Assembly: GCA_016188575.1 (NCBI GenBank) | Contig: JACPHN010000082.1 | Span: 1-64,000 of the forward strand | Direction: 5' to 3' | DNA from: Candidatus Schekmanbacteria bacterium | GTDB taxonomy: Bacteria > CSSED10-310 > JACPHN01 | DNA length: 64,000 nucleotides | Part shown: positions 1 through 64,000 of the stretch, piece after piece | Layout: each line of letters opens with the position of its first letter | Position numbering within the stretch: position 1 is the first letter of the stretch | Position numbers and translations under genes: made by a program | Notes under the pieces: generated by a model | Told to the model about the DNA's origin: nothing | Seen by the model: the letters and a program-made list of their open reading frames with translations, nothing else | Database searches by the model: none

Positions 1-241
1 GGGCCAGCTCTTCGTGGACGCGGACCAGATTGCCGTTGGTCTTGCGGTACAGCTCGCGAATCCGTTCGAGATGAGGCTCGGCGGCACAGGGGCGGCCCCG
101 GAACGTGGGTGTTGTCGAGCCACTGTCCAGGACCTTGTCGACGCTGCGGCGCGAGACCCCAAGCGCTTTGGCGATGGCCCGCGCCGACTGGCCCGCCTGC
201 TTGAGGCGCAAGATGGCAAGACGCGTATCGTGATCAAGCAT
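1..241 (-). CDS. Transposase N-terminal HTH region, partial
   Basis: The reverse strand reads from ATG at 241 through about 80 codons to the window edge without a stop. It starts MLDHDTRLAILRLKQAGQSA and continues with AIAKALGVSRRSVDKVL, a clear helix-turn-helix of the Hin/IS transposase type. Next come residues ELYRKTNGNLVRVHEEL, as in the linker before an rve/DDE integrase core. The ATG overlaps the stop of the ParB-like gene (ATGCTTGA), so translation is probably coupled. The catalytic domain is outside the window, so integrity and IS family cannot be judged. Confidence 0.6.
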   Translation of the reverse strand, partial: MLDHDTRLAILRLKQAGQSARAIAKALGVSRRSVDKVLDSGSTTPTFRGRPCAAEPHLERIRELYRKTNGNLVRVHEELA

Positions 242-1229
242 GGCTTGGCTCCGGGCTGAGCTGGGCAACGGCGCTGAGGTTGGGATTACCGGGCCGTCCG
301 CCGCCGGTCGCTCCGAGCGCGGGATTTGGCGCTGCAGGCGCGCCGGCGATCACACCGTGCACCGACGCGAAGGGCTCGCAAGCCGCTTGCCAGGTAAGCC
401 CGAGCGCGGGATAGGTAGCCACGCCGCCAGCGGGGGCGAGGTGGCAGCGGTAGAGTCGCCGGGCGCGAAAAGACGCGCGGACGAGGATTTCGAGCTCGGC
501 GGCGAAACGATCGACCACGGAGTCGGAGGGGGTAATGCCATCGGGCGCATCGCTTCGTCCCGCTTCGTGTAGCGCCCGTACCGCCACCAGCGGGCGGGAT
601 ACGATTTGCTGTTGTTGCTCCGGCGTGGCCCAGCGCCAGGCGTCGTACAGATTTGCCACCTGGCGCGTGGACAGTCGCGTGCCCCCCAAGCTCGCGAGCG
701 CCGCGGTCAGCATCCGCCCGTGCTCGGTGTTGGCCCGGGCCAAAGGAACGAGGTATTTCATCGCGGCCTGCGGCGTGATGGTCGAGCTGCGGAGCAGCGA
801 TTCGACGTCCCCGGGTACCGCCTCGAGCAACGCCAATCGCCGCGATACCCAGCTCGCGGACCGGCCAAAACGCAGCGCGAGCTCGCTGAGCGCAAATCCG
901 TGCGAGTCGTGAAGCGCTCGCAGCAGCCAGGCTTCCTCCAAGACGCTGCGGTGACTTCGGTGGCTCATGCCCCAGGCAAAAAGCAAGGCCTCGGCTTCGC
1001 TCATCTCCAGCACCGCCGCCTGCACCGTGTCACGACCGAGTCGGCGCAGCGCCGCCACTCTGCGGTAGCCCTTGATCAAGACGTAGCAGGGCGGCGCCGC
1101 TGCCACCACCAAGACGGGAACCCGCTGGCCGTGCTCACCGAGCGAGGCCATCAGCCGCGCCTGGGCAGTGGCATCGATGACGCGCAGACCTTGGTACTTC
1201 AGCTCGAGTTGATGCCATTCGAGCTCCAT
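234..1229 (-). CDS. ParB-like partition/nuclease-fold protein of a transposable unit
   Basis: 331 aa. Residues about 1-90 form a ParB/Srx-type N-terminal domain, with the box KGYRRVAALRRLG in place of the usual GERRxxA motif. Residues about 110-165 contain a ParB HTH (LSELALRFGRSASWVSRRLALLE). I chose ATG 1229, 8 nt after the preceding stop, because a longer in-frame extension would overlap the zinc-finger gene entirely. ParB family proteins bind DNA sites and use CTP; here the location between a zinc-finger gene and a transposase suggests a role in transposition or target handling rather than chromosome segregation. No ParA is present, which argues against a genuine par locus. Confidence 0.7.
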   Translation of the reverse strand: MELEWHQLELKYQGLRVIDATAQARLMASLGEHGQRVPVLVVAAAPPCYVLIKGYRRVAALRRLGRDTVQAAVLEMSEAEALLFAWGMSHRSHRSVLEEAWLLRALHDSHGFALSELALRFGRSASWVSRRLALLEAVPGDVESLLRSSTITPQAAMKYLVPLARANTEHGRMLTAALASLGGTRLSTRQVANLYDAWRWATPEQQQQIVSRPLVAVRALHEAGRSDAPDGITPSDSVVDRFAAELEILVRASFRARRLYRCHLAPAGGVATYPALGLTWQAACEPFASVHGVIAGAPAAPNPALGATGGGRPGNPNLSAVAQLSPEPSHA

Positions 1230-1237
1230 GCTGTCCC

Positions 1238-1708
1238 TCACTTCGGGGCCAGGCCAACAACCCTCTGCTGCCGGGGGAGCTGGCCCCGCAACCTCACCAG
1301 GCGTCCCAACTGGCCGCACCGCGAGCATCGGACCCACAGCGGTGCAGGGGAAAGGCTCCCGGATCGCTGCGGGCCGGCTTCCGGCGCGGGTGCAGATGGG
1401 TATACCTGTGTGCTCGCGAGGGGGGAAGAAGCTTGATGCGTTACGGTCTGGTGGGGCGGCACCGCCGCGGCGACCGGGGCAACTGTCGTCGGGGCACAGC
1501 ACTGGCGCTCGCGAAAACGGATCTGGCGACGGCGGTTAGAGAGCCGGCCGCGCTCGGTGGCCCGATACCGTTCGCCGGCGGCACGCGTCTGCTCGCTACG
1601 CGCCAGCGAGCGGCACGCCTCATCGCAGTAGCGCTGTCCGCGATAACAACCATCACACAAATAAAATACGGCCCCGCAGCGGCGGCATATTCGTTCCGAG
1701 ATGAACAT
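1238..1708 (-). CDS. Cys-rich zinc-binding protein of a transposable unit
   Basis: 156 aa. The N-terminus carries C8-x2-C11, C18-x2-C21 and C28-x3-C32, a zinc-ribbon/treble-clef-like arrangement. A basic stretch around residues 48-68 (ERGRLSNRRRQIRFRERQ) could contact nucleic acid. A second CxxC pair (VRCSRCGQLG) sits near the C-terminus after a Pro/Ala-rich linker. It is the first gene of the coupled trio ending in a transposase, so it is probably an accessory DNA-binding protein of the element. I do not recognise a named family. Confidence 0.5.
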   Translation of the reverse strand: MFISERICRRCGAVFYLCDGCYRGQRYCDEACRSLARSEQTRAAGERYRATERGRLSNRRRQIRFRERQCCAPTTVAPVAAAVPPHQTVTHQASSPLASTQVYPSAPAPEAGPQRSGSLSPAPLWVRCSRCGQLGRLVRLRGQLPRQQRVVGLAPK

Positions 1709-1796
1709 CCCCAGGGGCGCGCCGAGGGGACTTGGCAGTCAGGCCAATCGAGGTTAGGCTGTTATCGGGCGGCATCGTTCCGAGCCGTCCATCCCC

Positions 1797-1834
1797 AGGG
1801 AAGCAGCGTTGTGTAAAAGGTACGCTGCTTCCCT
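1797..1834. repeat. Stem-loop, 12-bp arms
   Basis: AGGGAAGCAGCG at 1797-1808 pairs perfectly with CGCTGCTTCCCT at 1823-1834 around a 14-nt loop. It lies about 90 bp upstream of the zinc-finger gene. It could be a terminator protecting the mobile unit from read-through, a regulatory hairpin, or an element-end structure. No T-run follows on either strand. Confidence 0.5.
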
Positions 1835-2317
1835 CCCTCATCGCGCCAGGACCACGATGTATCACCGCGGGCGAAAGCTGGGCAGTGGCGCGGCAATCGA
1901 GGGGTGCGTCGCAGCTCTTGCGTGCCACACTGGCCCGCGGTGAAGCGGAAATGGGCAAACCACCGGCTCCCCTCCGGCGGCCGCATTCCCGCGCGCCGCT
2001 GTTAGTCGGAAACGTACTTCGACCAGTTTTTTGTCGGCTAGCTTGCCGGTGGCCCATTTCTCGTGAGCAGCCGTACCGCGGCCCAATTCTGGTGCACAGG
2101 GCCGGCCTCTTTTTGCCGAGCGTCGAAGTCCAGGTGGCCGACTGCGGGAACCGGATCCGTGTGGGCGGCGCAGCCCTCCTGGCCGTCGCATCCGGCCTCC
2201 TCGCTGCTGCCAGCGCGCGAGGAGGTTGGCGACTGCGGACGAGCACCCGAGCCCCGCGGCCCATACGTGAGTGATACAGCGTCCATGGCGATGATTGAAG
2301 AGCGCCTCGGTGGTTGA
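1835..2317. other. Intergenic region without a supported gene
   Basis: This stretch between the stem-loop and the terminator has overlapping open frames on both strands, but all are Arg/Pro/Ala-rich, lack a ribosome binding site and resemble no family. I regard it as the non-coding or decayed flank of the transposable unit. Confidence 0.4.
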
Positions 2318-2363
2318 GGGTCGGTCTTCGGAGCTCCTCGGGCTAGCTCCCGAAGACCGACCC
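2318..2363. terminator. Strong hairpin downstream of the BNR-repeat gene
   Basis: GGGTCGGTCTTCGG (2318-2331) pairs perfectly with CCGAAGACCGACCC (2350-2363), a 14-bp stem with an 18-nt loop. It begins 34 bp past the stop of the minus-strand gene at 2398. There is no clear U-tract, so it may be an imperfect intrinsic terminator or a 3'-end-stabilising hairpin. Confidence 0.55.
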
Positions 2364-2397
2364 CTCTGCCTTCCCGAGGGCGCTGCTTTCCCCAGCG

Positions 2398-4428
2398 TCA
2401 AGGCGCGGGGCATGTCCGGCGGAGCCGGCGGCGGAGGCCTGCCAGCGCGGGCGCCGCGAGTAACGCGAGCAGGAGCGCCGGGCGGCCCGCCGGCACCACC
2501 GCGGGCCCCTCGATGTCCATGAAGTAGACCCCGCCCCCGTTGGTGCCCGCGTAGACGCGCTGCGGGGCCGCTCGACCGACCGCCGTGACGGTCACCCAGC
2601 GGTTGAACAGTCCCGCGCTGAGCTCGGCCCAACTCTCCCCGCCGTTGGTGCTCCGATACGCGCCGCCGACCAGGTAGATGCCCGCATAGATGGTCTGCGG
2701 CGTTATCGGATCGACCGCCAGGGCGTACCCGGAAGCGTTCGTATCAGGCGACTCGGCAAGGGCGACCCAGCTCGCCGCGCCATCGGTGGTCTTGAAGACC
2801 GCACCATAGCCGATGCCCGCGTAGAGCGTCTGGGGCGTGGCCGGGTCGATCGCGAGGACCTCAATGTTCGTACTCGTCAGCCCCGAATTGACCGCGGTCC
2901 ACGACCCCCCGCCATCCGTGCTCTTGAACACGCCGTCAGCGACGACATACAGCGTCTGGGGCGTCAGGGGGTCGATGGCCAGGCATACGTAGAAGCTCTT
3001 GTTCGGGAGCCCCGCGTTGGCGGCCGTCCACGTCCCGCCGCCGTTCGTGCTCTTGAACACCCCTCCGGCTCCGTAGTAGCTGGTGCCGGCATAGAGCGTC
3101 TGCGGGTTCTGCGGATCAATCGCCAGGGAAAGGAGGAGGTTCGTGTCCAGACCGGAGTTGACGGCCGTCCAGCTCCCCCCGCCATCGGTGCTCTTGAACA
3201 CGCCCGCAGCGGAGACGGAGGCGTAGACCGTCTGGGGAGTCTTCGGGGCGATCGCCAGCGCGAAGACCCCGCCCGCCGGCAGACCCGAGTCGAGCGCGGT
3301 CCAGCTTCCCCCGGCGTCGGTGCTCCTGAACGCTCCGCCGCGGGTACCCGCATAGACGGTCCGGGAGGTGGCCGGGTTGACCGCCAGGACATCGATCACG
3401 GTGGCGACGACCCCCGAGTTTTTCGGTGTCCAGGTGTCGCCGCCGTCGGTGCTCTTCAGCACCCCCTGCTGATCGCTGCCCGCGTAGATGGTCCCGGCCG
3501 TGGCTGGATCGATGGCCACGGCGTTGACCCGCTCGGTGATGGCGGCCGCGCCGACGGCGCTCCAACTCCCGCCGCCGTCGGTGGTCCGGAAGAGCCCCTC
3601 GGTGGTGCCGGCGTAGAGCGCGTGCGGCGGCGCAGCATCGAAGCTCAGGGCGTAGACGAGCTGGCCGCTGCCCAGCCCGGTGTTCACCTCGGTCCACACC
3701 GTCCCGCCGTCGGTGCTCTTGAAGGCACCGTCGCCATCGGTGCCGGCATAGAGCGTCTCGGGCGTCGCTGGATCGACGGCCAGGGCGAGGACGCCGCGCT
3801 CGCCGAGGTCCGCTGTCACGGTCCAGTCGTCCCACCCGCCGGCAGTGCTCTTGGACACCTCGCCGCCTGCCAGGCCGGCATACACCGTCAGGGGCGTGGT
3901 CGGATCGAAGGCCAAGGCCTTGACCCGGCCGGTGGCGCCGAGCGACTGCTGGACCCAGGTCGCGCCGCCGTCCGTGCTTACGTACGCCTGGCCGTTGTAA
4001 CCCAGGATGACCGTGTCGGCTGACGCGGGGCTGACGGCCAGGGAATCGGTCAGCAGCGGGGCGGAGGTCAGCTCGACCCAGGTTCCGCCGCCGTCCGTGC
4101 TCTTGATGACGGCTTCCCGGCCGCGCGCATACAGCGTCTGGGGGGCCGCCGGGGAGCTCCCCAGGTGCTCGATGAAGGCAGTTGGCGATCCCGCGTTGGC
4201 CGCCGACCAGCTTCCGCCGCCGTCGGTAGTCTTGAACACGCCACCGCCGGTGCCGGCGTACACCGTCTGGGGCGTTGCCGGGTCGATCACCAATGCGTAA
4301 ATTCTCCCGCCCTCCGGACCGATCGACGTCCACTGCCCGACGGCCGCGTGGCCGCCCGCCCCATACCCGACCACCACGACGGCGACCAGCGCTGCCAGCG
4401 ATCCCCGCACCAGCCATCTCGTTCCCAT
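2398..4428 (-). CDS. Secreted sortilin/BNR-repeat beta-propeller protein with C-terminal anchor
   Basis: 676 aa. ATG 4428 is preceded by AGGAGG at good spacing and begins a Sec signal peptide (MGTRWLVRGSLAALVAVVVV..., cut near AVG). The mature part is about a dozen repeats of roughly 45 aa with the pattern IDPxTPQTVYAGT..GVFKSTDGGGSW, typical of sortilin/VPS10-BNR or Ycf48-like propellers. The C-terminus has a hydrophobic helix (GRPALLLALLAAPALAG) followed by RRRLRR, like the sorting or anchoring tails of surface proteins. Its role is unknown; repeat proteins of this type bind ligands or act as adhesins. It lies just downstream of the giant metalloprotease gene on the same strand, 222 bp away. 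Confidence 0.8.
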   Translation of the reverse strand: MGTRWLVRGSLAALVAVVVVGYGAGGHAAVGQWTSIGPEGGRIYALVIDPATPQTVYAGTGGGVFKTTDGGGSWSAANAGSPTAFIEHLGSSPAAPQTLYARGREAVIKSTDGGGTWVELTSAPLLTDSLAVSPASADTVILGYNGQAYVSTDGGATWVQQSLGATGRVKALAFDPTTPLTVYAGLAGGEVSKSTAGGWDDWTVTADLGERGVLALAVDPATPETLYAGTDGDGAFKSTDGGTVWTEVNTGLGSGQLVYALSFDAAPPHALYAGTTEGLFRTTDGGGSWSAVGAAAITERVNAVAIDPATAGTIYAGSDQQGVLKSTDGGDTWTPKNSGVVATVIDVLAVNPATSRTVYAGTRGGAFRSTDAGGSWTALDSGLPAGGVFALAIAPKTPQTVYASVSAAGVFKSTDGGGSWTAVNSGLDTNLLLSLAIDPQNPQTLYAGTSYYGAGGVFKSTNGGGTWTAANAGLPNKSFYVCLAIDPLTPQTLYVVADGVFKSTDGGGSWTAVNSGLTSTNIEVLAIDPATPQTLYAGIGYGAVFKTTDGAASWVALAESPDTNASGYALAVDPITPQTIYAGIYLVGGAYRSTNGGESWAELSAGLFNRWVTVTAVGRAAPQRVYAGTNGGGVYFMDIEGPAVVPAGRPALLLALLAAPALAGLRRRLRRTCPAP

Positions 4429-4650
4429 TCCGTGTCCTCCTCTCGCTTTCAAGCTTGCAGCACCCCAACCACTGCCGGCCCGATCCGGGCGACCGGGCCG
4501 CTGCACCATTCGCATGTCGAAAAAACCACTCGGAGCAGGAAAGGCACGAAGCTGCGCTCCTCAACCGGGCGTTGAACTTTTCGCAGCCGCTCGGGAGAGC
4601 CGTGGTGATCCTTCATGGTCTTCGCGCCCCTGGTGGTGGAATCCGGCCGC

Positions 4651-7600
4651 CTACGCGGCGCCGCACCGCACCCGCCCGCGCCGCCGCCGGCGCACGACGG
4701 CGATGGCGATCACGGCGCCGACGGCGAGCGCCAGCAGCGCGGGCGCGCCGATCGGAAGTGGCAGCGCCGAGGCGGAGGACACCTGGAGCTCGACGTTGAT
4801 CGTCCGCGGACTGCCCATGGAGGCCTGCGCCGCGGTCACCGTGATGGTGCCGCTGTAGATCCCCTCGGCTTTGCCCGTGGAGTCGACCGTCACGGTCAAG
4901 TTCCCCGGCGTCGTGCCGCTCGCCGCTCCGAGCTGGATCCAGAGCTGGTCGGCGGTGGCCGTCCAGGCCAGCTCCGTCCCCCAGCCGAGCTTGCGCAGGG
5001 CCAGCTCCAGAGAAGCCGGCGACGGACCACCCGGGGCGGCTTGGAACCCGAGCGCTAGCGGCGCCGCCGTGAGGTCGTGCTCCCCGACACAGCCGCTTTC
5101 CGGATTCACCGTGATGCTGGCCGAGGCGGTCCGGCTCTCGCTGTCGGTCGCGGTCAAGGTGATCGTGTCCGGCCAACTGAAGCTGATGCCGTCGACCTCG
5201 AGCATCGCGCCCGTGCCGAGCACCCCGCTCTTGCCCGAGGACCAGCTCAGCGCGGCGTCCGGGAGCACGCCGTCCTCCGGGTCGAAGGCGCCGCCCTCGA
5301 GTCGGGCGAGCTGATTGGAGCTCGGGCAGGAGTCGTCGACCGGTGCCAGGATCTTCGCCTGCGGGGCGTGGGTGGGCACCGCGAAGGTCGCGGCCGTCTG
5401 GCCCATGACCGTGTGGAATCCATCCGTTGCATACACGCGCACCGCACCCTGGCCCGTACCGGGGAGCAGGGCGAGCGGAACCTCGAGCGTCGTGGCGGTC
5501 CACTCCAAGGTCAGCAGCTCCCAGGTCTCCCCGCCGTCGGCGCTGTACTCGACGAGGAAGCGCAAGGAATCGCCGTCCGGGTCGCTGGCGGTCCAGCTCA
5601 GTTGGAGGACGCCGTCGGCGCCGTCCCCGACGACAGGCGAGGGAACGCCGACCGACGGGGAGTTGTCGGACGGCGTCCTGACATCGAGCTCCTTGCCGTC
5701 ATGCAGGAGCACCACCCTCGCCAGACCCGCCGGCGGCGGCACGATCAGGGAGAAGAGGCGATTCGAGCCATCCGCGAGCGGGATGGGATCGAAGCTGTAC
5801 GAAGCCAGCGCGGTACCGGACGAATCCTCCAGTCGGACGGCGTACGCCCCAGAGGGCGGAGACTCGGGAAGCTCGGGGGCCTCGAGCTCATAGAACAGCC
5901 CGATCTGGCCCGTGTCCAGACTCGGATCGACCGATCCCGCCACCAGCAGGACCTGCTGCGGAGCACGCTGCTCAATGGGCGTGGCTGGCCACTCGGCGCC
6001 CCGGAGATTCTGGACGATGTAGTCGTGCGCCGCCTTGTACTCCACATCCTGAATCCAGCGCAGCTCCCCTTGGTAGCCCATCAGGTCGTAGACGTTCCAG
6101 AGCTTGACCTTGGCCTCGCTGTTGAGCTCACGGACGTCGAAGCCGTAGAACGCGGTGGGATCGTCGAAACCGGACGGCTCCGGCCCGATACGACAGTTGT
6201 ATTCCGGCGGCACGAAGTTGTCCGGCTTCGGACCCTTGGGCTCAAAGCAGTAGCGGTGCCTGAGACTGAAGTTGTGGCCCAGCTCGTGAGGCGCCACGTA
6301 GGGACCTGCCAAACCGTATGCGGTGGAAATGCGACCGACGAGCAAGTATTGAGGGAGGTCGAAGAGGCCAAGCGAGCCGTCACCCAGTTGGCCACCGGGA
6401 GCTTCACCGACGATCACGGAGTGGAGGATGGCGGTGGGCGAAAAACGCAGCAGTGACAACGAATAGCCTGCGATCTGCAAGAGATCCACCTGGAAAGGTA
6501 CCGGTGCACCGAACAGCGGCCACAGCAGCGGCACCGGGAGCTTGACGGCGTTCAAGCGGGGGACGGGGAGCTGGGCCTCGATGTATCGCTGGACCTGGAG
6601 GTAATCGGTCAGCGCCGGGGCGTAGACTGGTCCGGTGGGGCTCGCCGACCAAACCACATCCCTGAAAAACACCAACGGCGCCGGCGATGGCTCGAACGTC
6701 AGCGTCACCTTGCAATCGCTCCCCTGGGAGGTGTCGTTGCCCCCCTTGGGTTCCTGGCACGCGAAGGAGTGACTCGCGCCGCTGCGAACCTCGAACGTGA
6801 CGGTCCCCGTGAGACACTCGGAGCAGGAGGTCGGGATGTCGAAGTAGAAGCCGTCGCTGATGGACCCGCGCCAGGGCTGGGCGAGCACCGTGATCGTCCG
6901 CGGGGAGTTGGAGGGGACCAGGGTCCGTAGCGTGGTCTCGCCGCTCTTGACGAGGAGCTCCGCGTACACGCCGGAGACGTCCTCCTCAGGGCTCCGCAGG
7001 TGCACCCGGACAGCGGTCGGCCGGCCCTCGATGAGCGGCACTGCGTTGTCCCAGTTCTGGATAGCCTGGGTCACCTCGATGCCGTTCAGATCGAGCGGGC
7101 AGGGCGTCAGCTCCGAGGTGTTGTTGGCCGCGTCGGTGGCGGTGGCGCTGTAGAACTGGGCGCTGCCGCCGGGGGTGAAGGTGAAGCTGGCGTTGCCCTC
7201 CGCGTCGGTCGTCACGCCGTCCCGCGCCCCCACGAGCGTCCGGCCCTGGCCCGTGCCCTCGCACTCGGTGTTGGAGAAGACTTCGACGCGGAACGTCGCG
7301 TTGGGCTTGCCCTGGAGGTTGACCCTGAGCTCGCCGCCATTGGGGTCGAAGTCCACGGTCGGGAAGTTCTGCAGGTCGTTGGGGCCGGTGTCGGGGTCAT
7401 CGGGGTCGTTGGCGGTGATGCCGTCGTAGTTGCCGAGGTCGATGCCGGTGCGGCCGTTGTCGCGGATCTCGTTGCCGAGGATGGCGTTGCCGGTGCCGGT
7501 CTGGACGATGATCCCGGAGGAGGTGCTGTTGGCGATGACGTTGCACACCCCGGTGCAGTATGCGCCGGCCGCTCGTTTGCCGCCGATCGTGTTGTCCTTC

Positions 7601-10005
7601 GAGTCGGTGATCGTGACGGCGTTGGAGTTTCCCGCCAGGTCCGTTCCGTTGGCGGCGGTGCCGAAGAGGTTGCCCTCGACGGTGTTGTCGTCGCTCTGGT
7701 ATCTGATTTCGATGCCGGCGCTGGTGCTCGCCGAGATCAGGTTGCACGGGCCGGTGCAGGACGCTCCAGCCGGCCGGTCGCCGCCGATGCTGTGCGAGGT
7801 GGGCACGTCGGGATGTCCGCTCACCCTGATGCCGTAGTAGTTGCCCAGCGCCGCCGTCCCCTCCGCATTGGTGCCGATGCGGTTGCCCTGGATCTTGGCC
7901 CCGCTCCCATCGTGGAGCGAGATGCCCGCAAAGCCGCTTGCCGCGATGACGTTGCCTTCGCCGGTCCCGGTGCCCCCGATCTGGGCGTTGGTGGGCAGCG
8001 CGAGCGAGATGCCACTGCTGCTGTTGCCCAGGCCCTGCTTGCCGGTGACGTCGGTGCCGATGTAGTTGCCCAGCACCTTCGTTCCGGTGGTGTTGGACTT
8101 CGTGCAGATGCCGCAGGTGTTGCCCGAGATGAGGTTGCGCGCTGCCGCGGTGGTACCGCCGACGACCACGTTGGCCGAGTCGAACATGATGAATACTCCG
8201 CCGTGGTCGTTGCTCATGCCGACGGTCCCGGTGTAGTCGGTCCCCGAGTAGGAGCCCTCGAGGATGCTGTCGCTGCTCAGGAAGACCCCCTCGTACTTCG
8301 CGGTCTCGTTGAAGACCAGGCCGCGGGCCACACCGCCGTCGACGTCCAGGCCGTAGTAGGTGCCGGGGAAGCGGATCTCGACGATCGGCTGGTCCTGGAA
8401 ACCGGGTTGCGTGGTGCCGTCGAAGACCAGACCGGTGTCGGACGACGAGAGCTGGGAATCGACGCGGATGATCTGATGCCCGGAGGCGATCCGGAAGTCG
8501 ATCTCGTCGGTGCCCGAGCTCTGGCTGGCTTCCATGATGGCGGCGCGCAGCGTGCAGATGCCGCTCGGGGGAACAGGGGGAGTGGCCTGGGGATCGTAGG
8601 CGGTGTCGCAGAGGTTCTGGTCGTCGCCGGGGCGGGCGTCGGGCGCGTCACCGACGTCATTGACGTCGAAGGTGAAGGTTGCCGCGGTCAGTGCCACGGC
8701 GGGGGCGGTGCGGTCCTGCTGGAGGACGACGAGGTCGCTGCGGTTATCGATGTTGAGGCGCATCGGCAGGACGGCGGCGGGCTCGCCGGCGAGGTCGAGC
8801 GAGGCGGCCAAGCCAAGCTGCCGGTGTTCAGCGGCTTCCAGCACCTGCAGGCTCCCGCCGGCGGGGTCGAGCAGCACGAGCTCCTCGCCGTGCCGGGCGG
8901 TGAGGCGCGTCGCGACCAGGCGCGCGGCGCCGGGAGCGGCGGGGTCGCGGGCGGGGGCGAGCGCCGCGGAGGTGGTGGCTAGCGTCCAGGCGCCGGAGGC
9001 GGACCGCTCGAGCACCCGGACCGCCCCGTCAGAGCCGAGCACGGCGAGCTCCCTGCGCAGAGGTCCCGCGGCGGGGAGGAAGTCGCCGCCAAGAACGCTG
9101 GCGGCGGGGCACGGCAGCGTCGCGACGGAAGCGAGCGCCGGCACAAAGTCCGGCCTGAGCCGGTTGCGGTCCCACCCGCGCAGCACGAGGACCTGGGCCC
9201 CCGCCGTGGCGGCCAGGTCGATCCACGGGTCGTCGTCGAGCGACCCGAGCCACAGCGAGGTCGCCGGCCACGGCAGCGGCACGGCGAGAGGCGCGGCGCG
9301 GACAGCGGCCCCCAGCCCCGAAAAGACGAGCAGGCGTGGGCCGCCCGGTCCGTCGACTGCCGCGATCACGGCGAGGCGCCCGTCGAAGCGCCCGAGCTCG
9401 CCGACCGCCAGAGCGGTGAGGGCGCCGCCGCCCAGGTCGATGGCGACCGGGGCTCCAAAACCGCCCCGGCCGTCTCCGCCGAGCAGCCACAGGCGCGTGC
9501 TGCCGATCGCGCCGGCGATCACGTCGGGGTGGCCGTCCGCATCGAGGTCGCCGGCACCCAGCGTGTCCGGAGCCTCGGGGAGCGCGACCACCGGGGCGTC
9601 GGGCAGAAAGGCCGCGTCAACCGCGTGCCCGGCCCCCCGCCGCTGCTGCGCCGCCACCGTGTGCGGGAAGAGCAGGTCGACGTTGCCCCGGTGGAGGCTG
9701 AGCGCGCCGCCAGCGTCCAGCGCGTAACCGGCGACCACGTCGGGCATGCCGTCCTCGTCGAGGTCGGCCGAAGCCAGGGCGAGCGGCCGGGTCCGGCCCG
9801 CTGCCAGCGCATCGAGCAGCTCCGGCGGGCCGCCGTAGCGGGCAGGCAGGTCAACGCCGTCGCGCAGATTCAGCTCCGGGCCGCCCCGGCCGGCGGCGTG
9901 CACCGGCGGAGCCTCCCCGGCTGCCGCCGCGGGCGATACCGCAGCGATCGCCCAGGAGACCATGATGGCGACGAGACCCTGCCCAGCACCGCGCGAACCC
10001 CACAT
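4651..10005 (-). CDS. Giant secreted FG-GAP/CSLREA/beta-helix metalloprotease, C-terminally anchored
   Basis: 1784 aa. ATG 10005 has GGGAG upstream and a signal peptide ending near AAAAG. Domain order: FG-GAP/VCBS repeats (about 60-430, e.g. DLDEDGMPDVVAG), a CSLREA-like segment (about 455-500, CTLRAAIMEAS), a right-handed parallel beta-helix (about 510-870), Ig/CARDB-like modules, and a zincin domain with HELGHNFSLRH (H1240, E1241, H1244, H1250). The latter is the HExxHxxxxxH metzincin zinc site. Fn3-like and BACON-like modules follow, then a C-terminal helix and RRRRRGR tail. FG-GAP domains bind Ca2+ and partners; the beta-helix suggests glycan or surface binding, with the protease as the active centre. 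The zinc ligands look intact. The substrate is unknown. Confidence 0.85.
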   Translation of the reverse strand: MWGSRGAGQGLVAIMVSWAIAAVSPAAAAGEAPPVHAAGRGGPELNLRDGVDLPARYGGPPELLDALAAGRTRPLALASADLDEDGMPDVVAGYALDAGGALSLHRGNVDLLFPHTVAAQQRRGAGHAVDAAFLPDAPVVALPEAPDTLGAGDLDADGHPDVIAGAIGSTRLWLLGGDGRGGFGAPVAIDLGGGALTALAVGELGRFDGRLAVIAAVDGPGGPRLLVFSGLGAAVRAAPLAVPLPWPATSLWLGSLDDDPWIDLAATAGAQVLVLRGWDRNRLRPDFVPALASVATLPCPAASVLGGDFLPAAGPLRRELAVLGSDGAVRVLERSASGAWTLATTSAALAPARDPAAPGAARLVATRLTARHGEELVLLDPAGGSLQVLEAAEHRQLGLAASLDLAGEPAAVLPMRLNIDNRSDLVVLQQDRTAPAVALTAATFTFDVNDVGDAPDARPGDDQNLCDTAYDPQATPPVPPSGICTLRAAIMEASQSSGTDEIDFRIASGHQIIRVDSQLSSSDTGLVFDGTTQPGFQDQPIVEIRFPGTYYGLDVDGGVARGLVFNETAKYEGVFLSSDSILEGSYSGTDYTGTVGMSNDHGGVFIMFDSANVVVGGTTAAARNLISGNTCGICTKSNTTGTKVLGNYIGTDVTGKQGLGNSSSGISLALPTNAQIGGTGTGEGNVIAASGFAGISLHDGSGAKIQGNRIGTNAEGTAALGNYYGIRVSGHPDVPTSHSIGGDRPAGASCTGPCNLISASTSAGIEIRYQSDDNTVEGNLFGTAANGTDLAGNSNAVTITDSKDNTIGGKRAAGAYCTGVCNVIANSTSSGIIVQTGTGNAILGNEIRDNGRTGIDLGNYDGITANDPDDPDTGPNDLQNFPTVDFDPNGGELRVNLQGKPNATFRVEVFSNTECEGTGQGRTLVGARDGVTTDAEGNASFTFTPGGSAQFYSATATDAANNTSELTPCPLDLNGIEVTQAIQNWDNAVPLIEGRPTAVRVHLRSPEEDVSGVYAELLVKSGETTLRTLVPSNSPRTITVLAQPWRGSISDGFYFDIPTSCSECLTGTVTFEVRSGASHSFACQEPKGGNDTSQGSDCKVTLTFEPSPAPLVFFRDVVWSASPTGPVYAPALTDYLQVQRYIEAQLPVPRLNAVKLPVPLLWPLFGAPVPFQVDLLQIAGYSLSLLRFSPTAILHSVIVGEAPGGQLGDGSLGLFDLPQYLLVGRISTAYGLAGPYVAPHELGHNFSLRHRYCFEPKGPKPDNFVPPEYNCRIGPEPSGFDDPTAFYGFDVRELNSEAKVKLWNVYDLMGYQGELRWIQDVEYKAAHDYIVQNLRGAEWPATPIEQRAPQQVLLVAGSVDPSLDTGQIGLFYELEAPELPESPPSGAYAVRLEDSSGTALASYSFDPIPLADGSNRLFSLIVPPPAGLARVVLLHDGKELDVRTPSDNSPSVGVPSPVVGDGADGVLQLSWTASDPDGDSLRFLVEYSADGGETWELLTLEWTATTLEVPLALLPGTGQGAVRVYATDGFHTVMGQTAATFAVPTHAPQAKILAPVDDSCPSSNQLARLEGGAFDPEDGVLPDAALSWSSGKSGVLGTGAMLEVDGISFSWPDTITLTATDSESRTASASITVNPESGCVGEHDLTAAPLALGFQAAPGGPSPASLELALRKLGWGTELAWTATADQLWIQLGAASGTTPGNLTVTVDSTGKAEGIYSGTITVTAAQASMGSPRTINVELQVSSASALPLPIGAPALLALAVGAVIAIAVVRRRRRGRVRCGAA

Positions 10006-10638
10006 GATACACTTTCTCCCTGCCGAGCTGCGGAAACGGGTCGCGGCCCGCCGGCGTCGCTCGATCGCACCCTTACGAACAACCGTGAATCCTGTGCTAC
10101 ACCAGCGCCAGGAACACCTCCGATACCTTCGCGTCCTGCCTTCCGAACCATTGCCCGCCGGGCATGATCCTAACCTTGGTCAACTGCGCGGTCAAGTCCC
10201 AGATGGCACCGGAGAGCTTCTTGGTCGCCTGCTGCGCGCGCTGCCCCAGCACCGCGCTCACCCCATTGGCCAGTTTCCGCACGATGTGGAACATGGGTTG
10301 GTCAGGAACACGCGGCCACCACTCCCCCGCATGACCAGCCCGCGCGTCGCGGACAATGACCAGCCCAGCATCGAGCTGGCGCCGGGCAAAGCTCGGTTGT
10401 TCCGCCGCGCTGATTCGCGCAGCAGAACAACCGGGTGCAGCGGACAGCGCCCTTCGGTAGTAAGCTACTTCCGGGAGCTGCCGCTGACCCGGCGCCCGTC
10501 AGGGCTCCAGCGGCCACCAGAAAATTGTCGGAAGGTGAATGGATATTCGCTTCTACCGTGATCCAGCACCTGGCGATACGAGTTGCGGGATAAGCCGCTG
10601 ACCGCATATCGACGGCGGCAGCGCCGGAAAGGACAGCG
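10006..10638. other. Divergent intergenic region between two giant protease genes
   Basis: 633 bp separate the divergently transcribed metalloprotease and caspase-like genes, so both promoters should lie here. I cannot pick a convincing -35/-10 pair. A minus-strand open frame ending at 10097 and reaching back to about 10464 (fragment QPMFHIVRKLANGVSAVLG) looks like a relic of a gene, possibly a transposase, but it has no recognisable family and no good start. Confidence 0.4.
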
Positions 10639-13600
10639 ATGAGAGGCAGCGGAAGCATCGCGGTGGTCGTTACGTTCTGGCTGCTCGCCGGCGCTGGCGG
10701 CGCCGAGGGGCACACCATCAGTGGCTCGGCCTTGCTGGCTGATCAGACGGATCACAGCGGGATTCTGGTCACAATTGAGAATCCGTGGGTACCCGCCAGC
10801 GGCGCCTGGTGGGTGCTCGCCGCGCTCGTGGCCGTGGCGCTGCTGGCATGGCGCGCCCGCGGGCGCCCGCTTCCCGCGACGGCGCTGGGCGCGACGCTCC
10901 TCCTGGCTGCCGGCAGCACGCTGGTGTGGGCGCTATCCTCGGCGGTGACCCAGCCGGATGGCGCCTACCAGTTGATCGACGTGCCGGACGGCATCTACAC
11001 CGTAACCCTTGGGCGCTCCGGCTACACCTCGCGGCGCGTGGCGGGGGTCGTGGTGGCGGGAGGTAACGCCACGGTTTCGACGGTTACGCTCGACCGCCTG
11101 GCTCTACGGGTTGCTCCCGCCGCGACGCGACTGGGTCCGGGACAGACGCAACGCTTTCGGGCGGCCCTCGATGACCCGGCTACCCCGCTCACGAACCCCC
11201 TCACCTGGTCGGTGCAGGCGCTTGGATCGGCCGAGCCCGGAACGGTGACCGCGCAGGGGGAGTACACCGCTCCCGCGACCATCGCGGAGAGCGCCACGGT
11301 GCGGCTCGTCGCCGAGCTGTCCCAGGATGGCGCGAGCTATCGAGACGAAGCGCTGATCGAGCTCGCGAGCACCGCCGCCCCCAGCATGACCCAGGAACAG
11401 GCCAGCGAGCTGGTCATCGACCAGTACATTCAGGCCACCGCGTACGTGGCAAATCCGAAAGTGGTGACGGCAGTCGCGTTGCCTGAGCTGTTGGTGGCCG
11501 GAGACGAGGTCGCTCCCTATCGGGCGGCCGATTCCGTCGGGCAGGGGGAGGCCACGCAGATTGCCGCAAACACCTGGTTCTATCTGCTCGACCGCGAGCC
11601 GGGCGCGCTGTTTCCGCACAGCGTCACCTACTTGTTCGTGGACGCGACAACAGGAGCGATCACGGCTCGCGACGAGCAGTGGTTCCCGGTCATCAATGGG
11701 GTGGTGTGGTTCAACGCTCCACTCGAGTCATTCTACGGTCTGAACCGGGTGTATGAGGGCGACAGCGTCAACCGCGACCTGGTCGAGGGCGCGATCAATC
11801 TGGACGCGAGCGGCGCCGGTAGCGCCGGCGAGCCGGGGATCGAGCGGCGCGATTACGCGGTAGATACGCTGTTTCCCTTCTGGACCGACACGGTCTCGGA
11901 GTGCGCCAACCCGGTTCGGGTAGCCCTCATCATCGAGGGCGTCGGCTACGCGAACTTGCTCGCTCCCGGTTCCTCATTGAGTCGTACCAACGCCGAGGGC
12001 GTCTTCCGGGACATGCTCGGCTTCGATCAGGTAACCGTCTTGAGCTCCAAGGGGGCGAAGGGGACGACGCTCCCCTATCAGCAGACAGTGGACGACCTCT
12101 TCGAAGGCTACGTGAAAAACCTGAGGCCTTGCGACGTCTTCGTGCTCTACTTCACCGGGCACGCGGTCGATGGCACGTTCAACGTGGAGAACCTGGGCCG
12201 CGGCAAGGACTGGTCCATGAACTCGGACACCGGACAGCTCGAATACCTGTTCGCGCTCATCCAGGCGCGGAACAAATACCTCATTCTCGATTCCTGCACC
12301 GCCGGCGCCGCCATTACCCAGTTCGACACCTGGATGACCAGGTATTCGCATCCGCTCAACGTGAAGATCCTCACCGCCACCTCCGCCACCAAGAAGGCGA
12401 CGGGGGGCGTGTTCGGCGTCTCATTCTACAATTCGCTGCTCGTCCACAACCCGACCACGATGGACGAATGGTACACGCGCATCGTCAATCACACCCTGAC
12501 GTTCTGGGAAGGCATGGTGGGACGCGGGGATCCGCTGTACTCGGTGTTCGCGGCACCCGACACCGACAAGGACGGTCTGACCGACGCCATGGAGGCATTC
12601 GTCGGCACGGATCCGCAGGTTGCGGATTCGGACGCGGACGGAACCACGGACGGGGACGAGATGCGACCCGTAATGCCGACGCGCTTTTACGGCGGTAGCC
12701 GCGGCCTCACCGACCCCCGCGACTTTTACCTGCAGGGAGCCACGGACATTCCTCGGCCACCGATGCCGCGGCAGACGACGCTGCCCGAAGGCTACCTGGG
12801 CGTGCCGTACGAGCAGGCGATCCAGCTTGCGCCCAATCGGAAGCACAGTGCCACGCTGGCGTTTGCGGCCAGCGACCCTGGCTTGCCCAGCGGCCTCGTG
12901 CTCGACGCGGCGAAGGGGGTCGTTTCCGGCAACCCGCAGCAGAACGGTGTCTTCTCGTTCACGCTTACCATCCGGGATTCCCGCGGCGCCTCGACGCGAA
13001 CGCAGATGAGCCTCACCATCGTCGACCTGGGTCTACAAGCCGGCGGCACGATCGTCAGCACCAAGTGCAGCATGAGCAACAACCGCGACAACGACCTGTC
13101 GATTGGCGAGGCGCTGCTGCTGGCTCGGGGAGAGCTGTTGTACTCCGACCTGCAACCCTACGTCGACGAGCAGAATCTCGGTGAGCAACGCTATGTCACG
13201 CCGCCGGTGGGGCTTTCCAACCAGGATCTGGTCTCCGGCGCCACCTGTCAGGGGGCGTTGGGCCCGATCACCATCGACTGGGATGGCGACACGTTCGCCT
13301 TCGACTTCGCCGACACCGAGCTCGTGGTCACCGGCAAGTGGATCACGCTCAAGGGGAGCTACCGCGCCCCCGGCGGCTGGGCGATCAACCTGTCGCCGAC
13401 GGCCATAGGCAACGTGGTGGACAACGTCACGGTGGAGAACGCCCTGGTCGGCGTCGCCGTCCAAGGGAGCTCGAACGTCATCAACGTGCTCAACCAGACC
13501 ACCGCGAGCGGCGTGACGTCGGCGATCGTCAAGATCTTCGGGGCCGACGCCGCGTTCAATACCATCGGGGAGGGCTCGCGCATCTGGGGCGCTTCAGGTT

Positions 13601-15663
13601 ACGGCGTGCTGATCACCGACGGTGCTCACGACAACGTCGTTGCTCCGTCGCACCTCCACTACAACACCTTGGGCGGGGTGAGGATCGAGAACGCCGGTCC
13701 GCGAAATCGGGTGACGGGCGGGGGCGTGCCCGGCAACGGCTACTACTGCTGGATCAATGAGAACGGCGGCAACGCCGTCACCGTGATCGACACCCCCGAG
13801 GTCTACGTGCACGGGGTCCAGACCACGAGAAATGGCGGCCACGGTTTCAGCTTCTCGGGGACTGCCACCACGCCGATCTACGCGGACGGTTCGCAATCCG
13901 AAAGCGATGGCGGGGATGGTTGGAACCTCTCGGGTGGAGCGAGCGGCGGTGTTTTCAAGCAGATTGGTGCCACCTCCTCCGGCTCGAACGGGATCGAGCT
14001 CAACGGGGTCAGCGGCAACCACTTCGAGCAGGCCTACGCCAACGGCGCCGGTGACTACGGGATCCTGTTCACCAACGGCGCCACTACGAATACCATCGAC
14101 CTGGCGACCGGGACAGGTTCCTCGGGCCAGGTCTCCAACAATGGGGGCGGCATTCGCTTTCAAGGCGCGGGAACCACGAGGAACGCGGTCCATTCGGGGC
14201 TGTTCTACCAGAACAGATCAGCCGCGGTGCTGTTCGAGGACGGCGCGGCCCACAATTGGGTCGGAGGCGACGGCGGCGAGATTATCGGCAACACCGGTGT
14301 CGCCGTGCGCTTCACGGGAGCAGGGACCGAAGAAAACGTGCTCTACGGCATGCAAGTCGGTGGCCTCGGCACCTTTCTGGGCGGTCCCAATGGCGCCGGA
14401 GCCGAGTTTCTTGCCGGCGCTACGCGAAACTGGATCACCGATTGCTTTTTCCAGGATAATCCGAGCCCGGCCGTGCTGTTCGACGGCAGCGACACGAGGG
14501 AAAACGTCGTTTCCGACAGCGACATGACCTACGGCGATACCGCCTCCCAGGCGCAGAACGTGATTTTCGACCACGGAGCCGCCTACAACGTGGTCTCCAG
14601 CTCGATGATCAGCGGTGCCAGCGGCGCGCAGGTGGTCCTTCGCGGCGGTGCCCGCGGCAACATCCTGTCCGGGAACGAGATTTGGGGGACCCAGGCAGCT
14701 CAGGGAACCACCCTCGCCCACGGCGTATGGATCGACGGGGCGAGCCGCAATAGCATTGGGATCTGCTCGGGCCAGTACGCGCAAAACCTGATCTATGGCA
14801 ATCAGGGCGACGGGATCCACATCAGCGGTGGCTCGGGAAACCGCGTGTGCAGCAACGTGGTGGGACCGGGGTCGGTGCAAGCGCAGATCAATGGGATAGT
14901 CCTCGATGGCGGCACCCGCGACAATGTCATCGGGGGGCAGAGTCCGCTGTCCGCGGGGAAGTCGGATACGGACACCGGAGTCGGCAATATTCTCTTCGGC
15001 CACCAGGCCGGCGATGGTCTCCTGATCTCCGGTAGCGGTACCGGTGGCAATGAGGTCTTTGGAAACGTGGTGGGCTTCGACCCGCTGGACGATATGGGCT
15101 CGCTCATTCAGATGGGCGGCATCCGCATCGTCGAGGGGGCGGCGACGAACCTACTCGGACGCCCGGGGGCGGTCTATCCCCGGGAGCCGTCGCCTTGGGC
15201 CAACATCGTCGCCTTCAACGGCACCGCGGGCATCATGCTGGACGGCGCGACGACGCTGTGGAACAAGATGTTCGGCAACCTGGTCCGGTACAACGGCGAC
15301 GAGTCCGCGGGGGAACAGGTCGTGCTGACGGACGGTGCCAATGGCACCGTCCAGCCGCCTCTGCTTCTGGTGAATGGGGACGACACCGTGACGCTATCGT
15401 CGGCAACCGGTGATGTGGTGGAGCTCCTGGCCTGGCCGCCGAAGCCGACCTCATGGGAGTCGATACGCTCCACGGACTTCGGGATCTTGCTCTATTCGGG
15501 CTCGCCGGCCGCGCCGGACTTCGACGTCACGGCGATACCGGCGGCGCTGCGCCAAGGGTTTCCTACCGACTGGAGTCAGGTCAGCGTGACCGGTGCTCAG
15601 ATCCGTTTTGCCAGCGGGGCGTCGGGCCTGGCGGAGCCGCAGGCGCTGTACTCCATGGAGTAG
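10639..15663 (+). CDS. Giant membrane-tethered caspase-like (clan CD) protein with parallel beta-helix
   Basis: 1674 aa. ATG 10639 follows AAAGGAC. A signal-like segment (1-23) leads into a carboxypeptidase-regulatory-like beta domain that is split by two hydrophobic helices (about 56-71 and 79-100) and resumes at DGAYQLIDVPDGIYTVTL. An Ig-like module follows. Next is a caspase-fold region with His in YFTGHA (H508) and Cys in LILDSCTAG (C553), the clan CD dyad. Thrombospondin-type-3 Ca2+ repeats (about 641-675, DTDKDGLTD...DSDADGTTDGDE), a putative Ig/cadherin-like module (about 712-795) and a long right-handed beta-helix (about 900-1560) complete it. It is probably displayed on the envelope and may cleave proteins after Arg/Lys or Asp; the specificity is not readable. 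It is divergent from the metalloprotease/beta-helix gene. Confidence 0.8.
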   Translation: MRGSGSIAVVVTFWLLAGAGGAEGHTISGSALLADQTDHSGILVTIENPWVPASGAWWVLAALVAVALLAWRARGRPLPATALGATLLLAAGSTLVWALSSAVTQPDGAYQLIDVPDGIYTVTLGRSGYTSRRVAGVVVAGGNATVSTVTLDRLALRVAPAATRLGPGQTQRFRAALDDPATPLTNPLTWSVQALGSAEPGTVTAQGEYTAPATIAESATVRLVAELSQDGASYRDEALIELASTAAPSMTQEQASELVIDQYIQATAYVANPKVVTAVALPELLVAGDEVAPYRAADSVGQGEATQIAANTWFYLLDREPGALFPHSVTYLFVDATTGAITARDEQWFPVINGVVWFNAPLESFYGLNRVYEGDSVNRDLVEGAINLDASGAGSAGEPGIERRDYAVDTLFPFWTDTVSECANPVRVALIIEGVGYANLLAPGSSLSRTNAEGVFRDMLGFDQVTVLSSKGAKGTTLPYQQTVDDLFEGYVKNLRPCDVFVLYFTGHAVDGTFNVENLGRGKDWSMNSDTGQLEYLFALIQARNKYLILDSCTAGAAITQFDTWMTRYSHPLNVKILTATSATKKATGGVFGVSFYNSLLVHNPTTMDEWYTRIVNHTLTFWEGMVGRGDPLYSVFAAPDTDKDGLTDAMEAFVGTDPQVADSDADGTTDGDEMRPVMPTRFYGGSRGLTDPRDFYLQGATDIPRPPMPRQTTLPEGYLGVPYEQAIQLAPNRKHSATLAFAASDPGLPSGLVLDAAKGVVSGNPQQNGVFSFTLTIRDSRGASTRTQMSLTIVDLGLQAGGTIVSTKCSMSNNRDNDLSIGEALLLARGELLYSDLQPYVDEQNLGEQRYVTPPVGLSNQDLVSGATCQGALGPITIDWDGDTFAFDFADTELVVTGKWITLKGSYRAPGGWAINLSPTAIGNVVDNVTVENALVGVAVQGSSNVINVLNQTTASGVTSAIVKIFGADAAFNTIGEGSRIWGASGYGVLITDGAHDNVVAPSHLHYNTLGGVRIENAGPRNRVTGGGVPGNGYYCWINENGGNAVTVIDTPEVYVHGVQTTRNGGHGFSFSGTATTPIYADGSQSESDGGDGWNLSGGASGGVFKQIGATSSGSNGIELNGVSGNHFEQAYANGAGDYGILFTNGATTNTIDLATGTGSSGQVSNNGGGIRFQGAGTTRNAVHSGLFYQNRSAAVLFEDGAAHNWVGGDGGEIIGNTGVAVRFTGAGTEENVLYGMQVGGLGTFLGGPNGAGAEFLAGATRNWITDCFFQDNPSPAVLFDGSDTRENVVSDSDMTYGDTASQAQNVIFDHGAAYNVVSSSMISGASGAQVVLRGGARGNILSGNEIWGTQAAQGTTLAHGVWIDGASRNSIGICSGQYAQNLIYGNQGDGIHISGGSGNRVCSNVVGPGSVQAQINGIVLDGGTRDNVIGGQSPLSAGKSDTDTGVGNILFGHQAGDGLLISGSGTGGNEVFGNVVGFDPLDDMGSLIQMGGIRIVEGAATNLLGRPGAVYPREPSPWANIVAFNGTAGIMLDGATTLWNKMFGNLVRYNGDESAGEQVVLTDGANGTVQPPLLLVNGDDTVTLSSATGDVVELLAWPPKPTSWESIRSTDFGILLYSGSPAAPDFDVTAIPAALRQGFPTDWSQVSVTGAQIRFASGASGLAEPQALYSME

Positions 15664-15749
15664 GGAAAGCCGCATGTCACAGGATTCCTTTCGGGTAGCG
15701 AGACTATTCACCGGTCCCGCGCTCGCGGGGGGATAGAGGGGGGGAGACC

Positions 15750-16340
15750 ATGGATGGCGCAACAACGAGCTCGCGAGATGAGGTGACGGTGCGCGGGTGC
15801 CCCAAGTGCGGCTGCCTCCTGCCGAGGGCCGCGAGCGAGTGCCCGCGATGCGTCGTGCTCCTCTGGAAAGCACGGCGGGCCGAACCAGGTCCATCCGTCG
15901 CGAGCGGCGAGGACGGCCCGTGGCTCGAATCACGCGAGGAAACGCCGTGGGAGGCTTCCGAGGAGGAGCGGGTATCTCGCATCGAGCGATGCCGCGCGCT
16001 GCTCTCGGCCACGCTGAGCTCGCCCAGGTTTTGGCCCACAGGGATGCTCGCCATTCAAGCTATCGCGGCGCTGGCAATGTGGATTGGCGGGACTCCGGAA
16101 CCACCGCTGCCCGGTCGGAAAGATCTCGACGCCCACTTGGCGGCGCTGGTCACCAGCGTCTTGTGCGCAGTCATCCATTCCCTCACCTATGCGAGCTGGT
16201 TTCCCAGTGTGCTTACCGGGCTCAGCTTTTCGCCGGGTTTCCGCTACCCATCGGAAGGCGAGGAGATGGTCGCCGTGCGCTTTCTGCGTGCGCTCGTCTT
16301 TCTCGCGGTGCTTTTCCTCACCGTGGCCATGCTCATGTGA
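15750..16340 (+). CDS. Zinc-ribbon membrane protein
   Basis: 196 aa, start ATG 15750 after a strong GGGGGGAG. The N-terminus is a zinc ribbon (C17-x2-C20 and C31-x2-C34). A charged Glu-rich linker follows, then about three transmembrane helices (around 94-112, 125-148 and 178-196). Prokaryotic proteins of this architecture are common and mostly uncharacterised. It lies 86 bp after the caspase-like gene on the same strand, so co-transcription is possible but not shown. Confidence 0.6.
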   Translation: MDGATTSSRDEVTVRGCPKCGCLLPRAASECPRCVVLLWKARRAEPGPSVASGEDGPWLESREETPWEASEEERVSRIERCRALLSATLSSPRFWPTGMLAIQAIAALAMWIGGTPEPPLPGRKDLDAHLAALVTSVLCAVIHSLTYASWFPSVLTGLSFSPGFRYPSEGEEMVAVRFLRALVFLAVLFLTVAMLM

Positions 16341-16546
16341 TGGTCGAATCCGTCCTGCGCGTCCGGTTCGGGCGGAGCGGAGCTACCGGGCGCCTGCGGC
16401 GGGTCGGGCGGCGCGTGGCAACGATCGAGCTGCACGCGCGAACCCGGACGATCCATCTTCACGGAGCATCTGCACGAGCGCCCGTACGGGCAGGGGGCAG
16501 CAGCCGGCTTGCCCTCCGGACGTCCGCCGCGGTACGGTACGCCATC

Positions 16547-16768
16547 ATGAAGGCACGGGTCCAAAACGGTCGCCTGGTACTCGACGAGCCGACGATGCTT
16601 CCGGAAGGTACGGAGGTCGAGCTCGCGCCTGTCGACGTGGACGACCTCGATGAAGACGAGCGTCTGCGACTCCACGAGGCCCTCTCGACCGCGGCGAGCG
16701 AGCTCGAGGCGGGCGCCTACCGGAACGCGACAGACCTGATCGATGAGTTGCGCGGACGGCGCGGGTGA
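16547..16768 (+). CDS. AF2212/DUF104-like antitoxin
   Basis: 73 aa. It begins MKARVQNGRLVLDEPTMLPEG, which matches the beta-rich N-terminus of small antitoxins paired with RelE/ParE or PIN toxins. The C-terminal half is acidic and helical (DLDEDERLRLHEALSTAASELE), typical of the toxin-binding tail. Its stop overlaps the toxin start by 4 bp (GTGA), so translation is coupled. The AbrB-like fold expected for this family would bind the shared promoter. Confidence 0.65.
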   Translation: MKARVQNGRLVLDEPTMLPEGTEVELAPVDVDDLDEDERLRLHEALSTAASELEAGAYRNATDLIDELRGRRG

Positions 16769-17076
16769 AGGTCTATAGAATCGTTGTCGCCAGACGCGCC
16801 GAGGCCCAGATCGAGGCCATCGACCGCTGGTGGTACAGAAATCGACTCGACGCGGCCGATCTCTTTCTCGACGAGCTCGAGTCGCCTTTGGATCGGCTTG
16901 CCGAGTATCCCGGGGAGGGCACCCTGTATCCGGCAGCACCTCCTGGCAACATACAGCGTATTCTGATGCGTCGTACGCGATATCACGTCTATTACATCGT
17001 AGATGAAACAGCGAGGCACGTTTGCGTACTGGCCGTCTGGCACGCCGCTCGTGGCCGCCCGCCGCGACTGGACTGA
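16765..17076 (+). CDS. RelE/ParE-family toxin
   Basis: 103 aa, GTG start at 16765 overlapping the antitoxin stop. The sequence shows the family pattern: an N-terminal strand (YRIVVARRAEAQI), a helix (IDRWWYRN..DAADLFLDELE), L..YPGEGTLYP, and C-terminal strands ending RYHVYYIVDETARHVCVLAVWHAARG. ParE members poison gyrase and RelE members cut ribosome-bound mRNA; which applies here cannot be told. It is the usual full length, so probably active. Confidence 0.8.
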   Translation: MKVYRIVVARRAEAQIEAIDRWWYRNRLDAADLFLDELESPLDRLAEYPGEGTLYPAAPPGNIQRILMRRTRYHVYYIVDETARHVCVLAVWHAARGRPPRLD

Positions 17077-17203
17077 CCGGGAGGGCCCACTTGCTGCTAC
17101 GCAGGGCTGTGGTCGCGGCCGGGCTTGCAGTGACACTGCCGGCGCGTGGTGAGTGCGACGGGCTGTTCGCGGAGGCTCTTTGCGCCCGCTTTCGAGCATG
17201 TGA

Positions 17204-17455
17204 CACCTCAGCCCGCTGCTCGACGAGGCAGCGCGGGAGTACGCGGATCAGATTCACGCCAACCGCGCCCTGCAAAAGGCGCAGAGCGATCGCGCCCAGG
17301 CGGCGGAGGCGGTCCGCGCTGAGCTCCTGAGCTTCCGCCGGGTCGTCCGCGCCACCTTCGGCCGCTCCTCCCGGGAGTATCGCGACCTCGCCGACCGCCG
17401 CTATGACGGGCGACCCGCGGAAGTGCCCGCCGCCGAGGAGCAGCCGCAAGCATAG
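17204..17455 (+). pseudogene. 3' remnant of an unidentified coiled-coil gene
   Basis: An open frame runs from just after a TGA at 17201 to TAG at 17453-17455 and encodes about 83 residues. These include a helical, Ala/Gln-rich stretch followed by RVVRATFGRSSREYRDLADRR. There is no start codon with a ribosome binding site, and the upstream sequence is not open. It looks like the tail of a longer gene lost by rearrangement; the neighbourhood has other relics. I do not recognise the family. Confidence 0.35.
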
Positions 17456-17509
17456 GGCCGTCCTCCCGGGCCAATGGCGTGATCCGGAGCTGCCGGGAGT
17501 GGCCGGTAG

Positions 17510-17572
17510 CTCCGAAAAATGGGGAGACGCCTCCGGAAAATGGGGAGTGGTCTCGGGAAAATCGGGAGAGGC
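17510..17572. repeat. Three tandem 21-bp repeats
   Basis: Units at 17510-17530, 17531-17551 and 17552-17572 share the core CTCcGgAAAATgGGGAG. On the minus strand they read as a 7-residue repeat of the form PHFPEAS. The period is a multiple of three in all frames, but no complete gene covers them. They sit between two gene relics. Confidence 0.6.
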
Positions 17573-17822
17573 CCGCAGGACCTGGCGGGACGCACCGGGG
17601 AAAACCGCAAGCCGCTTGCTGGAAGCAGGGGATTCCCCCGAAGACGGGCAGGACGGCTGCGGCGGATACGGAGGCGGCCGGAGTCGCTGCCGAGGCGATC
17701 GGGGGAAACGAGGAGTCGGCCGCGGGCGGTGGGGAGTCGCCCCGACGCTCTGGTCGAGCGGCGCGCGGGGTTGACGACGCGAGACCAGCGGGTGCTCGCT
17801 CCTGTCCGGCTCCGACCATTGC

Positions 17823-17882
17823 ACTGTGCACGAGCTCCTCGGGCACGACGCCGAGACGACGATGGTGGATACTCACGTCTAG
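17823..17882 (+). pseudogene. Tyrosine recombinase C-terminal relic
   Basis: The last 19 codons before TAG at 17880-17882 read TVHELLGHDAETTMVDTHV, which lines up with the conserved end of phage-type integrases (TVQELLGHKDVSTTMIYTHV). The box-II GH pair survives, but the nucleophilic Tyr of the TTMIYTHV block is Asp. No upstream catalytic Arg boxes are present, so this is a dead fragment. It marks past integration of a mobile element near the methyltransferase gene. Confidence 0.6.
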
Positions 17883-18068
17883 GGTCGGAGCGGAATGGCT
17901 GGTGGATCGAGACCGTCGCTCGGCGGCTGAGGTGAGGGAGCGCTTGGGTGGCAATCCGGAAATGGCCTGGCAGGTCGCGGTCTTGACACCCTGCATCCAC
18001 GGGTGCAAGCCTGTGGCGTCGTCGGCCGTGCTGGTGGGGTGCGTGCCGCCATCATCGAGGAACATGAA

Positions 18069-18743
18069 ATGAGCGAAACTGGCCACTTGGACCCTCTGCT
18101 CGCAGAGCAGGTCGCCTACTACCGCGCCATTGCCAGGGAATACGAGGACCACGCCATTCCGGCTCCAGGTGGCCGTGAGCTGAGCGCGGCACTCGACGCC
18201 TTCCGCCCGACTGGGCAGGTGCTCGAGCTCGCGTGCGGTCCGGGCGCGTGGACCGAGCAGCTCCTCCGCCACGCGACGACCGTCACCGCCGTGGACGCGG
18301 CTCCGGAGATGCTGGCGCTGGCATCGTCCCGCGTGGGCCAGGAGCGCGTGCGCTTCATTCAGGCAGACATTTTCACCTGGAGGCCCGATCGCCGCTACGA
18401 TGTCGTGTTTTTTGGTTTCTGGCTTTCGCACGTGCCGCTCGAGGAGCTCGCATCCTTCTGGGGGATGATCGCCGACTGCCTGGAGCCCGACGGTCGCGTC
18501 TTTTTCGTAGACGACGCCTATCGGACCCCTGACGAGCTGATCGAGGGAGATTCGTCTTCGACCATCCAGCGCCGACTCGACGACGGCAGAGCCTTCCGCC
18601 TGGTAAAGGTTCCCCATAGGCCGGCGGATCTCGAGCATCGGCTCCGCCGGCTCGGGTGGCGGATCACGGTCACACCGACTTCCGGTCCCTTCTACTGGGG
18701 GGCGGGTAGCCTGCCCGCATCGACGCGAGAAAACCGACCATAG
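18069..18743 (+). CDS. Class I SAM-dependent methyltransferase
   Basis: 224 aa. ATG 18069 follows GAGG at 8 nt. The Rossmann-fold motifs are clear: motif I VLELACGPGAWTEQL, motif II acidic residue in VTAVDAAPEML, motif III IQADIF, and post-I hydrophobic strand YDVVFFGFWLSHV. The protein is of normal size for small-molecule methyltransferases of the Methyltransf_11/25 type. The substrate cannot be inferred. It is preceded by a region of mobile-element relics, so it may have been acquired as cargo. Confidence 0.85.
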   Translation: MSETGHLDPLLAEQVAYYRAIAREYEDHAIPAPGGRELSAALDAFRPTGQVLELACGPGAWTEQLLRHATTVTAVDAAPEMLALASSRVGQERVRFIQADIFTWRPDRRYDVVFFGFWLSHVPLEELASFWGMIADCLEPDGRVFFVDDAYRTPDELIEGDSSSTIQRRLDDGRAFRLVKVPHRPADLEHRLRRLGWRITVTPTSGPFYWGAGSLPASTRENRP

Positions 18744-18863
18744 CATCTGGCGAAGGCGAGGTACGGCAGCTCATACGCCTATTGCCGCGCCAGGTGACCT
18801 TTGCTGTGGTGCAAGCGAAGAACGAGGCCCCCTTTCGCAATCTCCGCGATCGGATGGCACATA

Positions 18864-19016
18864 CTACCCCTCGTCTTGCCGGTTGCCAACCTGACGGTCA
18901 GTAGCCAGGGCCTGCTCGAGCAAGGTGCGCGCCGCTTCGAATCGCCCCCGTGAAAGGTGGAGGCCGGCGAGGTAGCCGCGCACGATACCCTCGCCGTGCC
19001 GGTTGCCGGCTTCCTG
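18864..19016 (-). pseudogene. TPR-protein fragment
   Basis: The minus strand encodes about 50 residues ending in TAG: EAGNRHGEGIVRGYLAGLHL then RGRFEAARTLLEQALATDRQVGNR. This is a classic tetratricopeptide pattern of the kind found at the C-terminus of large kinase or cyclase regulators. No start or upstream domain is present, and the next plus-strand gene begins nearby. It is a gene remnant. Confidence 0.5.
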
Positions 19017-19084
19017 CTGTCGGCGGCTTGCGCCGCGCGGACGGCCGGAGCATACTGGGTGGAGAGGCGAACCGGAGGATGCCG

Positions 19085-21768
19085 ATGACGCGTCGCTTCT
19101 CTCTCTCTCTCTCTTGCTAGTCGCGGTCGCCACCGTGGCTGCCGCCGCGGGTGACTCCTTCGAGAGCGGCACCACGACGGCGCTGCCATGGCACCTTGCC
19201 CCGGAAGGCGGCTGGGGAGTCGAGACGGGAGACGCCGCCGACGGCGCCTACGCCGCTCGCACCGCGCCGCTCGCTGGCGGCGCCACTGCCATCCTCGAGG
19301 TGACGCTCGAGATCGAAACCACCGGGGAGGTATCGTTTTGGCTGACGACCTCCACCGAGAGCGACCGCGACGAGCTCGTGTTCTGGATCGCCGGCAGCTC
19401 CGGGCAGGCGTACGAGAAGGGCCGCTGGTCGGGGGAGCGGCCGTGGGAGCAGGTGGCGTACCGGGTCTCGGCCGGGGTGTGGACCTTCCGCTGGGGCTAC
19501 GTCAAGGATGCCGCGGGGGCGGCGGGCGCAGACCGGGTGGGGCTCGATGCCGTCGATTTCCCGCCGTTTTCTCTGGCGCCGACGGCGACGGTGACGGCCA
19601 CCGCGACCCCGTCTCCGACGCGGACCGCGACCCGCACCGCCACGGTGAGCTCCACGCCGACGGAGACGGCGACCGCCACGCCGACCGAGACGCCGGGCGA
19701 CGTCGGGCCGCCATCGCCGACCGCCAACCCGTCCGCGCCCCCGAGCCCGTCGCCCGCCGCCAGCCCGACGGGTACCAGCACACCGGCGTCGACCGCCACG
19801 TCTTCGGCGCCGGCGAGTCCCACCCCCGGCGCGGTGGACTGCCCGCCGGACGCCCTGATCGCACCGGGCGAGCGGAGCGCGGGTGGGGGCGCCTCCCCGA
19901 CCGCCGTGCCGGCGTTGGCGCTGTGGTTGGCCTCGGCCGCGCGACTGGCGATCGGGCTCGACTGGGATGGCTACGAGGGAGCGGGGTTTGTCGCCTACGA
20001 GCTTGGCGGAGACGTGGAGAGCGCGGTGACGACGCCGGAGGACGGAAGGACGTACCGGATGTGGTTTTACGCGGGCAAGCCGGCGCGGTTTGTCGCGCAT
20101 TTCGAGCGCGACCGCCCCAACGCCCTCTTCGGGGTGGCGGATCCCGATGGGATCGGTCCCGGCAACGGCACGCTCGTGGTGGTGCGCACGCAGGAGCCGG
20201 ACGGCTCCCGCTCTCATGAGTGCTACACCTTCGCGGACTTTCCCCAGGGCGCGGGCTTCGGCGCGCAGCTCGAAGCGGACCGCTCGCTGCCGGGGTTCTC
20301 CGGTGAGTCGACGGTGACGACCCCCGGAGGCGGTCGCACCGGCGCGACCGCCACGGTGACCACCCGGGCGCGGGTGCGGGCCGCCTGGCGGGCCTGGCTG
20401 CAAAACGCTCCGCCCGCAGCTTATCTCCCGCAAGGCGACATCGCCAACCCGGGCACGCTTGCCGGAAGCACCCTGAGCTTCGGCATCGCCGCGAAGCCGA
20501 ACTGGGCGTCGAGCGCGGCCAGGCTCGAGCTCGCCCTCGCCACGAGTCGCTTCCCCGGCATTGCAACCAACTGGCCACGCGGGTCGGTTCCCGCAACCGA
20601 GAACGACATGAGCTACACGCTGCTCACCGCGGGCGCGCAGACCACGAGCGCGACGACGACCCCGTGGGCCGCGCCGTGGGTCTCCCCGTTCGCCGCCGGC
20701 GTGCACTCGCTCTTCAACGACGGCCGCACCGCCTACTGGACGGCCAGATACGACCACGCCGCGCCGCGCAACCCGTACGGAGTCGTCCGATTCGCGGCGC
20801 AATCCACCGACTTTGGCGCCAAGGCCTTCTTCGCCGCGCGCTGGACCCCGGACTATGCGACGACCCCAATCCCCATCGGCCTCGACCGCGTCGCGCCGCC
20901 GGTCACCGACGCGGACAAGGTGACGCAGATCCCCTACACCCGCCCGGGCGAGGCGATCCCCGACGGCAACTGGGTGACGCTGCCGCAGGATTCCCGGCGC
21001 CTGGCGGTCGATCCGCTCGCCGACAACGATAGTGACGCTTACCCGGAAAACCTCCACCCCGGCGACGGCCTGCTCGCCTACGACGAATTCCGCGGCTTTG
21101 TCTTCGGCGGCGACCACGTCAGCTTGCCGCCGCATGTCCGCAGCGACCCGCTCAGGAAGGACCTCTTTCTTCTGAACCGAAAGAGCCTCGATAAGCACTA
21201 CTCGGCCTACGGTGCCGCCACCGGGGTGCTCGTGCACCCGTGGGTGTTTCCTGATGACATGCTGGGCTATGTGCTGGACTATCACGCCCCGATGACGCCG
21301 AACCGCGCCACCCCCGGCGCGGGCGAGCAGCGAGCCATGATCACAAGCTTCAGGGACGACTGCGAGAAGAAATTCGCCTGGGGCCAGACCCAGGCATTCG
21401 GCACCCCCTCGAGGGTCCGCCCCTTGCTGGCGACCGACTGCATCGCCAAGGACATGCCGAGTGCGCCCACGGGCCTGGTAGAGGCCGTCGCCCGCAACGT
21501 CATGGCTCACGAAATGCTGCACGCGAGCAGTCTGAACGAGCACGGCAATCCCGACGCATGCGCGCCAGACGACGTGCCGTGCCTCCTCCAAGAAAAGGCC
21601 AAAGGTGCGCCCTGCGTCTTGAAGGCACCCATCTGGGACATCTACCAGGCGGTCAATGCCTGGGGCACGCCGGACTACTCCAACGTGACGATCTTCACCA
21701 AGCTCTGCGGCCCGGGCACGGTCGACGAGGACAGTCTGGGCTTCAACATCAAGGACTGGACACCATGA
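19085..21768 (+). CDS. Secreted zinc-metalloprotease-like protein, start out of frame across (CT)8
   Basis: The main frame (19003-21768) encodes a signal-peptide core (LLLVAVATVAAAAG), an N-terminal beta domain, a long Thr/Ala/Pro linker (TATATPSPTRTATRT type) and a large C-terminal region. That region ends with AHEMLHASSLNEH, a zincin HExxH (His near residue 836 of the open frame). The only good start, ATG 19085 with GGAGG 6 nt upstream, begins MTRRFSLSLS but hits TAG at 19118. Removing one CT unit would join it in frame to the signal peptide. The alternative start at 19003 gives an unlikely Cys/Arg-rich leader. The gene is therefore either phase-OFF or carries an indel. It is coupled to the next gene by ATGA. 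Confidence 0.7.
19099..19114 (+). repeat. (CT)8 dinucleotide tract in a signal-peptide coding region
   Basis: Eight CT units lie 14 nt after ATG 19085, inside the stretch coding for the signal peptide h-region. With eight units the frame stops at 19118-19120; with seven units it continues into the 2.7-kb gene. Such tracts mutate by slipped-strand mispairing. Confidence 0.75.
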
Positions 21769-22736
21769 AGACCTCGCGCGCGATCTCGTCTCTCCTCGCT
21801 CTGGGCCTGGTCGCCGGTTCCCCCGCCGTCGCCCAGGAAGGCACCCCGGTGGCGTCGAAGCACATCCGGTTGTCGATGGGCACGCATGGCTATTACTGCC
21901 ATGAGCTCGGGTCCTTTTTCAGGCCATTCGACAGACTGGAGAAACAATGCCCGATGCCACGAGGAGTGCGGCTGCGGTTCGACATCCAAGTCAGTAGCAA
22001 GCATCCACACAGCCACCCCCAATCGCTACCCCATGCACAGCACCTGCACTACCTGGAAACCGGCGAGCTTCCGGAGGGCTACCCGATCGTCATCTTCACG
22101 CGCCAGTGGATCGAATCCATCTCCTGCACCCTGCAGAGCGAGAAGGGGGTGCGGACTCCCCTCGACTGGCGGCCCTACCTGCGCTGGGAGGTGCACGACC
22201 GCTATCGATTCCCCCTCGGCGGACCGGGAAACGAGGACTCACCGGGCTTTGACGTCATCGTCCCCGGCGAGCTGACCGAGAAGCTGGATCTGGGCTTCTA
22301 CGACCTCGATTGCTCGGCAACCTGGACCGACGGCGGCATCGTCACGGGGCATACCGGGTTCTGGGTGTGTAATCGCGACACGCCGTTCGCCCGCGCGCTG
22401 TGGGCGCGCGACCAGGCCGATGGGGAGCAGCTCCCAGCGAAGCAGCTCGAGTGGTACCTGAAGGCGATCGAGGAGGATCCGGAAACCCCTGGCCCCTACG
22501 AGCATGCCGCCGAGATCGCGGAGCATAGCTTGAAGCGCTACGACCTCGCGGCTGATCTCCTCGAGCGGTATCTCGAGAAGCTGCGCAAGAAGGTCGAGCA
22601 GGTCGCCCCGGGCTACGAGCCGCGCCCCTCGATGGGCCCACACTACCCCGCGTTCGACCCCAAGGCTCGGCTTGCCGAGGTCGAGCAGCACACCCAGGCG
22701 AGGATCGCCCGACTCCGCAGCAAAAAGGGCGGGTAG
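21765..22736 (+). CDS. Exported protein of unknown function with C-terminal TPR-like helices
   Basis: 323 aa. The start overlaps the previous stop (ATGA), so it is translationally coupled to the metalloprotease-like gene. A clean Sec signal peptide (MKTSRAISSLLALGLVAGSPAVAQ) precedes a beta-rich region with several Cys and His residues (HPHSHPQSLPHAQHLHYLE). A helical C-terminal part (EWYLKAIEEDPETPGPYEHA..LLERYLEKL) resembles TPR units. I do not recognise the central domain. Coupling suggests that it acts with, or processes or protects against, the upstream secreted protease. Confidence 0.6.
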   Translation: MKTSRAISSLLALGLVAGSPAVAQEGTPVASKHIRLSMGTHGYYCHELGSFFRPFDRLEKQCPMPRGVRLRFDIQVSSKHPHSHPQSLPHAQHLHYLETGELPEGYPIVIFTRQWIESISCTLQSEKGVRTPLDWRPYLRWEVHDRYRFPLGGPGNEDSPGFDVIVPGELTEKLDLGFYDLDCSATWTDGGIVTGHTGFWVCNRDTPFARALWARDQADGEQLPAKQLEWYLKAIEEDPETPGPYEHAAEIAEHSLKRYDLAADLLERYLEKLRKKVEQVAPGYEPRPSMGPHYPAFDPKARLAEVEQHTQARIARLRSKKGG

Positions 22737-22750
22737 ACCCAAACGCCGCC

Positions 22751-22782
22751 GGCGATCGCTGGCCCAGGCGATCGCTGGCCCA
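22751..22782. repeat. Two tandem 16-bp units containing GCGATCGC
   Basis: GGCGATCGCTGGCCCA is repeated exactly at 22751-22766 and 22767-22782, followed by a broken third copy. Each unit carries the octamer palindrome GCGATCGC. It lies between convergent genes. Confidence 0.6.
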
Positions 22783-22860
22783 GGCGAGCGCGCGCCACCA
22801 GGCAACGAGAGGTGACATCGGGCGCACTGCCACGCCGGCGATGGGCAGCCGGGCTGCCGC

Positions 22861-24744
22861 TCACTGCTCCTGAGCCGCCCTCCGCTCCCCGGCGCCCGCG
22901 CCCGTGATGCGCGCGGCGAATGACCGGAGCGGCCCGTCGTTGCTCCACTGAAACTCGCTCGCGGGAACAAGAAGCTCGCGCTCGGCAATCACCCGCACGA
23001 GCTCTTCGGCCAACAAGCGGTAGCCGGCGCGATTGGGGTGGCAGAAGTCGGAAAATAGCTCCGATCCCGTGATGCCATGCGGGCTATGGCTGCGGAACAG
23101 CCCCTCGATATCCGCCACCACCGCCCCGTGCGCCGCGGCGACGCGGCGGACGATCGGGTTGATACCGCTTACCGCTCGGATGACGACCCCGTCTTCGTCC
23201 CGCGCTTGCCCATAGATGTCGCGCGCCTCCTCCACGCGCCCGACTGCCTCCACCGCCTGCGCCAGGGCGAAGGTCGTTTCCGCGTGGCCGGGCTGCAGGG
23301 CACGAGCCTGTCGCAAGTGCTCTACCGCCCCGCCGAAGTCGCGCCGTTCCCTGGCGTCCTCCGCCGCCGCCCGCGCCTCCTGCCAGCTTTCGAGGTCGCG
23401 CCTGGAGCACCCTGGGGGCGATATCGAGCCCCGCGGGGGCATGCGATCGTTCGACACGACGGTCGCCAGCAGCACCGGCACGCCCGCGCCTGTCGCCGCA
23501 GCCACGGCGGTGCCGAGATTTTCCTCGTACTGCCTGAGAATCGCGCCGATTTCGGCCGCGGATGTCCGCTCCGGCGCTCCGGACGTATTCAGCAGGGCAT
23601 CTGCGCAACAGTAGAGCAGCAAGCGTCGAAACAGCGAAAACGCGGCGCTGCGCGCCAGCATGCCGCGGACCTGCAGCGCGGACCGCGAGGTCGGCCGATT
23701 GTTGCGGTAAAACTCGTTGTGGCCCGAGTAGATCAGCACGAGGTCCGGCTGATAGGCAAGCGACACGGGCATGGCGACGCTCACCAGGTCACTCCCCTCG
23801 CCGGGCCGGGCCAGATTGCCGATCTCGATTTCGCGCCGCGGCAGGTATGCGGTGAGCATGACGCGCAGCCAGTCCACCATGCCGCCCTCACGATACGGAA
23901 CACCCACCACCGTGCTACCTCCAAACGCGAAGATCCGCAGCGCCTCGGGTCGCCTGGCGGCGGTGGGCACGCGCCTGGCGACGAACGCGGCGAGCTTCTG
24001 ATCCTCGGCACTCTGGTCGGCGCCCAGCACCGGAAAGGTGCGAACGCCGAGGCGCGCGACGCCCTCGCCCAGACAGAGCAATGGCGCCAGCGCCAGCGCC
24101 GAATACAGCAGCTTCCGACTCAGCCCAAGCTCGGGCCCGTGCCGCCCACCGCGGTCGCCGTGGCGCAGGAGGAGCCAGGCGCCCGTCGCCAGGGCGCCGA
24201 ACCCCGCGGTAAGTGGGCCGCCAGTCGCGGCCAGCAGCTCGACCCAGCCCGGCCGGGGCGCAAACCCGTGCGGTGTGAGCCATGCCGGCGGTAGCGGCTC
24301 CGCAAAACGATTGCCGGGCCGCCGGACGCCCGCCGTCATGGAGAGCTGCCGCGTCGGCCTGGCCGCGATCTCGACGACGTGATCTCCGGTGTCCAGGTGC
24401 TGCTCCGCATGCAGCTCCGTGCCCGCGGCCCCGCCGCCTTGCAGAACCACGACGTCATCGAGGCGCATGTACGCCTTTCCGGAGCCCTTGAGCTCGAGCC
24501 CATAGACGCCGCTCACCGGGACGCGCATGGCGCCTCGCCAGCGGACTTCAAACTGCTCCTGCGGGAGCACGTGCGCGGCCTCGGGAACGCGCAGGCCCGG
24601 CCACCGGTCGATCTGGGTGTAGCGCGGCGCCGCCCCGTCACCGTCAACGCGGATGTCGACGCGCAATCCCTGTGAAGGCAGGCGCAATACCGCGATTTCG
24701 ACAGCCAGGAACAGGGCCGCGAAAAGCCAGGCGCAGCGCGCCAT
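22861..24744 (-). CDS. Membrane-anchored PA14-like / SGNH-hydrolase protein
   Basis: 627 aa from ATG 24744 (GAGGCGG upstream); an ATG at 24825 would overlap the lipoprotein gene. An N-terminal membrane helix (CAWLFAALFLAVEIAVL) leads into a PA14-like beta domain (YGLELKGSGKAYMRLDDVVV), a further helix pair, and an SGNH/GDSL domain. That domain has block I FAFGGSTVVG (S277), YSGHNEFYRNN (the GHNE Asn block) and block V DFCHPNRAG (D566, H569). A TPR-like helical insert (about 440-490) lies inside the hydrolase. Family members remove acyl groups from envelope glycans or lipids. All catalytic residues are present. Confidence 0.75.
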   Translation of the reverse strand: MARCAWLFAALFLAVEIAVLRLPSQGLRVDIRVDGDGAAPRYTQIDRWPGLRVPEAAHVLPQEQFEVRWRGAMRVPVSGVYGLELKGSGKAYMRLDDVVVLQGGGAAGTELHAEQHLDTGDHVVEIAARPTRQLSMTAGVRRPGNRFAEPLPPAWLTPHGFAPRPGWVELLAATGGPLTAGFGALATGAWLLLRHGDRGGRHGPELGLSRKLLYSALALAPLLCLGEGVARLGVRTFPVLGADQSAEDQKLAAFVARRVPTAARRPEALRIFAFGGSTVVGVPYREGGMVDWLRVMLTAYLPRREIEIGNLARPGEGSDLVSVAMPVSLAYQPDLVLIYSGHNEFYRNNRPTSRSALQVRGMLARSAAFSLFRRLLLYCCADALLNTSGAPERTSAAEIGAILRQYEENLGTAVAAATGAGVPVLLATVVSNDRMPPRGSISPPGCSRRDLESWQEARAAAEDARERRDFGGAVEHLRQARALQPGHAETTFALAQAVEAVGRVEEARDIYGQARDEDGVVIRAVSGINPIVRRVAAAHGAVVADIEGLFRSHSPHGITGSELFSDFCHPNRAGYRLLAEELVRVIAERELLVPASEFQWSNDGPLRSFAARITGAGAGERRAAQEQ

Positions 24745-24790
24745 CCGCCTCGCCCATACACCGCGGCACCGCGCTTGCCCGCCGCCAGGC

Positions 24791-25183
24791 TCAGCGCGGT
24801 CGCGCTGCCCAGTCTCCATTCGCATCCTCGATTACGTGAAACATTTGCTCGTGGTCAAAACTCGTTCGCGTCACCGAACGGCGCTCTCCAACCTGGAACA
24901 GCTTGGGCTCGCACGTGCCCGTCAGGTGCGCCTTGACCGGCCACGCCTGCGCCTTGGCGTCAAACGGCAGACGCTCTACAATGTCTATGGCGGCGAAGTC
25001 AATAGCGTACTGGCCCTGCTCGAAAACGATCCCGCACGCCCACTGCGGCGCTCGGCCGCCTTGCAGCGACGTCGAGATTGCCTGGCGCACCGCTCGCGTG
25101 GACGGCCCCTCGCCGCACGAGGCCAGCGCCGCGCAAAGGCCAACGGCGACCCAAGCTACCGGAAAACGAAATTTGCTCCGCAT
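24791..25183 (-). CDS. Small lipoprotein
   Basis: 130 aa. ATG 25183 opens a lipoprotein signal peptide ([20 protein letters not shown]) with lipobox LASC (C23). AGGAGG lies about 13 nt upstream of the start. The mature domain of about 105 aa has two Cys (near ACGIV and GTCEP) and a beta-rich pattern, with no family that I recognise. It precedes the SGNH-hydrolase gene by 46 bp on the same strand, so the two are probably one operon. Confidence 0.65.
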
Positions 25184-25233
25184 ACTCTTGCCTACCCCTC
25201 CTCTGTTGGGCGCGCGGCCCTGCCGGGCCACGC

Positions 25234-25262
25234 TCGTCATCCAAGAGCTCTCACGTTATTAT
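25234..25262 (+). promoter_or_regulatory. Candidate sigma-70 promoter for cysK-cysE
   Basis: TCGTCA (25234-25239) and TATTAT (25257-25262) are separated by 17 bp and lie 38 bp before the cysK start. The -10 matches 5 of 6 and the -35 matches 4 of 6 consensus bases. Confidence 0.35.
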
Positions 25263-25299
25263 GGGGCTACAATTCGACGACAATCCATGGAGATGTACC

Positions 25300-26235
25300 G
25301 TGAACCTCTACGACGATATCACCAAGCTCATCGGCGGAACCCCCCTGGTCAGCCTCAACCGCATGGCCGCGGGTCTTCCCGCCCGGATTGCCGCCAAGCT
25401 CGAGTTTTTCAACCCCGGCGGGAGCGTGAAGGACCGCATCGGCCTGAGCATGATCGAAGCCGCGGAAGCAGACGGCAAGCTCGGCCCCGATACCATCATC
25501 CTCGAGCCGACAAGCGGCAATACCGGTGTGGCGCTGGCCTTCGTGGCGGCCGCCAAGGGGCTGAGGTGCGCGCTGGTCATGCCCGAAACGATGAGCGTCG
25601 AGCGCCGCAAGCTGTTCCGCATTTTCGGGGCCGAGCTGGTGCTTACACCCGGCTCCGAAGGAATGCCGGGCGCCATTCGTCGGGCCGAACAGATGGCGGC
25701 GGAGGACCCGCGCTATTTCATCCCACAGCAGTTCAAGAACCCGGCGAACCCGGCCATACACCGCCGCACCACGGCCGAAGAAATCTGGAAAGACACCGAC
25801 GGCAAGGTCGACATTCTGGTCTCCGGCGTGGGCACGGGCGGCACGATCACCGGCGTTGCCGAAGTAATCAAGCCGCGCAAGCCCTCCTTCAAGGCGATCG
25901 CCGTCGAGCCGGCCGATTCCCCCGTGCTCAGCGGCGGGAAACCGGGTCCGCACAAGATCCAGGGGATCGGCGCCGGCTTCGTCCCCGAAGTGCTGCGCAC
26001 GGACATGATCGACGAGATCATCAAGGTGCGCCACGAGGACGCCGGCGAGCAGGCACGGCGACTTGCCCGGGAAGAAGGCATTCTCGCGGGGATTTCCTCG
26101 GGCGCAGCGTTGTGGGCGGCGCTGCAGGTCGCCGCGCGCGAGGAAAACGCCGGGAAGCTGGTCGTGGTCGTCCTGCCGAGCACCGGCGAGCGCTACCTGA
26201 GCACTTGGCTGTATGATGACGCCAATCTGGCCTAG
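25300..26235 (+). CDS. cysK: Cysteine synthase A (O-acetylserine sulfhydrylase)
   Basis: 311 aa, the usual CysK length. GTG 25300 is chosen over upstream ATGs because it gives the canonical N-terminus ([16 protein letters not shown]) and has GGAG 8 nt ahead. The PLP lysine is K44 in GGSVKDRIG. The PLP/substrate loops PTSGNTG and [10 protein letters not shown] are intact, and SSGAA near residue 267 completes the cofactor pocket. The enzyme replaces the acetyl group of O-acetylserine with sulfide to make cysteine in the cytoplasm. The serine acetyltransferase gene follows 15 bp later, so both steps are in one operon. Confidence 0.95.
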
Positions 26236-26250
26236 CGCCGAGACAAACGC

Positions 26251-27162
26251 ATGGAGACTCTCAAGGCGATCACTCTGGCCAAGCTCCTGGGCGAGACCGG
26301 CCAGGCTGCGTTCCATGATGCCCGCTGCCGTCCCTGCGCCGGGCTCTTGCCCTCGCGCAGGGAGATCCGCCTGCTGACCGAGGCGATCCGCGCGGCGATC
26401 TTCCCCGGCTTTTTTTCCACCGGATCGGCGACCTCGGGGAGCCCCCGCGCCTCGCTTACCGCCGCGCTGCGCACGATCCAGGCGAACCTGTGCGAGCAGA
26501 TCCGCCGTGCGCTTTGCTTCGTTCACTTCGAGAATGGCGAGGACGGCGACCTCGAGGCCGCTGCCGACGACGCCGCCCTGGCCTTCCTGAATCGCCTTCC
26601 GCAGGTGCAGCGCCTGGCCGTCACCGACGTCGAGGCCGCCTACGTCGGCGATCCGGCCGCCACTTCGCGAGATGAGGTCGTGCTCTGTTACCCCGGGCTG
26701 CGCGCCATTACCAGCCACCGCATCGCCCACGAGCTGCAGGCACTTGGTGTTCCGCTGTTGCCGCGGATGATCGCCGAGCTCTCTCACGGGACGACCGGCA
26801 TCGATATCCACCCCGGCGCCACGATCGGAGAAGCATTCTTCATCGACCATGGAACCGGCGTCGTCATCGGCGAAACCTGTGTCATCGGCAAGCGCGTGCG
26901 CGTCTACCAGGGGGTGACACTTGGAGCCAAGAGCTTCCCCGTCGACGCCAGCGGCAATCCCGTCAAGGGCGTGCCGCGCCACCCCATCATCGAGGATGAC
27001 GTGGTCATTTATGCGGAGGCGACGATTCTCGGGCGCATCACCATCGGCCGCGGTTCGATCATTGGCGGCAACGTCTGGCTGACGCGGAGTGTCCCGCCGC
27101 ATAGCCGAGTATCCCAACAGCAGCCCCGCGAGGAGAGCTTCGTGGACGGCGGCGGCATCTGA
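26251..27162 (+). CDS. cysE: Serine O-acetyltransferase
   Basis: 303 aa. The C-terminal half is a left-handed beta-helix of hexapeptide repeats (IDIHPGATIGEAFFIDHGTG, VVIGETCVIGKRV) with catalytic His in IDHGTG. The N-terminal half is the helical SATase domain (about 1-170), longer than in E. coli CysE and like the EpsC type. The protein ends in Ile (DGGGI), the residue that docks into the CysK active site in the cysteine synthase complex. Placement 15 bp behind cysK agrees with such a complex. It makes O-acetylserine from serine and acetyl-CoA. Confidence 0.93.
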   Translation: METLKAITLAKLLGETGQAAFHDARCRPCAGLLPSRREIRLLTEAIRAAIFPGFFSTGSATSGSPRASLTAALRTIQANLCEQIRRALCFVHFENGEDGDLEAAADDAALAFLNRLPQVQRLAVTDVEAAYVGDPAATSRDEVVLCYPGLRAITSHRIAHELQALGVPLLPRMIAELSHGTTGIDIHPGATIGEAFFIDHGTGVVIGETCVIGKRVRVYQGVTLGAKSFPVDASGNPVKGVPRHPIIEDDVVIYAEATILGRITIGRGSIIGGNVWLTRSVPPHSRVSQQQPREESFVDGGGI

Positions 27163-27194
27163 CGGCGGCGGCATGGCGGCGTGAGCGCGCCGAG

Positions 27195-28223
27195 GTGGAG
27201 ACGGGTTTGGTGACACAATCTCCCGGCCTGACGGCCTGGCGCCACGTCGTTGACGCGGCCGAGCTCCCCGATCCACCCGAGCTCGCGCGTTTCTTGCGCG
27301 CGGCGTTCCCGTTGCTCAGCGGCAAGGCGATCAAACGCGCCATTCTGGAGGGCAAGGTCTGGGTGGATGAGGCCGCCAGCACCATTCCCAACCTTCGCAT
27401 TCGGGTGGGGCAAACCGTGGAGCTGAAACCGTCTTCGCCCCGGCTCGACCGCCGGCGACCTGACGAACCGACCATATACTACCTCGACCCGTTTGTCGTT
27501 GTTGCAGACAAGCCGGATGGCCTGCTGACACTGCCGTTCGCGGAAGAGCGAGATGCTCTCGCCACCCGCCTGCGGGACACTATTGCCCGCCGCGAGCACA
27601 AGAGAGGCGGCGGCCTGCCGCCGCTCTGCGCGGTCCACCGCCTTGACAAGCTGGCTTCGGGGCTCGTGGTTCTGGCGCGCAGCGTGGTGGCCCAAAGAGA
27701 GCTCAAACGTCAGTTCGCGGAGCATTCTGCCGAGCGCATCTACCTCGCACGCGTCATGGGCACAGTCGCCTTCGACGAGGTGACGCGACGAAGCACGCTG
27801 GCGGCCGACCGCGGGGACGGGCTGAAGGGCTCGGTCGCGGCGGGCGCCCCCGGCGGGCAGGAGGCGATCACTCACTTCGCGGTGGTCGAGCGCGGCACCC
27901 GGACGACTCTGCTGCGCTGTCGTCTGGAAACCGGACGCACGCATCAGATCCGCATTCACGCCGCGGAGATGGGACACCCGGTCGTCGGGGAGCCGGTGTA
28001 CATTCGCGACCACAAGGGTCCCTGGGTCAACAGTCGCCGGCTCCTGCTCCACGCGGCCCATCTCGGCTTTCGCCACCCGCGCGGCGGAGAAGCCCTGGCG
28101 TTCGACAGCCCCGTTCCACCGGAGGTGATGTGCGAGGTCCTCGCTCGCGGCCCATCTCCCTCCCAGCGCTCGCGGCGCGAGGGTCAGGGTGGGAGCACAG
28201 GTGCGGAGGATGGGCATTCATGA
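27195..28223 (+). CDS. RluA-family pseudouridine synthase with S4 domain
   Basis: 342 aa, GTG start at 27195. An S4 RNA-binding domain (about 30-75, FPLLSGKAIKRAILEGKVWVDE) precedes the RluA catalytic domain. The catalytic Asp is D151 in HRLDKLASG, where most members have HRLDRDTSG. Later motifs LETGRTHQIRIH and GHPVVGEPVY are intact. It isomerises specific uridines in rRNA or tRNA; the target cannot be deduced. It follows cysE by 32 bp, possibly co-transcribed. Confidence 0.9.
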   Translation: METGLVTQSPGLTAWRHVVDAAELPDPPELARFLRAAFPLLSGKAIKRAILEGKVWVDEAASTIPNLRIRVGQTVELKPSSPRLDRRRPDEPTIYYLDPFVVVADKPDGLLTLPFAEERDALATRLRDTIARREHKRGGGLPPLCAVHRLDKLASGLVVLARSVVAQRELKRQFAEHSAERIYLARVMGTVAFDEVTRRSTLAADRGDGLKGSVAAGAPGGQEAITHFAVVERGTRTTLLRCRLETGRTHQIRIHAAEMGHPVVGEPVYIRDHKGPWVNSRRLLLHAAHLGFRHPRGGEALAFDSPVPPEVMCEVLARGPSPSQRSRREGQGGSTGAEDGHS

Positions 28224-28267
28224 CTCGCAACGATTGTCGCGATTCCCTCGCAAGCAAGGAGCTCTAC

Positions 28268-30628
28268 ATGAATCCACCGCTCATTTACCGCCGGCGCGAC
28301 CATGCCTCCCTCTGTAGCCTGCGCCCCACGGCAGCGGTCGCCATCGCGGTCTTGGTTTTTGGCTTCGGTGCCGCCGGCGCGCACGCCCTGGATGTGCCGC
28401 TCACCGTGTCGAGCCGGGAGAGCAGCGGCCAAGCTCAGGCGGTGGTGACGAGCGGTGTGCCGTTCCCGCCAGGGGTGCTGCCGGCGGCCGGGGAGGTGCG
28501 CGTGTTGCAGGCGGACACGGAGATCCCCACGCAAAGCGCCGCGTCGGCTACCTGGCCCGACGGCACCGTGCGCTGGCTGCTGCTGTCCTTCCAGGCCGAC
28601 CTCCACGCGGGCGCCGCCGATTCGTTCACGGTGCGAACCGGAGCGGCACCGACTCCCGCAGGCGGCGTGTCCGTTCAGGATGACCAGGCCACGCTTACCA
28701 TTCGCACGGGGACGGCCGTCTTTTCCTTGGGGAAAGCGGAGCTCCAACTGGCGGGCAGGAATTTTCAGGTCGATAGCGGCGGCGCGACCTACACTGCGGT
28801 TCCTGCCGGCGATCAATGGGTCGTGGAAGAGCCCGGCCCTGTGCGTGCTGTCATCCGTGCCGACGGCACCTGGCGAAACGGCGATGTGCTGCTTGCGGAT
28901 AGCCCGTTGCTCACGTGGCGAGCACGTCTCTATTTTTTTCGCAACCGTGCGGACGTCCGCCTGCAGCTCACCTTTCGCAATGGCACCTCCTTTGGGTGGG
29001 ATGGCGAGTCCGCGAGAGGCCCCGACGTGGCGCTGACGCGCGTCCGCTTTGGGTCCGACCTGCTGCCCGAGGGCGGGCCGTACGTGCTCGGTCCCGGAGT
29101 GGAGAAGACCTTTACCGCCGAGCTGTCAGCCGATGGCGCCACGGTCCGCGCCTCTGACACGCGCTACGATGCCACCGGCGCGGTCGCCTCCGGCTACGAT
29201 CCGCCCGCCGCCCTCGCTGTGGCCCCGCCCACGTACTACGCCACTACCGATGCCTGGGGACACATCGTATTGCCGGTCACGGCAGCCCCCGCCGGCCTAC
29301 AAGAGGATTTCGATCGCTTTGAGAAGTTTCGCCGCGCCATGGTGAGCGGCGCGGACGTGGAGAACCCGCCGGGGCAGACGGGAATTACCTTGTGGAGCCA
29401 CCTCGCGCAGGATCTCCCGAGCTGGCACGACTACGGCGACATCCGCTGGGGAGGCGACACCGGCACACTATCGGGCAACCACTACGACTGGAGCTACAGT
29501 CTCTACACGCAGTTCCTGCGGACGGGGACGCTGGCGTTCGCCGACGCCGCCGGAGTCCTGGCGGCGCACGAAATCGATATGGACATCTACCACACGACTG
29601 CCGACGGCACCGCCTACAGTCACCAAAAAAACTGGGAAAGCCGCGATACTCACGACAATCCCGACAACGGCTTCGGACCCGGCCGCCCGAGCCACACGTG
29701 GGCTCAAGGCTACGCTCTGCACTGGCTGCTGACCGGTGATCCGCGCGGCCGCGACGGCTTCGAAGAGATCATCGATGGTATTCGGCGTTTTCTGTACGAA
29801 TCCTTCAACGGCGAAGGATATGTAAACTGGACCGAGATCCGCCATCATGGCTGGATGATGGAAAACCTCGTCAGTCTGTGGCGGATGCAACCTGACGCCA
29901 CCCTGACGACGACGAGCTACGGCGCCAAGACCATCCCGAACGTCATCAAGGACCTCTTGCGTCCCGTCTTTGATCTGGAGGCCGCCGCGGGCGGCCAGGG
30001 ATTCGTCTATGCCGGTGATCCGCCCGACCCGGCGGCTCGCCAACCCGTGCAGCACCTCTACTTCATCGAGCCGGCCATCAAGGCGTATGACGAGGTCTTC
30101 AAGGGCCGGGATCCCGAGTACGCGGCGCAGCTCCGCGGTCTGATCTTGCGCATGACGAGCTGGCTGATGGGGATTACCTACGGCGGCGTCGCGGGCGAGG
30201 GTGGCACGTATCTGCCAAGGCAGATTCCCTACTGGATCGATCTCAACAACCCGGATGCGCGCGAGGGGCAGGTGCCGTACATCTTGATGGCGGCCAATGC
30301 CGCGGCGTTCGCTTTTCTCGAGACCGGCGACGAGTCCTATCGTGCCTACGCGCGCCTGGCGTTCTCCGACTATGTGCGCTACATGGGGGTCGTGGGCGGT
30401 GATGCGTACGCCGACCCGGCGGCGCGTACGCCGACGGCATTCAACTCGGCCATCTACGTCGACACCGAGTCCAAGGTGCACGGTTGGATGAACCGGTATG
30501 GAGCTTTCGTGCTGCTCGAGGAGACGCGCTCGCCGGTTCCTGCTCTGCGCGGCGGCTGGTCCAGCGCGGGCCTGGCGGCGATCTTGCTCACCGGCGGGCT
30601 CTTTCGCCTCCGCGGCGCACGGCGGTAG
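28268..30628 (+). CDS. Secreted PcRGLX/YetA-like polysaccharide lyase-like protein
   Basis: 786 aa. ATG 28268 has AGGAG at 6 nt and begins a signal peptide ending near GAHA. The N-terminal beta domain has the pattern VTSGVPFPPG..LP..VRVLQADTEIPTQ, then WPDGTVRWLLLSFQADL, as in the RIFT-barrel domain of exo-rhamnogalacturonan lyase-like proteins. An (alpha/alpha)-barrel-like region follows (about 400-720, with HSHQ/W- and Tyr-rich motifs). The C-terminus has a hydrophobic helix and RLRGARR tail (SSAGLAAILLTGGLF). It probably acts on an acidic or deoxy-sugar polysaccharide outside the cell. The activity is inferred from fold similarity only. Confidence 0.65.
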   Translation: MNPPLIYRRRDHASLCSLRPTAAVAIAVLVFGFGAAGAHALDVPLTVSSRESSGQAQAVVTSGVPFPPGVLPAAGEVRVLQADTEIPTQSAASATWPDGTVRWLLLSFQADLHAGAADSFTVRTGAAPTPAGGVSVQDDQATLTIRTGTAVFSLGKAELQLAGRNFQVDSGGATYTAVPAGDQWVVEEPGPVRAVIRADGTWRNGDVLLADSPLLTWRARLYFFRNRADVRLQLTFRNGTSFGWDGESARGPDVALTRVRFGSDLLPEGGPYVLGPGVEKTFTAELSADGATVRASDTRYDATGAVASGYDPPAALAVAPPTYYATTDAWGHIVLPVTAAPAGLQEDFDRFEKFRRAMVSGADVENPPGQTGITLWSHLAQDLPSWHDYGDIRWGGDTGTLSGNHYDWSYSLYTQFLRTGTLAFADAAGVLAAHEIDMDIYHTTADGTAYSHQKNWESRDTHDNPDNGFGPGRPSHTWAQGYALHWLLTGDPRGRDGFEEIIDGIRRFLYESFNGEGYVNWTEIRHHGWMMENLVSLWRMQPDATLTTTSYGAKTIPNVIKDLLRPVFDLEAAAGGQGFVYAGDPPDPAARQPVQHLYFIEPAIKAYDEVFKGRDPEYAAQLRGLILRMTSWLMGITYGGVAGEGGTYLPRQIPYWIDLNNPDAREGQVPYILMAANAAAFAFLETGDESYRAYARLAFSDYVRYMGVVGGDAYADPAARTPTAFNSAIYVDTESKVHGWMNRYGAFVLLEETRSPVPALRGGWSSAGLAAILLTGGLFRLRGARR

Positions 30629-30647
30629 GCGCACCGCCGACGAGGCG

Positions 30648-32462
30648 TCAGGAGCCCAGCGTCACGCTTTGTCCGGGACGCGGCGGCGCAAACGGAACGT
30701 AGCGGCCCCGCTCCCAGGTGACCCAGCGATAGTGCGGGCCGTCGAGGTTCGAGCCGAAGGTGAAGGTCGCTTCCAGGGGCCTCCCATCCGCGGTGACCTG
30801 GGTGACGTCGATAACGGTATCCGTGAGTCTTACGCGCTCGCCGGCCCGGACGGCGAAGTCGGCCCCGCGAAACAGCAGGTCGCTTGGGGAGTTGATGAAG
30901 GAAGCCGCGGCTCGCGCTCTGATGGTCCGTTCGTCGATCCGCGTCAGCACCACGCCGGTGGCGCCCGAGGCGAGCCAACGCGTGCGCCGCGGCCGCGGAT
31001 TGTCCTCCAGGAGGCGCACGATTTGTATGAAACCCGCGTAGTGCCCCATGGGAGCGCGGGCGACGACCAGCGTTTCGCGAGCCAACGCGGCATCGGCCGG
31101 CAGCGTCGCGATGGCGTCTTCCACCAGCGGCGCCATGCGGAGCGGCGTTCGCGCCGCGCCCGGCAAACCGATTGGGCCGATCACGCCATGAAACAGGGCG
31201 GCGGCAAGCGCCCCCAGCGCCGTGGCCCCGCGCGCCATCCGGCCCGCCGGCAACCAGGGCGCCTTGCCAACCACGCCGCAGACGACGGCGGCCGCCAGCC
31301 ACATGGCGCCGATGCCGACCAGAAGCAACAGCCGATTGGAAGGATACGTCGCCGTCACGGGGCCGAGCGACAGCAGCATCCCCAGTGCCCAGAAGCGCGC
31401 CAGACGCGATGCCCGCAGCAACGGGTAAAGAAGCAGGCCAAGCAGGCACACGAGCAGCACGCCCAGGGCGACCACGTAGCGGACCGTATGCAGCGGGGCG
31501 TACTGGTAGATTTCGGCGGGTGGCCACGCCCATTGCCCAAGCAGCAGGACGGGCGCACGCAGCATCGCTTCGCCCGCATACCGGAGCGGTTCCCGCACGG
31601 GGTCGAGGTAATAGCCCGTCCCATACGCCCCGTACCCCTGAGCGTTGTAGGCGAGGCGCCACACCACCACGACCGCGAGGGACGGCGCCAGCGACGCCAG
31701 CCGGATTCGCACCGGAGCCCTGTCCAGGCAGGCCGCATAGGCAATGAGGTAGGCCATGGCGCCTATTGCGGCCTCTGCCGCCAGCAGGCCGGCGAGCAAC
31801 AGTAGCGGCGTGGCCGCGGCGGCTTTCCAACCCGCGCCGCGCCGGGCGCGATCGTGCATCAGTAGCACGGCGACCGCGAACACGCTACCGATGACCGCAT
31901 TGCGATTGGCGATCCAGGACACCGGAAATCCATGAGCGTCATCCAGGGCGTACATTACCGTCGCCAATGCGCCCACGGCGACGGCAGGCACGCGGCCGAG
32001 CACTTCCCCTTGGGTGAGCTCGCCGAAGCGGCGGAAGGCGACGCCGACCGCGGCCACCAGCAGGCCGTACCAGAGCAGGCTATGCGCATGCATCAGCGCC
32101 GGCGAGCGCGGCCACAGGGCGTAGTCGAGAAAGTGAGTGAGGCTGCTCAGCGGCCTCCAAAATGAGAGGCGCACGTCCATCTTGGTCCACCACGGCAGCA
32201 CGCCGATGTCCACGAGCTCGTGGGTGCGCTTCTCGTCGCCGTCGAGGAAGGAAAATAGATCGAGGCGGCTCTGAAAAAGGTCCGGAAACTCGGGTGTTCC
32301 CGCGAAGACGGCCCGGTGGATGTGGTCGTCCATGCGCCAGCCGACCGTGAGCGCGGGGCTGACGCACAGTACCGCGAGCAGGGCAGTAAGCGGGATCGTG
32401 GCGGGGGCCGCCGGCAAGGCTCGCAGCCGCGCGCCGATACCCCGGAATCCAACCTCGCGCAT
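30648..32462 (-). CDS. Polytopic membrane protein, GT-C glycosyltransferase-like
   Basis: 604 aa from ATG 32462 (GTG 32495 is a possible longer start; neither has a strong ribosome binding site). About 11 transmembrane helices span residues 20-430. The first large extracytoplasmic loop opens with WRMDDHIHR (D45-D46), the acidic pair expected for GT-C/GT39-like transferases that use polyprenyl-linked sugars. A soluble periplasmic domain of about 170 aa ends the protein. It may decorate secreted proteins or lipids; the neighbouring surface proteins are plausible substrates, but there is no direct evidence. Confidence 0.6.
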   Translation of the reverse strand: MREVGFRGIGARLRALPAAPATIPLTALLAVLCVSPALTVGWRMDDHIHRAVFAGTPEFPDLFQSRLDLFSFLDGDEKRTHELVDIGVLPWWTKMDVRLSFWRPLSSLTHFLDYALWPRSPALMHAHSLLWYGLLVAAVGVAFRRFGELTQGEVLGRVPAVAVGALATVMYALDDAHGFPVSWIANRNAVIGSVFAVAVLLMHDRARRGAGWKAAAATPLLLLAGLLAAEAAIGAMAYLIAYAACLDRAPVRIRLASLAPSLAVVVVWRLAYNAQGYGAYGTGYYLDPVREPLRYAGEAMLRAPVLLLGQWAWPPAEIYQYAPLHTVRYVVALGVLLVCLLGLLLYPLLRASRLARFWALGMLLSLGPVTATYPSNRLLLLVGIGAMWLAAAVVCGVVGKAPWLPAGRMARGATALGALAAALFHGVIGPIGLPGAARTPLRMAPLVEDAIATLPADAALARETLVVARAPMGHYAGFIQIVRLLEDNPRPRRTRWLASGATGVVLTRIDERTIRARAAASFINSPSDLLFRGADFAVRAGERVRLTDTVIDVTQVTADGRPLEATFTFGSNLDGPHYRWVTWERGRYVPFAPPRPGQSVTLGS

Positions 32463-32616
32463 GGCGCTGTCTACCCGACTGCCGCCTGAATCCACGGACC
32501 GTTCGCCTGCAAGCTGAGGGGAAAGCGCAACGTGAAGACCCCCACCTCACCTCCCCCGCATGCCGGGTGAGGAACGGAGGGGGGCGGTGGATGCAGCGCC
32601 GCCCGACGCCTTGCGC

Positions 32617-33948
32617 TCAAGACACCAGCTCGGCGTAGAGCGCCCGGACCGCGCTGTGACCCTGGGAGGCGGAGACGACGAACGAGATCGATAGCTCGCT
32701 CGACCCCTGCGCAATGGCGACCACGTTGATCCCGGCCCGCGCGACGGCCCCGAAGACGCGCGCGGCGACGCCTGGTGTGCCGCGCATGCCCTCACCGACG
32801 ATCGCGATGATGGACATGTCTTCTTCGACGATGATGCCGCGCACATAGCCGGTGCGCACGAGTGCCCCTTCGAGGGCCGCGCGCGCGCGATCGGCCTGCC
32901 GCCGCCGCAGCGCAATGGAGATGCCTGCCTCCGAGACGCTTTGTGAGATCATCAGGATGTTGATTCCCGCGTCCGCAATCGTCTGGAAGACGCGCGCGGC
33001 CGTGCCTGGTCGTCCAACCATGGCGGCGCCCGCGACCGTCAGCAGGGCCACGTCCTCCACGAGGTGGACCGAGCCGGCGACGTGAGCGTCATCCGAAGCG
33101 CGTCTTGCGCCAATTACCGTCGCTCCGCGGTCGGGATGTGCCGTGTTGACGATACGCACCGGGATGTTGTGCTCGATCGCCGGCTCCAGCGCCCGCGGGT
33201 GGATGCCTTTGGCGCCGAATTGCACGATCTCGAGGGCCTCGAGAAACGAGATCGTGTCGAGCCGGCGAGCGTCGGGAACGATCTTGGGGTTCGCCGCCTT
33301 GATTCCGTCGACGTCCGAGCACAGCCAGACCTCCGCTGCGCCCAGTGCCGCGCCAATGAGGGTCGCCGTAAAATCGGAACCGCCCCGCCCAAGCGTGGTG
33401 TAGGCGCCGTGCTGAGTCGCGCCGACGAATCCCGTCACCACCGGAATGCGCCCGGCATCGAGCGGCGGCCGCAGCCTTCGGGACACCTCGAAGCGCGTGA
33501 CTTCCCGCAGCGGACTGGCCTCGCCCCAGCGCTCATCGGTGACAATACCGGCCTGCTTACCATCGAACGCCTGGGCTTCGGGACCGAGCTCCGCGGCGAA
33601 CAGCGGGGCCGACAGGCGCTCGCCGAAGGACAGGACGAGGTCGCGCGTTCTCGGGGTGATCTCACCGATCGCCGCGAGGCCGAAGAGCACGTGCTCCAGC
33701 TCCGCCAGCAGGGCCATGTCGGATCCCTCATGGCGCTCCCGGATCTCCGCCAAGAACCGATGCACGCACGTGCGGTCACCGGCAGCCGCCGCGGTGCCGA
33801 CCTCCTCCAAGAGCTCCGTCATCCCGTCGAGAGCGGAAACAACGACGACCACGGCTTCGTCGCGACGGCATGCCCGAACCAGCTCCTCGGCCGTGCGCCG
33901 CTTTTCCTGGGTAGCGAGAGAGGAACCGCCGAACTTCAAGACGCGCAT
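32617..33948 (-). CDS. lysC: Aspartate kinase
   Basis: 443 aa. The start MRVLKFGGSSLA gives the conserved KFGGSS ATP/aspartate motif at residues 5-10. Further kinase motifs: VVSALDGMT, FGERLSAP, VVTGFVGA, GRGGSDFTAT and LCSDVDGI. Residues about 295-440 form two ACT domains (VAGAAMVGRPGTAARVF and VGEGMRGTPGVAARVF), the site of lysine/threonine feedback. It phosphorylates aspartate, the first step to lysine, threonine and methionine. It begins 7 nt after the homoserine dehydrogenase stop, so the two are one operon. Confidence 0.93.
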   Translation of the reverse strand: MRVLKFGGSSLATQEKRRTAEELVRACRRDEAVVVVVSALDGMTELLEEVGTAAAAGDRTCVHRFLAEIRERHEGSDMALLAELEHVLFGLAAIGEITPRTRDLVLSFGERLSAPLFAAELGPEAQAFDGKQAGIVTDERWGEASPLREVTRFEVSRRLRPPLDAGRIPVVTGFVGATQHGAYTTLGRGGSDFTATLIGAALGAAEVWLCSDVDGIKAANPKIVPDARRLDTISFLEALEIVQFGAKGIHPRALEPAIEHNIPVRIVNTAHPDRGATVIGARRASDDAHVAGSVHLVEDVALLTVAGAAMVGRPGTAARVFQTIADAGINILMISQSVSEAGISIALRRRQADRARAALEGALVRTGYVRGIIVEEDMSIIAIVGEGMRGTPGVAARVFGAVARAGINVVAIAQGSSELSISFVVSASQGHSAVRALYAELVS

Positions 33949-33955
33949 CGCAGAT

Positions 33956-34918
33956 TTACCTGTTTGTCCAGTGAGAGTGCCAGATGGAGATGAGGTCACG
34001 GACGACGGAGGTGGCCGTTTCGGGGCCACCGGCCCCGCGGCCGACCAGCGTGACCTCTCCGCCGTTGCGGAGCAGGACCGACAAGGCGTTGAGGGTGCCG
34101 GAAACATCCAGGGGAGAGCCGCGGTCGATGTGGCGCGGTGCCACGCTGAGAGTCTCTCCGACCTCGGCAAGCAGGCGCACGTTGTCGGTGCCGAGTCGGA
34201 GCCCGCGAATTCCCGTCACCGACACGTCCGACAGCACCGCGCGCCGTCCCAGCACCGTGTTGGCGAGAATGACGAGCTTGATCGCGGAATCGATGCCGTC
34301 GATGTCCATGGTGGGGTCGGCCTCCGCATACCCCTTGCGCTGCGCCTCGGCGAGCGCGACGTCAAACGGCATCTCGCGGCGCATTTGCGTCAGGATGTAG
34401 TTGGTGGTGCCGTTGAGGATGCCGCGCATGCCCAGCACCTCATCGCCGTCGGCGCAGCGCGCCGCCCAGTCCAGAAACGGCGTTCCCCCGCCAACCGTGC
34501 CGCTGAATCGGAACTGGACGCCATTGTACCGCGCCAGCTCCAGAAGCGGCGGCATCGCGACCGCAAGCGGCGCCTTGTTAACGCTGATTGCATGCTTGCC
34601 GGTGCGAAACGCTGCCTGCAGCCGTTCGATGCCCGCGCCGGGGTCGGCGAGACTGGTCGGGCCTGCCTCGATGACAACGTCCGCCTCTACCTGGGAGATC
34701 ACCTCGAGCGCTGACCTCCCCCGCGTCCACGGCAGCTCGCCGCCGAGCAGGGCCGCGACATCGAGCTCCTTTGTGGAGGTGATGGCACCCGTCGAGTTGA
34801 CGACCCCGACGATGCGTGGATTGAGGCCGTGCTGCTGCGCGAGACGGCTGCGCTGTTCAGCGAGCAAGCCCACGGTTGCCTGCCCGACGACGCCGAATCC
34901 GACGATAAGTATCCGCAT
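33956..34918 (-). CDS. hom: Homoserine dehydrogenase, short form without ACT domain
   Basis: 320 aa. ATG 34918 starts directly at the Rossmann motif MRILIVGFGVVGQATVGLL. Conserved blocks: VVNSTGA, TGKHAISVNKAPLA, FSGTVGGGTPF, GILNGTTNYILTQM, and GYAEADPTMDIDGIDSAIKL, the catalytic/substrate region. The protein stops at about the end of the catalytic domain (full bacterial Hom is about 430 aa with an ACT tail), so feedback control probably rests on the ACT domains of the adjacent aspartate kinase. It reduces aspartate semialdehyde to homoserine. Confidence 0.92.
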   Translation of the reverse strand: MRILIVGFGVVGQATVGLLAEQRSRLAQQHGLNPRIVGVVNSTGAITSTKELDVAALLGGELPWTRGRSALEVISQVEADVVIEAGPTSLADPGAGIERLQAAFRTGKHAISVNKAPLAVAMPPLLELARYNGVQFRFSGTVGGGTPFLDWAARCADGDEVLGMRGILNGTTNYILTQMRREMPFDVALAEAQRKGYAEADPTMDIDGIDSAIKLVILANTVLGRRAVLSDVSVTGIRGLRLGTDNVRLLAEVGETLSVAPRHIDRGSPLDVSGTLNALSVLLRNGGEVTLVGRGAGGPETATSVVRDLISIWHSHWTNR

Positions 34919-35051
34919 GAGTGGCCACACTATCCCAGGCGGAGCGCCGCGTCAAGGTGTCATCGCGTCTGTTCACCGCCTTCCCCCGCTTGCGGCGGGA
35001 CGGTCAGGGTGGGGGTGGTGAACAGCAACGGCGCCCTTGAGCCCGTGGGGC

Positions 35052-35080
35052 TAAACACGAGCACCGCCACGTGTTATAGT
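35052..35080 (+). promoter_or_regulatory. Candidate sigma-70 promoter upstream of the histidine kinase
   Basis: TAAACA (35052-35057), 17-bp spacer, TATAGT (35075-35080). It lies about 210 bp upstream of the chosen kinase start. The 34919-35289 gap otherwise holds only a short open frame (35169-35363) without family features. Confidence 0.4.
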
Positions 35081-35289
35081 GTACGGGCAGACGTTACTGA
35101 ATGCGAGGACGAAGGCGTGAGAGCCTGCTGCGGCGGCTACGATGCGGCGCTTGTGAGAGGGGCTGACTGTGCTCGCCTCCGATCAGCGCTCAACGCTACT
35201 CGTGGCGGACCCGGCGCCCGGCCAATCCCTTGCAGACGATCCCGGCGCCGTTCGGCGACTTCGGCGTCTTCTCCGGAGCACAGCAGCCC

Positions 35290-36606
35290 GTGTTAAGCAC
35301 TGCGGCATCCCTTTCATCGGAGCCGGTGCCACTCCCGTCAAGCGGCGGCAACACGCTGAGTGAAAGCATTCTCGCGACATTGTGCCGCGTTCGCGACGGC
35401 CGAGCGCACGGCTCTGGCGTGTCCTCCGTCCTGTCAAGCCTGCTCGCGGATCTGCTCCTGCTGACGCACAGTCGAGCGGGTTTTATTGGCCGAGCGACTT
35501 CCGCCAACGCAGCCGGTGCGCTTGAAATCCTGATCTCGGCGGCGCGCGCGGCCTCCGGCGAAGTCGTCGTGCGCGACCACGGTCCCGAACCTCGCACCGT
35601 GACGATGGCTGGCGACTTCGGGAGCACGCGTCTGCTGTTGCCGCAAACCTGCGTCGAGGAGCTGTGGCGCCAGCACCTCGGTCCCGAAGTGGAGCTTCTC
35701 GGCGCCCGCACCGCCGTCGGCATGGTCCGCGCGGGGCGCCTCGTGGGCGCCATTGGCCTGGCGGGGAGACCTGCCGGCTATGACCCCGAGCTCGCCCGCT
35801 CCGTCGTCCCCGCGACGCTCGCCTGTGAGCTCGTCCTGAGGGAGCTTCGCGGCGAGCTCCAGGACCGCCTCGCCCAGACCAAGGAAGAATTCGTCGGGAT
35901 CGTGAGCCACGAGCTGCGGACACCGCTGTCCATTCTCCACGCCGCCCTGGGCCTGATCGCCGCCGGCGCCGTAGGCGAGCTCCCGTCCACAGTCAAGCCC
36001 GTGCTCGACATGGCGGTGCGCAACAGCCGGCGCCTCACATCCCTGGTTAACGAGCTCGTCGACATGGAGCGCCTGGTATCGCGACGGATGGAGCTCCACC
36101 TCGAGCGCTGCGACGTGCTCGATCTGGTCATCAGGTCGATGGAGGAGGCCGCGGCGCGCACCGAGCACTACGGGGTCGAGATCTACCTGGAAAGCTCCGA
36201 CGTTTCGGCCATCATCTCCGTGGATGGGGAGCGCTTGATCCAGGCAGTCCTTCACTTGCTTGACAACGCTACCAAGTTCTCACGGCGCGGCGATAGAGTC
36301 GTGGTCCGTGTCGAGCGGCACGGCCTCGACGTGCTAATTACCGTCGAGGATCACGGTCCCGGTATCGCGCCGGAGCTGCTCGACAAGATCTTCGACAAGT
36401 TTTTTCAGGCCGACAGCTCCACGACGCGCGATGCCGGCGGCGTCGGTTTGGGCCTGACTCTCTGCAGAGATCTCATCGAGCACATGGGAGGGCGCGTCGA
36501 GGTCACCTCCGAGGTCGGAACCGGATCGAGATTCACGATCCGGTTGCCCATGGTGCATGGCGACGAAACGGTTCATCCTGAACAGGAAACGCGCGAGCCC
36601 CAGTGA
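35290..36606 (+). CDS. Soluble GAF-like sensor histidine kinase
   Basis: 438 aa from GTG 35290 (GGAG 11 nt upstream); TTG 35230 would add 20 residues. No transmembrane helix is present. The N-terminal 170 aa resemble a GAF sensor. A short coil leads to HisKA with the phospho-His box VSHELRTPLS, then HATPase_c with N box LLDNATKFS, G1 VEDHGPGIAP, F box FDKFFQAD and G2 GGVGLGLTLC. All catalytic elements are intact. It should sense a cytoplasmic ligand and pass phosphate to a response regulator, but no regulator gene is adjacent, so it is an orphan kinase. Confidence 0.85.
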   Translation: MLSTAASLSSEPVPLPSSGGNTLSESILATLCRVRDGRAHGSGVSSVLSSLLADLLLLTHSRAGFIGRATSANAAGALEILISAARAASGEVVVRDHGPEPRTVTMAGDFGSTRLLLPQTCVEELWRQHLGPEVELLGARTAVGMVRAGRLVGAIGLAGRPAGYDPELARSVVPATLACELVLRELRGELQDRLAQTKEEFVGIVSHELRTPLSILHAALGLIAAGAVGELPSTVKPVLDMAVRNSRRLTSLVNELVDMERLVSRRMELHLERCDVLDLVIRSMEEAAARTEHYGVEIYLESSDVSAIISVDGERLIQAVLHLLDNATKFSRRGDRVVVRVERHGLDVLITVEDHGPGIAPELLDKIFDKFFQADSSTTRDAGGVGLGLTLCRDLIEHMGGRVEVTSEVGTGSRFTIRLPMVHGDETVHPEQETREPQ

Positions 36607-36711
36607 GCCTTTCAGTCAGGACCTGTACCCAGGCTGCGCCGACTGCCAGGCCCGGCGCGCAGGTCATTCGTTGCGGACCCAGAGCTGCGAACACCTAATT
36701 CAGAGGTAGCA

Positions 36712-37314
36712 ATGTCCGGCCAAGTGCGATTACTCGGTATCCTGCATTGTCTGTTCGGTGTCATAGGCGTCGTTGGTGCTGCCGGGCTGCTCGGGCTCAG
36801 CGCCTCCTCACCGCTCGCCGAGATCTTGGGCCTGCCCGCGGGTTCGGCGGCCGCCGTCTTTGCCGGCCGCTACGGCACCGCCGTGCTGCTGCTCGCGATC
36901 GCGATCTCGGCCATCGACCTCGTTACCGGAATCGGATTGCTGACGCGAAGCCCCTGGGCCAGAGTGCCGTGTATCGCCATGTCCGTTCTCTACCTGCCCG
37001 CGGTGCCGATCGGTACGGCGATTGGATACTGGGGGCTCAAGACGCTATTGTCTTCTGGTGGTCAGCAGTGGGCGTTGGCGGCTGCCGACACGCACGCCAC
37101 GCCCGCGCTGTCGTCGAATCGCGGCTGTTTCATCGCGCTGTTTGTCATTGGCGGCCTGGCCGGGTGCTCGCTTTTCGTCGCCGAGATGATCTTCGGGCCT
37201 GAAGCCGTCCAGTACCGCTGGGAGCGCGTGAAAAAGGCCTTGCTCGAGTCACCCGCGGAGGTCGCCGCGCCCGCATCTGCGCCAACTCCGGGTGCACCTC
37301 AAGAAAATAAGTGA
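36712..37314 (+). CDS. Small polytopic membrane protein
   Basis: 200 aa, ATG 36712 preceded by AGAGG. It has about four hydrophobic helices (near 8-28, 45-70, 80-105 and 137-158) and a Pro/Ala-rich cytoplasmic tail. It resembles the many uncharacterised DoxX-sized membrane proteins but has no motif that I can name. It ends 15 bp before the oligopeptidase gene, so the two are probably co-transcribed. Confidence 0.6.
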   Translation: MSGQVRLLGILHCLFGVIGVVGAAGLLGLSASSPLAEILGLPAGSAAAVFAGRYGTAVLLLAIAISAIDLVTGIGLLTRSPWARVPCIAMSVLYLPAVPIGTAIGYWGLKTLLSSGGQQWALAAADTHATPALSSNRGCFIALFVIGGLAGCSLFVAEMIFGPEAVQYRWERVKKALLESPAEVAAPASAPTPGAPQENK

Positions 37315-37329
37315 AAGGAGTCGCCCGAC

Positions 37330-39432
37330 TTGAGTCGTCCCAATCCGCCTATCGCCGCCAAGAATCCCGTGTCGTTGATGGCGCACGGCCACACTCGGGT
37401 GGACAATTACCAGTGGTTCCGGAAGCGCGACGACCCCGCGGTGCTCGCTCATCTCGCCGCGGAGAATGCCTACTTCAAGGCGGTCATGGCGCCGACCGAG
37501 CGCCTGCAGGAGGAGCTGTACCAGGAATATCGCGCGCGCATCAAGCAGACCGACATGACCGCTCCGTTCCGCCTCGGGAGCTATGAATACTACAAGCGCG
37601 AAGAAGAAGGTCGAGCCTACCCGATCTATTGCCGGCGTGCGCTCGCCGGCGACGCTCCCGAGGAGACTATTCTGGACGTCAATGCGCTCGCCCTTGGGCA
37701 CCCGTACACCGCCGTCGGCACGCTGGAGCCGAGTGACGATCACCGCCTCGTCGCCTATGCCGCCGACTACCGCGGTGACCGCCTGCATCGGGTCAAGATC
37801 AGAGACGTGTGCACGGGGCGAGACCTCCCCGACGAGATCGAGGGCGCCCGCGCCACACTCGTCTGGGCGGCCGACAACGCGACCTTCTACTATGTCCGTT
37901 CCCATCCCGAGACTCTCCGGCCGTACCGCGTCTACTGCCACCGCCTCGGGGAGGAGCCCGCGCGCGATGAGCTCGTGTTCGAAGAGGCCGACGAGACATT
38001 TCTCGTGACGCTGCAGCGTTCCCGCTCGCGCCGCTTCATCTGTATCTACTCTCTGCAGACGCTGACTACCGAGATGCGCGTGGTAGATGCCATGGTCGCG
38101 GCCGCTCCGTCGCGCGTGCTGATCCCCCGCCGCCGCGGCCATCGCTATTTTGCCGATCACATCGACGACGCCTTCTTTATCAGGACCAACGACGCCGCGC
38201 CCGACTTCCGAGTGGTGCGCGCGCCCACGGACAACCTCGATCCCGCCGCCTGGGTCGAAGTCGTTCCGCACCGCGATGGCGTGCATATTGCGGACATGGA
38301 GGTATTTTCCGAGCACCTCGTTTGCCTGGAACGTAGCGGCGGGCTGCCGCGCCTCCGCATTACTTCGCTCGCTGGCGACAACGAGCATCTGGTCGCATTC
38401 GATGAGGCCGCCTTTGATGCGGCGCTGACGCAAAACTACGAAGCCGACGCCGGCGCGGTGCGCTTCCGCTATTCCTCGATGAGGACTCCGCCCTGCGTCT
38501 TCGACTACGACCTGCGTGCTCACCACCGGATCATGCGCAAGCAGGAGGAAATCCTCGGCGGCTTCGACCCGGAAAGCTACTGCGTGGAGCGCCTCCACGC
38601 GCGCGCCGAAGATGGCACGGACGTGCCGATTTCAGTCCTGTACCGCCCAGACCTGCGCAGGCCCGGGGAGAACCCCTGCTTGCTTTTCGGGTACGGCTCC
38701 TACGGTATCTGTATGGATGCGGGGTTCAGCCCATTTCGGATCACTCTCGTCGACCGCGGTTTCGTCTTCGCGATTGCCCACCTGCGCGGCGGCCGCGAGC
38801 TCGGCGAGCGGTGGTATGAGAGCGGAAAGCTGCTCACCAAGAAAAACACGTTCACCGACTTCGTGGCGTGCGCGGAGCATCTGATCCGCCGCGGATATAG
38901 CGCCCCGGACCGCCTGTACGCGCGCGGCGGCAGCGCCGGAGGACTGTTGATGGGTGCGGTGGCAAACATGCGACCCGACCTTTTCAAGGCTATTGTGGCG
39001 CGCGTGCCGTTCTTCGACGTCGTGACGACGATGCTGGACTCCTCGATTCCGCTGACCACGTTCGAGTATGATGAATGGGGTAACCCACACGACGAGACCT
39101 ACTATCGCTACATGCTGAGCTACTCGCCGTACGACAACATCAGCACGTTGTCCTACCCGCACATGCTGGTCATGACCTCGCTGTTCGACTCGCAGGTGTC
39201 CTACTGCGAACCGGCGAAATACGTGGCGAAGATGCGAGAAATGAAGATCGGCGACAATCTCTTACTGCTCCGAACCGACTTTGAGGCGGGCCACAGCGGC
39301 AGCAGCGGTCGCTATGACCGCTACCGGGAAATAGCGATCGAGGACGCTTTCGTGCTGGCGTTGGAAGGGATTGGGGCGAGCCTGATCGAGGAGCCGTGCA
39401 CAGCGAAACTTTCACCTGTCGCCGCGGTTTAG
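37330..39432 (+). CDS. S9 family oligopeptidase (oligopeptidase B-like)
   Basis: 700 aa. TTG 37330 has AGGAG 9 nt upstream and gives the expected N-terminus (SRPNPPIAAKNPVSLMAHGH, then DNYQWFRKRDDP). Residues about 70-400 are the seven-bladed propeller. The C-terminal alpha/beta-hydrolase carries the triad S535 (GGSAGG), D620 (SLFDSQV) and H655 (AGHSGSSG). The block FGYGSYGICMD and HLRGGRELG match oligopeptidase B. It cleaves short peptides after basic residues, usually in the cytoplasm; no signal peptide is seen. Confidence 0.9.
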   Translation: MSRPNPPIAAKNPVSLMAHGHTRVDNYQWFRKRDDPAVLAHLAAENAYFKAVMAPTERLQEELYQEYRARIKQTDMTAPFRLGSYEYYKREEEGRAYPIYCRRALAGDAPEETILDVNALALGHPYTAVGTLEPSDDHRLVAYAADYRGDRLHRVKIRDVCTGRDLPDEIEGARATLVWAADNATFYYVRSHPETLRPYRVYCHRLGEEPARDELVFEEADETFLVTLQRSRSRRFICIYSLQTLTTEMRVVDAMVAAAPSRVLIPRRRGHRYFADHIDDAFFIRTNDAAPDFRVVRAPTDNLDPAAWVEVVPHRDGVHIADMEVFSEHLVCLERSGGLPRLRITSLAGDNEHLVAFDEAAFDAALTQNYEADAGAVRFRYSSMRTPPCVFDYDLRAHHRIMRKQEEILGGFDPESYCVERLHARAEDGTDVPISVLYRPDLRRPGENPCLLFGYGSYGICMDAGFSPFRITLVDRGFVFAIAHLRGGRELGERWYESGKLLTKKNTFTDFVACAEHLIRRGYSAPDRLYARGGSAGGLLMGAVANMRPDLFKAIVARVPFFDVVTTMLDSSIPLTTFEYDEWGNPHDETYYRYMLSYSPYDNISTLSYPHMLVMTSLFDSQVSYCEPAKYVAKMREMKIGDNLLLLRTDFEAGHSGSSGRYDRYREIAIEDAFVLALEGIGASLIEEPCTAKLSPVAAV

Positions 39433-39517
39433 AGCGAAAAGAGTTTTCGTCGTTGTCGGAGAAGTCGATGTCGACTGCTGCGATGTGGTACCCCAGCGAG
39501 CTGGAAGTGGGAGCCCA

Positions 39518-42223
39518 ATGGCGGAGCTGACCCCGACAACCTCTTTGCGTGAGAAGGCGGCGACGCCGTCCGGATCCGTCCCCGCGGCCCATCAGGAAGC
39601 CGGAGACGACCCCGCACAAACGATGGACATCCCGCGCGAGCTGCCGTCGATACCCGGCTACGAAATCACGGGCATCGTCGGCGAAGGGGGGATGGGAGTC
39701 GTTTACCTCGCCGAGGATTGCACGCTTGGGCGCAAGGTCGCCATCAAGGTCATGTCGCACGAGCTCGCGAATCGCGCGAACGCCCGGCCGCGGTTCCTCC
39801 GCGAGGCGCGGGCGATGGCCGCAGTCGACCACCAGCACATTGTACGGATCTATACGTTCGGCGAGATCGACGGCCAGCCATACCTCGTGATGGAGTATGT
39901 GGAAGGGGAGACCCTGTCGCGCCGGATCCGGCGCCTGGACTTTCTTTCCCCGGAGGCGGCGCTGCCGATCATCGAAGAGGTGATCTCGGCGCTTGCGGCG
40001 GCGTGGGACGACGGGATCGTGCACCGCGACATCAAGCCGTCCAATATCCTCATCGACACCAGCGGGCGCGTGCGGGTGACCGACTTCGGTCTCGCCAAGC
40101 CGCTCGAGCCCGCTTCCGCGAATCGCGATGGGTTGACGCAGACGGGTCACATCATCGGCTCACCCCATTACCTGTGCCCGGAGCAAGCCCGCGGCGCACC
40201 CACGGATTTTCGCAGCGATATCTACTCCCTGGGCATCACCTTATATGAGATGCTGTGCGGCGAGCCCCCGTTCGACGGCGGCACACCGTTTGCGATCGTC
40301 GACCGCCAGTTGCATGAACCATTGCCGTCCATCCGCACGATTCGGCCTGAAGTTTCCGACGCGGTCGACCGGCTCGTGCACTGGATGACGGAAAAGGACA
40401 GTGCGGCTCGCCCGAGCTCGTACGATGCGCTGCGTGAGGCGGTGCGGGATGTGCGCCTCGGGCGCGCCCCAGCCGCGTTGCCTCGGCGGGCGAGCGGGGC
40501 GGGGGCAGCCGTGGTGCGCCGCCGCCACACCCTCGTCCTCGCCGTCACGCTGGTCGCCGTCACCGCCTTTGCGCTCGCCGGGCTGTGGCTCGTTCTCGAC
40601 CTCAGGCCGCATGATCGGCCGCGCCGCGGCGGCGCCTCCGCGCCTCCCGACTCCGTGGTCGTCTTGCCGTTGCGCGATCTCAACCGCGATGCCGCGAACA
40701 GCTACTTTGCGGATGGACTGACCGAAGACCTCATCGCGCAGCTTTCCGCGCTTCCCGACCTGCGGGTGATTTCGCGGACGACGGCGATGGCCTACAAGAA
40801 CGAGCAGAAAACGGTTCCCGAGATCGCCGCGGAGCTCAATGTGCAGGCCGTGCTCGAAGGCAGCGTCCGCCGCGAGGAAGACAACCTGCGCATCGTAATT
40901 CAGCTCATCGATGCTCGCTCCGACGCCCACCTCTGGTCCGCGACGTTCGACCGGAAACTGACCGACGTCTTCGACATTCAGAACACGATCGCGCAGGACG
41001 TGGCCGGCGCCCTGCGCATCACTCTTTCTCCCGCGGTAATCACCCAGATCCAGAAGCGGCAAACCGATAACGCGACTGCCTACCAACTCTACCTCCGCGG
41101 TCGCGACGCCTACCACAAGTACAGCAAGGACAGCATGCAGCAGGCCATCGACCTGTTCCGGCAGGCGCTTCGACTCGACGAGGGCTACGCGCTCGCATAC
41201 GCCGGCCTGGGCGACGCGCACGCGCAGGTGTATGGGCAATCCGGAAGCGCGGTCGCAATCGAGCTCGCCGAGACGTTGGCGCAGCGGGCGGTGGCGCTGG
41301 ATCCGTCGCTGGCGGAAGGCTACAAGGCACTCGGTCTCGTGCACCACTTGCGCGGTCACTTCAACAAGGCGCTGGAGTATTATCGCGAGGCGCTGAAGCT
41401 CAATCCCAACCACGCGCCTTCTTTGTTCAACGTCGGCTCGATCTCTCTGGAGCTCGGCCGCATCGACGAGGCGTTCGAGTGGCTGAGGAAGGCCAGGCGC
41501 ATCGAACCTCTTTCGCGGTTCTACTACCTGAACATGGCCGAAGGCTACCAGGTCATCTATGAACCCGATCGCGCCCGCAGTTTCTTGGAGGAAGTCCTCA
41601 AGAGCGACAACGAGGACCACGCCGAGCTGGCGAGAATGTGGATCGGGATGTCCTTCGTGACCAGTGGCGCGCTGGACGATGCGCGGGCCTACGCGGCGCG
41701 CCTGCTGCGGCAGAACGGCGACGACACGGCGGCCTTGCGGGTGCTGCAAGCGCTGGCGTTCCTGGCGGCGGACTACGGCGAGGCGGCGGAGATCGATGCA
41801 CGCCTCACCGCTCTGGAAACAAATACCAAGCCGGAGCTACAGCGGCTAAAGCAAGGCTATCGGGCATTCATGCTCACCAGGGTTGGCCGCGCCGACGAGG
41901 CGCGAACGCTGCTGGACGAAAGCGAACGGGACGTCAACGCCAAGCTCTCCGAAGGCAATGAAAGCCCCCTCCTCCATTTTTCCCTGGCCGTGTTCGCGAC
42001 CGCAAGGGATGATACGGACACCGCCATCGCCGCGCTCGAGCGCGCGGTTGCCGGCGGATGGATGGACTACGGCCGGGTTCGCAAGCTTCCCATGTTCGAG
42101 GAGATCCGCGGCGACCCGCGTTTCGAGCCCATCATGAAGCGCGCGGAAGCGCGCATGAACGAAGTGCGCGAGCGCGTTCGCAAGTGGGAAGCACGCGCTG
42201 CTGCAGAGGACAAGGGCGCCTGA
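39518..42223 (+). CDS. Ser/Thr protein kinase with FlgO-like and TPR domains
   Basis: 901 aa. ATG 39518 has GGGAG 5 nt upstream. The kinase domain (about 45-310) has GEGGMGVVYLAED, K77 (VAIKVMSH), catalytic D171 (HRDIKPSN) and DFGLAKP. A single transmembrane helix (about 338-358) is followed by a FlgO/TolB-like domain (FADGLTEDLIAQLSALPDLRVISRT ... VLEGSVRREEDNLRI), then TPR repeats (about 515-770) and a helical tail. The FlgO-like plus TPR part usually occurs on adenylate cyclases or CadC-type regulators. The kinase should sense an extracytoplasmic or scaffold signal and phosphorylate unknown targets. Confidence 0.88.
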   Translation: MAELTPTTSLREKAATPSGSVPAAHQEAGDDPAQTMDIPRELPSIPGYEITGIVGEGGMGVVYLAEDCTLGRKVAIKVMSHELANRANARPRFLREARAMAAVDHQHIVRIYTFGEIDGQPYLVMEYVEGETLSRRIRRLDFLSPEAALPIIEEVISALAAAWDDGIVHRDIKPSNILIDTSGRVRVTDFGLAKPLEPASANRDGLTQTGHIIGSPHYLCPEQARGAPTDFRSDIYSLGITLYEMLCGEPPFDGGTPFAIVDRQLHEPLPSIRTIRPEVSDAVDRLVHWMTEKDSAARPSSYDALREAVRDVRLGRAPAALPRRASGAGAAVVRRRHTLVLAVTLVAVTAFALAGLWLVLDLRPHDRPRRGGASAPPDSVVVLPLRDLNRDAANSYFADGLTEDLIAQLSALPDLRVISRTTAMAYKNEQKTVPEIAAELNVQAVLEGSVRREEDNLRIVIQLIDARSDAHLWSATFDRKLTDVFDIQNTIAQDVAGALRITLSPAVITQIQKRQTDNATAYQLYLRGRDAYHKYSKDSMQQAIDLFRQALRLDEGYALAYAGLGDAHAQVYGQSGSAVAIELAETLAQRAVALDPSLAEGYKALGLVHHLRGHFNKALEYYREALKLNPNHAPSLFNVGSISLELGRIDEAFEWLRKARRIEPLSRFYYLNMAEGYQVIYEPDRARSFLEEVLKSDNEDHAELARMWIGMSFVTSGALDDARAYAARLLRQNGDDTAALRVLQALAFLAADYGEAAEIDARLTALETNTKPELQRLKQGYRAFMLTRVGRADEARTLLDESERDVNAKLSEGNESPLLHFSLAVFATARDDTDTAIAALERAVAGGWMDYGRVRKLPMFEEIRGDPRFEPIMKRAEARMNEVRERVRKWEARAAAEDKGA

Positions 42224-42299
42224 CAGCGGCAGATTGGTGGGGGCCTGCGGTCTCCACGGCGGCGCCACGATTCAACCTACTGACCTCGGGCGGGCACTC

Positions 42300-43313
42300 A
42301 TGAAAACGGTATTCGACAATCGATATCAGCTTGCGGAGCTCCCCTATTTCCGACTCCTGGACGGCGAGCGACTGGTGCTCTCTTCACCGGAGCTCGCGCC
42401 CATAGTCGACATGCACACGCATTTCGCACTGACGTTCGTGCTCCCGAATCTCGTGGATCTCGAGGCGCCGACACCATACGTGCAACACTACCTCCCGGCA
42501 CACCGGCGGCTCGATCTCGACGTCTACCTCAACAAGAATTTTTCACGCCGGGATCTCGTGCGGTTGAAGCGCGACCTCACCTTGTGTTCCTTCACACCCT
42601 GGGGGATGCGCCGCTCCCACACGGCGGCGAATCTGTCCACGGAAATGGCAGACCTGGGGATTTCCCATTCCGCCGTCCTTCCAATTGACTTTCCTTTTTT
42701 CCTTTCGCACAATGCCCGCACGTTTCTGCGTGTGGCATCGCGGCGAAGGGAATTCATCGGCTTCGGCTCCGTGCATCCCCGCATGCGCAATATCGCCAGG
42801 AAGCTCGATCAGCAGATCGGTCAAGGGGCCCGCGGCATCAAGGTGCATCCCGCGGCTCAGATGGTCGCCCCCGAAGATCCGTGCGCGCTCGAGCTCTATC
42901 ACCTCTGCGGCCAGCGAAAGCTGCCGGTCCTCTGGCACTGCGGTCCCGTCGGTATCGAGACGCGGCGCGGGCGCGAGCTCACCCAGGTCGCCCGCTACCG
43001 TCTCCCCATCGAGCAGTGCCGCGAGACCACCTTCATCCTCGGCCACGCGGGCGCCCTGCAGTGGGAGCAGGCACTGGACCTCGCCGTGGCGCGCGAGAAT
43101 GTGTACCTGGAGCTGTCATCGCAGTCGCTTACCGCCCTACGCGAGATTTTCCGGCGCGCGGATCCGCAGCGGCTGCTTTTCGGCACCGATTGGCCGTTCT
43201 ACCACCAGGCGATCCAGCTCGCGAAAGTTTTTCTGGCGACCGAAGGGAACGCGACGCTGCGACGTCTGGCGCTGTACGGGAACGCCGCGCGGCTTTTCGG
43301 CCTGCCGGCGTAG
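42300..43313 (+). CDS. Amidohydrolase (TIM-barrel, amidohydrolase_2 type)
   Basis: 337 aa from ATG 42300; the longer frame upstream has no better signal. Metal and active-site elements: DMHTHF near residue 38, GIKVHP (bridging or catalytic Lys), VLWHCGP, ILGHAG and the C-terminal FGTDWPF Asp. It probably hydrolyses or decarboxylates a cyclic or aromatic acid; the substrate is not readable. Its last 45 codons (43177-43313) lie in the left copy of the 234-bp direct repeat; a second copy of this coding end sits at 55019-55155, beyond the CRISPR-like island. Confidence 0.8.
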   Translation: MKTVFDNRYQLAELPYFRLLDGERLVLSSPELAPIVDMHTHFALTFVLPNLVDLEAPTPYVQHYLPAHRRLDLDVYLNKNFSRRDLVRLKRDLTLCSFTPWGMRRSHTAANLSTEMADLGISHSAVLPIDFPFFLSHNARTFLRVASRRREFIGFGSVHPRMRNIARKLDQQIGQGARGIKVHPAAQMVAPEDPCALELYHLCGQRKLPVLWHCGPVGIETRRGRELTQVARYRLPIEQCRETTFILGHAGALQWEQALDLAVARENVYLELSSQSLTALREIFRRADPQRLLFGTDWPFYHQAIQLAKVFLATEGNATLRRLALYGNAARLFGLPA

Positions 43314-43410
43314 CTGTCAGCCGTTGCCACCGCTTACGCGCTCGCCGGCGCGCGGCTCTCTTTCCGGGCGCTGTCCGCTGTTGGGATTTCGCCGTGGTAG
43401 TATCGACCGA
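43177..43410. repeat. Left copy of 234-bp direct repeat
   Basis: It contains the last codons of the amidohydrolase gene, its stop at 43311-43313, and a copy of the terminal codons of the neighbouring saccharopine dehydrogenase on the minus strand (43334-43410). It is about 93% identical to 55019-55252, with no indels. Confidence 0.9.
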
Positions 43411-43412
43411 AG

Positions 43413-43768
43413 GCGCCCAAGGCTGGCTCCGCGGTCCCCGAGCCCTCCGAACCACCCGGCCCCGGACCCGGCCCTGATCCTGGACCGCGGCCTCCGGGCT
43501 ACGGGCCCGAGCCACCGACGCCGCCGGGCCCACTGCCGCCCACGGGCCCCACGATGCGGACCGTGCGCGCCTTTGGAAACGTTCCTCCGGAGATCTGGAA
43601 CCGACTCGGCACAAAGCTCCTGCCGAGCTCCGCAGCGGTGGCGCCGAGCTCAAGGCGGGCGTGGACTTCTCGGCGACGGTCCGCTCCGACCTTGCCGCGG
43701 GCCTCACGACGGAGGTGTGCCAGATCCTCGACGAGCTCGGCCTTGCGGACAAGGTGAAGGTGGAGTAA
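43413..43768 (+). pseudogene. Truncated, frameshifted C-terminus of a large AAA/DUF499-like protein (tentative)
   Basis: The frame is open from 43413, immediately after the repeat boundary. It encodes a Pro/Gly-rich linker (GPGPGPDPGPRPPG) followed by TVRAFGNVPPEIWNRLGTKLLP. At 43623-43627 one base appears to be missing: the next frame continues ELRSGGAELKAGVDFSATV and ends QILDELGLADKVKVE-stop at 43768. A single inserted A would restore ...LLPKLRSGG.... The block resembles the C-terminal region of large ATPases found in defence islands (DUF499/Swt1-like), from memory only. It is a dead remnant cut by the left junction. Confidence 0.5.
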
Positions 43769-43833
43769 AGGGATGGCAGCAGCGACCAACACCTCCACGC
43801 CGGGGGTTCTTCGATCTTGGAGGGACGCGTGAG

Positions 43834-45045
43834 ATGACGGAAGGCCCGTTGTTGATCCTGTTGGTGGGCTCAAACCCGCTACCGAGCTACCTCTCGGCTT
43901 GCGCCCAGCGGCCGAGTCGTGTCGCGCTCGTGTACACCGAGGAGACGAAGGACGCGAAGGACCGACTGCGGCGTGAGCTGGCGCGCGCTCTCGGCGAGGG
44001 GGTGACCTTCGACGAGCCGTTCGTGAGCGACGCCACCTGTGCCACGACGGTTCGACGCGTTCTCGATTCTCTCGTGCCGAGCGATGGGGATCGGGACGTG
44101 CTCTTGAGCTACACGGGCGGCACCAAGGTCATGGCAGCCCATGCCCGGTTGGCCTTCTCAAGCAGGGGACGGCCAGAACACGCCTCCTATCTCGACGAGG
44201 GCGACATCAAGCGTGAGGCGCGGCTACGCTTCGACGACGGGAACTCGAAGCCTCTCTCTGACTACTCCGAGCCTCCGCCGCTGACGCTCGCAACTGTGCT
44301 CGCGCTTCACGGCATCACGCACAAGCCGCGGGAGGCCAGGACTCCGGCTCCCACGACCGGCGATGCGCGCGAGATCTTGTGCAAGGTGCTGGCGGATCTC
44401 CCCCTGGCGGCCGCTCTCTATCGCGAGCGCGAACGGCTTCAGGAGATCAGCAACCCGAACAAGGCGACCTCCGAGCCGTTCCGGGCGGACCGCTACGGCT
44501 TGCGGCTGAGCTTGCCGGAGCTCCCGACGAGCGAGCAGCTCAGCCAGTTCCAGAACGCCGACGAGAAGAAGTCGTGGTTCAGGCAGTGGTACGCCTCTAT
44601 CGGTGGCGAGTGGCTGGAGGAGTGGCTGGGCGCGCAGATTCGCGCGCTGGATCTGGCGCCGGCGCCTGAGATCACGGTTGGCGTGAACGCCAGGTGGGAG
44701 AGGGCCAAGAAGGAAGATCCCCCGATGGAGATCGATCTCGCGGTGATCCGTGGCCACCGGTCGTACTTCATTTCGTGCACGACGGACGCATCCAAGGACC
44801 TGTGCAAGTCCAAGCTGTTCGAGATTGCAGTCCGGTCGCGCCAGCTCGGGGGCGATTTGGCGCGCGCTGCCCTTGTCTGCCTCGCGGATGATCGAACTGC
44901 GTCAGCACTTCAACGGGATGTCGATGACGTGTGGGGTGCCAGCAACACAACCAAGGTCTTCGGCATCTCGGACGTCCGCGCGTGGTCCGACTGCGAGGGC
45001 AAGCAACCGAACCGGCACCCGCTGAAGGCCTGGCTGGAGAGCTGA
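43834..45045 (+). CDS. CARF-domain effector with PD-(D/E)xK-like nuclease domain (Card1/DUF1887-like)
   Basis: 403 aa. ATG 43834 has GGAGG 9 nt upstream. The N-terminal 150 aa are a Rossmann-like CARF domain with the ligand loop SYTGGTKVMAAHA. The C-terminal domain has GGEWLEEWLGAQI, then MEIDLAVIRGHRSYFISCTT, and KSKLFEIAVRSRQLGGD. This matches the layout of Card1/Can2 nucleases, which are switched on by cyclic oligoadenylate. The usual ECK catalytic pair appears here as SCT, so activity may be altered. It is the first gene of the module; the Cas10 gene starts 1 bp after its stop. Confidence 0.75.
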   Translation: MTEGPLLILLVGSNPLPSYLSACAQRPSRVALVYTEETKDAKDRLRRELARALGEGVTFDEPFVSDATCATTVRRVLDSLVPSDGDRDVLLSYTGGTKVMAAHARLAFSSRGRPEHASYLDEGDIKREARLRFDDGNSKPLSDYSEPPPLTLATVLALHGITHKPREARTPAPTTGDAREILCKVLADLPLAAALYRERERLQEISNPNKATSEPFRADRYGLRLSLPELPTSEQLSQFQNADEKKSWFRQWYASIGGEWLEEWLGAQIRALDLAPAPEITVGVNARWERAKKEDPPMEIDLAVIRGHRSYFISCTTDASKDLCKSKLFEIAVRSRQLGGDLARAALVCLADDRTASALQRDVDDVWGASNTTKVFGISDVRAWSDCEGKQPNRHPLKAWLES

Positions 45046-45046
45046 G

Positions 45047-46759
45047 ATGCCCGTGGTCACCGGAATCGACGTCCTCGGCATTCAAGGCTACGTCTTCGCG
45101 TCGAACCGCCTTCGGGATGTGCTCGCGGCCTCGTGGATGGTGGACCACGTCGTGAAGCGCGACGCCAACTCGCTCCTCCAGTGGGGGATGACAGACGACC
45201 GCGTCCTGCTTGCCGCCGGCGGGAACGCCATCGTCGAGCTCGGGAACCTCGACGATGCAAGAACGTGGACCCGCCGGTACACGCGCTGGTTGCAGGACGA
45301 GGCGCCGGGGCTCGAGGTCGCTGTCGTCCACCGCGCCTACGATGGCCGCTCGCTGGCGTGGGGGCTCAAGGCGCTCGCGGTCGATCTCGCCAGAGCGAAG
45401 CTCGAGCGGCGGCCGAGCGCCCCGCAGCTCGGGCTCAGCGTCACGGCCGCCTGCTCGGTGACGGGGCTACCAGCGACCGCCCTCGACCGCGGCGAGCTCG
45501 TGTCTCGTCGGATTGCTCGTCTGCGCGAGCAGACGGAACAGGCGAGAGAGCGCTGGCAGCAGTTCCTGCCCGGGCCTCTGGATCACGCTCCGGGCTGGAC
45601 CGCCGACTTCCCTGACGAGCTCGACCTCATGGGCCGCACGCGCGGTGAGACGAGCCTTCTCGGCGTCGTCCACGTCGACGGCAACGGTGTCGGCGGAGCA
45701 ATCAAGGCCTGGCTCGATCGCTGCCTCGCGGAAGAGGTCGGCGACGAGAGAGTCCGTACCGAGTACCGCGAGTGGTCGCGCGCCATCGACGAGCTGGGCG
45801 AGCGCGTCCTGCACGCCACGATCCAGCGGGTCGCCTCCTGCATCATCGAGGAGGAGAACGAGCACGGGGAGAAGAGGTGCGTCGTCCGCGGTACTCCGTA
45901 CGGGCTTGGCTTCCGGCTGCGAGAGGACGCGACGAGCCACGCCTCCCGCAGGGTCCTGCTGCCGCTGCGTCCGATCCTACTTGGCGGAGACGACCTCACC
46001 TTCGTGTGCGACGGCCGGATCGCGCTTGACCTCGCAGCCGCTGCCCTGCGGGAATTCGAGGCGAACCAGATCCCGCACCTCGGCCAAGGCGGCGGCGAGA
46101 GGACGCTCACCGCCTGCGCCGGTGCCGCGCTCGTGAAGGCGCACGCACCGTTCCACCGGAGCTACGCCCTCGCGGAAAGCCTCTGCGCGTCCGGCAAACG
46201 CGCACGGCAAGACGTGAACCGGCAGAGGCAAGCCGATACCGGCTGCTGGCTCGACTGGCATGCCGGCTTCACGCGGCCTGCCGAGGCCGTCGAGAACCTC
46301 CGCAGGCGCGAGTACCAGGACGGGAACCTCACAATGCGCCCGTATCCGCTCGTCCCGTTCGACGGGCGTGAGCAGTCCTGGGCCTGGCTCGACCGAGAGC
46401 TCCTAGGCCCTGATCACAGCAACGACGGCTCGTTCCGGGGATACCGGGAGGCGCGGGACGACGCCGGGAAAACGCACTTCGTCCCCAACGTCTGGTCCGG
46501 CAGCCGCAGCCGTGTGAAGAGGCTCGGCTCGCTGGTGCCCGATGGCTCTGACGCCATCCAGCGCCAAGTCGAGGCATGGAATGCGATTGAGGACGGCGTC
46601 AAACTGCCGGTACGCCTCGCTGCTGGAGGCTTCATCGGACAGCGGACCCCACTTCTCGACGCGGTCGAGCTGCTGGACTTTCACGTTCGCCTGGAGCCCG
46701 ATCCGAGTGCAGCGGACCGTGCCGCCAACGCGCCCGCGGCAGAGGAGGCAGCCCGATGA
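45047..46759 (+). CDS. cas10: Cas10-like large subunit lacking HD domain (type III-D-like)
   Basis: 570 aa. It starts with VTGIDVLGIQGYVFASNRLR, the N-terminal palm signature of Cmr2/Cas10, with no preceding HD nuclease domain. The first palm acidic motif is D211 in VHVDGNGVG. The second palm has GGDDLTF at 313-316, the metal site for cyclic oligoadenylate synthesis. The Cys pairs of the usual zinc finger between palms are not evident. The enzyme should make cOA when the effector complex binds target RNA, activating the adjacent CARF protein. Target DNA cleavage by Cas10 is not expected without HD. Confidence 0.88.
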   Translation: MPVVTGIDVLGIQGYVFASNRLRDVLAASWMVDHVVKRDANSLLQWGMTDDRVLLAAGGNAIVELGNLDDARTWTRRYTRWLQDEAPGLEVAVVHRAYDGRSLAWGLKALAVDLARAKLERRPSAPQLGLSVTAACSVTGLPATALDRGELVSRRIARLREQTEQARERWQQFLPGPLDHAPGWTADFPDELDLMGRTRGETSLLGVVHVDGNGVGGAIKAWLDRCLAEEVGDERVRTEYREWSRAIDELGERVLHATIQRVASCIIEEENEHGEKRCVVRGTPYGLGFRLREDATSHASRRVLLPLRPILLGGDDLTFVCDGRIALDLAAAALREFEANQIPHLGQGGGERTLTACAGAALVKAHAPFHRSYALAESLCASGKRARQDVNRQRQADTGCWLDWHAGFTRPAEAVENLRRREYQDGNLTMRPYPLVPFDGREQSWAWLDRELLGPDHSNDGSFRGYREARDDAGKTHFVPNVWSGSRSRVKRLGSLVPDGSDAIQRQVEAWNAIEDGVKLPVRLAAGGFIGQRTPLLDAVELLDFHVRLEPDPSAADRAANAPAAEEAAR

Positions 46760-47403
46760 CAAGCGGCCGGCCGCCTTCCCTCCTGCAGATAGAGCTGCTC
46801 TCCGATGCCACCTTCAGCCGGGGCGAGGGGACCGCCGGGGTGGTTGATACGGAGGTGGAGCGGGACAAGTTCGGGATGCCGTTCATCGGCGGCAAGACCG
46901 TACGCGGCCTGCTGCGGGACTCGTGGCTCTCGATGTCCCGCCACTTCCCAAGCCTAGAGCAGGCGGCCGAGCGTGTCCTGGGGCGGAGCCAGGCGCTGGA
47001 TGAGTCGTGTCGGCTCAGGATCAGTGATGCAGTCCTGCCGGCGGCGATTCGGGCCACGGTCCGCGGAGCGGCCGAGCGAGGGGAGCATAAGCTGCTGCCG
47101 GGGATAATTCTCGACGGCTTTACCAGCATCCGTTACCAGACGGCCGAGGACCGCGAGACCGGCGCGCCTGGCGTGACGACGCTGCGGTCCTCACGTGTCG
47201 TGCTCCGCGGTTTCGTGTTCGAAGCGAGTCTCTCGTGGCTGGACGGCTACAGGCCCACGGCGGCCGATGCGCGGCTCCTGGCGCTTTGCGCGCTTGCAAC
47301 CCGTCACGGCGGGCTGTTCCGCAACCGGGGACGCGGCCACATCCGCATGACGCTCGATGGCGACATCGAAGCAACGCGGAAGTACGGGGAGGCGACGGCA
47401 TGA
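46756..47403 (+). CDS. Small RAMP (Cas7-like) protein
   Basis: 215 aa, start overlapping cas10 stop (ATGA). RAMP features: an N-terminal strand with LLSDATFSRGEG, the loop FIGGKTVRGLLRDSW (equivalent of PGSSLKGALR in Cas7), and a C-terminal glycine-rich loop FRNRGRGHIRMTL. Cas7-type subunits form the backbone that holds the guide RNA and may cut target RNA through a loop Asp; a candidate is D32 in VVDTEVE. It is shorter than most Csm3/Cmr4 proteins. Confidence 0.7.
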   Translation: MTSGRPPSLLQIELLSDATFSRGEGTAGVVDTEVERDKFGMPFIGGKTVRGLLRDSWLSMSRHFPSLEQAAERVLGRSQALDESCRLRISDAVLPAAIRATVRGAAERGEHKLLPGIILDGFTSIRYQTAEDRETGAPGVTTLRSSRVVLRGFVFEASLSWLDGYRPTAADARLLALCALATRHGGLFRNRGRGHIRMTLDGDIEATRKYGEATA

Positions 47404-49127
47404 GCACCACGGCCGCCCCGATCTACCTCCACTACAAGCTCCGGCTTCGGTCGCCGGCCATCGTCTCGACCCTGTCCGGCGATCCCAACAGCGCGGCCAC
47501 CCAGCCCTTCATTCCCGGCAGTGCTCTTCGCGGCGTCCTGGCCGCCCGCCTCATCGCAACCGGCGTGGCCGGGGACGCCGACGAATTCCGGCGCCTCATC
47601 CTCTCCGGCGACGTCCGCTATCTGCATGCGTACCCCGAGCTGGCTGGAGAACGGTCACTGCCGAGCTCGTCGTCTTGGAGGAGCGAGAAGGCGGATCCGA
47701 GCCGTGCGATCGACCTCGCCGCGTTCAGCGGTGACATCGACGCGTCGGTCGATGCCGATGACTTCGAGAGAGTTTGGCCCAATGAAGCGCTGGTCGCGGT
47801 ACCCGAGCCGTTCGCCGCCGCGTCGGCTTCTGCCGGCGGCCGCAGCATCGCGGCGCCGTCGATCGGCTCTCGGCTCCATCAGCAACGAGATCGCGTCAAG
47901 GGTCGGCCGTGGAAGGATCCCGCGGAGCAGCCGCACGGCGCGCTCTTCGTCTACGAGTACCTCGAGCCTGACCAGGTCTTCCGGGGGATCGTCCAGATCA
48001 TGCCCGCAGCGGCCGCGGACATGGAACGTATCAAGACGGTGCTTGGTGCCGAGCCCATCCTGGTCGGGCGTTCCCGTCGTGCCGGCTACGGAGGCGAGGC
48101 CGAGGTCGAGCTCACCGGGCAGACGCAACGGGAGTACCAGAGCGTGTCCGGATCGATCTCCCGGGACGTTGCCGCGGGGACAGTGTTCAATGGGTTCCTG
48201 GCCTCCGCATACATCGGCCGCCACCCCACGACCGGACAGATCGATCCCAGCGCGCTGCGACAGGAGCTTCTCCGTCGGCTGGGCGCAGCGGCGACGGTGG
48301 AGCGCACCCGGTGGACCTTCGAGGCCGTGGGCGGATTCAACCAGAAGTGGCGCCTGGAGGTCCCCCAGGCGCAGGCGGTCGCGGCCGGGGCCGTGCTAGT
48401 TCTGAAGGCCACCGCCGCCATCCCGGCAGCCAGCCTGCGAGCGATCGAGCACGAGGGGATCGGGGAGCGCCGGGTCGAAGGATTCGGTCGGCTCCTGTTC
48501 CTGGAGCACTCCGACGACCAGGGGACCATCCGGCTATATCGCGGAGACGACCAGGTGCAGGCGGATGGCGGTAGCTCCCGTGGGCTTACAACCCTTTCCG
48601 AGCAGGATCGTCGCCAGCTCGATCTCCTGGAGCGGCGGATCGTTCTCGCAGCGGCGCGGGCTGAGATCGACCGGGTCGCCGCCATCGATCTGGCCGCTCG
48701 GACCCAGAACCGCCCGACCAACAGTCTGCTCGGACGGCTTCGGACCCTGTTCCGGCGGGCGACGGACGAGCCGGCGGCGCAAGCGGCATTGGCGAACCTC
48801 CGAACCTGGTGTAGCGACGGCGACAACCCGCAGGCTCTCAAGCCGAACGCGCGCGAAAAGCTGGACCGCTGCCGCGTCAGCGACGGGCGTCTACGCCAGT
48901 GGCTTCGCCGGCTCGCCGAATCGGCGCACGGCGAGGCAGGTTGGGATGCGCTTGTCCAGGCCGCCGGCAATCAGGCGACGCTGACGGGGCTCGCCGCGAA
49001 GAGCCACCTCACAGCGCGGGCTGCGGCAGAAGCCGTCCTGCACGAGCACTCGGCGCTCTTGCGCGTCCACCTCATCGATTCGGTCCTCGGCGCCATGGCC
49101 CGCCTGAACCGCAGGGGAGCGAGATGA
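47400..49127 (+). CDS. csx10: Csx10-like RAMP (Cas5-type) with helical C-terminal extension
   Basis: 575 aa, start overlapping the previous stop (ATGA). The N-terminal RAMP opens YLHYKLRLRSPAIVSTL with FIPGSALRGVLAARLI, like Csx10 of type III-D systems, and a glycine-rich SRRAGYGGEAEV loop near residue 225. A second ferredoxin-like part runs to about 400 (IGERRVEGFGRLLF). The last 170 aa are almost entirely helical (QDRRQLDLLERRIVLAAARA, then LLGRLRTLFRR). Csx10 should bind the 5' handle of the guide RNA and cap the complex. The helical tail might replace a Cas11 small subunit, since none is encoded separately. Confidence 0.7.
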   Translation: MSTTAAPIYLHYKLRLRSPAIVSTLSGDPNSAATQPFIPGSALRGVLAARLIATGVAGDADEFRRLILSGDVRYLHAYPELAGERSLPSSSSWRSEKADPSRAIDLAAFSGDIDASVDADDFERVWPNEALVAVPEPFAAASASAGGRSIAAPSIGSRLHQQRDRVKGRPWKDPAEQPHGALFVYEYLEPDQVFRGIVQIMPAAAADMERIKTVLGAEPILVGRSRRAGYGGEAEVELTGQTQREYQSVSGSISRDVAAGTVFNGFLASAYIGRHPTTGQIDPSALRQELLRRLGAAATVERTRWTFEAVGGFNQKWRLEVPQAQAVAAGAVLVLKATAAIPAASLRAIEHEGIGERRVEGFGRLLFLEHSDDQGTIRLYRGDDQVQADGGSSRGLTTLSEQDRRQLDLLERRIVLAAARAEIDRVAAIDLAARTQNRPTNSLLGRLRTLFRRATDEPAAQAALANLRTWCSDGDNPQALKPNAREKLDRCRVSDGRLRQWLRRLAESAHGEAGWDALVQAAGNQATLTGLAAKSHLTARAAAEAVLHEHSALLRVHLIDSVLGAMARLNRRGAR

Positions 49128-50653
49128 ACCAGCACCCGCTCAACGACGCGATGTCGCCCCGGCCTCTGGCCGCACGCTGGGTCATCCGCGGCACGCTCAC
49201 GCTGGAGACGGCGCTTCACCTTGGTGGGGAGGCCGGCGAGCAGGTGGACATGCCCGTGCTGCGCGACGCGCGGGACGGCAGGCCTCTGCTGCCGGGAACG
49301 ACACTCGCCGGGGCTCTCCGCAGCGCACTCGCCGATCGGTTGGCCGGATATGAAGAACCCGAGCCTCCGGAGGTTGCCGCCCTCTTCGGAGGTGCCGCCC
49401 AAGGCGACGATGACGGCTCGCAGAGCCCCCTCATCGTCTTCGATGCCCTCGGCGAGATCCCGCCCGGCCACGGCGTGGAGATCCGCGATGGCGTGGCGAT
49501 CTCAGCGCTGACCGGCACCGCCGAGGACCACAAGAAGTACGACTACGAGGTGCTCCCGGCCGGGACGACGTTCGCGGTGCGGGCCGATCTGCTGCTCCCT
49601 GCACCGGCAAGCAGGGACGGGGCGACACCACCCGACGAGAAGTCGCTGCTGGAGGCACTGGCCGCCGCGCTGGACGCGTTCGCCCACGGCCAGAGCGCCT
49701 TTGGTGCGAAGCGCTCACGCGGGCTCGGTCGAGTCAGCGCGGTCTGGGCCGCCAGGCGTTTCGATCTCGGCTCCGCCAAGGGATGGGTCGAGTGGACCCT
49801 CTCGGACCACGAACGGCCCTTCGCTGCGAATCCTGACCAGTCCTGCATCCGCGACGCACTCGAGCAGGCCGCACCCGAGGCCCTCCGGCCGCTCGAGCTT
49901 CCCGGAGATCGCAGAGACAGAGTCGTGATCGACGTGGACCTGAGGGTCGCCCATGACATCCTCGTCCGAAGTCCCGGCACGGACCCCGCTGCTCCCGACG
50001 TCTCGCACTTGCACAGCGGCGGCACCGCGATACTCCCGGGGACCAGCCTCGCAGGAGTGATGCGCACGCAAGCGCTGCGCATTGCCACGCTTGTTCGCGC
50101 CGGCCGGGACGAGGCCGAACTTTGGGTCGATCGCCTCTTCGGACCGCGCTTCGAGGGCCAGCGCCCCTCGGGGAAGCTGAAGCCGCGCGCCGCACGTATT
50201 CGCGTCGATGAAGCTCGGTTCGAAGGAAGCCAGCCGCAGCGACAGACCCGCGTTGCGATCGACCGCTTCACTCAAGGGGTCGTCGATACCGCGCTGTTCG
50301 ACGAGCAGATGGAAGTCGGCGGCAGGGCGACCGCGCGCCTGGAGCTGCGGAACCCCGAGAAGGGCGAGCTGGGCCTCGTGCTCCTCGTGCTGAAAGATCT
50401 CTTGGACGGGTCTCTGCCGGTCGGCGGCACGTCCAGCGTCGGCCGCGGCGTGCTTCGCGGCATGGCCTCGGTCACCTGGCACGAGGGCGACAGGACGGCC
50501 CCGCGCTCCGCCAAGATCCAGCCGGGGAGGCAACCCGCCGGCGAGGCGGCCGGCGAGATCGACGAGGCGATCCGCGCCTTTCACCAAGCCGACTCCCTCG
50601 CCTCGACACCGTCAGAGGCAGGGGCGGCCATGAGCGCGGAGGGTGCGTCATGA
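49124..50653 (+). CDS. Fused Cas7-Cas7 (double RAMP) backbone protein
   Basis: 509 aa, coupled to Csx10 by ATGA. Two Csm3-like RAMP units are joined. Unit 1 (about 18-240): ALHLGGEAGEQVDMPVLRD, LLPGTTLAGALRSAL, and AFGAKRSRGLGRV. Unit 2 (about 280-470): LRVAHDILVRSPGTD, ILPGTSLAGVMRTQA, and VGGTSSVGRGVLRG. Each unit has the thumb loop and a glycine-rich loop. Loop Asp residues (D42 and the DxxxRS region) could catalyse target RNA cleavage every 6 nt. Such fusions are known in type III-D/E-related systems and reduce the number of separate backbone subunits. Confidence 0.8.
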   Translation: MNQHPLNDAMSPRPLAARWVIRGTLTLETALHLGGEAGEQVDMPVLRDARDGRPLLPGTTLAGALRSALADRLAGYEEPEPPEVAALFGGAAQGDDDGSQSPLIVFDALGEIPPGHGVEIRDGVAISALTGTAEDHKKYDYEVLPAGTTFAVRADLLLPAPASRDGATPPDEKSLLEALAAALDAFAHGQSAFGAKRSRGLGRVSAVWAARRFDLGSAKGWVEWTLSDHERPFAANPDQSCIRDALEQAAPEALRPLELPGDRRDRVVIDVDLRVAHDILVRSPGTDPAAPDVSHLHSGGTAILPGTSLAGVMRTQALRIATLVRAGRDEAELWVDRLFGPRFEGQRPSGKLKPRAARIRVDEARFEGSQPQRQTRVAIDRFTQGVVDTALFDEQMEVGGRATARLELRNPEKGELGLVLLVLKDLLDGSLPVGGTSSVGRGVLRGMASVTWHEGDRTAPRSAKIQPGRQPAGEAAGEIDEAIRAFHQADSLASTPSEAGAAMSAEGAS

Positions 50654-51288
50654 CCGCGACCGAAACGTCTCCCCTCCTCGCCGGTTGCGAGCTGTCGACG
50701 CTGGACTCCGCCGTGTGCCAGAGATGGCTCGCCTGGTTGCTCGGCGATAGCAACGTCGCACCGGAAGGGGCACCCGGGCTGCACTGGGCGCTCGCCCACT
50801 GCGACGACGGCGTAACGTGGGGGCGCTACGATGCAGACGCAAAAGTATGGCGTCTCGGGAACCAGGTCGCACCCGAGGTCTCGCCACCGATCCACCGAGA
50901 GTCGCTGCTAGAGCTACGGCTCTTCGGTGAGACGAGCGAGGTTCTGATCTGGCGGACGGACGCCGGCCTTGTAGGTCGGGTCATTCGGGAGGGCGACCCG
51001 GCCCCAGGTCCGGGCGACATCTCGAACCCGCTCCGCCCGTCGGACGACTCGCGCATCCTCCGCGGCGGCCACGTTGTCGCGCAGCGTGATCACGACTTCA
51101 CGCGTGTCGGAGACCAAACCGGAGCGGAGCAGGTCCTTCCTCTCGCCGTCACCGCCGAGCAGCTTCGGACAGGTCAGGTCCGCCTCGCAGCGCGTCACTA
51201 CTACGAGGCGGACGCGGAGACCGGCGCGGTTCGTATCACCGCGACGCGCCTCGTCACGCTGACGTCGGGAGGTACCCATGGCGCTTGA
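50650..51288 (+). CDS. csx19: Csx19-like protein of type III-D systems
   Basis: 212 aa, coupled by ATGA. Residues about 85-115 (LLELRLFGETSEVLIWRTDA) and the C-terminal part with QVRLAARHYYEADAETGAV, then RITATRLVTL, follow the pattern I recall for Csx19. Csx19 is an accessory subunit almost exclusive to III-D. Its role is unproven; it may contact the guide or fill the position of a small subunit. Its stop overlaps the next start by 11 bp. Assignment is by pattern memory and position. Confidence 0.65.
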   Translation: MTATETSPLLAGCELSTLDSAVCQRWLAWLLGDSNVAPEGAPGLHWALAHCDDGVTWGRYDADAKVWRLGNQVAPEVSPPIHRESLLELRLFGETSEVLIWRTDAGLVGRVIREGDPAPGPGDISNPLRPSDDSRILRGGHVVAQRDHDFTRVGDQTGAEQVLPLAVTAEQLRTGQVRLAARHYYEADAETGAVRITATRLVTLTSGGTHGA

Positions 51289-53143
51289 GCGTGGCGAGCT
51301 CGTCGTCAGGGAGACCGGGAAGGGCAAATCTCCTCGCATCCACATTCGGATCGGCGCGGCGATGTTCAACCCGGCTCGCGGCGAGATCTCGCAGACAGTG
51401 CTCGATCGTCTCGCCGAGCTCGCGGGCAAGGAGGTCGAGCTCGAGCGCGTCGGGGGCCAGCCGAAGAGGATCCGCGAGGTCGGCGGATCCTTCGTACCGC
51501 CGCAGCGCGAGATCAGCGAGGGTGGTCAGGACAGACCTCAGTCCGGTCGTGGCGGCGGCTCCCAGCCGCGCCGCCCCCAAGAGCCCCAGGAGCGGAGGGA
51601 GCGCGACATGCCTCGACGGCAACCCGACTTCCACAACCCTTACAACTTCGTGCCTGCCCCTCCTCGGAACACGAGCGATGCCGACCTGGGCGATCAGCGC
51701 CCTGTCGACCACGATGCCTTCCTCATGGACCGCTACTCGGGATCGATCCGTGTGCACATGACGGCGAAGACGCCTCTGCTGGTGCCCGACACCGAGCGCG
51801 CTCAGGAGAGAGCGAACGGGCACAAGACCTTTCCGCTCCGCGTGGATGCGGACGGGAAGCCGCTCATCCCAGCCTCCAGCGTTCGCGGCATGCTCCGCTC
51901 GGCCTACGAGGCCGTCACCAACTCCCGCTTTGGGCGCTTCTCCGAGTCGCACAAGCAGAGGCTGAAGTATCGCCAGAGCCAGAGGCCGTTCAGTAAGGTC
52001 GACTACCCAGCGTCAGCCTGGGACCTGCTCCACGATTCACTCCGGCCCGCTGCTGCCATCGATCAGCTCTCTCCGGCCGACCGGGTCTTCGGCTGGGTCA
52101 AGGTCGATGCGGACACGGGATCGCGCTCGAGGGGCGAGCGCGTGGCGGCCCGAGGGCTCCTGCGCGTGGGGCCTGTGCGCTGCGAGTCGAGCACGGCTGA
52201 TGCGGTGGAGAGGTTCGCGGCTCCGGGTCTTCCGCTCGCCATCCTGTCGGCACCCAAGCCCCAGCAGGGTCGCTTCTATGTCGCTCGATCGCCGAATGGC
52301 GAGGCGCAGAGTGAAGATCTTTCCAAGCAGGACGCGGGCTACACGTTGGGCATGGGACTCCGCGGCCGAAAGGTGTATCCACATCAGACGAGCCTGCCCG
52401 ACGGGCACTGGGACGATCCGACCGCGGACCGGACGCAGCAGCCGCATGGTACGCCCGCCCATCACCAGGAGTACCGGCGGCCCCTCAAGAACGGCCAGGA
52501 GCAGCGCGACGACCAGAACCGATCGATCCTCGGCTGGGTCAAGCGCGGCGCGAAGTTCGGCTTCGACCTCCAAGTGCAGAACCTCTCGACGGTCGAGCTT
52601 GGCGCGCTCCTCTGGCTCCTCGGACTGCAGGAGGGCTGCTTCTTCCGCTTTGGTGGCGGCAAGCCGCTCGGCTTCGGAAGCGTGCGGCTCGAGGTCGTGT
52701 CTCTCGAGGTGCGAACCGGAACCGACCTTCGCGCGCGCTACGATGCGTGGCACGACGCGACACCGCCGAACGACCCACGCACGGATGCGCTGAACGCGTT
52801 CAGGGACGCCGTGGTGCGCGCCTATCCTCCGGCCGCCGGCGGCTTCGAGGGCGTAGCGTTCATCCGCACCTTCCTGACCGCCTGCCGCGGGCACGGGGAC
52901 AACCTCCCGATCCATTATCCCCGGGCCACGGCGGACGGACAGCCGGACCCCCCGAGCCCGGACGGCGAGTCCTTCAAGTGGTTCGTAGCGAACGAGCGGG
53001 ACGGTGCGCGGCACGCGCTACGAGACCTCGCGAGCGATACGGGACTGCCCACGCTGCCGGAACGGATAGGAGGAGGCGGTGGAGGTCGTCCGCGCCAAGG
53101 CGGCGGTCCCCATCGCAACCGTGGCGGAGGGGGAAGGCGTTGA
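51278..53143 (+). CDS. TIGR03986-like CRISPR RAMP with RGG-like tail
   Basis: 621 aa. An N-terminal domain (about 1-70, GKSPRIHIRIGAAMF) and a Gln/Arg/Gly linker precede the RAMP core, which opens with FHNPYNFVPAPP. The core has VHMTAKTPLLVPD, LIPASSVRGMLRSAYEAVTN, and GGGKPLGFGSVRLE, the standard RAMP strand, thumb and G-rich loop. The C-terminus is a 25-aa Gly/Arg tail (GGGGGGRPRQGGGPHRNRG) likely to bind RNA non-specifically. It completes the effector operon; the size and motifs match the TIGR03986 family of III-D loci. Confidence 0.78.
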   Translation: MALERGELVVRETGKGKSPRIHIRIGAAMFNPARGEISQTVLDRLAELAGKEVELERVGGQPKRIREVGGSFVPPQREISEGGQDRPQSGRGGGSQPRRPQEPQERRERDMPRRQPDFHNPYNFVPAPPRNTSDADLGDQRPVDHDAFLMDRYSGSIRVHMTAKTPLLVPDTERAQERANGHKTFPLRVDADGKPLIPASSVRGMLRSAYEAVTNSRFGRFSESHKQRLKYRQSQRPFSKVDYPASAWDLLHDSLRPAAAIDQLSPADRVFGWVKVDADTGSRSRGERVAARGLLRVGPVRCESSTADAVERFAAPGLPLAILSAPKPQQGRFYVARSPNGEAQSEDLSKQDAGYTLGMGLRGRKVYPHQTSLPDGHWDDPTADRTQQPHGTPAHHQEYRRPLKNGQEQRDDQNRSILGWVKRGAKFGFDLQVQNLSTVELGALLWLLGLQEGCFFRFGGGKPLGFGSVRLEVVSLEVRTGTDLRARYDAWHDATPPNDPRTDALNAFRDAVVRAYPPAAGGFEGVAFIRTFLTACRGHGDNLPIHYPRATADGQPDPPSPDGESFKWFVANERDGARHALRDLASDTGLPTLPERIGGGGGGRPRQGGGPHRNRGGGGRR

Positions 53144-53207
53144 TGAGCCGTGCGATCACCTGCATCGTCCTCGCGAGCGGCGTGCTTCGGCTGGGAAAAG
53201 GCCAGCC

Positions 53208-54449
53208 ATGAACCTCGCCGTGCTCGAACAGCTCATCGCTGGAGGCGAGTCGGAGACGCTCGAGCTCAAGAGGTCGACGGCGGATCTGCGCCGAGCCGGG
53301 GAGTCGCTGTGCGCGTTTCTCAACGGCGAGGGCGGTCAGGTCGTTATCGTCGTGGCGCCGGACGGGAAGATCAACGGCCAGCAGGTCATGGACAGCACGC
53401 TCCGCGACGTCGCGGCCATGCTCGGGCGCTTCGAACCGCCCGCGCGGGTTGAGATGGACCGCGTCGACGTCCGGGAGGGGCGCGCGGTGATCGTGCTCGA
53501 CGCTCCCTCGGCGAGGGAGCACGCCCCGTTCACCTTCGACGGGAAGGCGTATCGTCGCGTGGGCTCGACGACTACCGTGATGGCACAGGAGGAGTATGGG
53601 CGGCCCCTGCTCGATCGGAACCACAGCCGCCATCGCTGGGAGAACCAGCTCGCGGTGGGTCTCGGTCTCGACGACCTGGACCACGAGGAGATCCTGCGCA
53701 CCCGCCAGACCGCCATCGACCAGCGGCGCCTCTCGGCCGGCACGAGCATGGACGTCGGCGACATCCTCGACCGCCTCGGGCTACGCGTCGGCGGGAAGGT
53801 CACGCAAGCCGCACAGATGCTCTACGGCACCAGGTTCTTGCCCGACTATCCGCAGGGGCTGCTCAAGCTCGGTCGTTTCCGCGGCACGAAGATCACTGGC
53901 GACATCCTGGACAACAAGCAGGAGCACATGCACGCCTTCGCGATGGTCCGCGAGGCGATCGCATGGCTCGACCGGACCTTGCCGCTGGCGGCCCACTTCC
54001 CCAAGGGCAGCATTTTTCGCGAGGATCGGCAGCCGGTGCCCCCCGAGGCGCTGCGCGAGGTGATCCTCAACGCGGTCATGCACCGCGACTGCAGCCGAGC
54101 CAGCTCCTACGTGGCGATCGCTGTCTTCGACGATCGCATCGAGGTCCGCAGCGTCGGGGACTTCCCCACCGGAATCCGCGCCGAGATGCTCTCGGGCGAC
54201 CACCCATCGATCCTTCGCAACCCGCTGATCGCGGGAGCGTTCCACCGGACCGGCGCCGTCGAGGTCTGGGGCCGGGGCACCAATCGCGTCATCGAAGCCT
54301 GCCGCGCCCGCGGCGTTGCTCTGCCCGAGTTCTCCGAGCTCGGGGGTGTCGTCACGGTGACTTTCAAGGCCGCCGTGGGGCCCAAGGCAGCGAAGGGACC
54401 AAGCTGGGACCAAGCTGGGCCTAAGCCGGGCTCAAGCGCAAGTGCTTGA
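53208..54449 (+). CDS. AlbA_2 (Schlafen-like) / GHKL-ATPase-like protein, C-terminus frameshifted
   Basis: 413 aa. ATG 53208 follows AAAGG. The N-terminus is an AlbA_2 domain (ESETLELKRSTADLRRAGES, FLNGEGGQVVIVV). The C-terminal part has the HATPase_c_4-like block PEALREVILNAVMHRDCSRA and GAVEVWGRGTNRVIEAC. The reading frame ends in an 11-bp tandem repeat, and the winged-helix domain normally fused at the C-terminus is encoded just downstream in another frame. The domain set suggests a nucleic-acid-binding regulator or defence accessory. It lies 64 bp after the RAMP operon on the same strand. Confidence 0.75.
   Translation: MNLAVLEQLIAGGESETLELKRSTADLRRAGESLCAFLNGEGGQVVIVVAPDGKINGQQVMDSTLRDVAAMLGRFEPPARVEMDRVDVREGRAVIVLDAPSAREHAPFTFDGKAYRRVGSTTTVMAQEEYGRPLLDRNHSRHRWENQLAVGLGLDDLDHEEILRTRQTAIDQRRLSAGTSMDVGDILDRLGLRVGGKVTQAAQMLYGTRFLPDYPQGLLKLGRFRGTKITGDILDNKQEHMHAFAMVREAIAWLDRTLPLAAHFPKGSIFREDRQPVPPEALREVILNAVMHRDCSRASSYVAIAVFDDRIEVRSVGDFPTGIRAEMLSGDHPSILRNPLIAGAFHRTGAVEVWGRGTNRVIEACRARGVALPEFSELGGVVTVTFKAAVGPKAAKGPSWDQAGPKPGSSASA
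54395..54438 (+). repeat. Four 11-bp tandem repeats at a frameshift point
   Basis: GGGACCAAGCT is perfect at 54395-54405 and 54406-54416, and degenerate at 54417-54427 and 54428-54438. Because 11 is not a multiple of 3, gain or loss of one unit changes the frame; three units encode the peptide GTKLGPSWDQA. One extra unit would join the AlbA_2 gene in frame to the winged-helix tail. Confidence 0.75.
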
Positions 54450-54657
54450 GCTTGCAGCGACTCCTCGCTCTCTCCAAGAGCTCATGGAGCCCTCAGGCAG
54501 GACGAACAGGACCAAGTTCCGGGACCAAGTTCTGGCGCCATTACTGGAAGCGGGCCTTCTCGAGATGACGATCCCCGACAAACCTCGGAGCCCGCGACAG
54601 CAGTATCGGACGACGCCGGAAGGAGCGCGCCGCAGCGGACAGCGCGACCATCAGTGA
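54442..54657 (+). pseudogene. Detached winged-helix tail of the AlbA_2 gene
   Basis: 71 codons from a GTG at 54442. They encode LQELMEPSGRTNRTKFRDQV, then LAPLLEAGLLEMTIPDKPRS, and QYRTTPEG, the winged-helix domain typical of the C-terminus of AlbA_2/ATPase regulators. In-frame sequence extends back into the 11-bp repeat (GTKLGLSRAQAQVLE). GTG 54442 overlaps the upstream stop by 8 bp, so re-initiation could still produce it as a separate peptide. A slippage frameshift explains the split best. Confidence 0.65.
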
Positions 54658-55018
54658 GCTGGCGATTCCGGACGGACGACGGACGGCAGCAGGGCCTCCT
54701 GAAGTCGTCGTCGACGTAAACCAAGGGCCTCTTGCCCCAGCCGCAGAGGCAGCCGCCGTTGACCGAGGGGCCGTGCTCTCTCCCCCCTCTCCGCGTCGGA
54801 GAGCACGATCGGCCCCGAGAAGAGGCGCGGGCGGTACGCGGCGTGATCTCTGCCACCGCCGCGCCGAGAGCCGCCGCCGACCGGCTCTTGGCTGGTGCCT
54901 CGCAGAATGGAGAGGTAGTTTCGGAGCATAAGGGTAGACGTAGACCAGCTTCACCGGAGCGGCGCCCGATTTGGCGCCCCACTTGCCCTGTCCCACGGTT
55001 TCGCCCAGCAGAAGCCAG
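54658..55018. other. Island right end without a supported gene
   Basis: Several overlapping minus-strand frames exist, all Arg/Ser/Gly-rich and mutually inconsistent, and none has a clear family signature. The stretch is probably decayed sequence between the AlbA_2 gene and the right direct repeat. Confidence 0.4.
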
Positions 55019-55252
55019 TTTTCGGCACCGATTGGCCGTTCTACCACCAGGCGATCCAGCTCGCGAAAGTTCTGCTGGCGACGGAAGGGAACGCGACGCT
55101 GCGACGTCTGGCGCTGTACGGAAACGCCGCCCGGTTTTTCAGCCTGCCGGCGTAGCTGTCAGCCGTCGCCCCCGCCTACGCGTTGGCCGTCGCGCGGCTC
55201 TCTTTCCGAGCGCTGTCCGCTGTTGGGACTTCACCGTGGTAGTATCGACCGA
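55019..55252. repeat. Right copy of 234-bp direct repeat
   Basis: It carries the terminal 45 codons of an amidohydrolase (FGTDWPFYHQAI... to stop at 55153-55155) without the rest of that gene, then the genuine 3' end of the saccharopine dehydrogenase on the minus strand. The coding frame of the orphan amidohydrolase end is still intact. Confidence 0.9.
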
Positions 55253-56312
55253 TGCGGTTGGCGATGAAAGCGTCGAAGCTCGCATCTTCTTGCTTGACGA
55301 AGCCGCGACGCGGCAGCAGGCCGCGCGCATGGAGGTCGACCATGGCGCACACCCCGGCCGCGGTCGTGAGCTGAATCGCGCTCCACCGGCGCCCCCCGAT
55401 CTCCTGCGCATAGATCTTCCGCGCATAGGTTTCCTGCGTCAAGAAGCCCGCCTGCATGCCGGTAACAGTCACGAACACCAGCACCACATCCTGCGCCGTC
55501 ATCGGCACGGCGGCCTCCAGGACGCTTTTGAGAATGTCGCGGTGCTCGCGGAGGTTGAGGTCCTCGAGCAGGATCTTGAGGATGTCGCGATGACCCGGGT
55601 AGCGAACCGTCTTGTAATCCAGGGCGCGAACCTTCCCGGCATACGTCTCGCACAGAGTCCCGAGCCCGCCCGAGGTGTTGAACGCTTCGTAGTCGATGCC
55701 GTCGAGCGAAAAGCGCTCCAGCCCCTCGAGCGGCAGCAGCTCGCGCAGCGCACCGTCATGGATCGCCTCGCACGGATTGCAGTACTCGTTGATAAGCCCG
55801 TCCGTGCTCCACGTCAGGTTGTACTTGAGCGCGTTCGTCGGGTATTCGGGCAGTGCGCCGACGCGCATGCGCACGTCACGCAGGCTCTCGAAGCGCCGGC
55901 ACAGGTGATGCGTAACGATGGAGATGAAGCCCGGAGCGAGGCCACATTGGGGCGTGAATGAGGTTTCGGCGCTCGCGGCGAGCTGGCGGATGCGGCGCGT
56001 CGTTTCGACGTCCTCCGTGAGGTCGAAGTAGTGCAAACCTGCCTCCCGCGCCCGCTCGGCAACGCCGACGTTCAAATAGTAGGGCAGCGCGCTGATCACC
56101 GCGTCGTGTCCACTCATGGCGGCGCTGAGCGCGGCCGCATCGGCGACGTCCAGCGCCTGGCGCCTTACGCGTGTGCTTTCAGCGATCCGCCCGAGAGCGC
56201 TCTCCGTCGCGTCGGCAACGGTAACCGCGTAGTCTCCGGTGAGGTCGAGCAGATGAGTGATCGCCGCGCCGATCTTTCCGGCGCCAAGCAGCAGGATACG
56301 CGTCAATGCCAT
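55176..56312 (-). CDS. Saccharopine dehydrogenase-like oxidoreductase
   Basis: 378 aa. ATG 56312 has GGGAGG upstream; the start MALTRILLLGAGKIGAAITHL gives an N-terminal GxGxxG Rossmann fold. Other blocks: DVADAAALSAAMSGHDAVIS, ALPYYLNVGVAERA and CGLAPGFISIV, as in saccharopine dehydrogenase/reductase family members. The large C-terminal domain (about 130-340) is the substrate/dimer domain. It should oxidise or reduce an amino-acid adduct with NAD(P); the lysine pathway is possible but unproven. Its 3' end lies in the right direct repeat, convergent with the amidohydrolase remnant. Confidence 0.85.
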   Translation of the reverse strand: MALTRILLLGAGKIGAAITHLLDLTGDYAVTVADATESALGRIAESTRVRRQALDVADAAALSAAMSGHDAVISALPYYLNVGVAERAREAGLHYFDLTEDVETTRRIRQLAASAETSFTPQCGLAPGFISIVTHHLCRRFESLRDVRMRVGALPEYPTNALKYNLTWSTDGLINEYCNPCEAIHDGALRELLPLEGLERFSLDGIDYEAFNTSGGLGTLCETYAGKVRALDYKTVRYPGHRDILKILLEDLNLREHRDILKSVLEAAVPMTAQDVVLVFVTVTGMQAGFLTQETYARKIYAQEIGGRRWSAIQLTTAAGVCAMVDLHARGLLPRRGFVKQEDASFDAFIANRIGRYYHGEVPTADSARKESRATANA

Positions 56313-56526
56313 GAGGACCTCCCGTGGAACAAGCCCGTGCGGCGCCGTGACCTGGAGCACGGCTCTGCGCGGGCAGAATACGAGACTTGGCAAGACGGGT
56401 CAAGAGGCGCGGTTGCCCTGAATTCACCGCCCCCATCCCGATCACGGGGGCGCTCGGTGCCATTGTCCAGGCCTTCATCACGACGCTGAAGGCGATCGCG
56501 CACCAGGTGCTCGAAGCACTATTGGC

Positions 56527-56559
56527 TTGACAAGGTAGCTACCAGAAGCTACCTATACC
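56527..56559 (+). promoter_or_regulatory. Promoter with operator palindrome for the Phd/PIN module
   Basis: A perfect -35 TTGACA (56527-56532) is followed by AGGTAGCT-N6-AGCTACCT (56533-56554), an 8-bp inverted repeat overlapping the -10 region (TATACC 56554-56559, spacer 21 bp). ATG is at 56563. The palindrome is positioned for autorepression by the antitoxin, and the mRNA is probably nearly leaderless. Confidence 0.6.
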
Positions 56560-56562
56560 CTC

Positions 56563-56850
56563 ATGCGCATCGTTGGGATCAAGATCCTGAAGAACAACCT
56601 GAGCGAGTACGTCCGCTTGGCGTCCCAGGGAGAAACCGTCCTCATTTCCGATCGCGATCGCGTCGTGGCTGAGCTGGTGCCGCCCCAAGCCTGTCGCGCC
56701 GAGCGGGTGAGCGATGCGGTACTGGTAGATCTGGTGCGCCATGGAATGCTAACTCCACCACTGCTACCGCCCTCGCAGCCGCCGCGGGCACGGGTGGTTG
56801 CGCCTCTGGCCCAGTTGCTCGGCGAGCTCGACGAGGACCGCAGCCGTTGA
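56563..56850 (+). CDS. Phd/YefM-type antitoxin
   Basis: 95 aa. The N-terminus has the Phd fold pattern (IKILKNNLSEYVRLASQGE then TVLISDRDRVVAELVPP), the DNA-binding dimer domain. The C-terminal half is Pro/Leu-rich and ends in an acidic helix (LAQLLGELDEDRS) that should wrap the toxin. Its stop overlaps the PIN-domain start (TTGA). It presumably binds the palindrome just upstream. Confidence 0.8.
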   Translation: MRIVGIKILKNNLSEYVRLASQGETVLISDRDRVVAELVPPQACRAERVSDAVLVDLVRHGMLTPPLLPPSQPPRARVVAPLAQLLGELDEDRSR

Positions 56851-57239
56851 TCTATTTGGATACCTCGGTGGCGCTAGCTGAGTTGCTGGCGGAGGACCGC
56901 CGGCCGGACTCGACCCTGTGGACGGCTACTGTGGTATCTAGCCGCTTGCTGGAATACGAAGTCTGGACGCGCATCCATGGGCGCGGCCTGGCGAGCTCGC
57001 ACGGGACGGTCGTGACCGAGCTTCTGGCCCGCGTGGCGTTTATCGAGCTGGTGCCGCTCGTATTGGCGAGAGCTCTCGAGCCATTTCCGATCCCGGTGCG
57101 TACCTTGGACGCGCTCCATCTCGCATCGCTGGAGTTTCTGCGAGGACGACGGGTTGCCGTGGAGCTGGCCACCTTCGATGTGCGCATGGCCACCGCTGCG
57201 GTTGCACTGGGAATTCCGTTGGCTCCGAACTGCCCCTAG
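56847..57239 (+). CDS. PIN-domain ribonuclease toxin (VapC-like)
   Basis: 130 aa, TTG start at 56847 overlapping the antitoxin stop. Acidic active-site residues: D5 (IYLDTSVAL), E near 38 (SRLLEYEVW), D near 88 (TLDALHLAS) and D near 109 (TFDVRMA). These form the Mg2+-binding quartet of VapC RNases, which cut tRNA or rRNA. Length is normal and all residues are present. Confidence 0.85.
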   Translation: MIYLDTSVALAELLAEDRRPDSTLWTATVVSSRLLEYEVWTRIHGRGLASSHGTVVTELLARVAFIELVPLVLARALEPFPIPVRTLDALHLASLEFLRGRRVAVELATFDVRMATAAVALGIPLAPNCP

Positions 57240-57335
57240 CCAGTCCCCGGCGTTGCTGATTTCTGCCGCACAAGTGCTCGAAGAACCTGTGGTGGGAGTG
57301 GCGCAAAAGGCGGCTTGCGCTCAGCGAAACGATGC

Positions 57336-57365
57336 TTGACTTGGCGGCCGTCGCGTCGCTAGTAC
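57336..57365 (+). promoter_or_regulatory. Possible promoter for the TIG/propeller surface gene
   Basis: TTGACT (57336-57341) and TAGTAC (57360-57365) with an 18-bp spacer, 81 bp before the start of the gene at 57447. The -35 is good and the -10 is weak. Confidence 0.3.
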
Positions 57366-57446
57366 ATATCCCACGGGGCGCGGCGAGCGCTGCTGGCGGG
57401 CGCCTCACGTCTTGCTCATTACCAACCGCTTTTGCCGGAGCCTGCC

Positions 57447-60400
57447 ATGTCGCGCCGCCGAGTGCCGCAGTGTTGCGAATGCCCCCTGCGCTCGCACCGG
57501 ACCCGGCGCGCTGGGGCCGCTCTCGCGGTGGTCGTCCTGCTCCTGCACGTGGCCGCCGCCGTGGCCGGCGCTGCACCGGTGATCACGGCGATCAGCCCGG
57601 CCAGTGGTTTTCCGGGAGACGCGGTGGCGATTTCCGGCTCCGGGCTGCTCGACGTGAACCTGGTGCGATTCGGCGCGCTCGAGGTCGCCAGCTTCACCAT
57701 CGCCGGCGACGACAGCATCGTGGCAATTGTCCCACCCGAGGCGACAGGGGGGCCCATTGTCGTGCGCGGCGCCGGCAGCGAAGAGGCCGCCAGCTTGCCT
57801 TTTCGGGTTGGCCGGAGCACCGGCGCCTTCGCCACTTCATGGTCTTCCGAGCCCACGGGGCTCGATATCGTCTCGACGGGACCGCTCGCCGGAACGATCC
57901 TGCTGCTCGACGGCGGCGGCGGCAGCGACACGGTCTTTCTCTTCGATCAGTCGGGACGCATGCTCGGTCATTTCGACCTCGACAACTTCGACGCGGGCAC
58001 GGCGACGGGGCTTTGCTACATCCCGAGCGGCCCGCAATCCGGAAACGTCGGCATTGTGGATGACTTCAAGAACGATGTCTTCTTTCGCGTGACGACCGGC
58101 GGCATATCCCCGGTGGCGCCTACGGCTATTGAGATGGATGGCACCTGGAGCAGCCTGTTGACGCTGAGCGACGTGGCGGTCCTCGGCACGGATCCCTATC
58201 GCCTGGCGCTGCTGCACGATCAAATCGGCTCGGTCGTGGCAGGCAAGATCTACTTCGTCGAGCAGGACCAGACCGCGCCGCCGTTCGCCGGGGAAATTGA
58301 TCTCGACGCGCTGAGCCCCGACATCCAGGCGCCGTCCGGGCTGACCTACGTCGGCGGCGGCGCGCAGGGGGGAATGCTCGCCGTGGTCGACAACGCCTCG
58401 ACAGGCGGGAAGAAGATCTACTTCGTCGATCCGCAGGCGGGAACGCTTTCGTCGGTCGCGCCGAACCCGGTCTCGCTCGCGGCGCTCGATCTCGCCGATC
58501 CACAGGCGGTTGCGTACGTCGGCGCCGGCACCTACGCGGGGGCGCTCGCCGTCGCGGACCAGAGCGCCGACCGCGTCTATTTCGTAGACCAGGCAGGCGC
58601 GCTGCTGGGGGATTTCGGGGTGGCGGGGCCGGGGCTGATCTCTCCCGATGGCATCGGCTTTGCGCCCGCCGGTGATCACGCCGGGGAGCTTGCTATCGGT
58701 GACACCGCGACGGACGCGCTGGTCTATTTCGACGTGGGCGGCGCGGTGGCCGCCGCGGGATTCGACATGGGCGCGGTTACCGCGAAAACGGTACAGGGGG
58801 TCGGCTTTGTGGCCGACGACGCTGCCGGAAACGTCATGCTCGTGGTGCCGCAGGAGGATCGTGTGTACTTCCGCGCTCAGGATGGCAGCGCGGGGAGCCT
58901 GACGCCGCTCGACACGGCCGCGGCCGGAGCCGTCGATCCCGAAGACGCCGACAGCGTGACGCGCGGGCCTCAGACCGGCCTCCTTGCCGTTGTTGATCGC
59001 ACGCTCGATGCGATTCTCTTTTACGCCCCCACAGGCGAGCTCAGCAGCCGGCTCGACATGACCTCCGAGATTACGCAGCCGCGCGGCATCGCCTTCATCT
59101 CCTTCGGGGGGCTCAGCGGCACGTATGCCGTCGTGAACGAGGCCACCGGGGCGCGGGAGATCCACTTCGTCGATCCCACCGGGGCGGTGGTCCAGACCAT
59201 CCCAGCGGGAGACGTGGCGGCGGGCGGGTTCGGTGCCGATCGCCCTCTGGATCTCGCCTTTGTCCTGTCCGGTGCCGAGCGCGGACGCCTCGCGCTGGTC
59301 AACGCGGAAACTGGCGACGTCCCGCGCGTCATCTTCGTGCTTGCGGGCGCCAGCGATGCCGCGCTCAGCGGCGGTGGCACCGGCGGTGCAGAGGCGCTGA
59401 CGATGAGCGCCCTCGAAAACGGCGCCGCGTCAGCGCGAGCGATCTACACCGTGACACTCGCGGATTCCGGGCTGCACGATCGCGCCGGCACGAAGGTCGA
59501 CGGTTTGCGTTTTCGATTTTCCCTTTCCGGAGGCATGTCGCCTGCCGAGCTCGTGTCCGGAGGGGCGCGGCTGGTCGTGGGCGAGCAGTCGTGGGAGACC
59601 GGCCGCGACGCGGGCATCGAGATCGTGGCTACTGGCGAGGCCGCTGCCGAGGTGCGGGCGGGCACCGTGGTCACGGGAGCCGTTGAGAACACGGGAACGG
59701 CGGATCTGTTCGACACGGGCGACGGCGGCGAGGCGACCGCGGTCCTGTCGATCTGGCTCGCGGCGAGCGGCGTCACGGACGGCGGCGCGATGTCGCTTGT
59801 GGTGGATGAAGGCGACGTCGATCTGGACGAGCACGGCAGCGACTTCAGCGATCCCGGCACCCAGGGGCTCCCGCTGTTGGCCATCGACGTGGAGGTGACG
59901 GCCACGGAGCTGCGTTTCGGGAGCGAGCCGGCCGACGTGGTGTCGGGTGCCCTGCTGTTGCCCGCACCGCTGATTCGCGCAACCGACGCGGCAGGGAATG
60001 TGGATCGCGACGTCGCCGAAGCGATTTCGCTCGGCCTGGCAGCGGGCGCCGGGACGCTGACCGGGACCCAGTCCCTGGCCATGGCCCAGGGCGTCGCGGA
60101 CTTCGGGAGCTCGGCGCTTCGCTACCAGGCCGTGACGGACCGCGAGATCTTCGGTCTGCAGGCGGACGATGATGCCGGCGCCGGTGCGGATCTCGCTCCG
60201 GCGCTATCCTCAGCGCTCACCGCCGACGTCGTCGCGGCGAGTCTGCGATTCGACGCGGAGCCCGGCACGGCCTTTGATGGCTTTCCGCTGGCGCCGGCAC
60301 CGCTCGTCTCTGCCCGTGACGCGGACGGCCTCATCGACCAGGACTTCGTGGAGCTCGTGAGCCTGTCGCTGCTCGGCGGAGCAGGAGAGCTCGCCGGGGA

Positions 60401-60794
60401 GGTGTCGCTGCCGGCCGTGGCGGGAATCGCCGACTGGGCCGGGGCATCACCCGCGTACACCGGGGCCGTTGAAGGCGAGGCGGTCCAGCTCGCCGCCGAC
60501 GATGAGGCCGGAACTGGCGCCGATCTGCCTCCCGCGATTTCTGACGAGTTTACCGCGACGCTGCTGACGCCGACGCCAACCGCCACCGCGACCGCCACGC
60601 CGACGGTAAGCGCCACGCCGACGGTAACCGCCACACCCAGTCCCTCGCCACCCGGCGCCGTTCCCGCCACTGGCGGCCCCGCGTCGTGGCTGTTCGTGAC
60701 CGCACCTGTGGCGTTGTTCCTGCTTTGCCGCGGGGCCCCGCGTCTCGGCGGCCGGCGTTCGCGCCGCCGTCGCCCTACCGCGCCGTGGCGCTGA
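57447..60794 (+). CDS. Large surface protein with TIG domain, propeller-like repeats and C-terminal anchor
   Basis: 1115 aa. ATG 57447 has GGAG 8 nt upstream. A signal peptide/helix (about 22-45) is followed by an IPT/TIG domain (ITAISPASGFPGDAVAISGSG). Repeats of about 55 aa with VYFVDQ/IYFVD and GxLAVVD patterns resemble a beta-propeller (about 130-640). Cohesin/Ig-like modules and two similar repeats (FGSEPADVVSGALLLPAPLI and FDAEPGTAFDGFPLAPAPLV) follow, then a Thr/Ala/Pro linker, a hydrophobic helix and a Arg-rich tail (RRSRRRR). It is probably anchored at the outer surface. It overlaps the convergent PhnD-like gene by 20 bp. Confidence 0.75.
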   Translation: MSRRRVPQCCECPLRSHRTRRAGAALAVVVLLLHVAAAVAGAAPVITAISPASGFPGDAVAISGSGLLDVNLVRFGALEVASFTIAGDDSIVAIVPPEATGGPIVVRGAGSEEAASLPFRVGRSTGAFATSWSSEPTGLDIVSTGPLAGTILLLDGGGGSDTVFLFDQSGRMLGHFDLDNFDAGTATGLCYIPSGPQSGNVGIVDDFKNDVFFRVTTGGISPVAPTAIEMDGTWSSLLTLSDVAVLGTDPYRLALLHDQIGSVVAGKIYFVEQDQTAPPFAGEIDLDALSPDIQAPSGLTYVGGGAQGGMLAVVDNASTGGKKIYFVDPQAGTLSSVAPNPVSLAALDLADPQAVAYVGAGTYAGALAVADQSADRVYFVDQAGALLGDFGVAGPGLISPDGIGFAPAGDHAGELAIGDTATDALVYFDVGGAVAAAGFDMGAVTAKTVQGVGFVADDAAGNVMLVVPQEDRVYFRAQDGSAGSLTPLDTAAAGAVDPEDADSVTRGPQTGLLAVVDRTLDAILFYAPTGELSSRLDMTSEITQPRGIAFISFGGLSGTYAVVNEATGAREIHFVDPTGAVVQTIPAGDVAAGGFGADRPLDLAFVLSGAERGRLALVNAETGDVPRVIFVLAGASDAALSGGGTGGAEALTMSALENGAASARAIYTVTLADSGLHDRAGTKVDGLRFRFSLSGGMSPAELVSGGARLVVGEQSWETGRDAGIEIVATGEAAAEVRAGTVVTGAVENTGTADLFDTGDGGEATAVLSIWLAASGVTDGGAMSLVVDEGDVDLDEHGSDFSDPGTQGLPLLAIDVEVTATELRFGSEPADVVSGALLLPAPLIRATDAAGNVDRDVAEAISLGLAAGAGTLTGTQSLAMAQGVADFGSSALRYQAVTDREIFGLQADDDAGAGADLAPALSSALTADVVAASLRFDAEPGTAFDGFPLAPAPLVSARDADGLIDQDFVELVSLSLLGGAGELAGEVSLPAVAGIADWAGASPAYTGAVEGEAVQLAADDEAGTGADLPPAISDEFTATLLTPTPTATATATPTVSATPTVTATPSPSPPGAVPATGGPASWLFVTAPVALFLLCRGAPRLGGRRSRRRRPTAPWR

Positions 60795-61758
60795 CCAACT
60801 CTTCAAACGGCGGCACGGGAAATCCACCCTGGCGCAGGTCGTCGGCGTCTTTGCGGTAGTCTTCCCAACCACATTCGCGTAGACCGTCGATCGCGAACTT
60901 GTCCAGCACCTCCGCACCACCCTCGCGATCGGCCATGTGCACCAGGTTGTCTACGAAGTTGTCCAGCACTGCGGCGGGCACTCCGCGCCACGCGGCAATT
61001 CCGGTGATCGTGCGCGGTGGTGCTACGTAGACAATCCGCAGCGCCTTCCAAAAGCGATCCGAGTTCTTGGTCAAGCGGTCGAACATGTTCTTGTCCAGCA
61101 CCGCGGCGTCTGCCGAGCGGTAAATGACGCCCATGACCGAGGACATGGGGCTGTCGGTCATGAGGATCTGACTGAAGTAGGACGCCATGTCGATTTTTCC
61201 GTTGAACATCAGCGTGTTGAAATACGGGATCTGGTCGCGCCCTACCTCGGTCATCGCGATTCGTTTCCCGGCGAGATCGGACAGAGTCTGGATAGGGCTG
61301 TTTCGCTCCACGACCAGCATGGCCCGATAGGTCATCTCGCCCTTCTCATGACCGCAGACAATCGGATAGTACCCGCGCTGGTATCCGGCCGAGAGCAGGT
61401 AATGGGTGGACAGAGAGGCGAACCACGGTGGATCGGCGCCCGCATTCTGCCGCTGACCCAAGAAGCTCTCCATGTCGGCCAGCCGCCGGTAATAGCCGAC
61501 ACTCATGGAGATGACGCGTTGGCGCTGCACGAAGGCCAGGAACTTCTCGATGGCGCTGACCACGCGATCGACCGGCATGCCGGTGGTGTTTGGGTTGTAG
61601 AAGAGAAAGACCGACTCGGGCAATCCGTGAGCGCCGGGAGAGGCCTGGGCGACCGGTTCCGCGACCGCGTCCGCGGCGCTGGCCAGCGCGGTCCAGCAGG
61701 CGCCCAGCAACGCGCATGCTGCGAGCACCCACCTGACGGCAACCGCCGCGCGGTTCAT
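60775..61758 (-). CDS. PhnD-like periplasmic substrate-binding protein
   Basis: 327 aa from ATG 61758, giving a signal peptide (VRWVLAACALLGACWTALASA); ATGs at 61794 and 61821 are alternatives. The mature part has the phosphonate-binding-protein signature: YLLSAGYQRGYYPIVCG, YRAMLVVERNSPIQTLSDLAGKR and IAMTEVGRDQIPYFN. ABC transporter genes are not adjacent, so it may be an orphan receptor, possibly working with a sensor. The ligand could be phosphite, phosphonate or a phosphate ester. It is downstream of the lipoprotein gene by 221 bp on the same strand. Confidence 0.75.
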   Translation of the reverse strand: MNRAAVAVRWVLAACALLGACWTALASAADAVAEPVAQASPGAHGLPESVFLFYNPNTTGMPVDRVVSAIEKFLAFVQRQRVISMSVGYYRRLADMESFLGQRQNAGADPPWFASLSTHYLLSAGYQRGYYPIVCGHEKGEMTYRAMLVVERNSPIQTLSDLAGKRIAMTEVGRDQIPYFNTLMFNGKIDMASYFSQILMTDSPMSSVMGVIYRSADAAVLDKNMFDRLTKNSDRFWKALRIVYVAPPRTITGIAAWRGVPAAVLDNFVDNLVHMADREGGAEVLDKFAIDGLRECGWEDYRKDADDLRQGGFPVPPFEELVSATAR

Positions 61759-61979
61759 CGGCGAAGCACTCGAGCAAAGAACACGGAAAAGCATGGCCTC
61801 ACGGTTTTCGTCGGCAGGCATGACGCATTCCCGCGGCCGAGGGGGTTGCCGCTCGCGCGCAGGGTTCGTGCGCACCCACCCGCGGGTCGATTGTAGCAGG
61901 TGCGCCGTCGCGCGTGTAGGGGGAGCCAGGCGCGAAGGTCGAGCACGTCGGTGCCGTCATGGCGGCTCGGGCGCTCGGG

Positions 61980-62468
61980 CTACTGCCCCTCCGAGCCCGG
62001 CGCCGGCACTCTGATCAGCCAGCTCATTACCAGCGCGGGCGCCTGTCCCTCCGTTTCCGCCAGACCGAGCTCGACCGCAGTCTCCCCGGCTTCCAGGCGC
62101 TCGAAGACTTCGAAGCGCGTGGCGCCATCGGGCGCCGGGTCGTCGCTTAGCATCATCGGAATCCAATCCGGGCTCCCGCGCAGCCGGTAGCTCAGCGCTC
62201 CGGCGAAGGCGGCTCCTGCAGTCGTCGGCCGGCACGACACCCTGAGCGCCGCCAGCAGCCCCGGCCGCGGCGGTGCGGGATCGGTCCACGCCTGCACGGC
62301 GACCGCTCCGCCCGCAAGCTGCGCGGTCCACGTCGTCGGCACGGGAGAACCGCCGTTTGCAGCCGGTTCGCGCCCGCGATCCAGCCCGCCACCGCAGCTC
62401 GCCGCTGCGGCGATCAGAACCGCCGCGGCGAGCGCACAGACCGGGCTCGAGCGCCCTTCGCCCGTCAC
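61980..62468 (-). CDS. Lipoprotein coupled to the radical SAM gene
   Basis: 162 aa. GTG 62468 overlaps the radical SAM stop (GTGA). A lipoprotein signal peptide ends with lipobox AASC (C25). The mature domain is about 135 aa, beta-rich (WTAQLAGGAVAVQAWTDPA ... LLAALRVSCRPTTAG), with no family that I know. Translational coupling suggests a shared role, for example membrane-lipid handling. Confidence 0.6.
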   Translation of the reverse strand: MTGEGRSSPVCALAAAVLIAAAASCGGGLDRGREPAANGGSPVPTTWTAQLAGGAVAVQAWTDPAPPRPGLLAALRVSCRPTTAGAAFAGALSYRLRGSPDWIPMMLSDDPAPDGATRFEVFERLEAGETAVELGLAETEGQAPALVMSWLIRVPAPGSEGQ

Positions 62469-64000
62469 TGGTGGTCCGCCGTTCGCACCGGCTCCGCGGC
62501 CGGCACTTCCCTCGACTGCCGGCCGTTCACACCGGCCGGATGCGCGCCGTTTCGCCCATTACCGTTGCCGTTGCCGTTGCCGTGCCCATTGCTACCGCCC
62601 GGCCGCGGCAGCACGGCGCCTTCGGCCGCCGGACCCGAAGTCGCGCGAGCCGCGTCAGCGGACGCCTCACCATCCAGCGGGACCTCCTTGCCGCCGGCAT
62701 AGATCGCATGCCGCCCCGCGGTCTTGAACCAATCCTTCGCGGACGCGGTCTGGTGCGTGTGCTCGACGATTTGACGCCACCCAACGCCGGTGTTGTACGC
62801 GCAAAAGCTGATCTCACCCATCTGTGTCCCATACGGCACCGTGCACATCTCAGTCCGTCGGAAGTCGTACGTCCACAGGTCCTGAAACCACATGCCGGCG
62901 ACGAACAGCAACCGCCAGTCGTATTGGTGGGCATCCGCCTGGCCCGCAAAGTCGAGCGCTCCGGTTTGGCTCAAGAACTGGCGCACCAGGGTCGTGATAC
63001 TGATAGGAGCGCGCTGCGGGTCGAAATTGCGCATCAGCGCCATCGTCGCCTGCGCCAGCGTCAGGGGCTTGGAACGGTTGGCATCGGCGATCACCTGCAT
63101 GTCGTCCAGGAGCTGCTTGATATTGATGAAGTCGCCCAGCGGGACGCACTGCTTGGTCTTCTTGTTCACGAACAGAATCATTCCGGCGCCGCAGTTCGGG
63201 TGACACCCGCAGTTCATGGATCCTACCGAGGCGTTGGCCCCAAGCAGCACGTCGACGAAGTCTGAAAAGGGCGTGAGCGCCGCAAGCGGAAACCAATCCC
63301 GCACCGGGTTCGTGTAGCCGGACTGGCGGCAAACGTCGTTGGCCAGATGCGAGAGCGTATATCGCTGCGCCTTCCGCCTCTCGTCGGTGATTCCCTCGTC
63401 CCGCCCGGTAAAGGAGACCGGCTGAAAGGAAACGACGGTCACTTTTTCGGCGTTTTCCACCGCGAACTGGACGATCTTGCCGACGTGGTGGTCGTTGATC
63501 CCATTGACGACAGTGACTACGAGCACCACATCCACGCCGGCGGCGGCGAGGTTGTCGATGGCGCGCATCTTCACGTCGTACAGGTTTGCGACCTTGCGGT
63601 GGTTGTGAATTTCGTTGCCGATGCCGTCGAACTGCAGGTAAGCGATGCGTAGACCGGCCTCTTTGGCGCGTTTCGCCAGGTCGCGATCCTGCGCGAAGCG
63701 GATGCCGTTCGTCGACGCCTGAATGCAGAAGTAGCCGATTTCGTCGGCATAGCGGACGGCATCGAGGAAGAAGGGCGACAGCGTCGGCTCGCCGCCGCTG
63801 AAGTTCACGGACATCTGCCGCCGCGGCTTTGTCGTGAGTGAGCGGTCGAGGATCTGCTTGATGTCGGCCAGCGTCAGCTCGTGCACGTAGCCGACCTGAT
63901 TGGCGTCCATGAAGCAGGGCTCGCACATCATGTTGCAGCGGTTGGTCAGGTCGATGGTGAGGACGGCGCCGCGGCCGTATTTGATCGTCGAGATCCCGTA
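62465..64000 (-). CDS. Radical SAM protein resembling tetraether-lipid synthase (Tes), 5' end outside the window
   Basis: 512 codons are visible; the gene enters from beyond 64000. The SAM [4Fe-4S] motif is DLTNRCNMMCEPC (CxxxCxxC). Further motifs: NFSGGEPTLSPFF, STNGIRFAQD, YLQFDGIGNEIH and VVSFQPVSFTGRD, which match archaeal Tes/MJ0619-type enzymes. A Cys-rich cluster site CGCHPNCGAGMILFV and a C-terminal SFCAYN block follow. The last 60 aa are a Gly-Asn-rich tail (GHGNGNGNGNGRNG) absent from the core family. Tes couples lipid tails to give membrane-spanning lipids; bacterial relatives are proposed for branched tetraethers. Function here is inferred. Confidence 0.65.
   Translation of the reverse strand, partial: YGISTIKYGRGAVLTIDLTNRCNMMCEPCFMDANQVGYVHELTLADIKQILDRSLTTKPRRQMSVNFSGGEPTLSPFFLDAVRYADEIGYFCIQASTNGIRFAQDRDLAKRAKEAGLRIAYLQFDGIGNEIHNHRKVANLYDVKMRAIDNLAAAGVDVVLVVTVVNGINDHHVGKIVQFAVENAEKVTVVSFQPVSFTGRDEGITDERRKAQRYTLSHLANDVCRQSGYTNPVRDWFPLAALTPFSDFVDVLLGANASVGSMNCGCHPNCGAGMILFVNKKTKQCVPLGDFINIKQLLDDMQVIADANRSKPLTLAQATMALMRNFDPQRAPISITTLVRQFLSQTGALDFAGQADAHQYDWRLLFVAGMWFQDLWTYDFRRTEMCTVPYGTQMGEISFCAYNTGVGWRQIVEHTHQTASAKDWFKTAGRHAIYAGGKEVPLDGEASADAARATSGPAAEGAVLPRPGGSNGHGNGNGNGNGRNGAHPAGVNGRQSREVPAAEPVRTADHQ

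Follow-up and report, generated by a model that had tools for sequence, protein, structure and literature searches.

Organization of the locus

The window, a 64,000-nt stretch of a draft genome of a Candidatus Schekmanbacteria bacterium (G000:C195:1-64000), contains a gene for a large, predicted secreted protein that is separated from its start codon by a frame-disrupting dinucleotide repeat. The features of this locus are the following:

19028-19033, + strand: putative -35 element TTGCGC, aligned as CTTGCG(C/T) in nearly all 29 loci of the family described below, 17-18 bp from a -10-like hexamer
19051-19056, + strand: putative -10 element CATACT, after a 17-bp spacer, its function assigned from the consensus
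19074-19078, + strand: Shine-Dalgarno sequence GGAGG, 6 nt 5' of the ATG, conserved in the family
19085-19120, + strand: out-of-frame start and short ORF, MTRRFSLSLSC (stop), the OFF state as assembled, from reading of the ATG frame
19099-19114, + strand: (CT)8 tract within the h-region of the signal peptide, where slippage is proposed to act as the switch; paralogous tracts have n = 1 to 13
19115-19152, + strand: body-frame remainder of the signal peptide, LLVAVATVAAAAG, from translation and reading of paralogs
19153-19569, + strand: conserved N-terminal domain (DSFESG...VDFP), probably beta-rich, common to 30+ places in the genome, no Pfam match
19570-19850, + strand: Thr/Pro-rich linker, from translation
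19978-21765, + strand: C-terminal region with HEMLH (21508-21522), putative metallopeptidase by this motif
21765-22736, + strand: next gene, MKTSRAISSLLALGLVAGSPAVAQ..., predicted to be secreted from its N-terminus, its start overlapping the preceding stop as ATGA

The ATG at 19085-19087 opens a frame that is closed by the TAG at 19118-19120 after 11 codons, and the repeat, which can be read as (TC)8 at 19098-19113 or, equally, as (CT)8 at 19099-19114, occupies codons 5-10. The 2.6-kb body frame 3' of this short ORF lacks a usable start. Removal of one CT unit joins the ATG to ...LLLVAVATVAAAAG and the body, giving 871 open codons up to the TGA at 21766-21768, and addition of two units would likewise restore the frame; relative to an allele fused with the body, the assembled one thus has a surplus of one unit or, equally, a shortfall of two. 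These are the properties of SSR contingency loci, namely, a longer-than-chance simple repeat within the 5' coding region and toggling of the frame of an otherwise intact gene by a change of unit number. On rechecking, the positions of GGAGG, ATG 19085, the (CT)8 tract and TAG 19118-19120 in the first-pass annotation were all exact, and its claim that seven units would open the long frame is confirmed by the one-unit removal.

The sole mechanical in-frame start upstream, TTG 19003, was rejected because it precedes the promoter and falls outside the region shared by the paralogs, whose homology starts near 19025 (window numbering). Alternative starts of the body were also rejected for the paralogs at C45, C271, C133, C93 and C205b, where a body-frame TGA overlaps the ATG and no later start follows.

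Judging from the signal peptide, the protein is predicted to be exported. In a single-sequence AlphaFold model of low confidence (mean pLDDT 54), the N-terminal domain consists mostly of strands; a second single-sequence model, addressing the question of a peptidase fold, had a pLDDT of 31, too low for use. Searches against PDB sequences yielded weak matches to antibody chains, which were rejected. The product had initially been described as a metalloprotease. The HEMLH motif is indeed present, and its longer form, HE(M/L)LHASS, is found in the window protein and in the paralogs at C176, C125, C214 and C73, that is, in four of the five homologs, being lost in C226. No Pfam or NCBIfam family matched the window protein, and assignment of its C-terminal part as a putative HExxH metallopeptidase is a guess from this one motif. 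The ATGA overlap with the next gene, also part of the original description, is real (ATG 21765, TGA 21766-21768) and makes it plausible that the next gene would be switched jointly with the window gene. About 9 bases upstream, the next gene carries its own AAGGA, and its product matched nothing in Pfam or NCBIfam.

A family of loci with a common 5' module

The host genome (a 9.2-Mb draft in 275 contigs, 68% GC) carries at least 29 loci with a common 5' module that consists of a sigma-70-like promoter, a strong Shine-Dalgarno sequence, an ATG, a basic n-region, a CT tract in the signal-peptide core and the conserved secreted domain; most of these ~29 loci have a CT run of their own. The family was assembled from a protein search of the genome, which gave 13 further places, and a search with the 5' segment, which gave 7 near-identical modules besides that of the window, followed by reading of the loci. 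The signal peptides form four subgroups, MPMTQRVASLSL..., MPRRVMSLSL..., MSWRVPSLSL... (with MWWR) and MSRRLNSLSL..., and the -10 element in the other subgroups is CACAAT, TAGCAT or similar. The bodies share a domain of ~140 residues starting with (D/E)SFE(S/T/A)G, followed by a Thr/Pro linker and a C-terminal part of at least two kinds. Because the upstream flanks differ, these loci are distinct, and the possibility that they are strain duplicates of a single locus was ruled out.

Many contigs break inside the family (ends of C37, C44, C45, C68, C77, C93, C123, C127, C133, C153, C180, C189, C205, C232, C258 and C271), so that the draft under-represents it and more copies may exist. Mixed tracts occupy the same signal-peptide position at both ends of contig C14, with (TG)n followed by (CT)n at its start (L148, minus strand) and (CT)5 followed by (GT)4 at its end (L109), which suggests that conversion between repeat types may have occurred.

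No relatives of the family were found in the GTDB species genomes searched or among the 7 remaining genomes of its phylum, which were the nearest of those compared; the weak protein-search matches in G058 and others involved no more than the N-terminal domain or Thr/Pro linker. The best reading is that these loci encode a new protein family, in a phylum represented by 8 genomes.

Abundance and variability of the CT tracts

Runs of (CT)7 or longer occur at 16 places in the genome, 14 of which belong to the family module, and (CT)8 occurs at 14 places, whereas a first-order Markov model with the composition of the window predicts 0.07 (CT)7 and 0.005 (CT)8 tracts on both strands of 9.2 Mb. There is no (CT)8 in ten other genomes totalling about 47 Mb or in any of the 7 other genomes of the phylum; across the 290 genomes searched, it is present in 19, including the host, and absent from 271. 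Some of the other (CT)8-bearing genomes have several tracts, and the host is among the richest, although first place is not proved. The host genome contains (CA)7 at 1 place and (CG)8 at 2 places. The codons of the tract are TCT and CTC, and given that TCT makes up 1.9% of the serine codons in the sampled genes, the tract runs against codon use, so that the repetition itself is apparently maintained, as DNA. Between members of the family, which are paralogs, not orthologs, tract length ranges from n = 1 to 13, the variation between homologous loci that is characteristic of SSR contingency loci.

A predicted phase-variable repertoire and its skewed phase

We consider it very likely that the (CT)8 of the window is a slipped-strand contingency switch and that its locus belongs to a switchable repertoire of exported proteins encoded at 29 or more places in the genome. 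Gain and loss of CT units in replication would move ATG 19085 into and out of frame with the large secreted protein: with 8 units, translation would stop after 11 codons (OFF), and with 7 or 10, the signal peptide would be intact and the protein made in full. Across the at least 29 loci, each of which would switch independently of the others, the result would be a set of exported proteins that have their N-terminal domain in common and carry C-terminal parts of at least two kinds; in the sequenced population, most would be OFF. These observations strongly suggest a bacterium that maintains an array of surface or secreted proteins and turns them on and off at random. Slippage in living cells, expression decided by frame, a surface or secreted location, and a role in generating diversity against phage, predators, the host or competitors are what we infer from this arrangement. 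The presence of MutS in the host genome could be held against such a switch; mismatch repair, however, does not exclude slippage. This MutS is no more than 49% identical to those of named genomes from several phyla, and no 16S was found in the assembly.

We determined the state of each member with a readable body from the ATG-to-body distance, with C143 added by hand; C77a, in which the signal peptide is in frame but followed by an extra base, was scored OFF, and C205a, which ends at a contig edge, was left out of the count. None of the 16 members with six or more units is ON: 14 are one unit short, and two, the window locus and C68, have one unit too many. If the loci are independent, the probability of this outcome is (2/3)^16 = 0.0015. 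Among the members with fewer than six units, 7 are ON and 5 OFF, two of the ON copies (C67 and C4) having a lesion soon after in the body; full-length ON members are found at C162 (1130 codons) and C211 (1093 codons). Free switching predicts that about one third of the loci should be ON, and the absence of ON members with long tracts counts against the switch, as does the single OFF phase shared by 14 of the 16. The predominance of one OFF phase needs a further cause beyond slipped-strand switching. Should the ON state be selected against and unit gain be commoner than loss, lineages would pile up one unit short, and under a three-state model, the ratio of the two phases would equal the square root of the gain/loss ratio.

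Alternatively, long tracts might be decoded by programmed slippage, in which the ribosome moves back one CT unit (-2, with perfect tRNA re-pairing) or RNA polymerase adds a unit, making the one-unit-short alleles the working state. This is where the 14 of 16 long-tract members in a single phase would fit, given that this phase spans four subgroups with differing tract lengths and indels (for example, C118 with n = 6, C189 with n = 9, and C180 with n = 11 plus a 1-nt deletion); short-tract members that are often plainly in frame and the constraint on the bodies point in the same direction. We nevertheless regard such decoding as unlikely, because C68 and the window locus show the opposite phase, we know of no precedent for routine expression through -2 slippage on CU repeats, and expansion-biased slippage combined with selection against ON gives an identical skew. 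It is similarly improbable that the one-unit-short phase is itself selected and that programmed slippage on (CT)n, through -2 movement of the ribosome or gain of a unit in transcription, allows OFF-looking alleles to supply small, stochastic amounts of a whole family of exported proteins.

Selection on the OFF copies

Another possibility is that the family is dead or dying, its tracts neutrally expanded and its copies pseudogenes. In the shared domain, dN/dS is 0.17 between the window gene and C133, both of which are OFF, and 0.17-0.46 for most of the longer pairs, with more scatter among short pairs. The open bodies are long, with 871 codons in the window, 1086 at C143, which is OFF after (CT)13, and at least 569 at C133. 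The bodies of the OFF copies are held by purifying selection and are not dead. Gene conversion among the copies could add to the low dN/dS, yet alone would not keep the frames open. Several members do carry further lesions (a stop at C67, a frameshift at C4, a frameshift at C77a and a stop at C73), which indicates that part of the family is decaying, and no long-tract copy is in frame. Still, a family made up of pseudogenes seems very unlikely: dN/dS is about 0.2 when OFF copies are compared, the bodies are long and intact, the promoter and Shine-Dalgarno sequence are conserved, and the tract is kept against codon use.

An error of sequencing or assembly that makes an in-frame gene look out of frame is the least probable of the explanations, a slight chance at most. 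The genome is a draft of 275 contigs, and many copies of the family are found at contig ends, the least dependable parts of an assembly. Random error, however, should leave about one third of the loci in frame, against none of 16, and cannot account for long CT tracts that recur at one homologous position among independent loci; the window locus, for its part, is 19 kb into a contig of 117 kb.

Other contingency-type repeats in the genome

At C194 (L105:2253-4170), an (AG)8 tract at 39191-39206 splits a type III DNA methyltransferase gene into 508 codons 5' of the repeat and 153 codons 3' of it in the +1 frame. The product matches PF01555 (1.9e-34) and, over residues 8-488, MTase_III (2.2e-185, PADLOC), as expected of a type III Mod, and its neighbours are a helicase-like ORF, a DUF4391 protein and a RhuM family protein. 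This locus is a candidate phasevarion in the host genome.

Several other repeats were observed. An (AG)13 tract directly follows ATGAGTATCATG, the start of an ORF of ~230 codons at C86, about 9974-9999 (L255:1460-2155); the ORF is in frame as assembled and had no Pfam match. A (CA)10 tract at C58:10390-10409 (L258) breaks the frame of a gene that by eye resembles the cysteine-desulfurase type. Two poly-G tracts, of G10 and G12, lie between promoter-like hexamers and are followed by a Shine-Dalgarno sequence and an ATG: one between TTGACA and TACAAT (20 bp) at C140:21293 (L252, about 780-830), the other between TTGACA and TGATAT (17 bp) at C81:5338 (L245, minus strand, about 945-975). Poly-G is also found in signal peptides, mostly out of frame, at C96 (L247), C260 (L145), C144 (two genes, L150/L254) and C141 (L253), the C96 and C260 genes carrying the domain of the window protein; C139, C74 and C111 (L251/L243/L249) belong to the same set of secreted-protein genes, in which G10 to G12 lies within or close to the signal peptide or N-terminal region and most genes are out of frame as assembled. 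The repeats in the methyltransferase gene, after the first codons of the C86 ORF, in signal peptides and between promoter elements are of the kinds classically seen at contingency loci. Since poly-G of ten occurs in most of the comparison genomes, poly-G alone proves little.

Overall, the existence of at least 29 loci with the same module, the differences in tract length among them, the purifying selection on their bodies, and other contingency-type repeats in the genome, including that in the type III mod gene, lend strong support to the initial proposal that the core of the signal peptide holds a candidate phase-variable switch.

Comparison with known phase-variable systems

The best-documented cases of phase variation through repeats come from host-adapted bacteria with small genomes. 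In the present case, at least 29 loci are built on one putatively switchable signal-peptide module in a 9.2-Mb genome of 68% GC, which additionally contains contingency-type repeats in a methyltransferase gene and in promoters. If the switch is real, it would suggest strong diversifying pressure on this lineage, from phage, predators, a host or competitors, and the about 16 parallel tracts would make it possible to measure slippage rates, direction bias and selection on the ON and OFF states from metagenome reads.

Two of the repeats outside the family have close counterparts. The C194 methyltransferase with its (AG)8 tract, a locus separate from the window family whose partners are a helicase-like ORF and a DUF4391 protein, resembles phase-variable type III mod genes, such as that of Mycoplasma mycoides with (AG)12 (PMC3498834). 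The predicted promoters at C140 and C81, also separate loci, are arranged, as far as their sequences indicate, like those of Neisseria fetA and porA, in which a homopolymer lies between -35 and -10 (PMC5320596).

For the window locus, the closest parallels are outer-membrane protein families. The hop genes of Helicobacter switch by slipped-strand mispairing in a repeat tract (PMC3960876), and as with hopZ, oipA/hopH, sabA and babA of H. pylori, several such genes are present in one genome. The H. pylori genes, however, encode outer-membrane proteins of a small-genome pathogen, whereas the proteins described here are predicted to be secreted, with a putative peptidase or another part at the C-terminus, match no outer-membrane family, and are encoded in a 9.2-Mb genome of 68% GC from another phylum, at 29 or more loci derived from one module. 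In Neisseria gonorrhoeae, the 11-12 opa paralogs each have their own repeat tract and are turned on or off by frame (PMC5320596); the gonococcal repeat is the pentamer CTTCT and Opa are outer-membrane proteins, whereas the repeat here is CT and no Pfam match suggests kinship. The window protein, with no Pfam match, would accordingly work like a Hop or Opa protein without being one. The best reading is that the window locus works in the manner of Helicobacter hop and Neisseria opa phase variation, in a new protein family.

What the first reader, a model, noticed from the sequence alone, without database searches (positions are those of the whole stretch)
43834..53143. Stand-alone type III-D-like CRISPR interference module with HD-less Cas10 and no adaptation genes or array
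Seven genes are coupled by 4-11 bp overlaps or gaps of 1 bp: CARF-nuclease, Cas10 (GGDD kept, HD absent), small RAMP, Csx10-like, Cas7-Cas7 fusion, Csx19-like, TIGR03986-like RAMP. No cas1, cas2, cas6 or repeat array is present in 64 kb. The complex should lack Cas10 DNase activity and rely on cyclic-oligoadenylate signalling; guides must come in trans. This set, inside a removable island, could be a mobile RNA-sensing defence module with an unusual guide source.
Basis: partly seen in the sequence, partly recalled or inferred. Interest (0 to 1): 0.85.

Follow-up and report, generated by a model that had tools for sequence, protein, structure and literature searches.

The report
Ordinary type III-D CRISPR effector operon
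This is a complete but ordinary type III-D CRISPR effector operon, an RNA-guided phage-sensing complex with its signalling nuclease; it carries no CRISPR array of its own, but the same genome holds several arrays and a Cas6 that could supply its guides.

Summary
Seven tightly coupled genes at 43834-53143 encode a CARF-nuclease, Cas10 (GGDD, no HD), Cas7, Cas5-Cas11, a double Cas7, Csx19 and the TIGR03986 Cas7. No array, cas1 or cas6 was found on the whole 117-kb contig. The interpretation goes too far. HD-less Cas10 is the rule in type III-D (3% have HD; PMC11229360). The gene order matches the solved Synechocystis III-Dv complex, except that Cas7 and Cas5-Cas11 are separate (215+575 aa against one 791-aa fusion). 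The same seven genes in the same order lie on Anabaena plasmid pANACY.01 and in Acidobacteria and Myxococcota MAGs. The three catalytic Cas7 aspartates are kept. The guide source is unproven but not mysterious: the genome has at least four repeat families in arrays (next to type I-G, I-B, I-C and PrimPol/Cas1 genes), a Cas6, four intact cas1 genes and two more Cas10 loci. In the closest relative the module sits beside a decayed I-G-type array and an I-G operon. Module proteins are 63-87% identical to those of the two MAGs, RpoB only 56-59%, so the module moves horizontally. New member of a known kind; low novelty.

The parts
43834..45045 (+). CARF plus PD-(D/E)xK-type nuclease of the Can2/Card1 (DUF1887, CARF4) family; predicted signal-activated effector
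   Evidence: PADLOC 7e-60 and 3e-52; Pfam Card1_endonuc 21.4 bits, below cut-off 26.4; best solved relative 8q3y, DUF1887 family protein, 2e-24
45047..46759 (+). Cas10 of type III-D, GGDD at residue 313, no HD domain
   Evidence: Cas10d profile 6e-99 over almost full length; 8s9t_C Synechocystis III-Dv Cas10 2e-23; protein starts directly at the first palm domain
46756..47403 (+). Cas7 subunit, counterpart of the Cas7 third of Cas7-Cas5-Cas11; catalytic Asp31
   Evidence: Cas7_IIId 2e-54; profile match to columns 44-244 of the Cas7-5-11 alignment, probability 98.2
47400..49127 (+). Csx10-type Cas5 fused to a C-terminal Cas11-like domain
   Evidence: Cas5_IIId 6e-88; profile match to columns 288-825 of Cas7-5-11, probability 99.7; the Cas11 part alone is weak (probability 38.9, E 3e-4)
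49124..50653 (+). Cas7-2x, two fused Cas7 domains; catalytic Asp42 and Asp292
   Evidence: Cas7_IIId 2e-106; 8s9t_D Cas7-2x 3e-23; Asp positions by alignment
50650..51288 (+). Csx19, core subunit of III-D complexes
   Evidence: TIGR03984 86.8 bits against cut-off 35
51278..53143 (+). TIGR03986 Cas7 with insertion (Cas7-insertion)
   Evidence: TIGR03986 271 bits against cut-off 161; 8s9t_E 4e-119
43166..43410 (+). left copy of the direct repeat flanking the module (3' end of the amidohydrolase gene)
   Evidence: 224/245 identical to 55008-55252
55008..55252 (+). right copy of the flanking direct repeat; still encodes the amidohydrolase C-terminus in frame

Best explanation
It is a type III-D CRISPR effector operon of the III-D1/III-Dv lineage. 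Cas10, Cas7, Cas5-Cas11, Cas7-2x, Csx19 and Cas7-insertion should assemble round one crRNA, bind complementary foreign transcripts, cut them at three Cas7 sites and, while the target is bound, switch on the Cas10 GGDD cyclase. The product should activate the CARF-nuclease encoded first in the operon. Guides and spacer acquisition come from other loci of the same genome, most likely the type I-G arrays or the two arrays whose repeats end in ATTGAAAC/ATTGAGAC, processed by the Cas6 or type I machinery there. Composition, gene order, HD absence and catalytic residues are shown by sequence; assembly, signalling, nuclease activity and guide use are inferred from the Synechocystis complex.
For: All seven proteins match III-D or CARF-effector profiles; five of the six complex subunits match the solved III-Dv complex 8s9t by sequence or profile and Csx19 its own profile. 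Catalytic Asps D26, D33, D246 of PMC11026444 align with D31, D42, D292. The same seven genes in the same order occur in L026, L027, Anabaena plasmid pANACY.01 and the more distant genomes G530, G546 and G601. Own genome: I-G arrays at C228 and C184 (14 repeats), arrays at ends of C158 and C174, I-C-like repeats at C200, Cas6 at C264, four intact cas1 genes. In L026 the module is followed by four decayed repeats spaced 72-74 nt and a type I-G operon; in L027 it neighbours type I-E genes and an I-E-like array.
Against: No crRNA binding or signalling is shown. The genome is a draft of 275 contigs and was not scanned exhaustively for arrays, so an array specific to this operon could be missing or unseen. 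Several arrays compete as guide source and nothing here picks one. The CARF-nuclease has S-C-T-T where Can2/Card1-type enzymes have E-x-K, so its nuclease activity is not certain.
Confidence: 0.9

Rival explanations
1. A stand-alone module with a non-CRISPR or otherwise unusual guide source, which has dropped dependence on arrays and Cas6 altogether.
For: No array, cas6 or cas1 found on the 117-kb contig; a distant relative (G546) also shows none in 35 kb; the array beside the L026 copy is decayed.
Against: The host genome has several arrays, a Cas6 and cas1 genes; relatives lie beside cas6 and arrays in Anabaena and Synechocystis or next to type I systems. Array sharing by type III is an established pattern (PMC5576922, PMC12814883).
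Confidence: 0.05
2. A decaying, non-functional remnant operon left in a defence island.
For: It lies between copies of a duplicated gene end, beside a truncated-looking reading frame (43411-43768) and a possibly frameshifted SLFN gene; the CARF-nuclease lacks the usual E-x-K residues.
Against: All seven frames are intact and start-stop coupled; GGDD and the three catalytic Asps are kept; module proteins are strongly conserved against relatives.
Confidence: 0.05

Closest known systems
Type III-Dv complex of Synechocystis sp. PCC 6803 plasmid pSYSA (PDB 8S9T; PMC11026444)
   Same: Same subunits in the same order: Cas10, Cas7, Cas5-Cas11, Cas7-2x, Csx19, Cas7-insertion; GGDD kept, no working HD; same catalytic aspartates
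   Different: Cas7 and Cas5-Cas11 are two genes here (215 + 575 aa) and one 791-aa fusion there; pSYSA carries cas6, cas1, cas2 and arrays nearby; the window operon has its CARF-nuclease as first gene
Seven-gene III-D operon on Anabaena cylindrica plasmid pANACY.01 (NC_019772.1)
   Same: Identical gene order, including the separate Cas7 and Cas5-Cas11 genes and a leading DUF1887 CARF gene
   Different: 25-40% identity; has a cas6 and a 40-repeat array upstream and type I cas genes downstream
Module in Acidobacteria MAG JALUUK010000068.1 (L026) and Myxococcota MAG JAJVIH010000021.1 (L027)
   Same: All seven genes, 63-87% identical
   Different: Lies next to a type I-G operon with four decayed repeats (L026) or next to type I-E genes and array (L027)
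Can2/Card1 CARF-nucleases (8q3y, 7bdv, 8z4i)
   Same: CARF domain and PD-(D/E)xK-type domain
   Different: E-x-K replaced by S-C-T-T; the closest solved relative 8q3y has S-L-T-T there

Membership tests
CRISPR type III | Cas10 with palm domain and GGDD motif | tested here: met
   Cas10d 6e-99; GGDD at residue 313
CRISPR type III-D | Csx10-type Cas5 | tested here: met
   PADLOC Cas5_IIId 6e-88; TIGR02674 99.1 bits, below its cut-off of 177.3
CRISPR type III-D | Csx19 often present | tested here: met
   TIGR03984 86.8 bits over cut-off 35
CRISPR type III-D | Cas10 usually without HD domain | tested here: met
   No HD dipeptide; alignment starts at first palm domain; norm stated in PMC11229360 and PMC11026444
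CRISPR type III-Dv | Cas7-Cas5-Cas11 as one fused protein | tested here: not met
   Two overlapping genes, 46756-47403 and 47400-49127, cover the two parts of the fusion
CRISPR type III-Dv | Cas7-2x and insertion-bearing Cas7 | tested here: met
   8s9t_D 3e-23 and 8s9t_E 4e-119
CRISPR type III-D2 / III-E | Single protein with three or more fused Cas7 domains | tested here: not met
   Largest fusion has two Cas7 domains
Can2/Card1 effectors | CARF plus PD-(D/E)xK domain | tested here: met
   PADLOC CARF_PDDEXK 3e-52; 8q3y 2e-24
Can2/Card1 effectors | E-x-K catalytic residues | tested here: inconclusive
   S-C-T-T at that place in the window and both relatives; 8q3y has S-L-T-T
Functional CRISPR system | crRNA-bound complex and target-triggered signalling | not testable with these tools
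   needs protein and RNA work

The most novel reading that the evidence does not exclude
A lineage of III-D effector modules that spreads between phyla without its own arrays and regularly takes guides from host type I-G arrays, giving RNA-triggered back-up to a DNA-targeting system.
Probability: 0.25. Interest if true: 0.4.

Novelty: new member of a known kind. Interest (0 to 1): 0.2.

Why it matters
It shows a III-D operon with the gene order of the fused III-Dv complex but Cas7 still separate, present in several phyla and transferred between them. Its value is mostly as a clean case for testing guide sharing between type I-G arrays and a type III-D complex; sharing of this sort is already documented for III-B.

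Tried and rejected
Structure prediction of Cas5-Cas11 and of the CARF-nuclease gave useless models (mean pLDDT 30.6 and 41.7, three-sequence alignments), so no fold search was run. A viral-contig scan with Cas7 and a phage search with Cas7-2x found nothing, so phage carriage is unsupported. The I-G repeat pattern has no match in the window at 3 mismatches. 195 genomes of the Myxococcota relative's phylum gave only that relative. The Can2 paper PMC10783487 is not held. A non-CRISPR identity for the operon was rejected on the profile scores.

Full report
What is there. By curated profiles they are a CARF-PDDEXK nuclease, Cas10d, a III-D Cas7, a Csx10-type Cas5, a double III-D Cas7, Csx19 and the TIGR03986 RAMP protein. 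Csx19 and TIGR03986 pass NCBI's cut-offs; the Csx10 and Csx7 models score below theirs but are the best NCBIfam matches, and the PADLOC III-D models cover the proteins almost end to end.

Comparison with the solved complex. The closest solved relatives of the complex subunits are the chains of the Synechocystis III-Dv complex: Cas10 8s9t_C 2e-23, Cas7-2x 8s9t_D 3e-23, Cas7-insertion 8s9t_E 4e-119; the small Cas7 matches Cas7-Cas5-Cas11 weakly by single sequence (0.016). By profile, Cas7 matches the first third and the 575-aa protein the remaining two thirds of that fusion (probabilities 98.2 and 99.7); 215 + 575 aa equals the 791-aa fusion to within one residue. The Cas11 part taken alone is only a weak match (38.9). 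So the operon is III-Dv in order and content with one fusion missing.

Catalytic residues. The aspartates shown to cut RNA in III-Dv, D26, D33 and D246 (PMC11026444), align with D31 of Cas7 and D42 and D292 of Cas7-2x and are kept in both close relatives. Cas10 has GGDD at 313 and no HD. HD is found in 3% of III-D Cas10s (PMC11229360), so its absence is expected, as is reliance on signalling. The CARF-nuclease keeps E-x-D (MEIDLAV) but has SCTTD where E-x-K would be; its nearest solved relative, 8q3y, has SLTT. Whether this form is active could not be settled.

Guide source. Nothing on the 117-kb contig is an array. The rest of the genome is well supplied: I-G cas genes with a 36-nt repeat on C228, and the same repeat at the start of C184, 14 copies in all; an array at the end of C174 on the same contig as a I-B Cas8b gene (repeat ending GGATTGAAAC); one at the end of C158 beside PrimPol and Cas1 (ending GGATTGAGAC); I-C-like repeats on C200 with Cas3c; a Cas6 on C264 next to an RtcR-like CARF regulator; and two further Cas10 operons on C156 and C43. 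Arrays break at contig ends, so repeat numbers are lower bounds. The I-G repeat ends ATTGAAGC in one orientation, matching the G-type tail described in myxobacteria (PMC11237760). Type III complexes loaded from type I arrays are known, including Pyrococcus furiosus, where I-A, I-G and III-B complexes share crRNAs from all seven arrays (cited in PMC12814883).

Relatives. A genome-contig scan found two close copies: L026 (Acidobacteria MAG, 74-83% identical) and L027 (Myxococcota MAG, 63-87%). After L026's module come four degenerate repeats spaced 72, 74 and 73 nt with a similar palindrome and the TTGAAG tail of I-G repeats (21-23 of 36 positions identical to the window genome's I-G repeat), then Cas3g, Cas8g, Cas7g and Cas5-6g. 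L027 lies beside Cas8e and Cas5e, with an array about 7 kb upstream of the module on the same contig. More distant operons of the same order occur on Anabaena plasmid pANACY.01, with cas6 and a 40-repeat array, and in genomes of the L026 phylum: G530 (array 2 kb away), G546 (none seen in 35 kb) and G601 (near cas1 and an array). Having or lacking an array nearby therefore varies within this lineage.

Mobility. RpoB of the window genome is 59.4% and 56.0% identical to that of the two MAGs, below every module protein in the same comparisons (63-87%), which supports horizontal transfer. Caveats: the two relatives are MAGs, whose contigs can be misbinned, and the window genome's own phylum was not named by the tools; that it differs from both is inferred from the small number of same-phylum genomes offered. 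A 245-bp direct repeat at 91% (43166-43410 and 55008-55252) brackets the module; the right copy still reads in frame as the amidohydrolase C-terminus to the stop. This fits an insertion at the gene's 3' end, but no integrase was seen between the copies and no empty site was sought.

Verdict. The finding is real and correctly typed, but each feature called unusual is normal for type III-D. New member of a known kind.

Noticed in passing
43166-43410 and 55008-55252: Direct repeat of 245 bp, 224 identical, made of the 3' end of an Amidohydro_2 gene and about 100 bp beyond; it brackets the III-D operon and the SLFN gene like an 11.8-kb insertion.
   Followed up: partly
53208-54449: SLFN_AlbA_2 plus HATPase_c_4 gene directly after the operon; a winged-helix-like tail continues in another frame (about 54400-54655), so it may be frameshifted.
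   Followed up: partly
43411-43768: Short reading frames, apparently a remnant of the 3' end of a larger gene; by eye like the C-terminus of DUF499-type ATPases, but no Pfam hit.
   Followed up: partly
L026:10056-10314: Four degenerate CRISPR repeats between a III-D module and a type I-G operon in an Acidobacteria MAG.
   Followed up: yes
L014:9721-12236 (G000:C264): Cas6 gene overlapping an RtcR-type CARF-AAA-HTH regulator gene; no array found on the fetched parts of that contig.
   Followed up: no
L008:15052-18202 (G000:C158): PrimPol and Cas1 pair beside an array.
   Followed up: no
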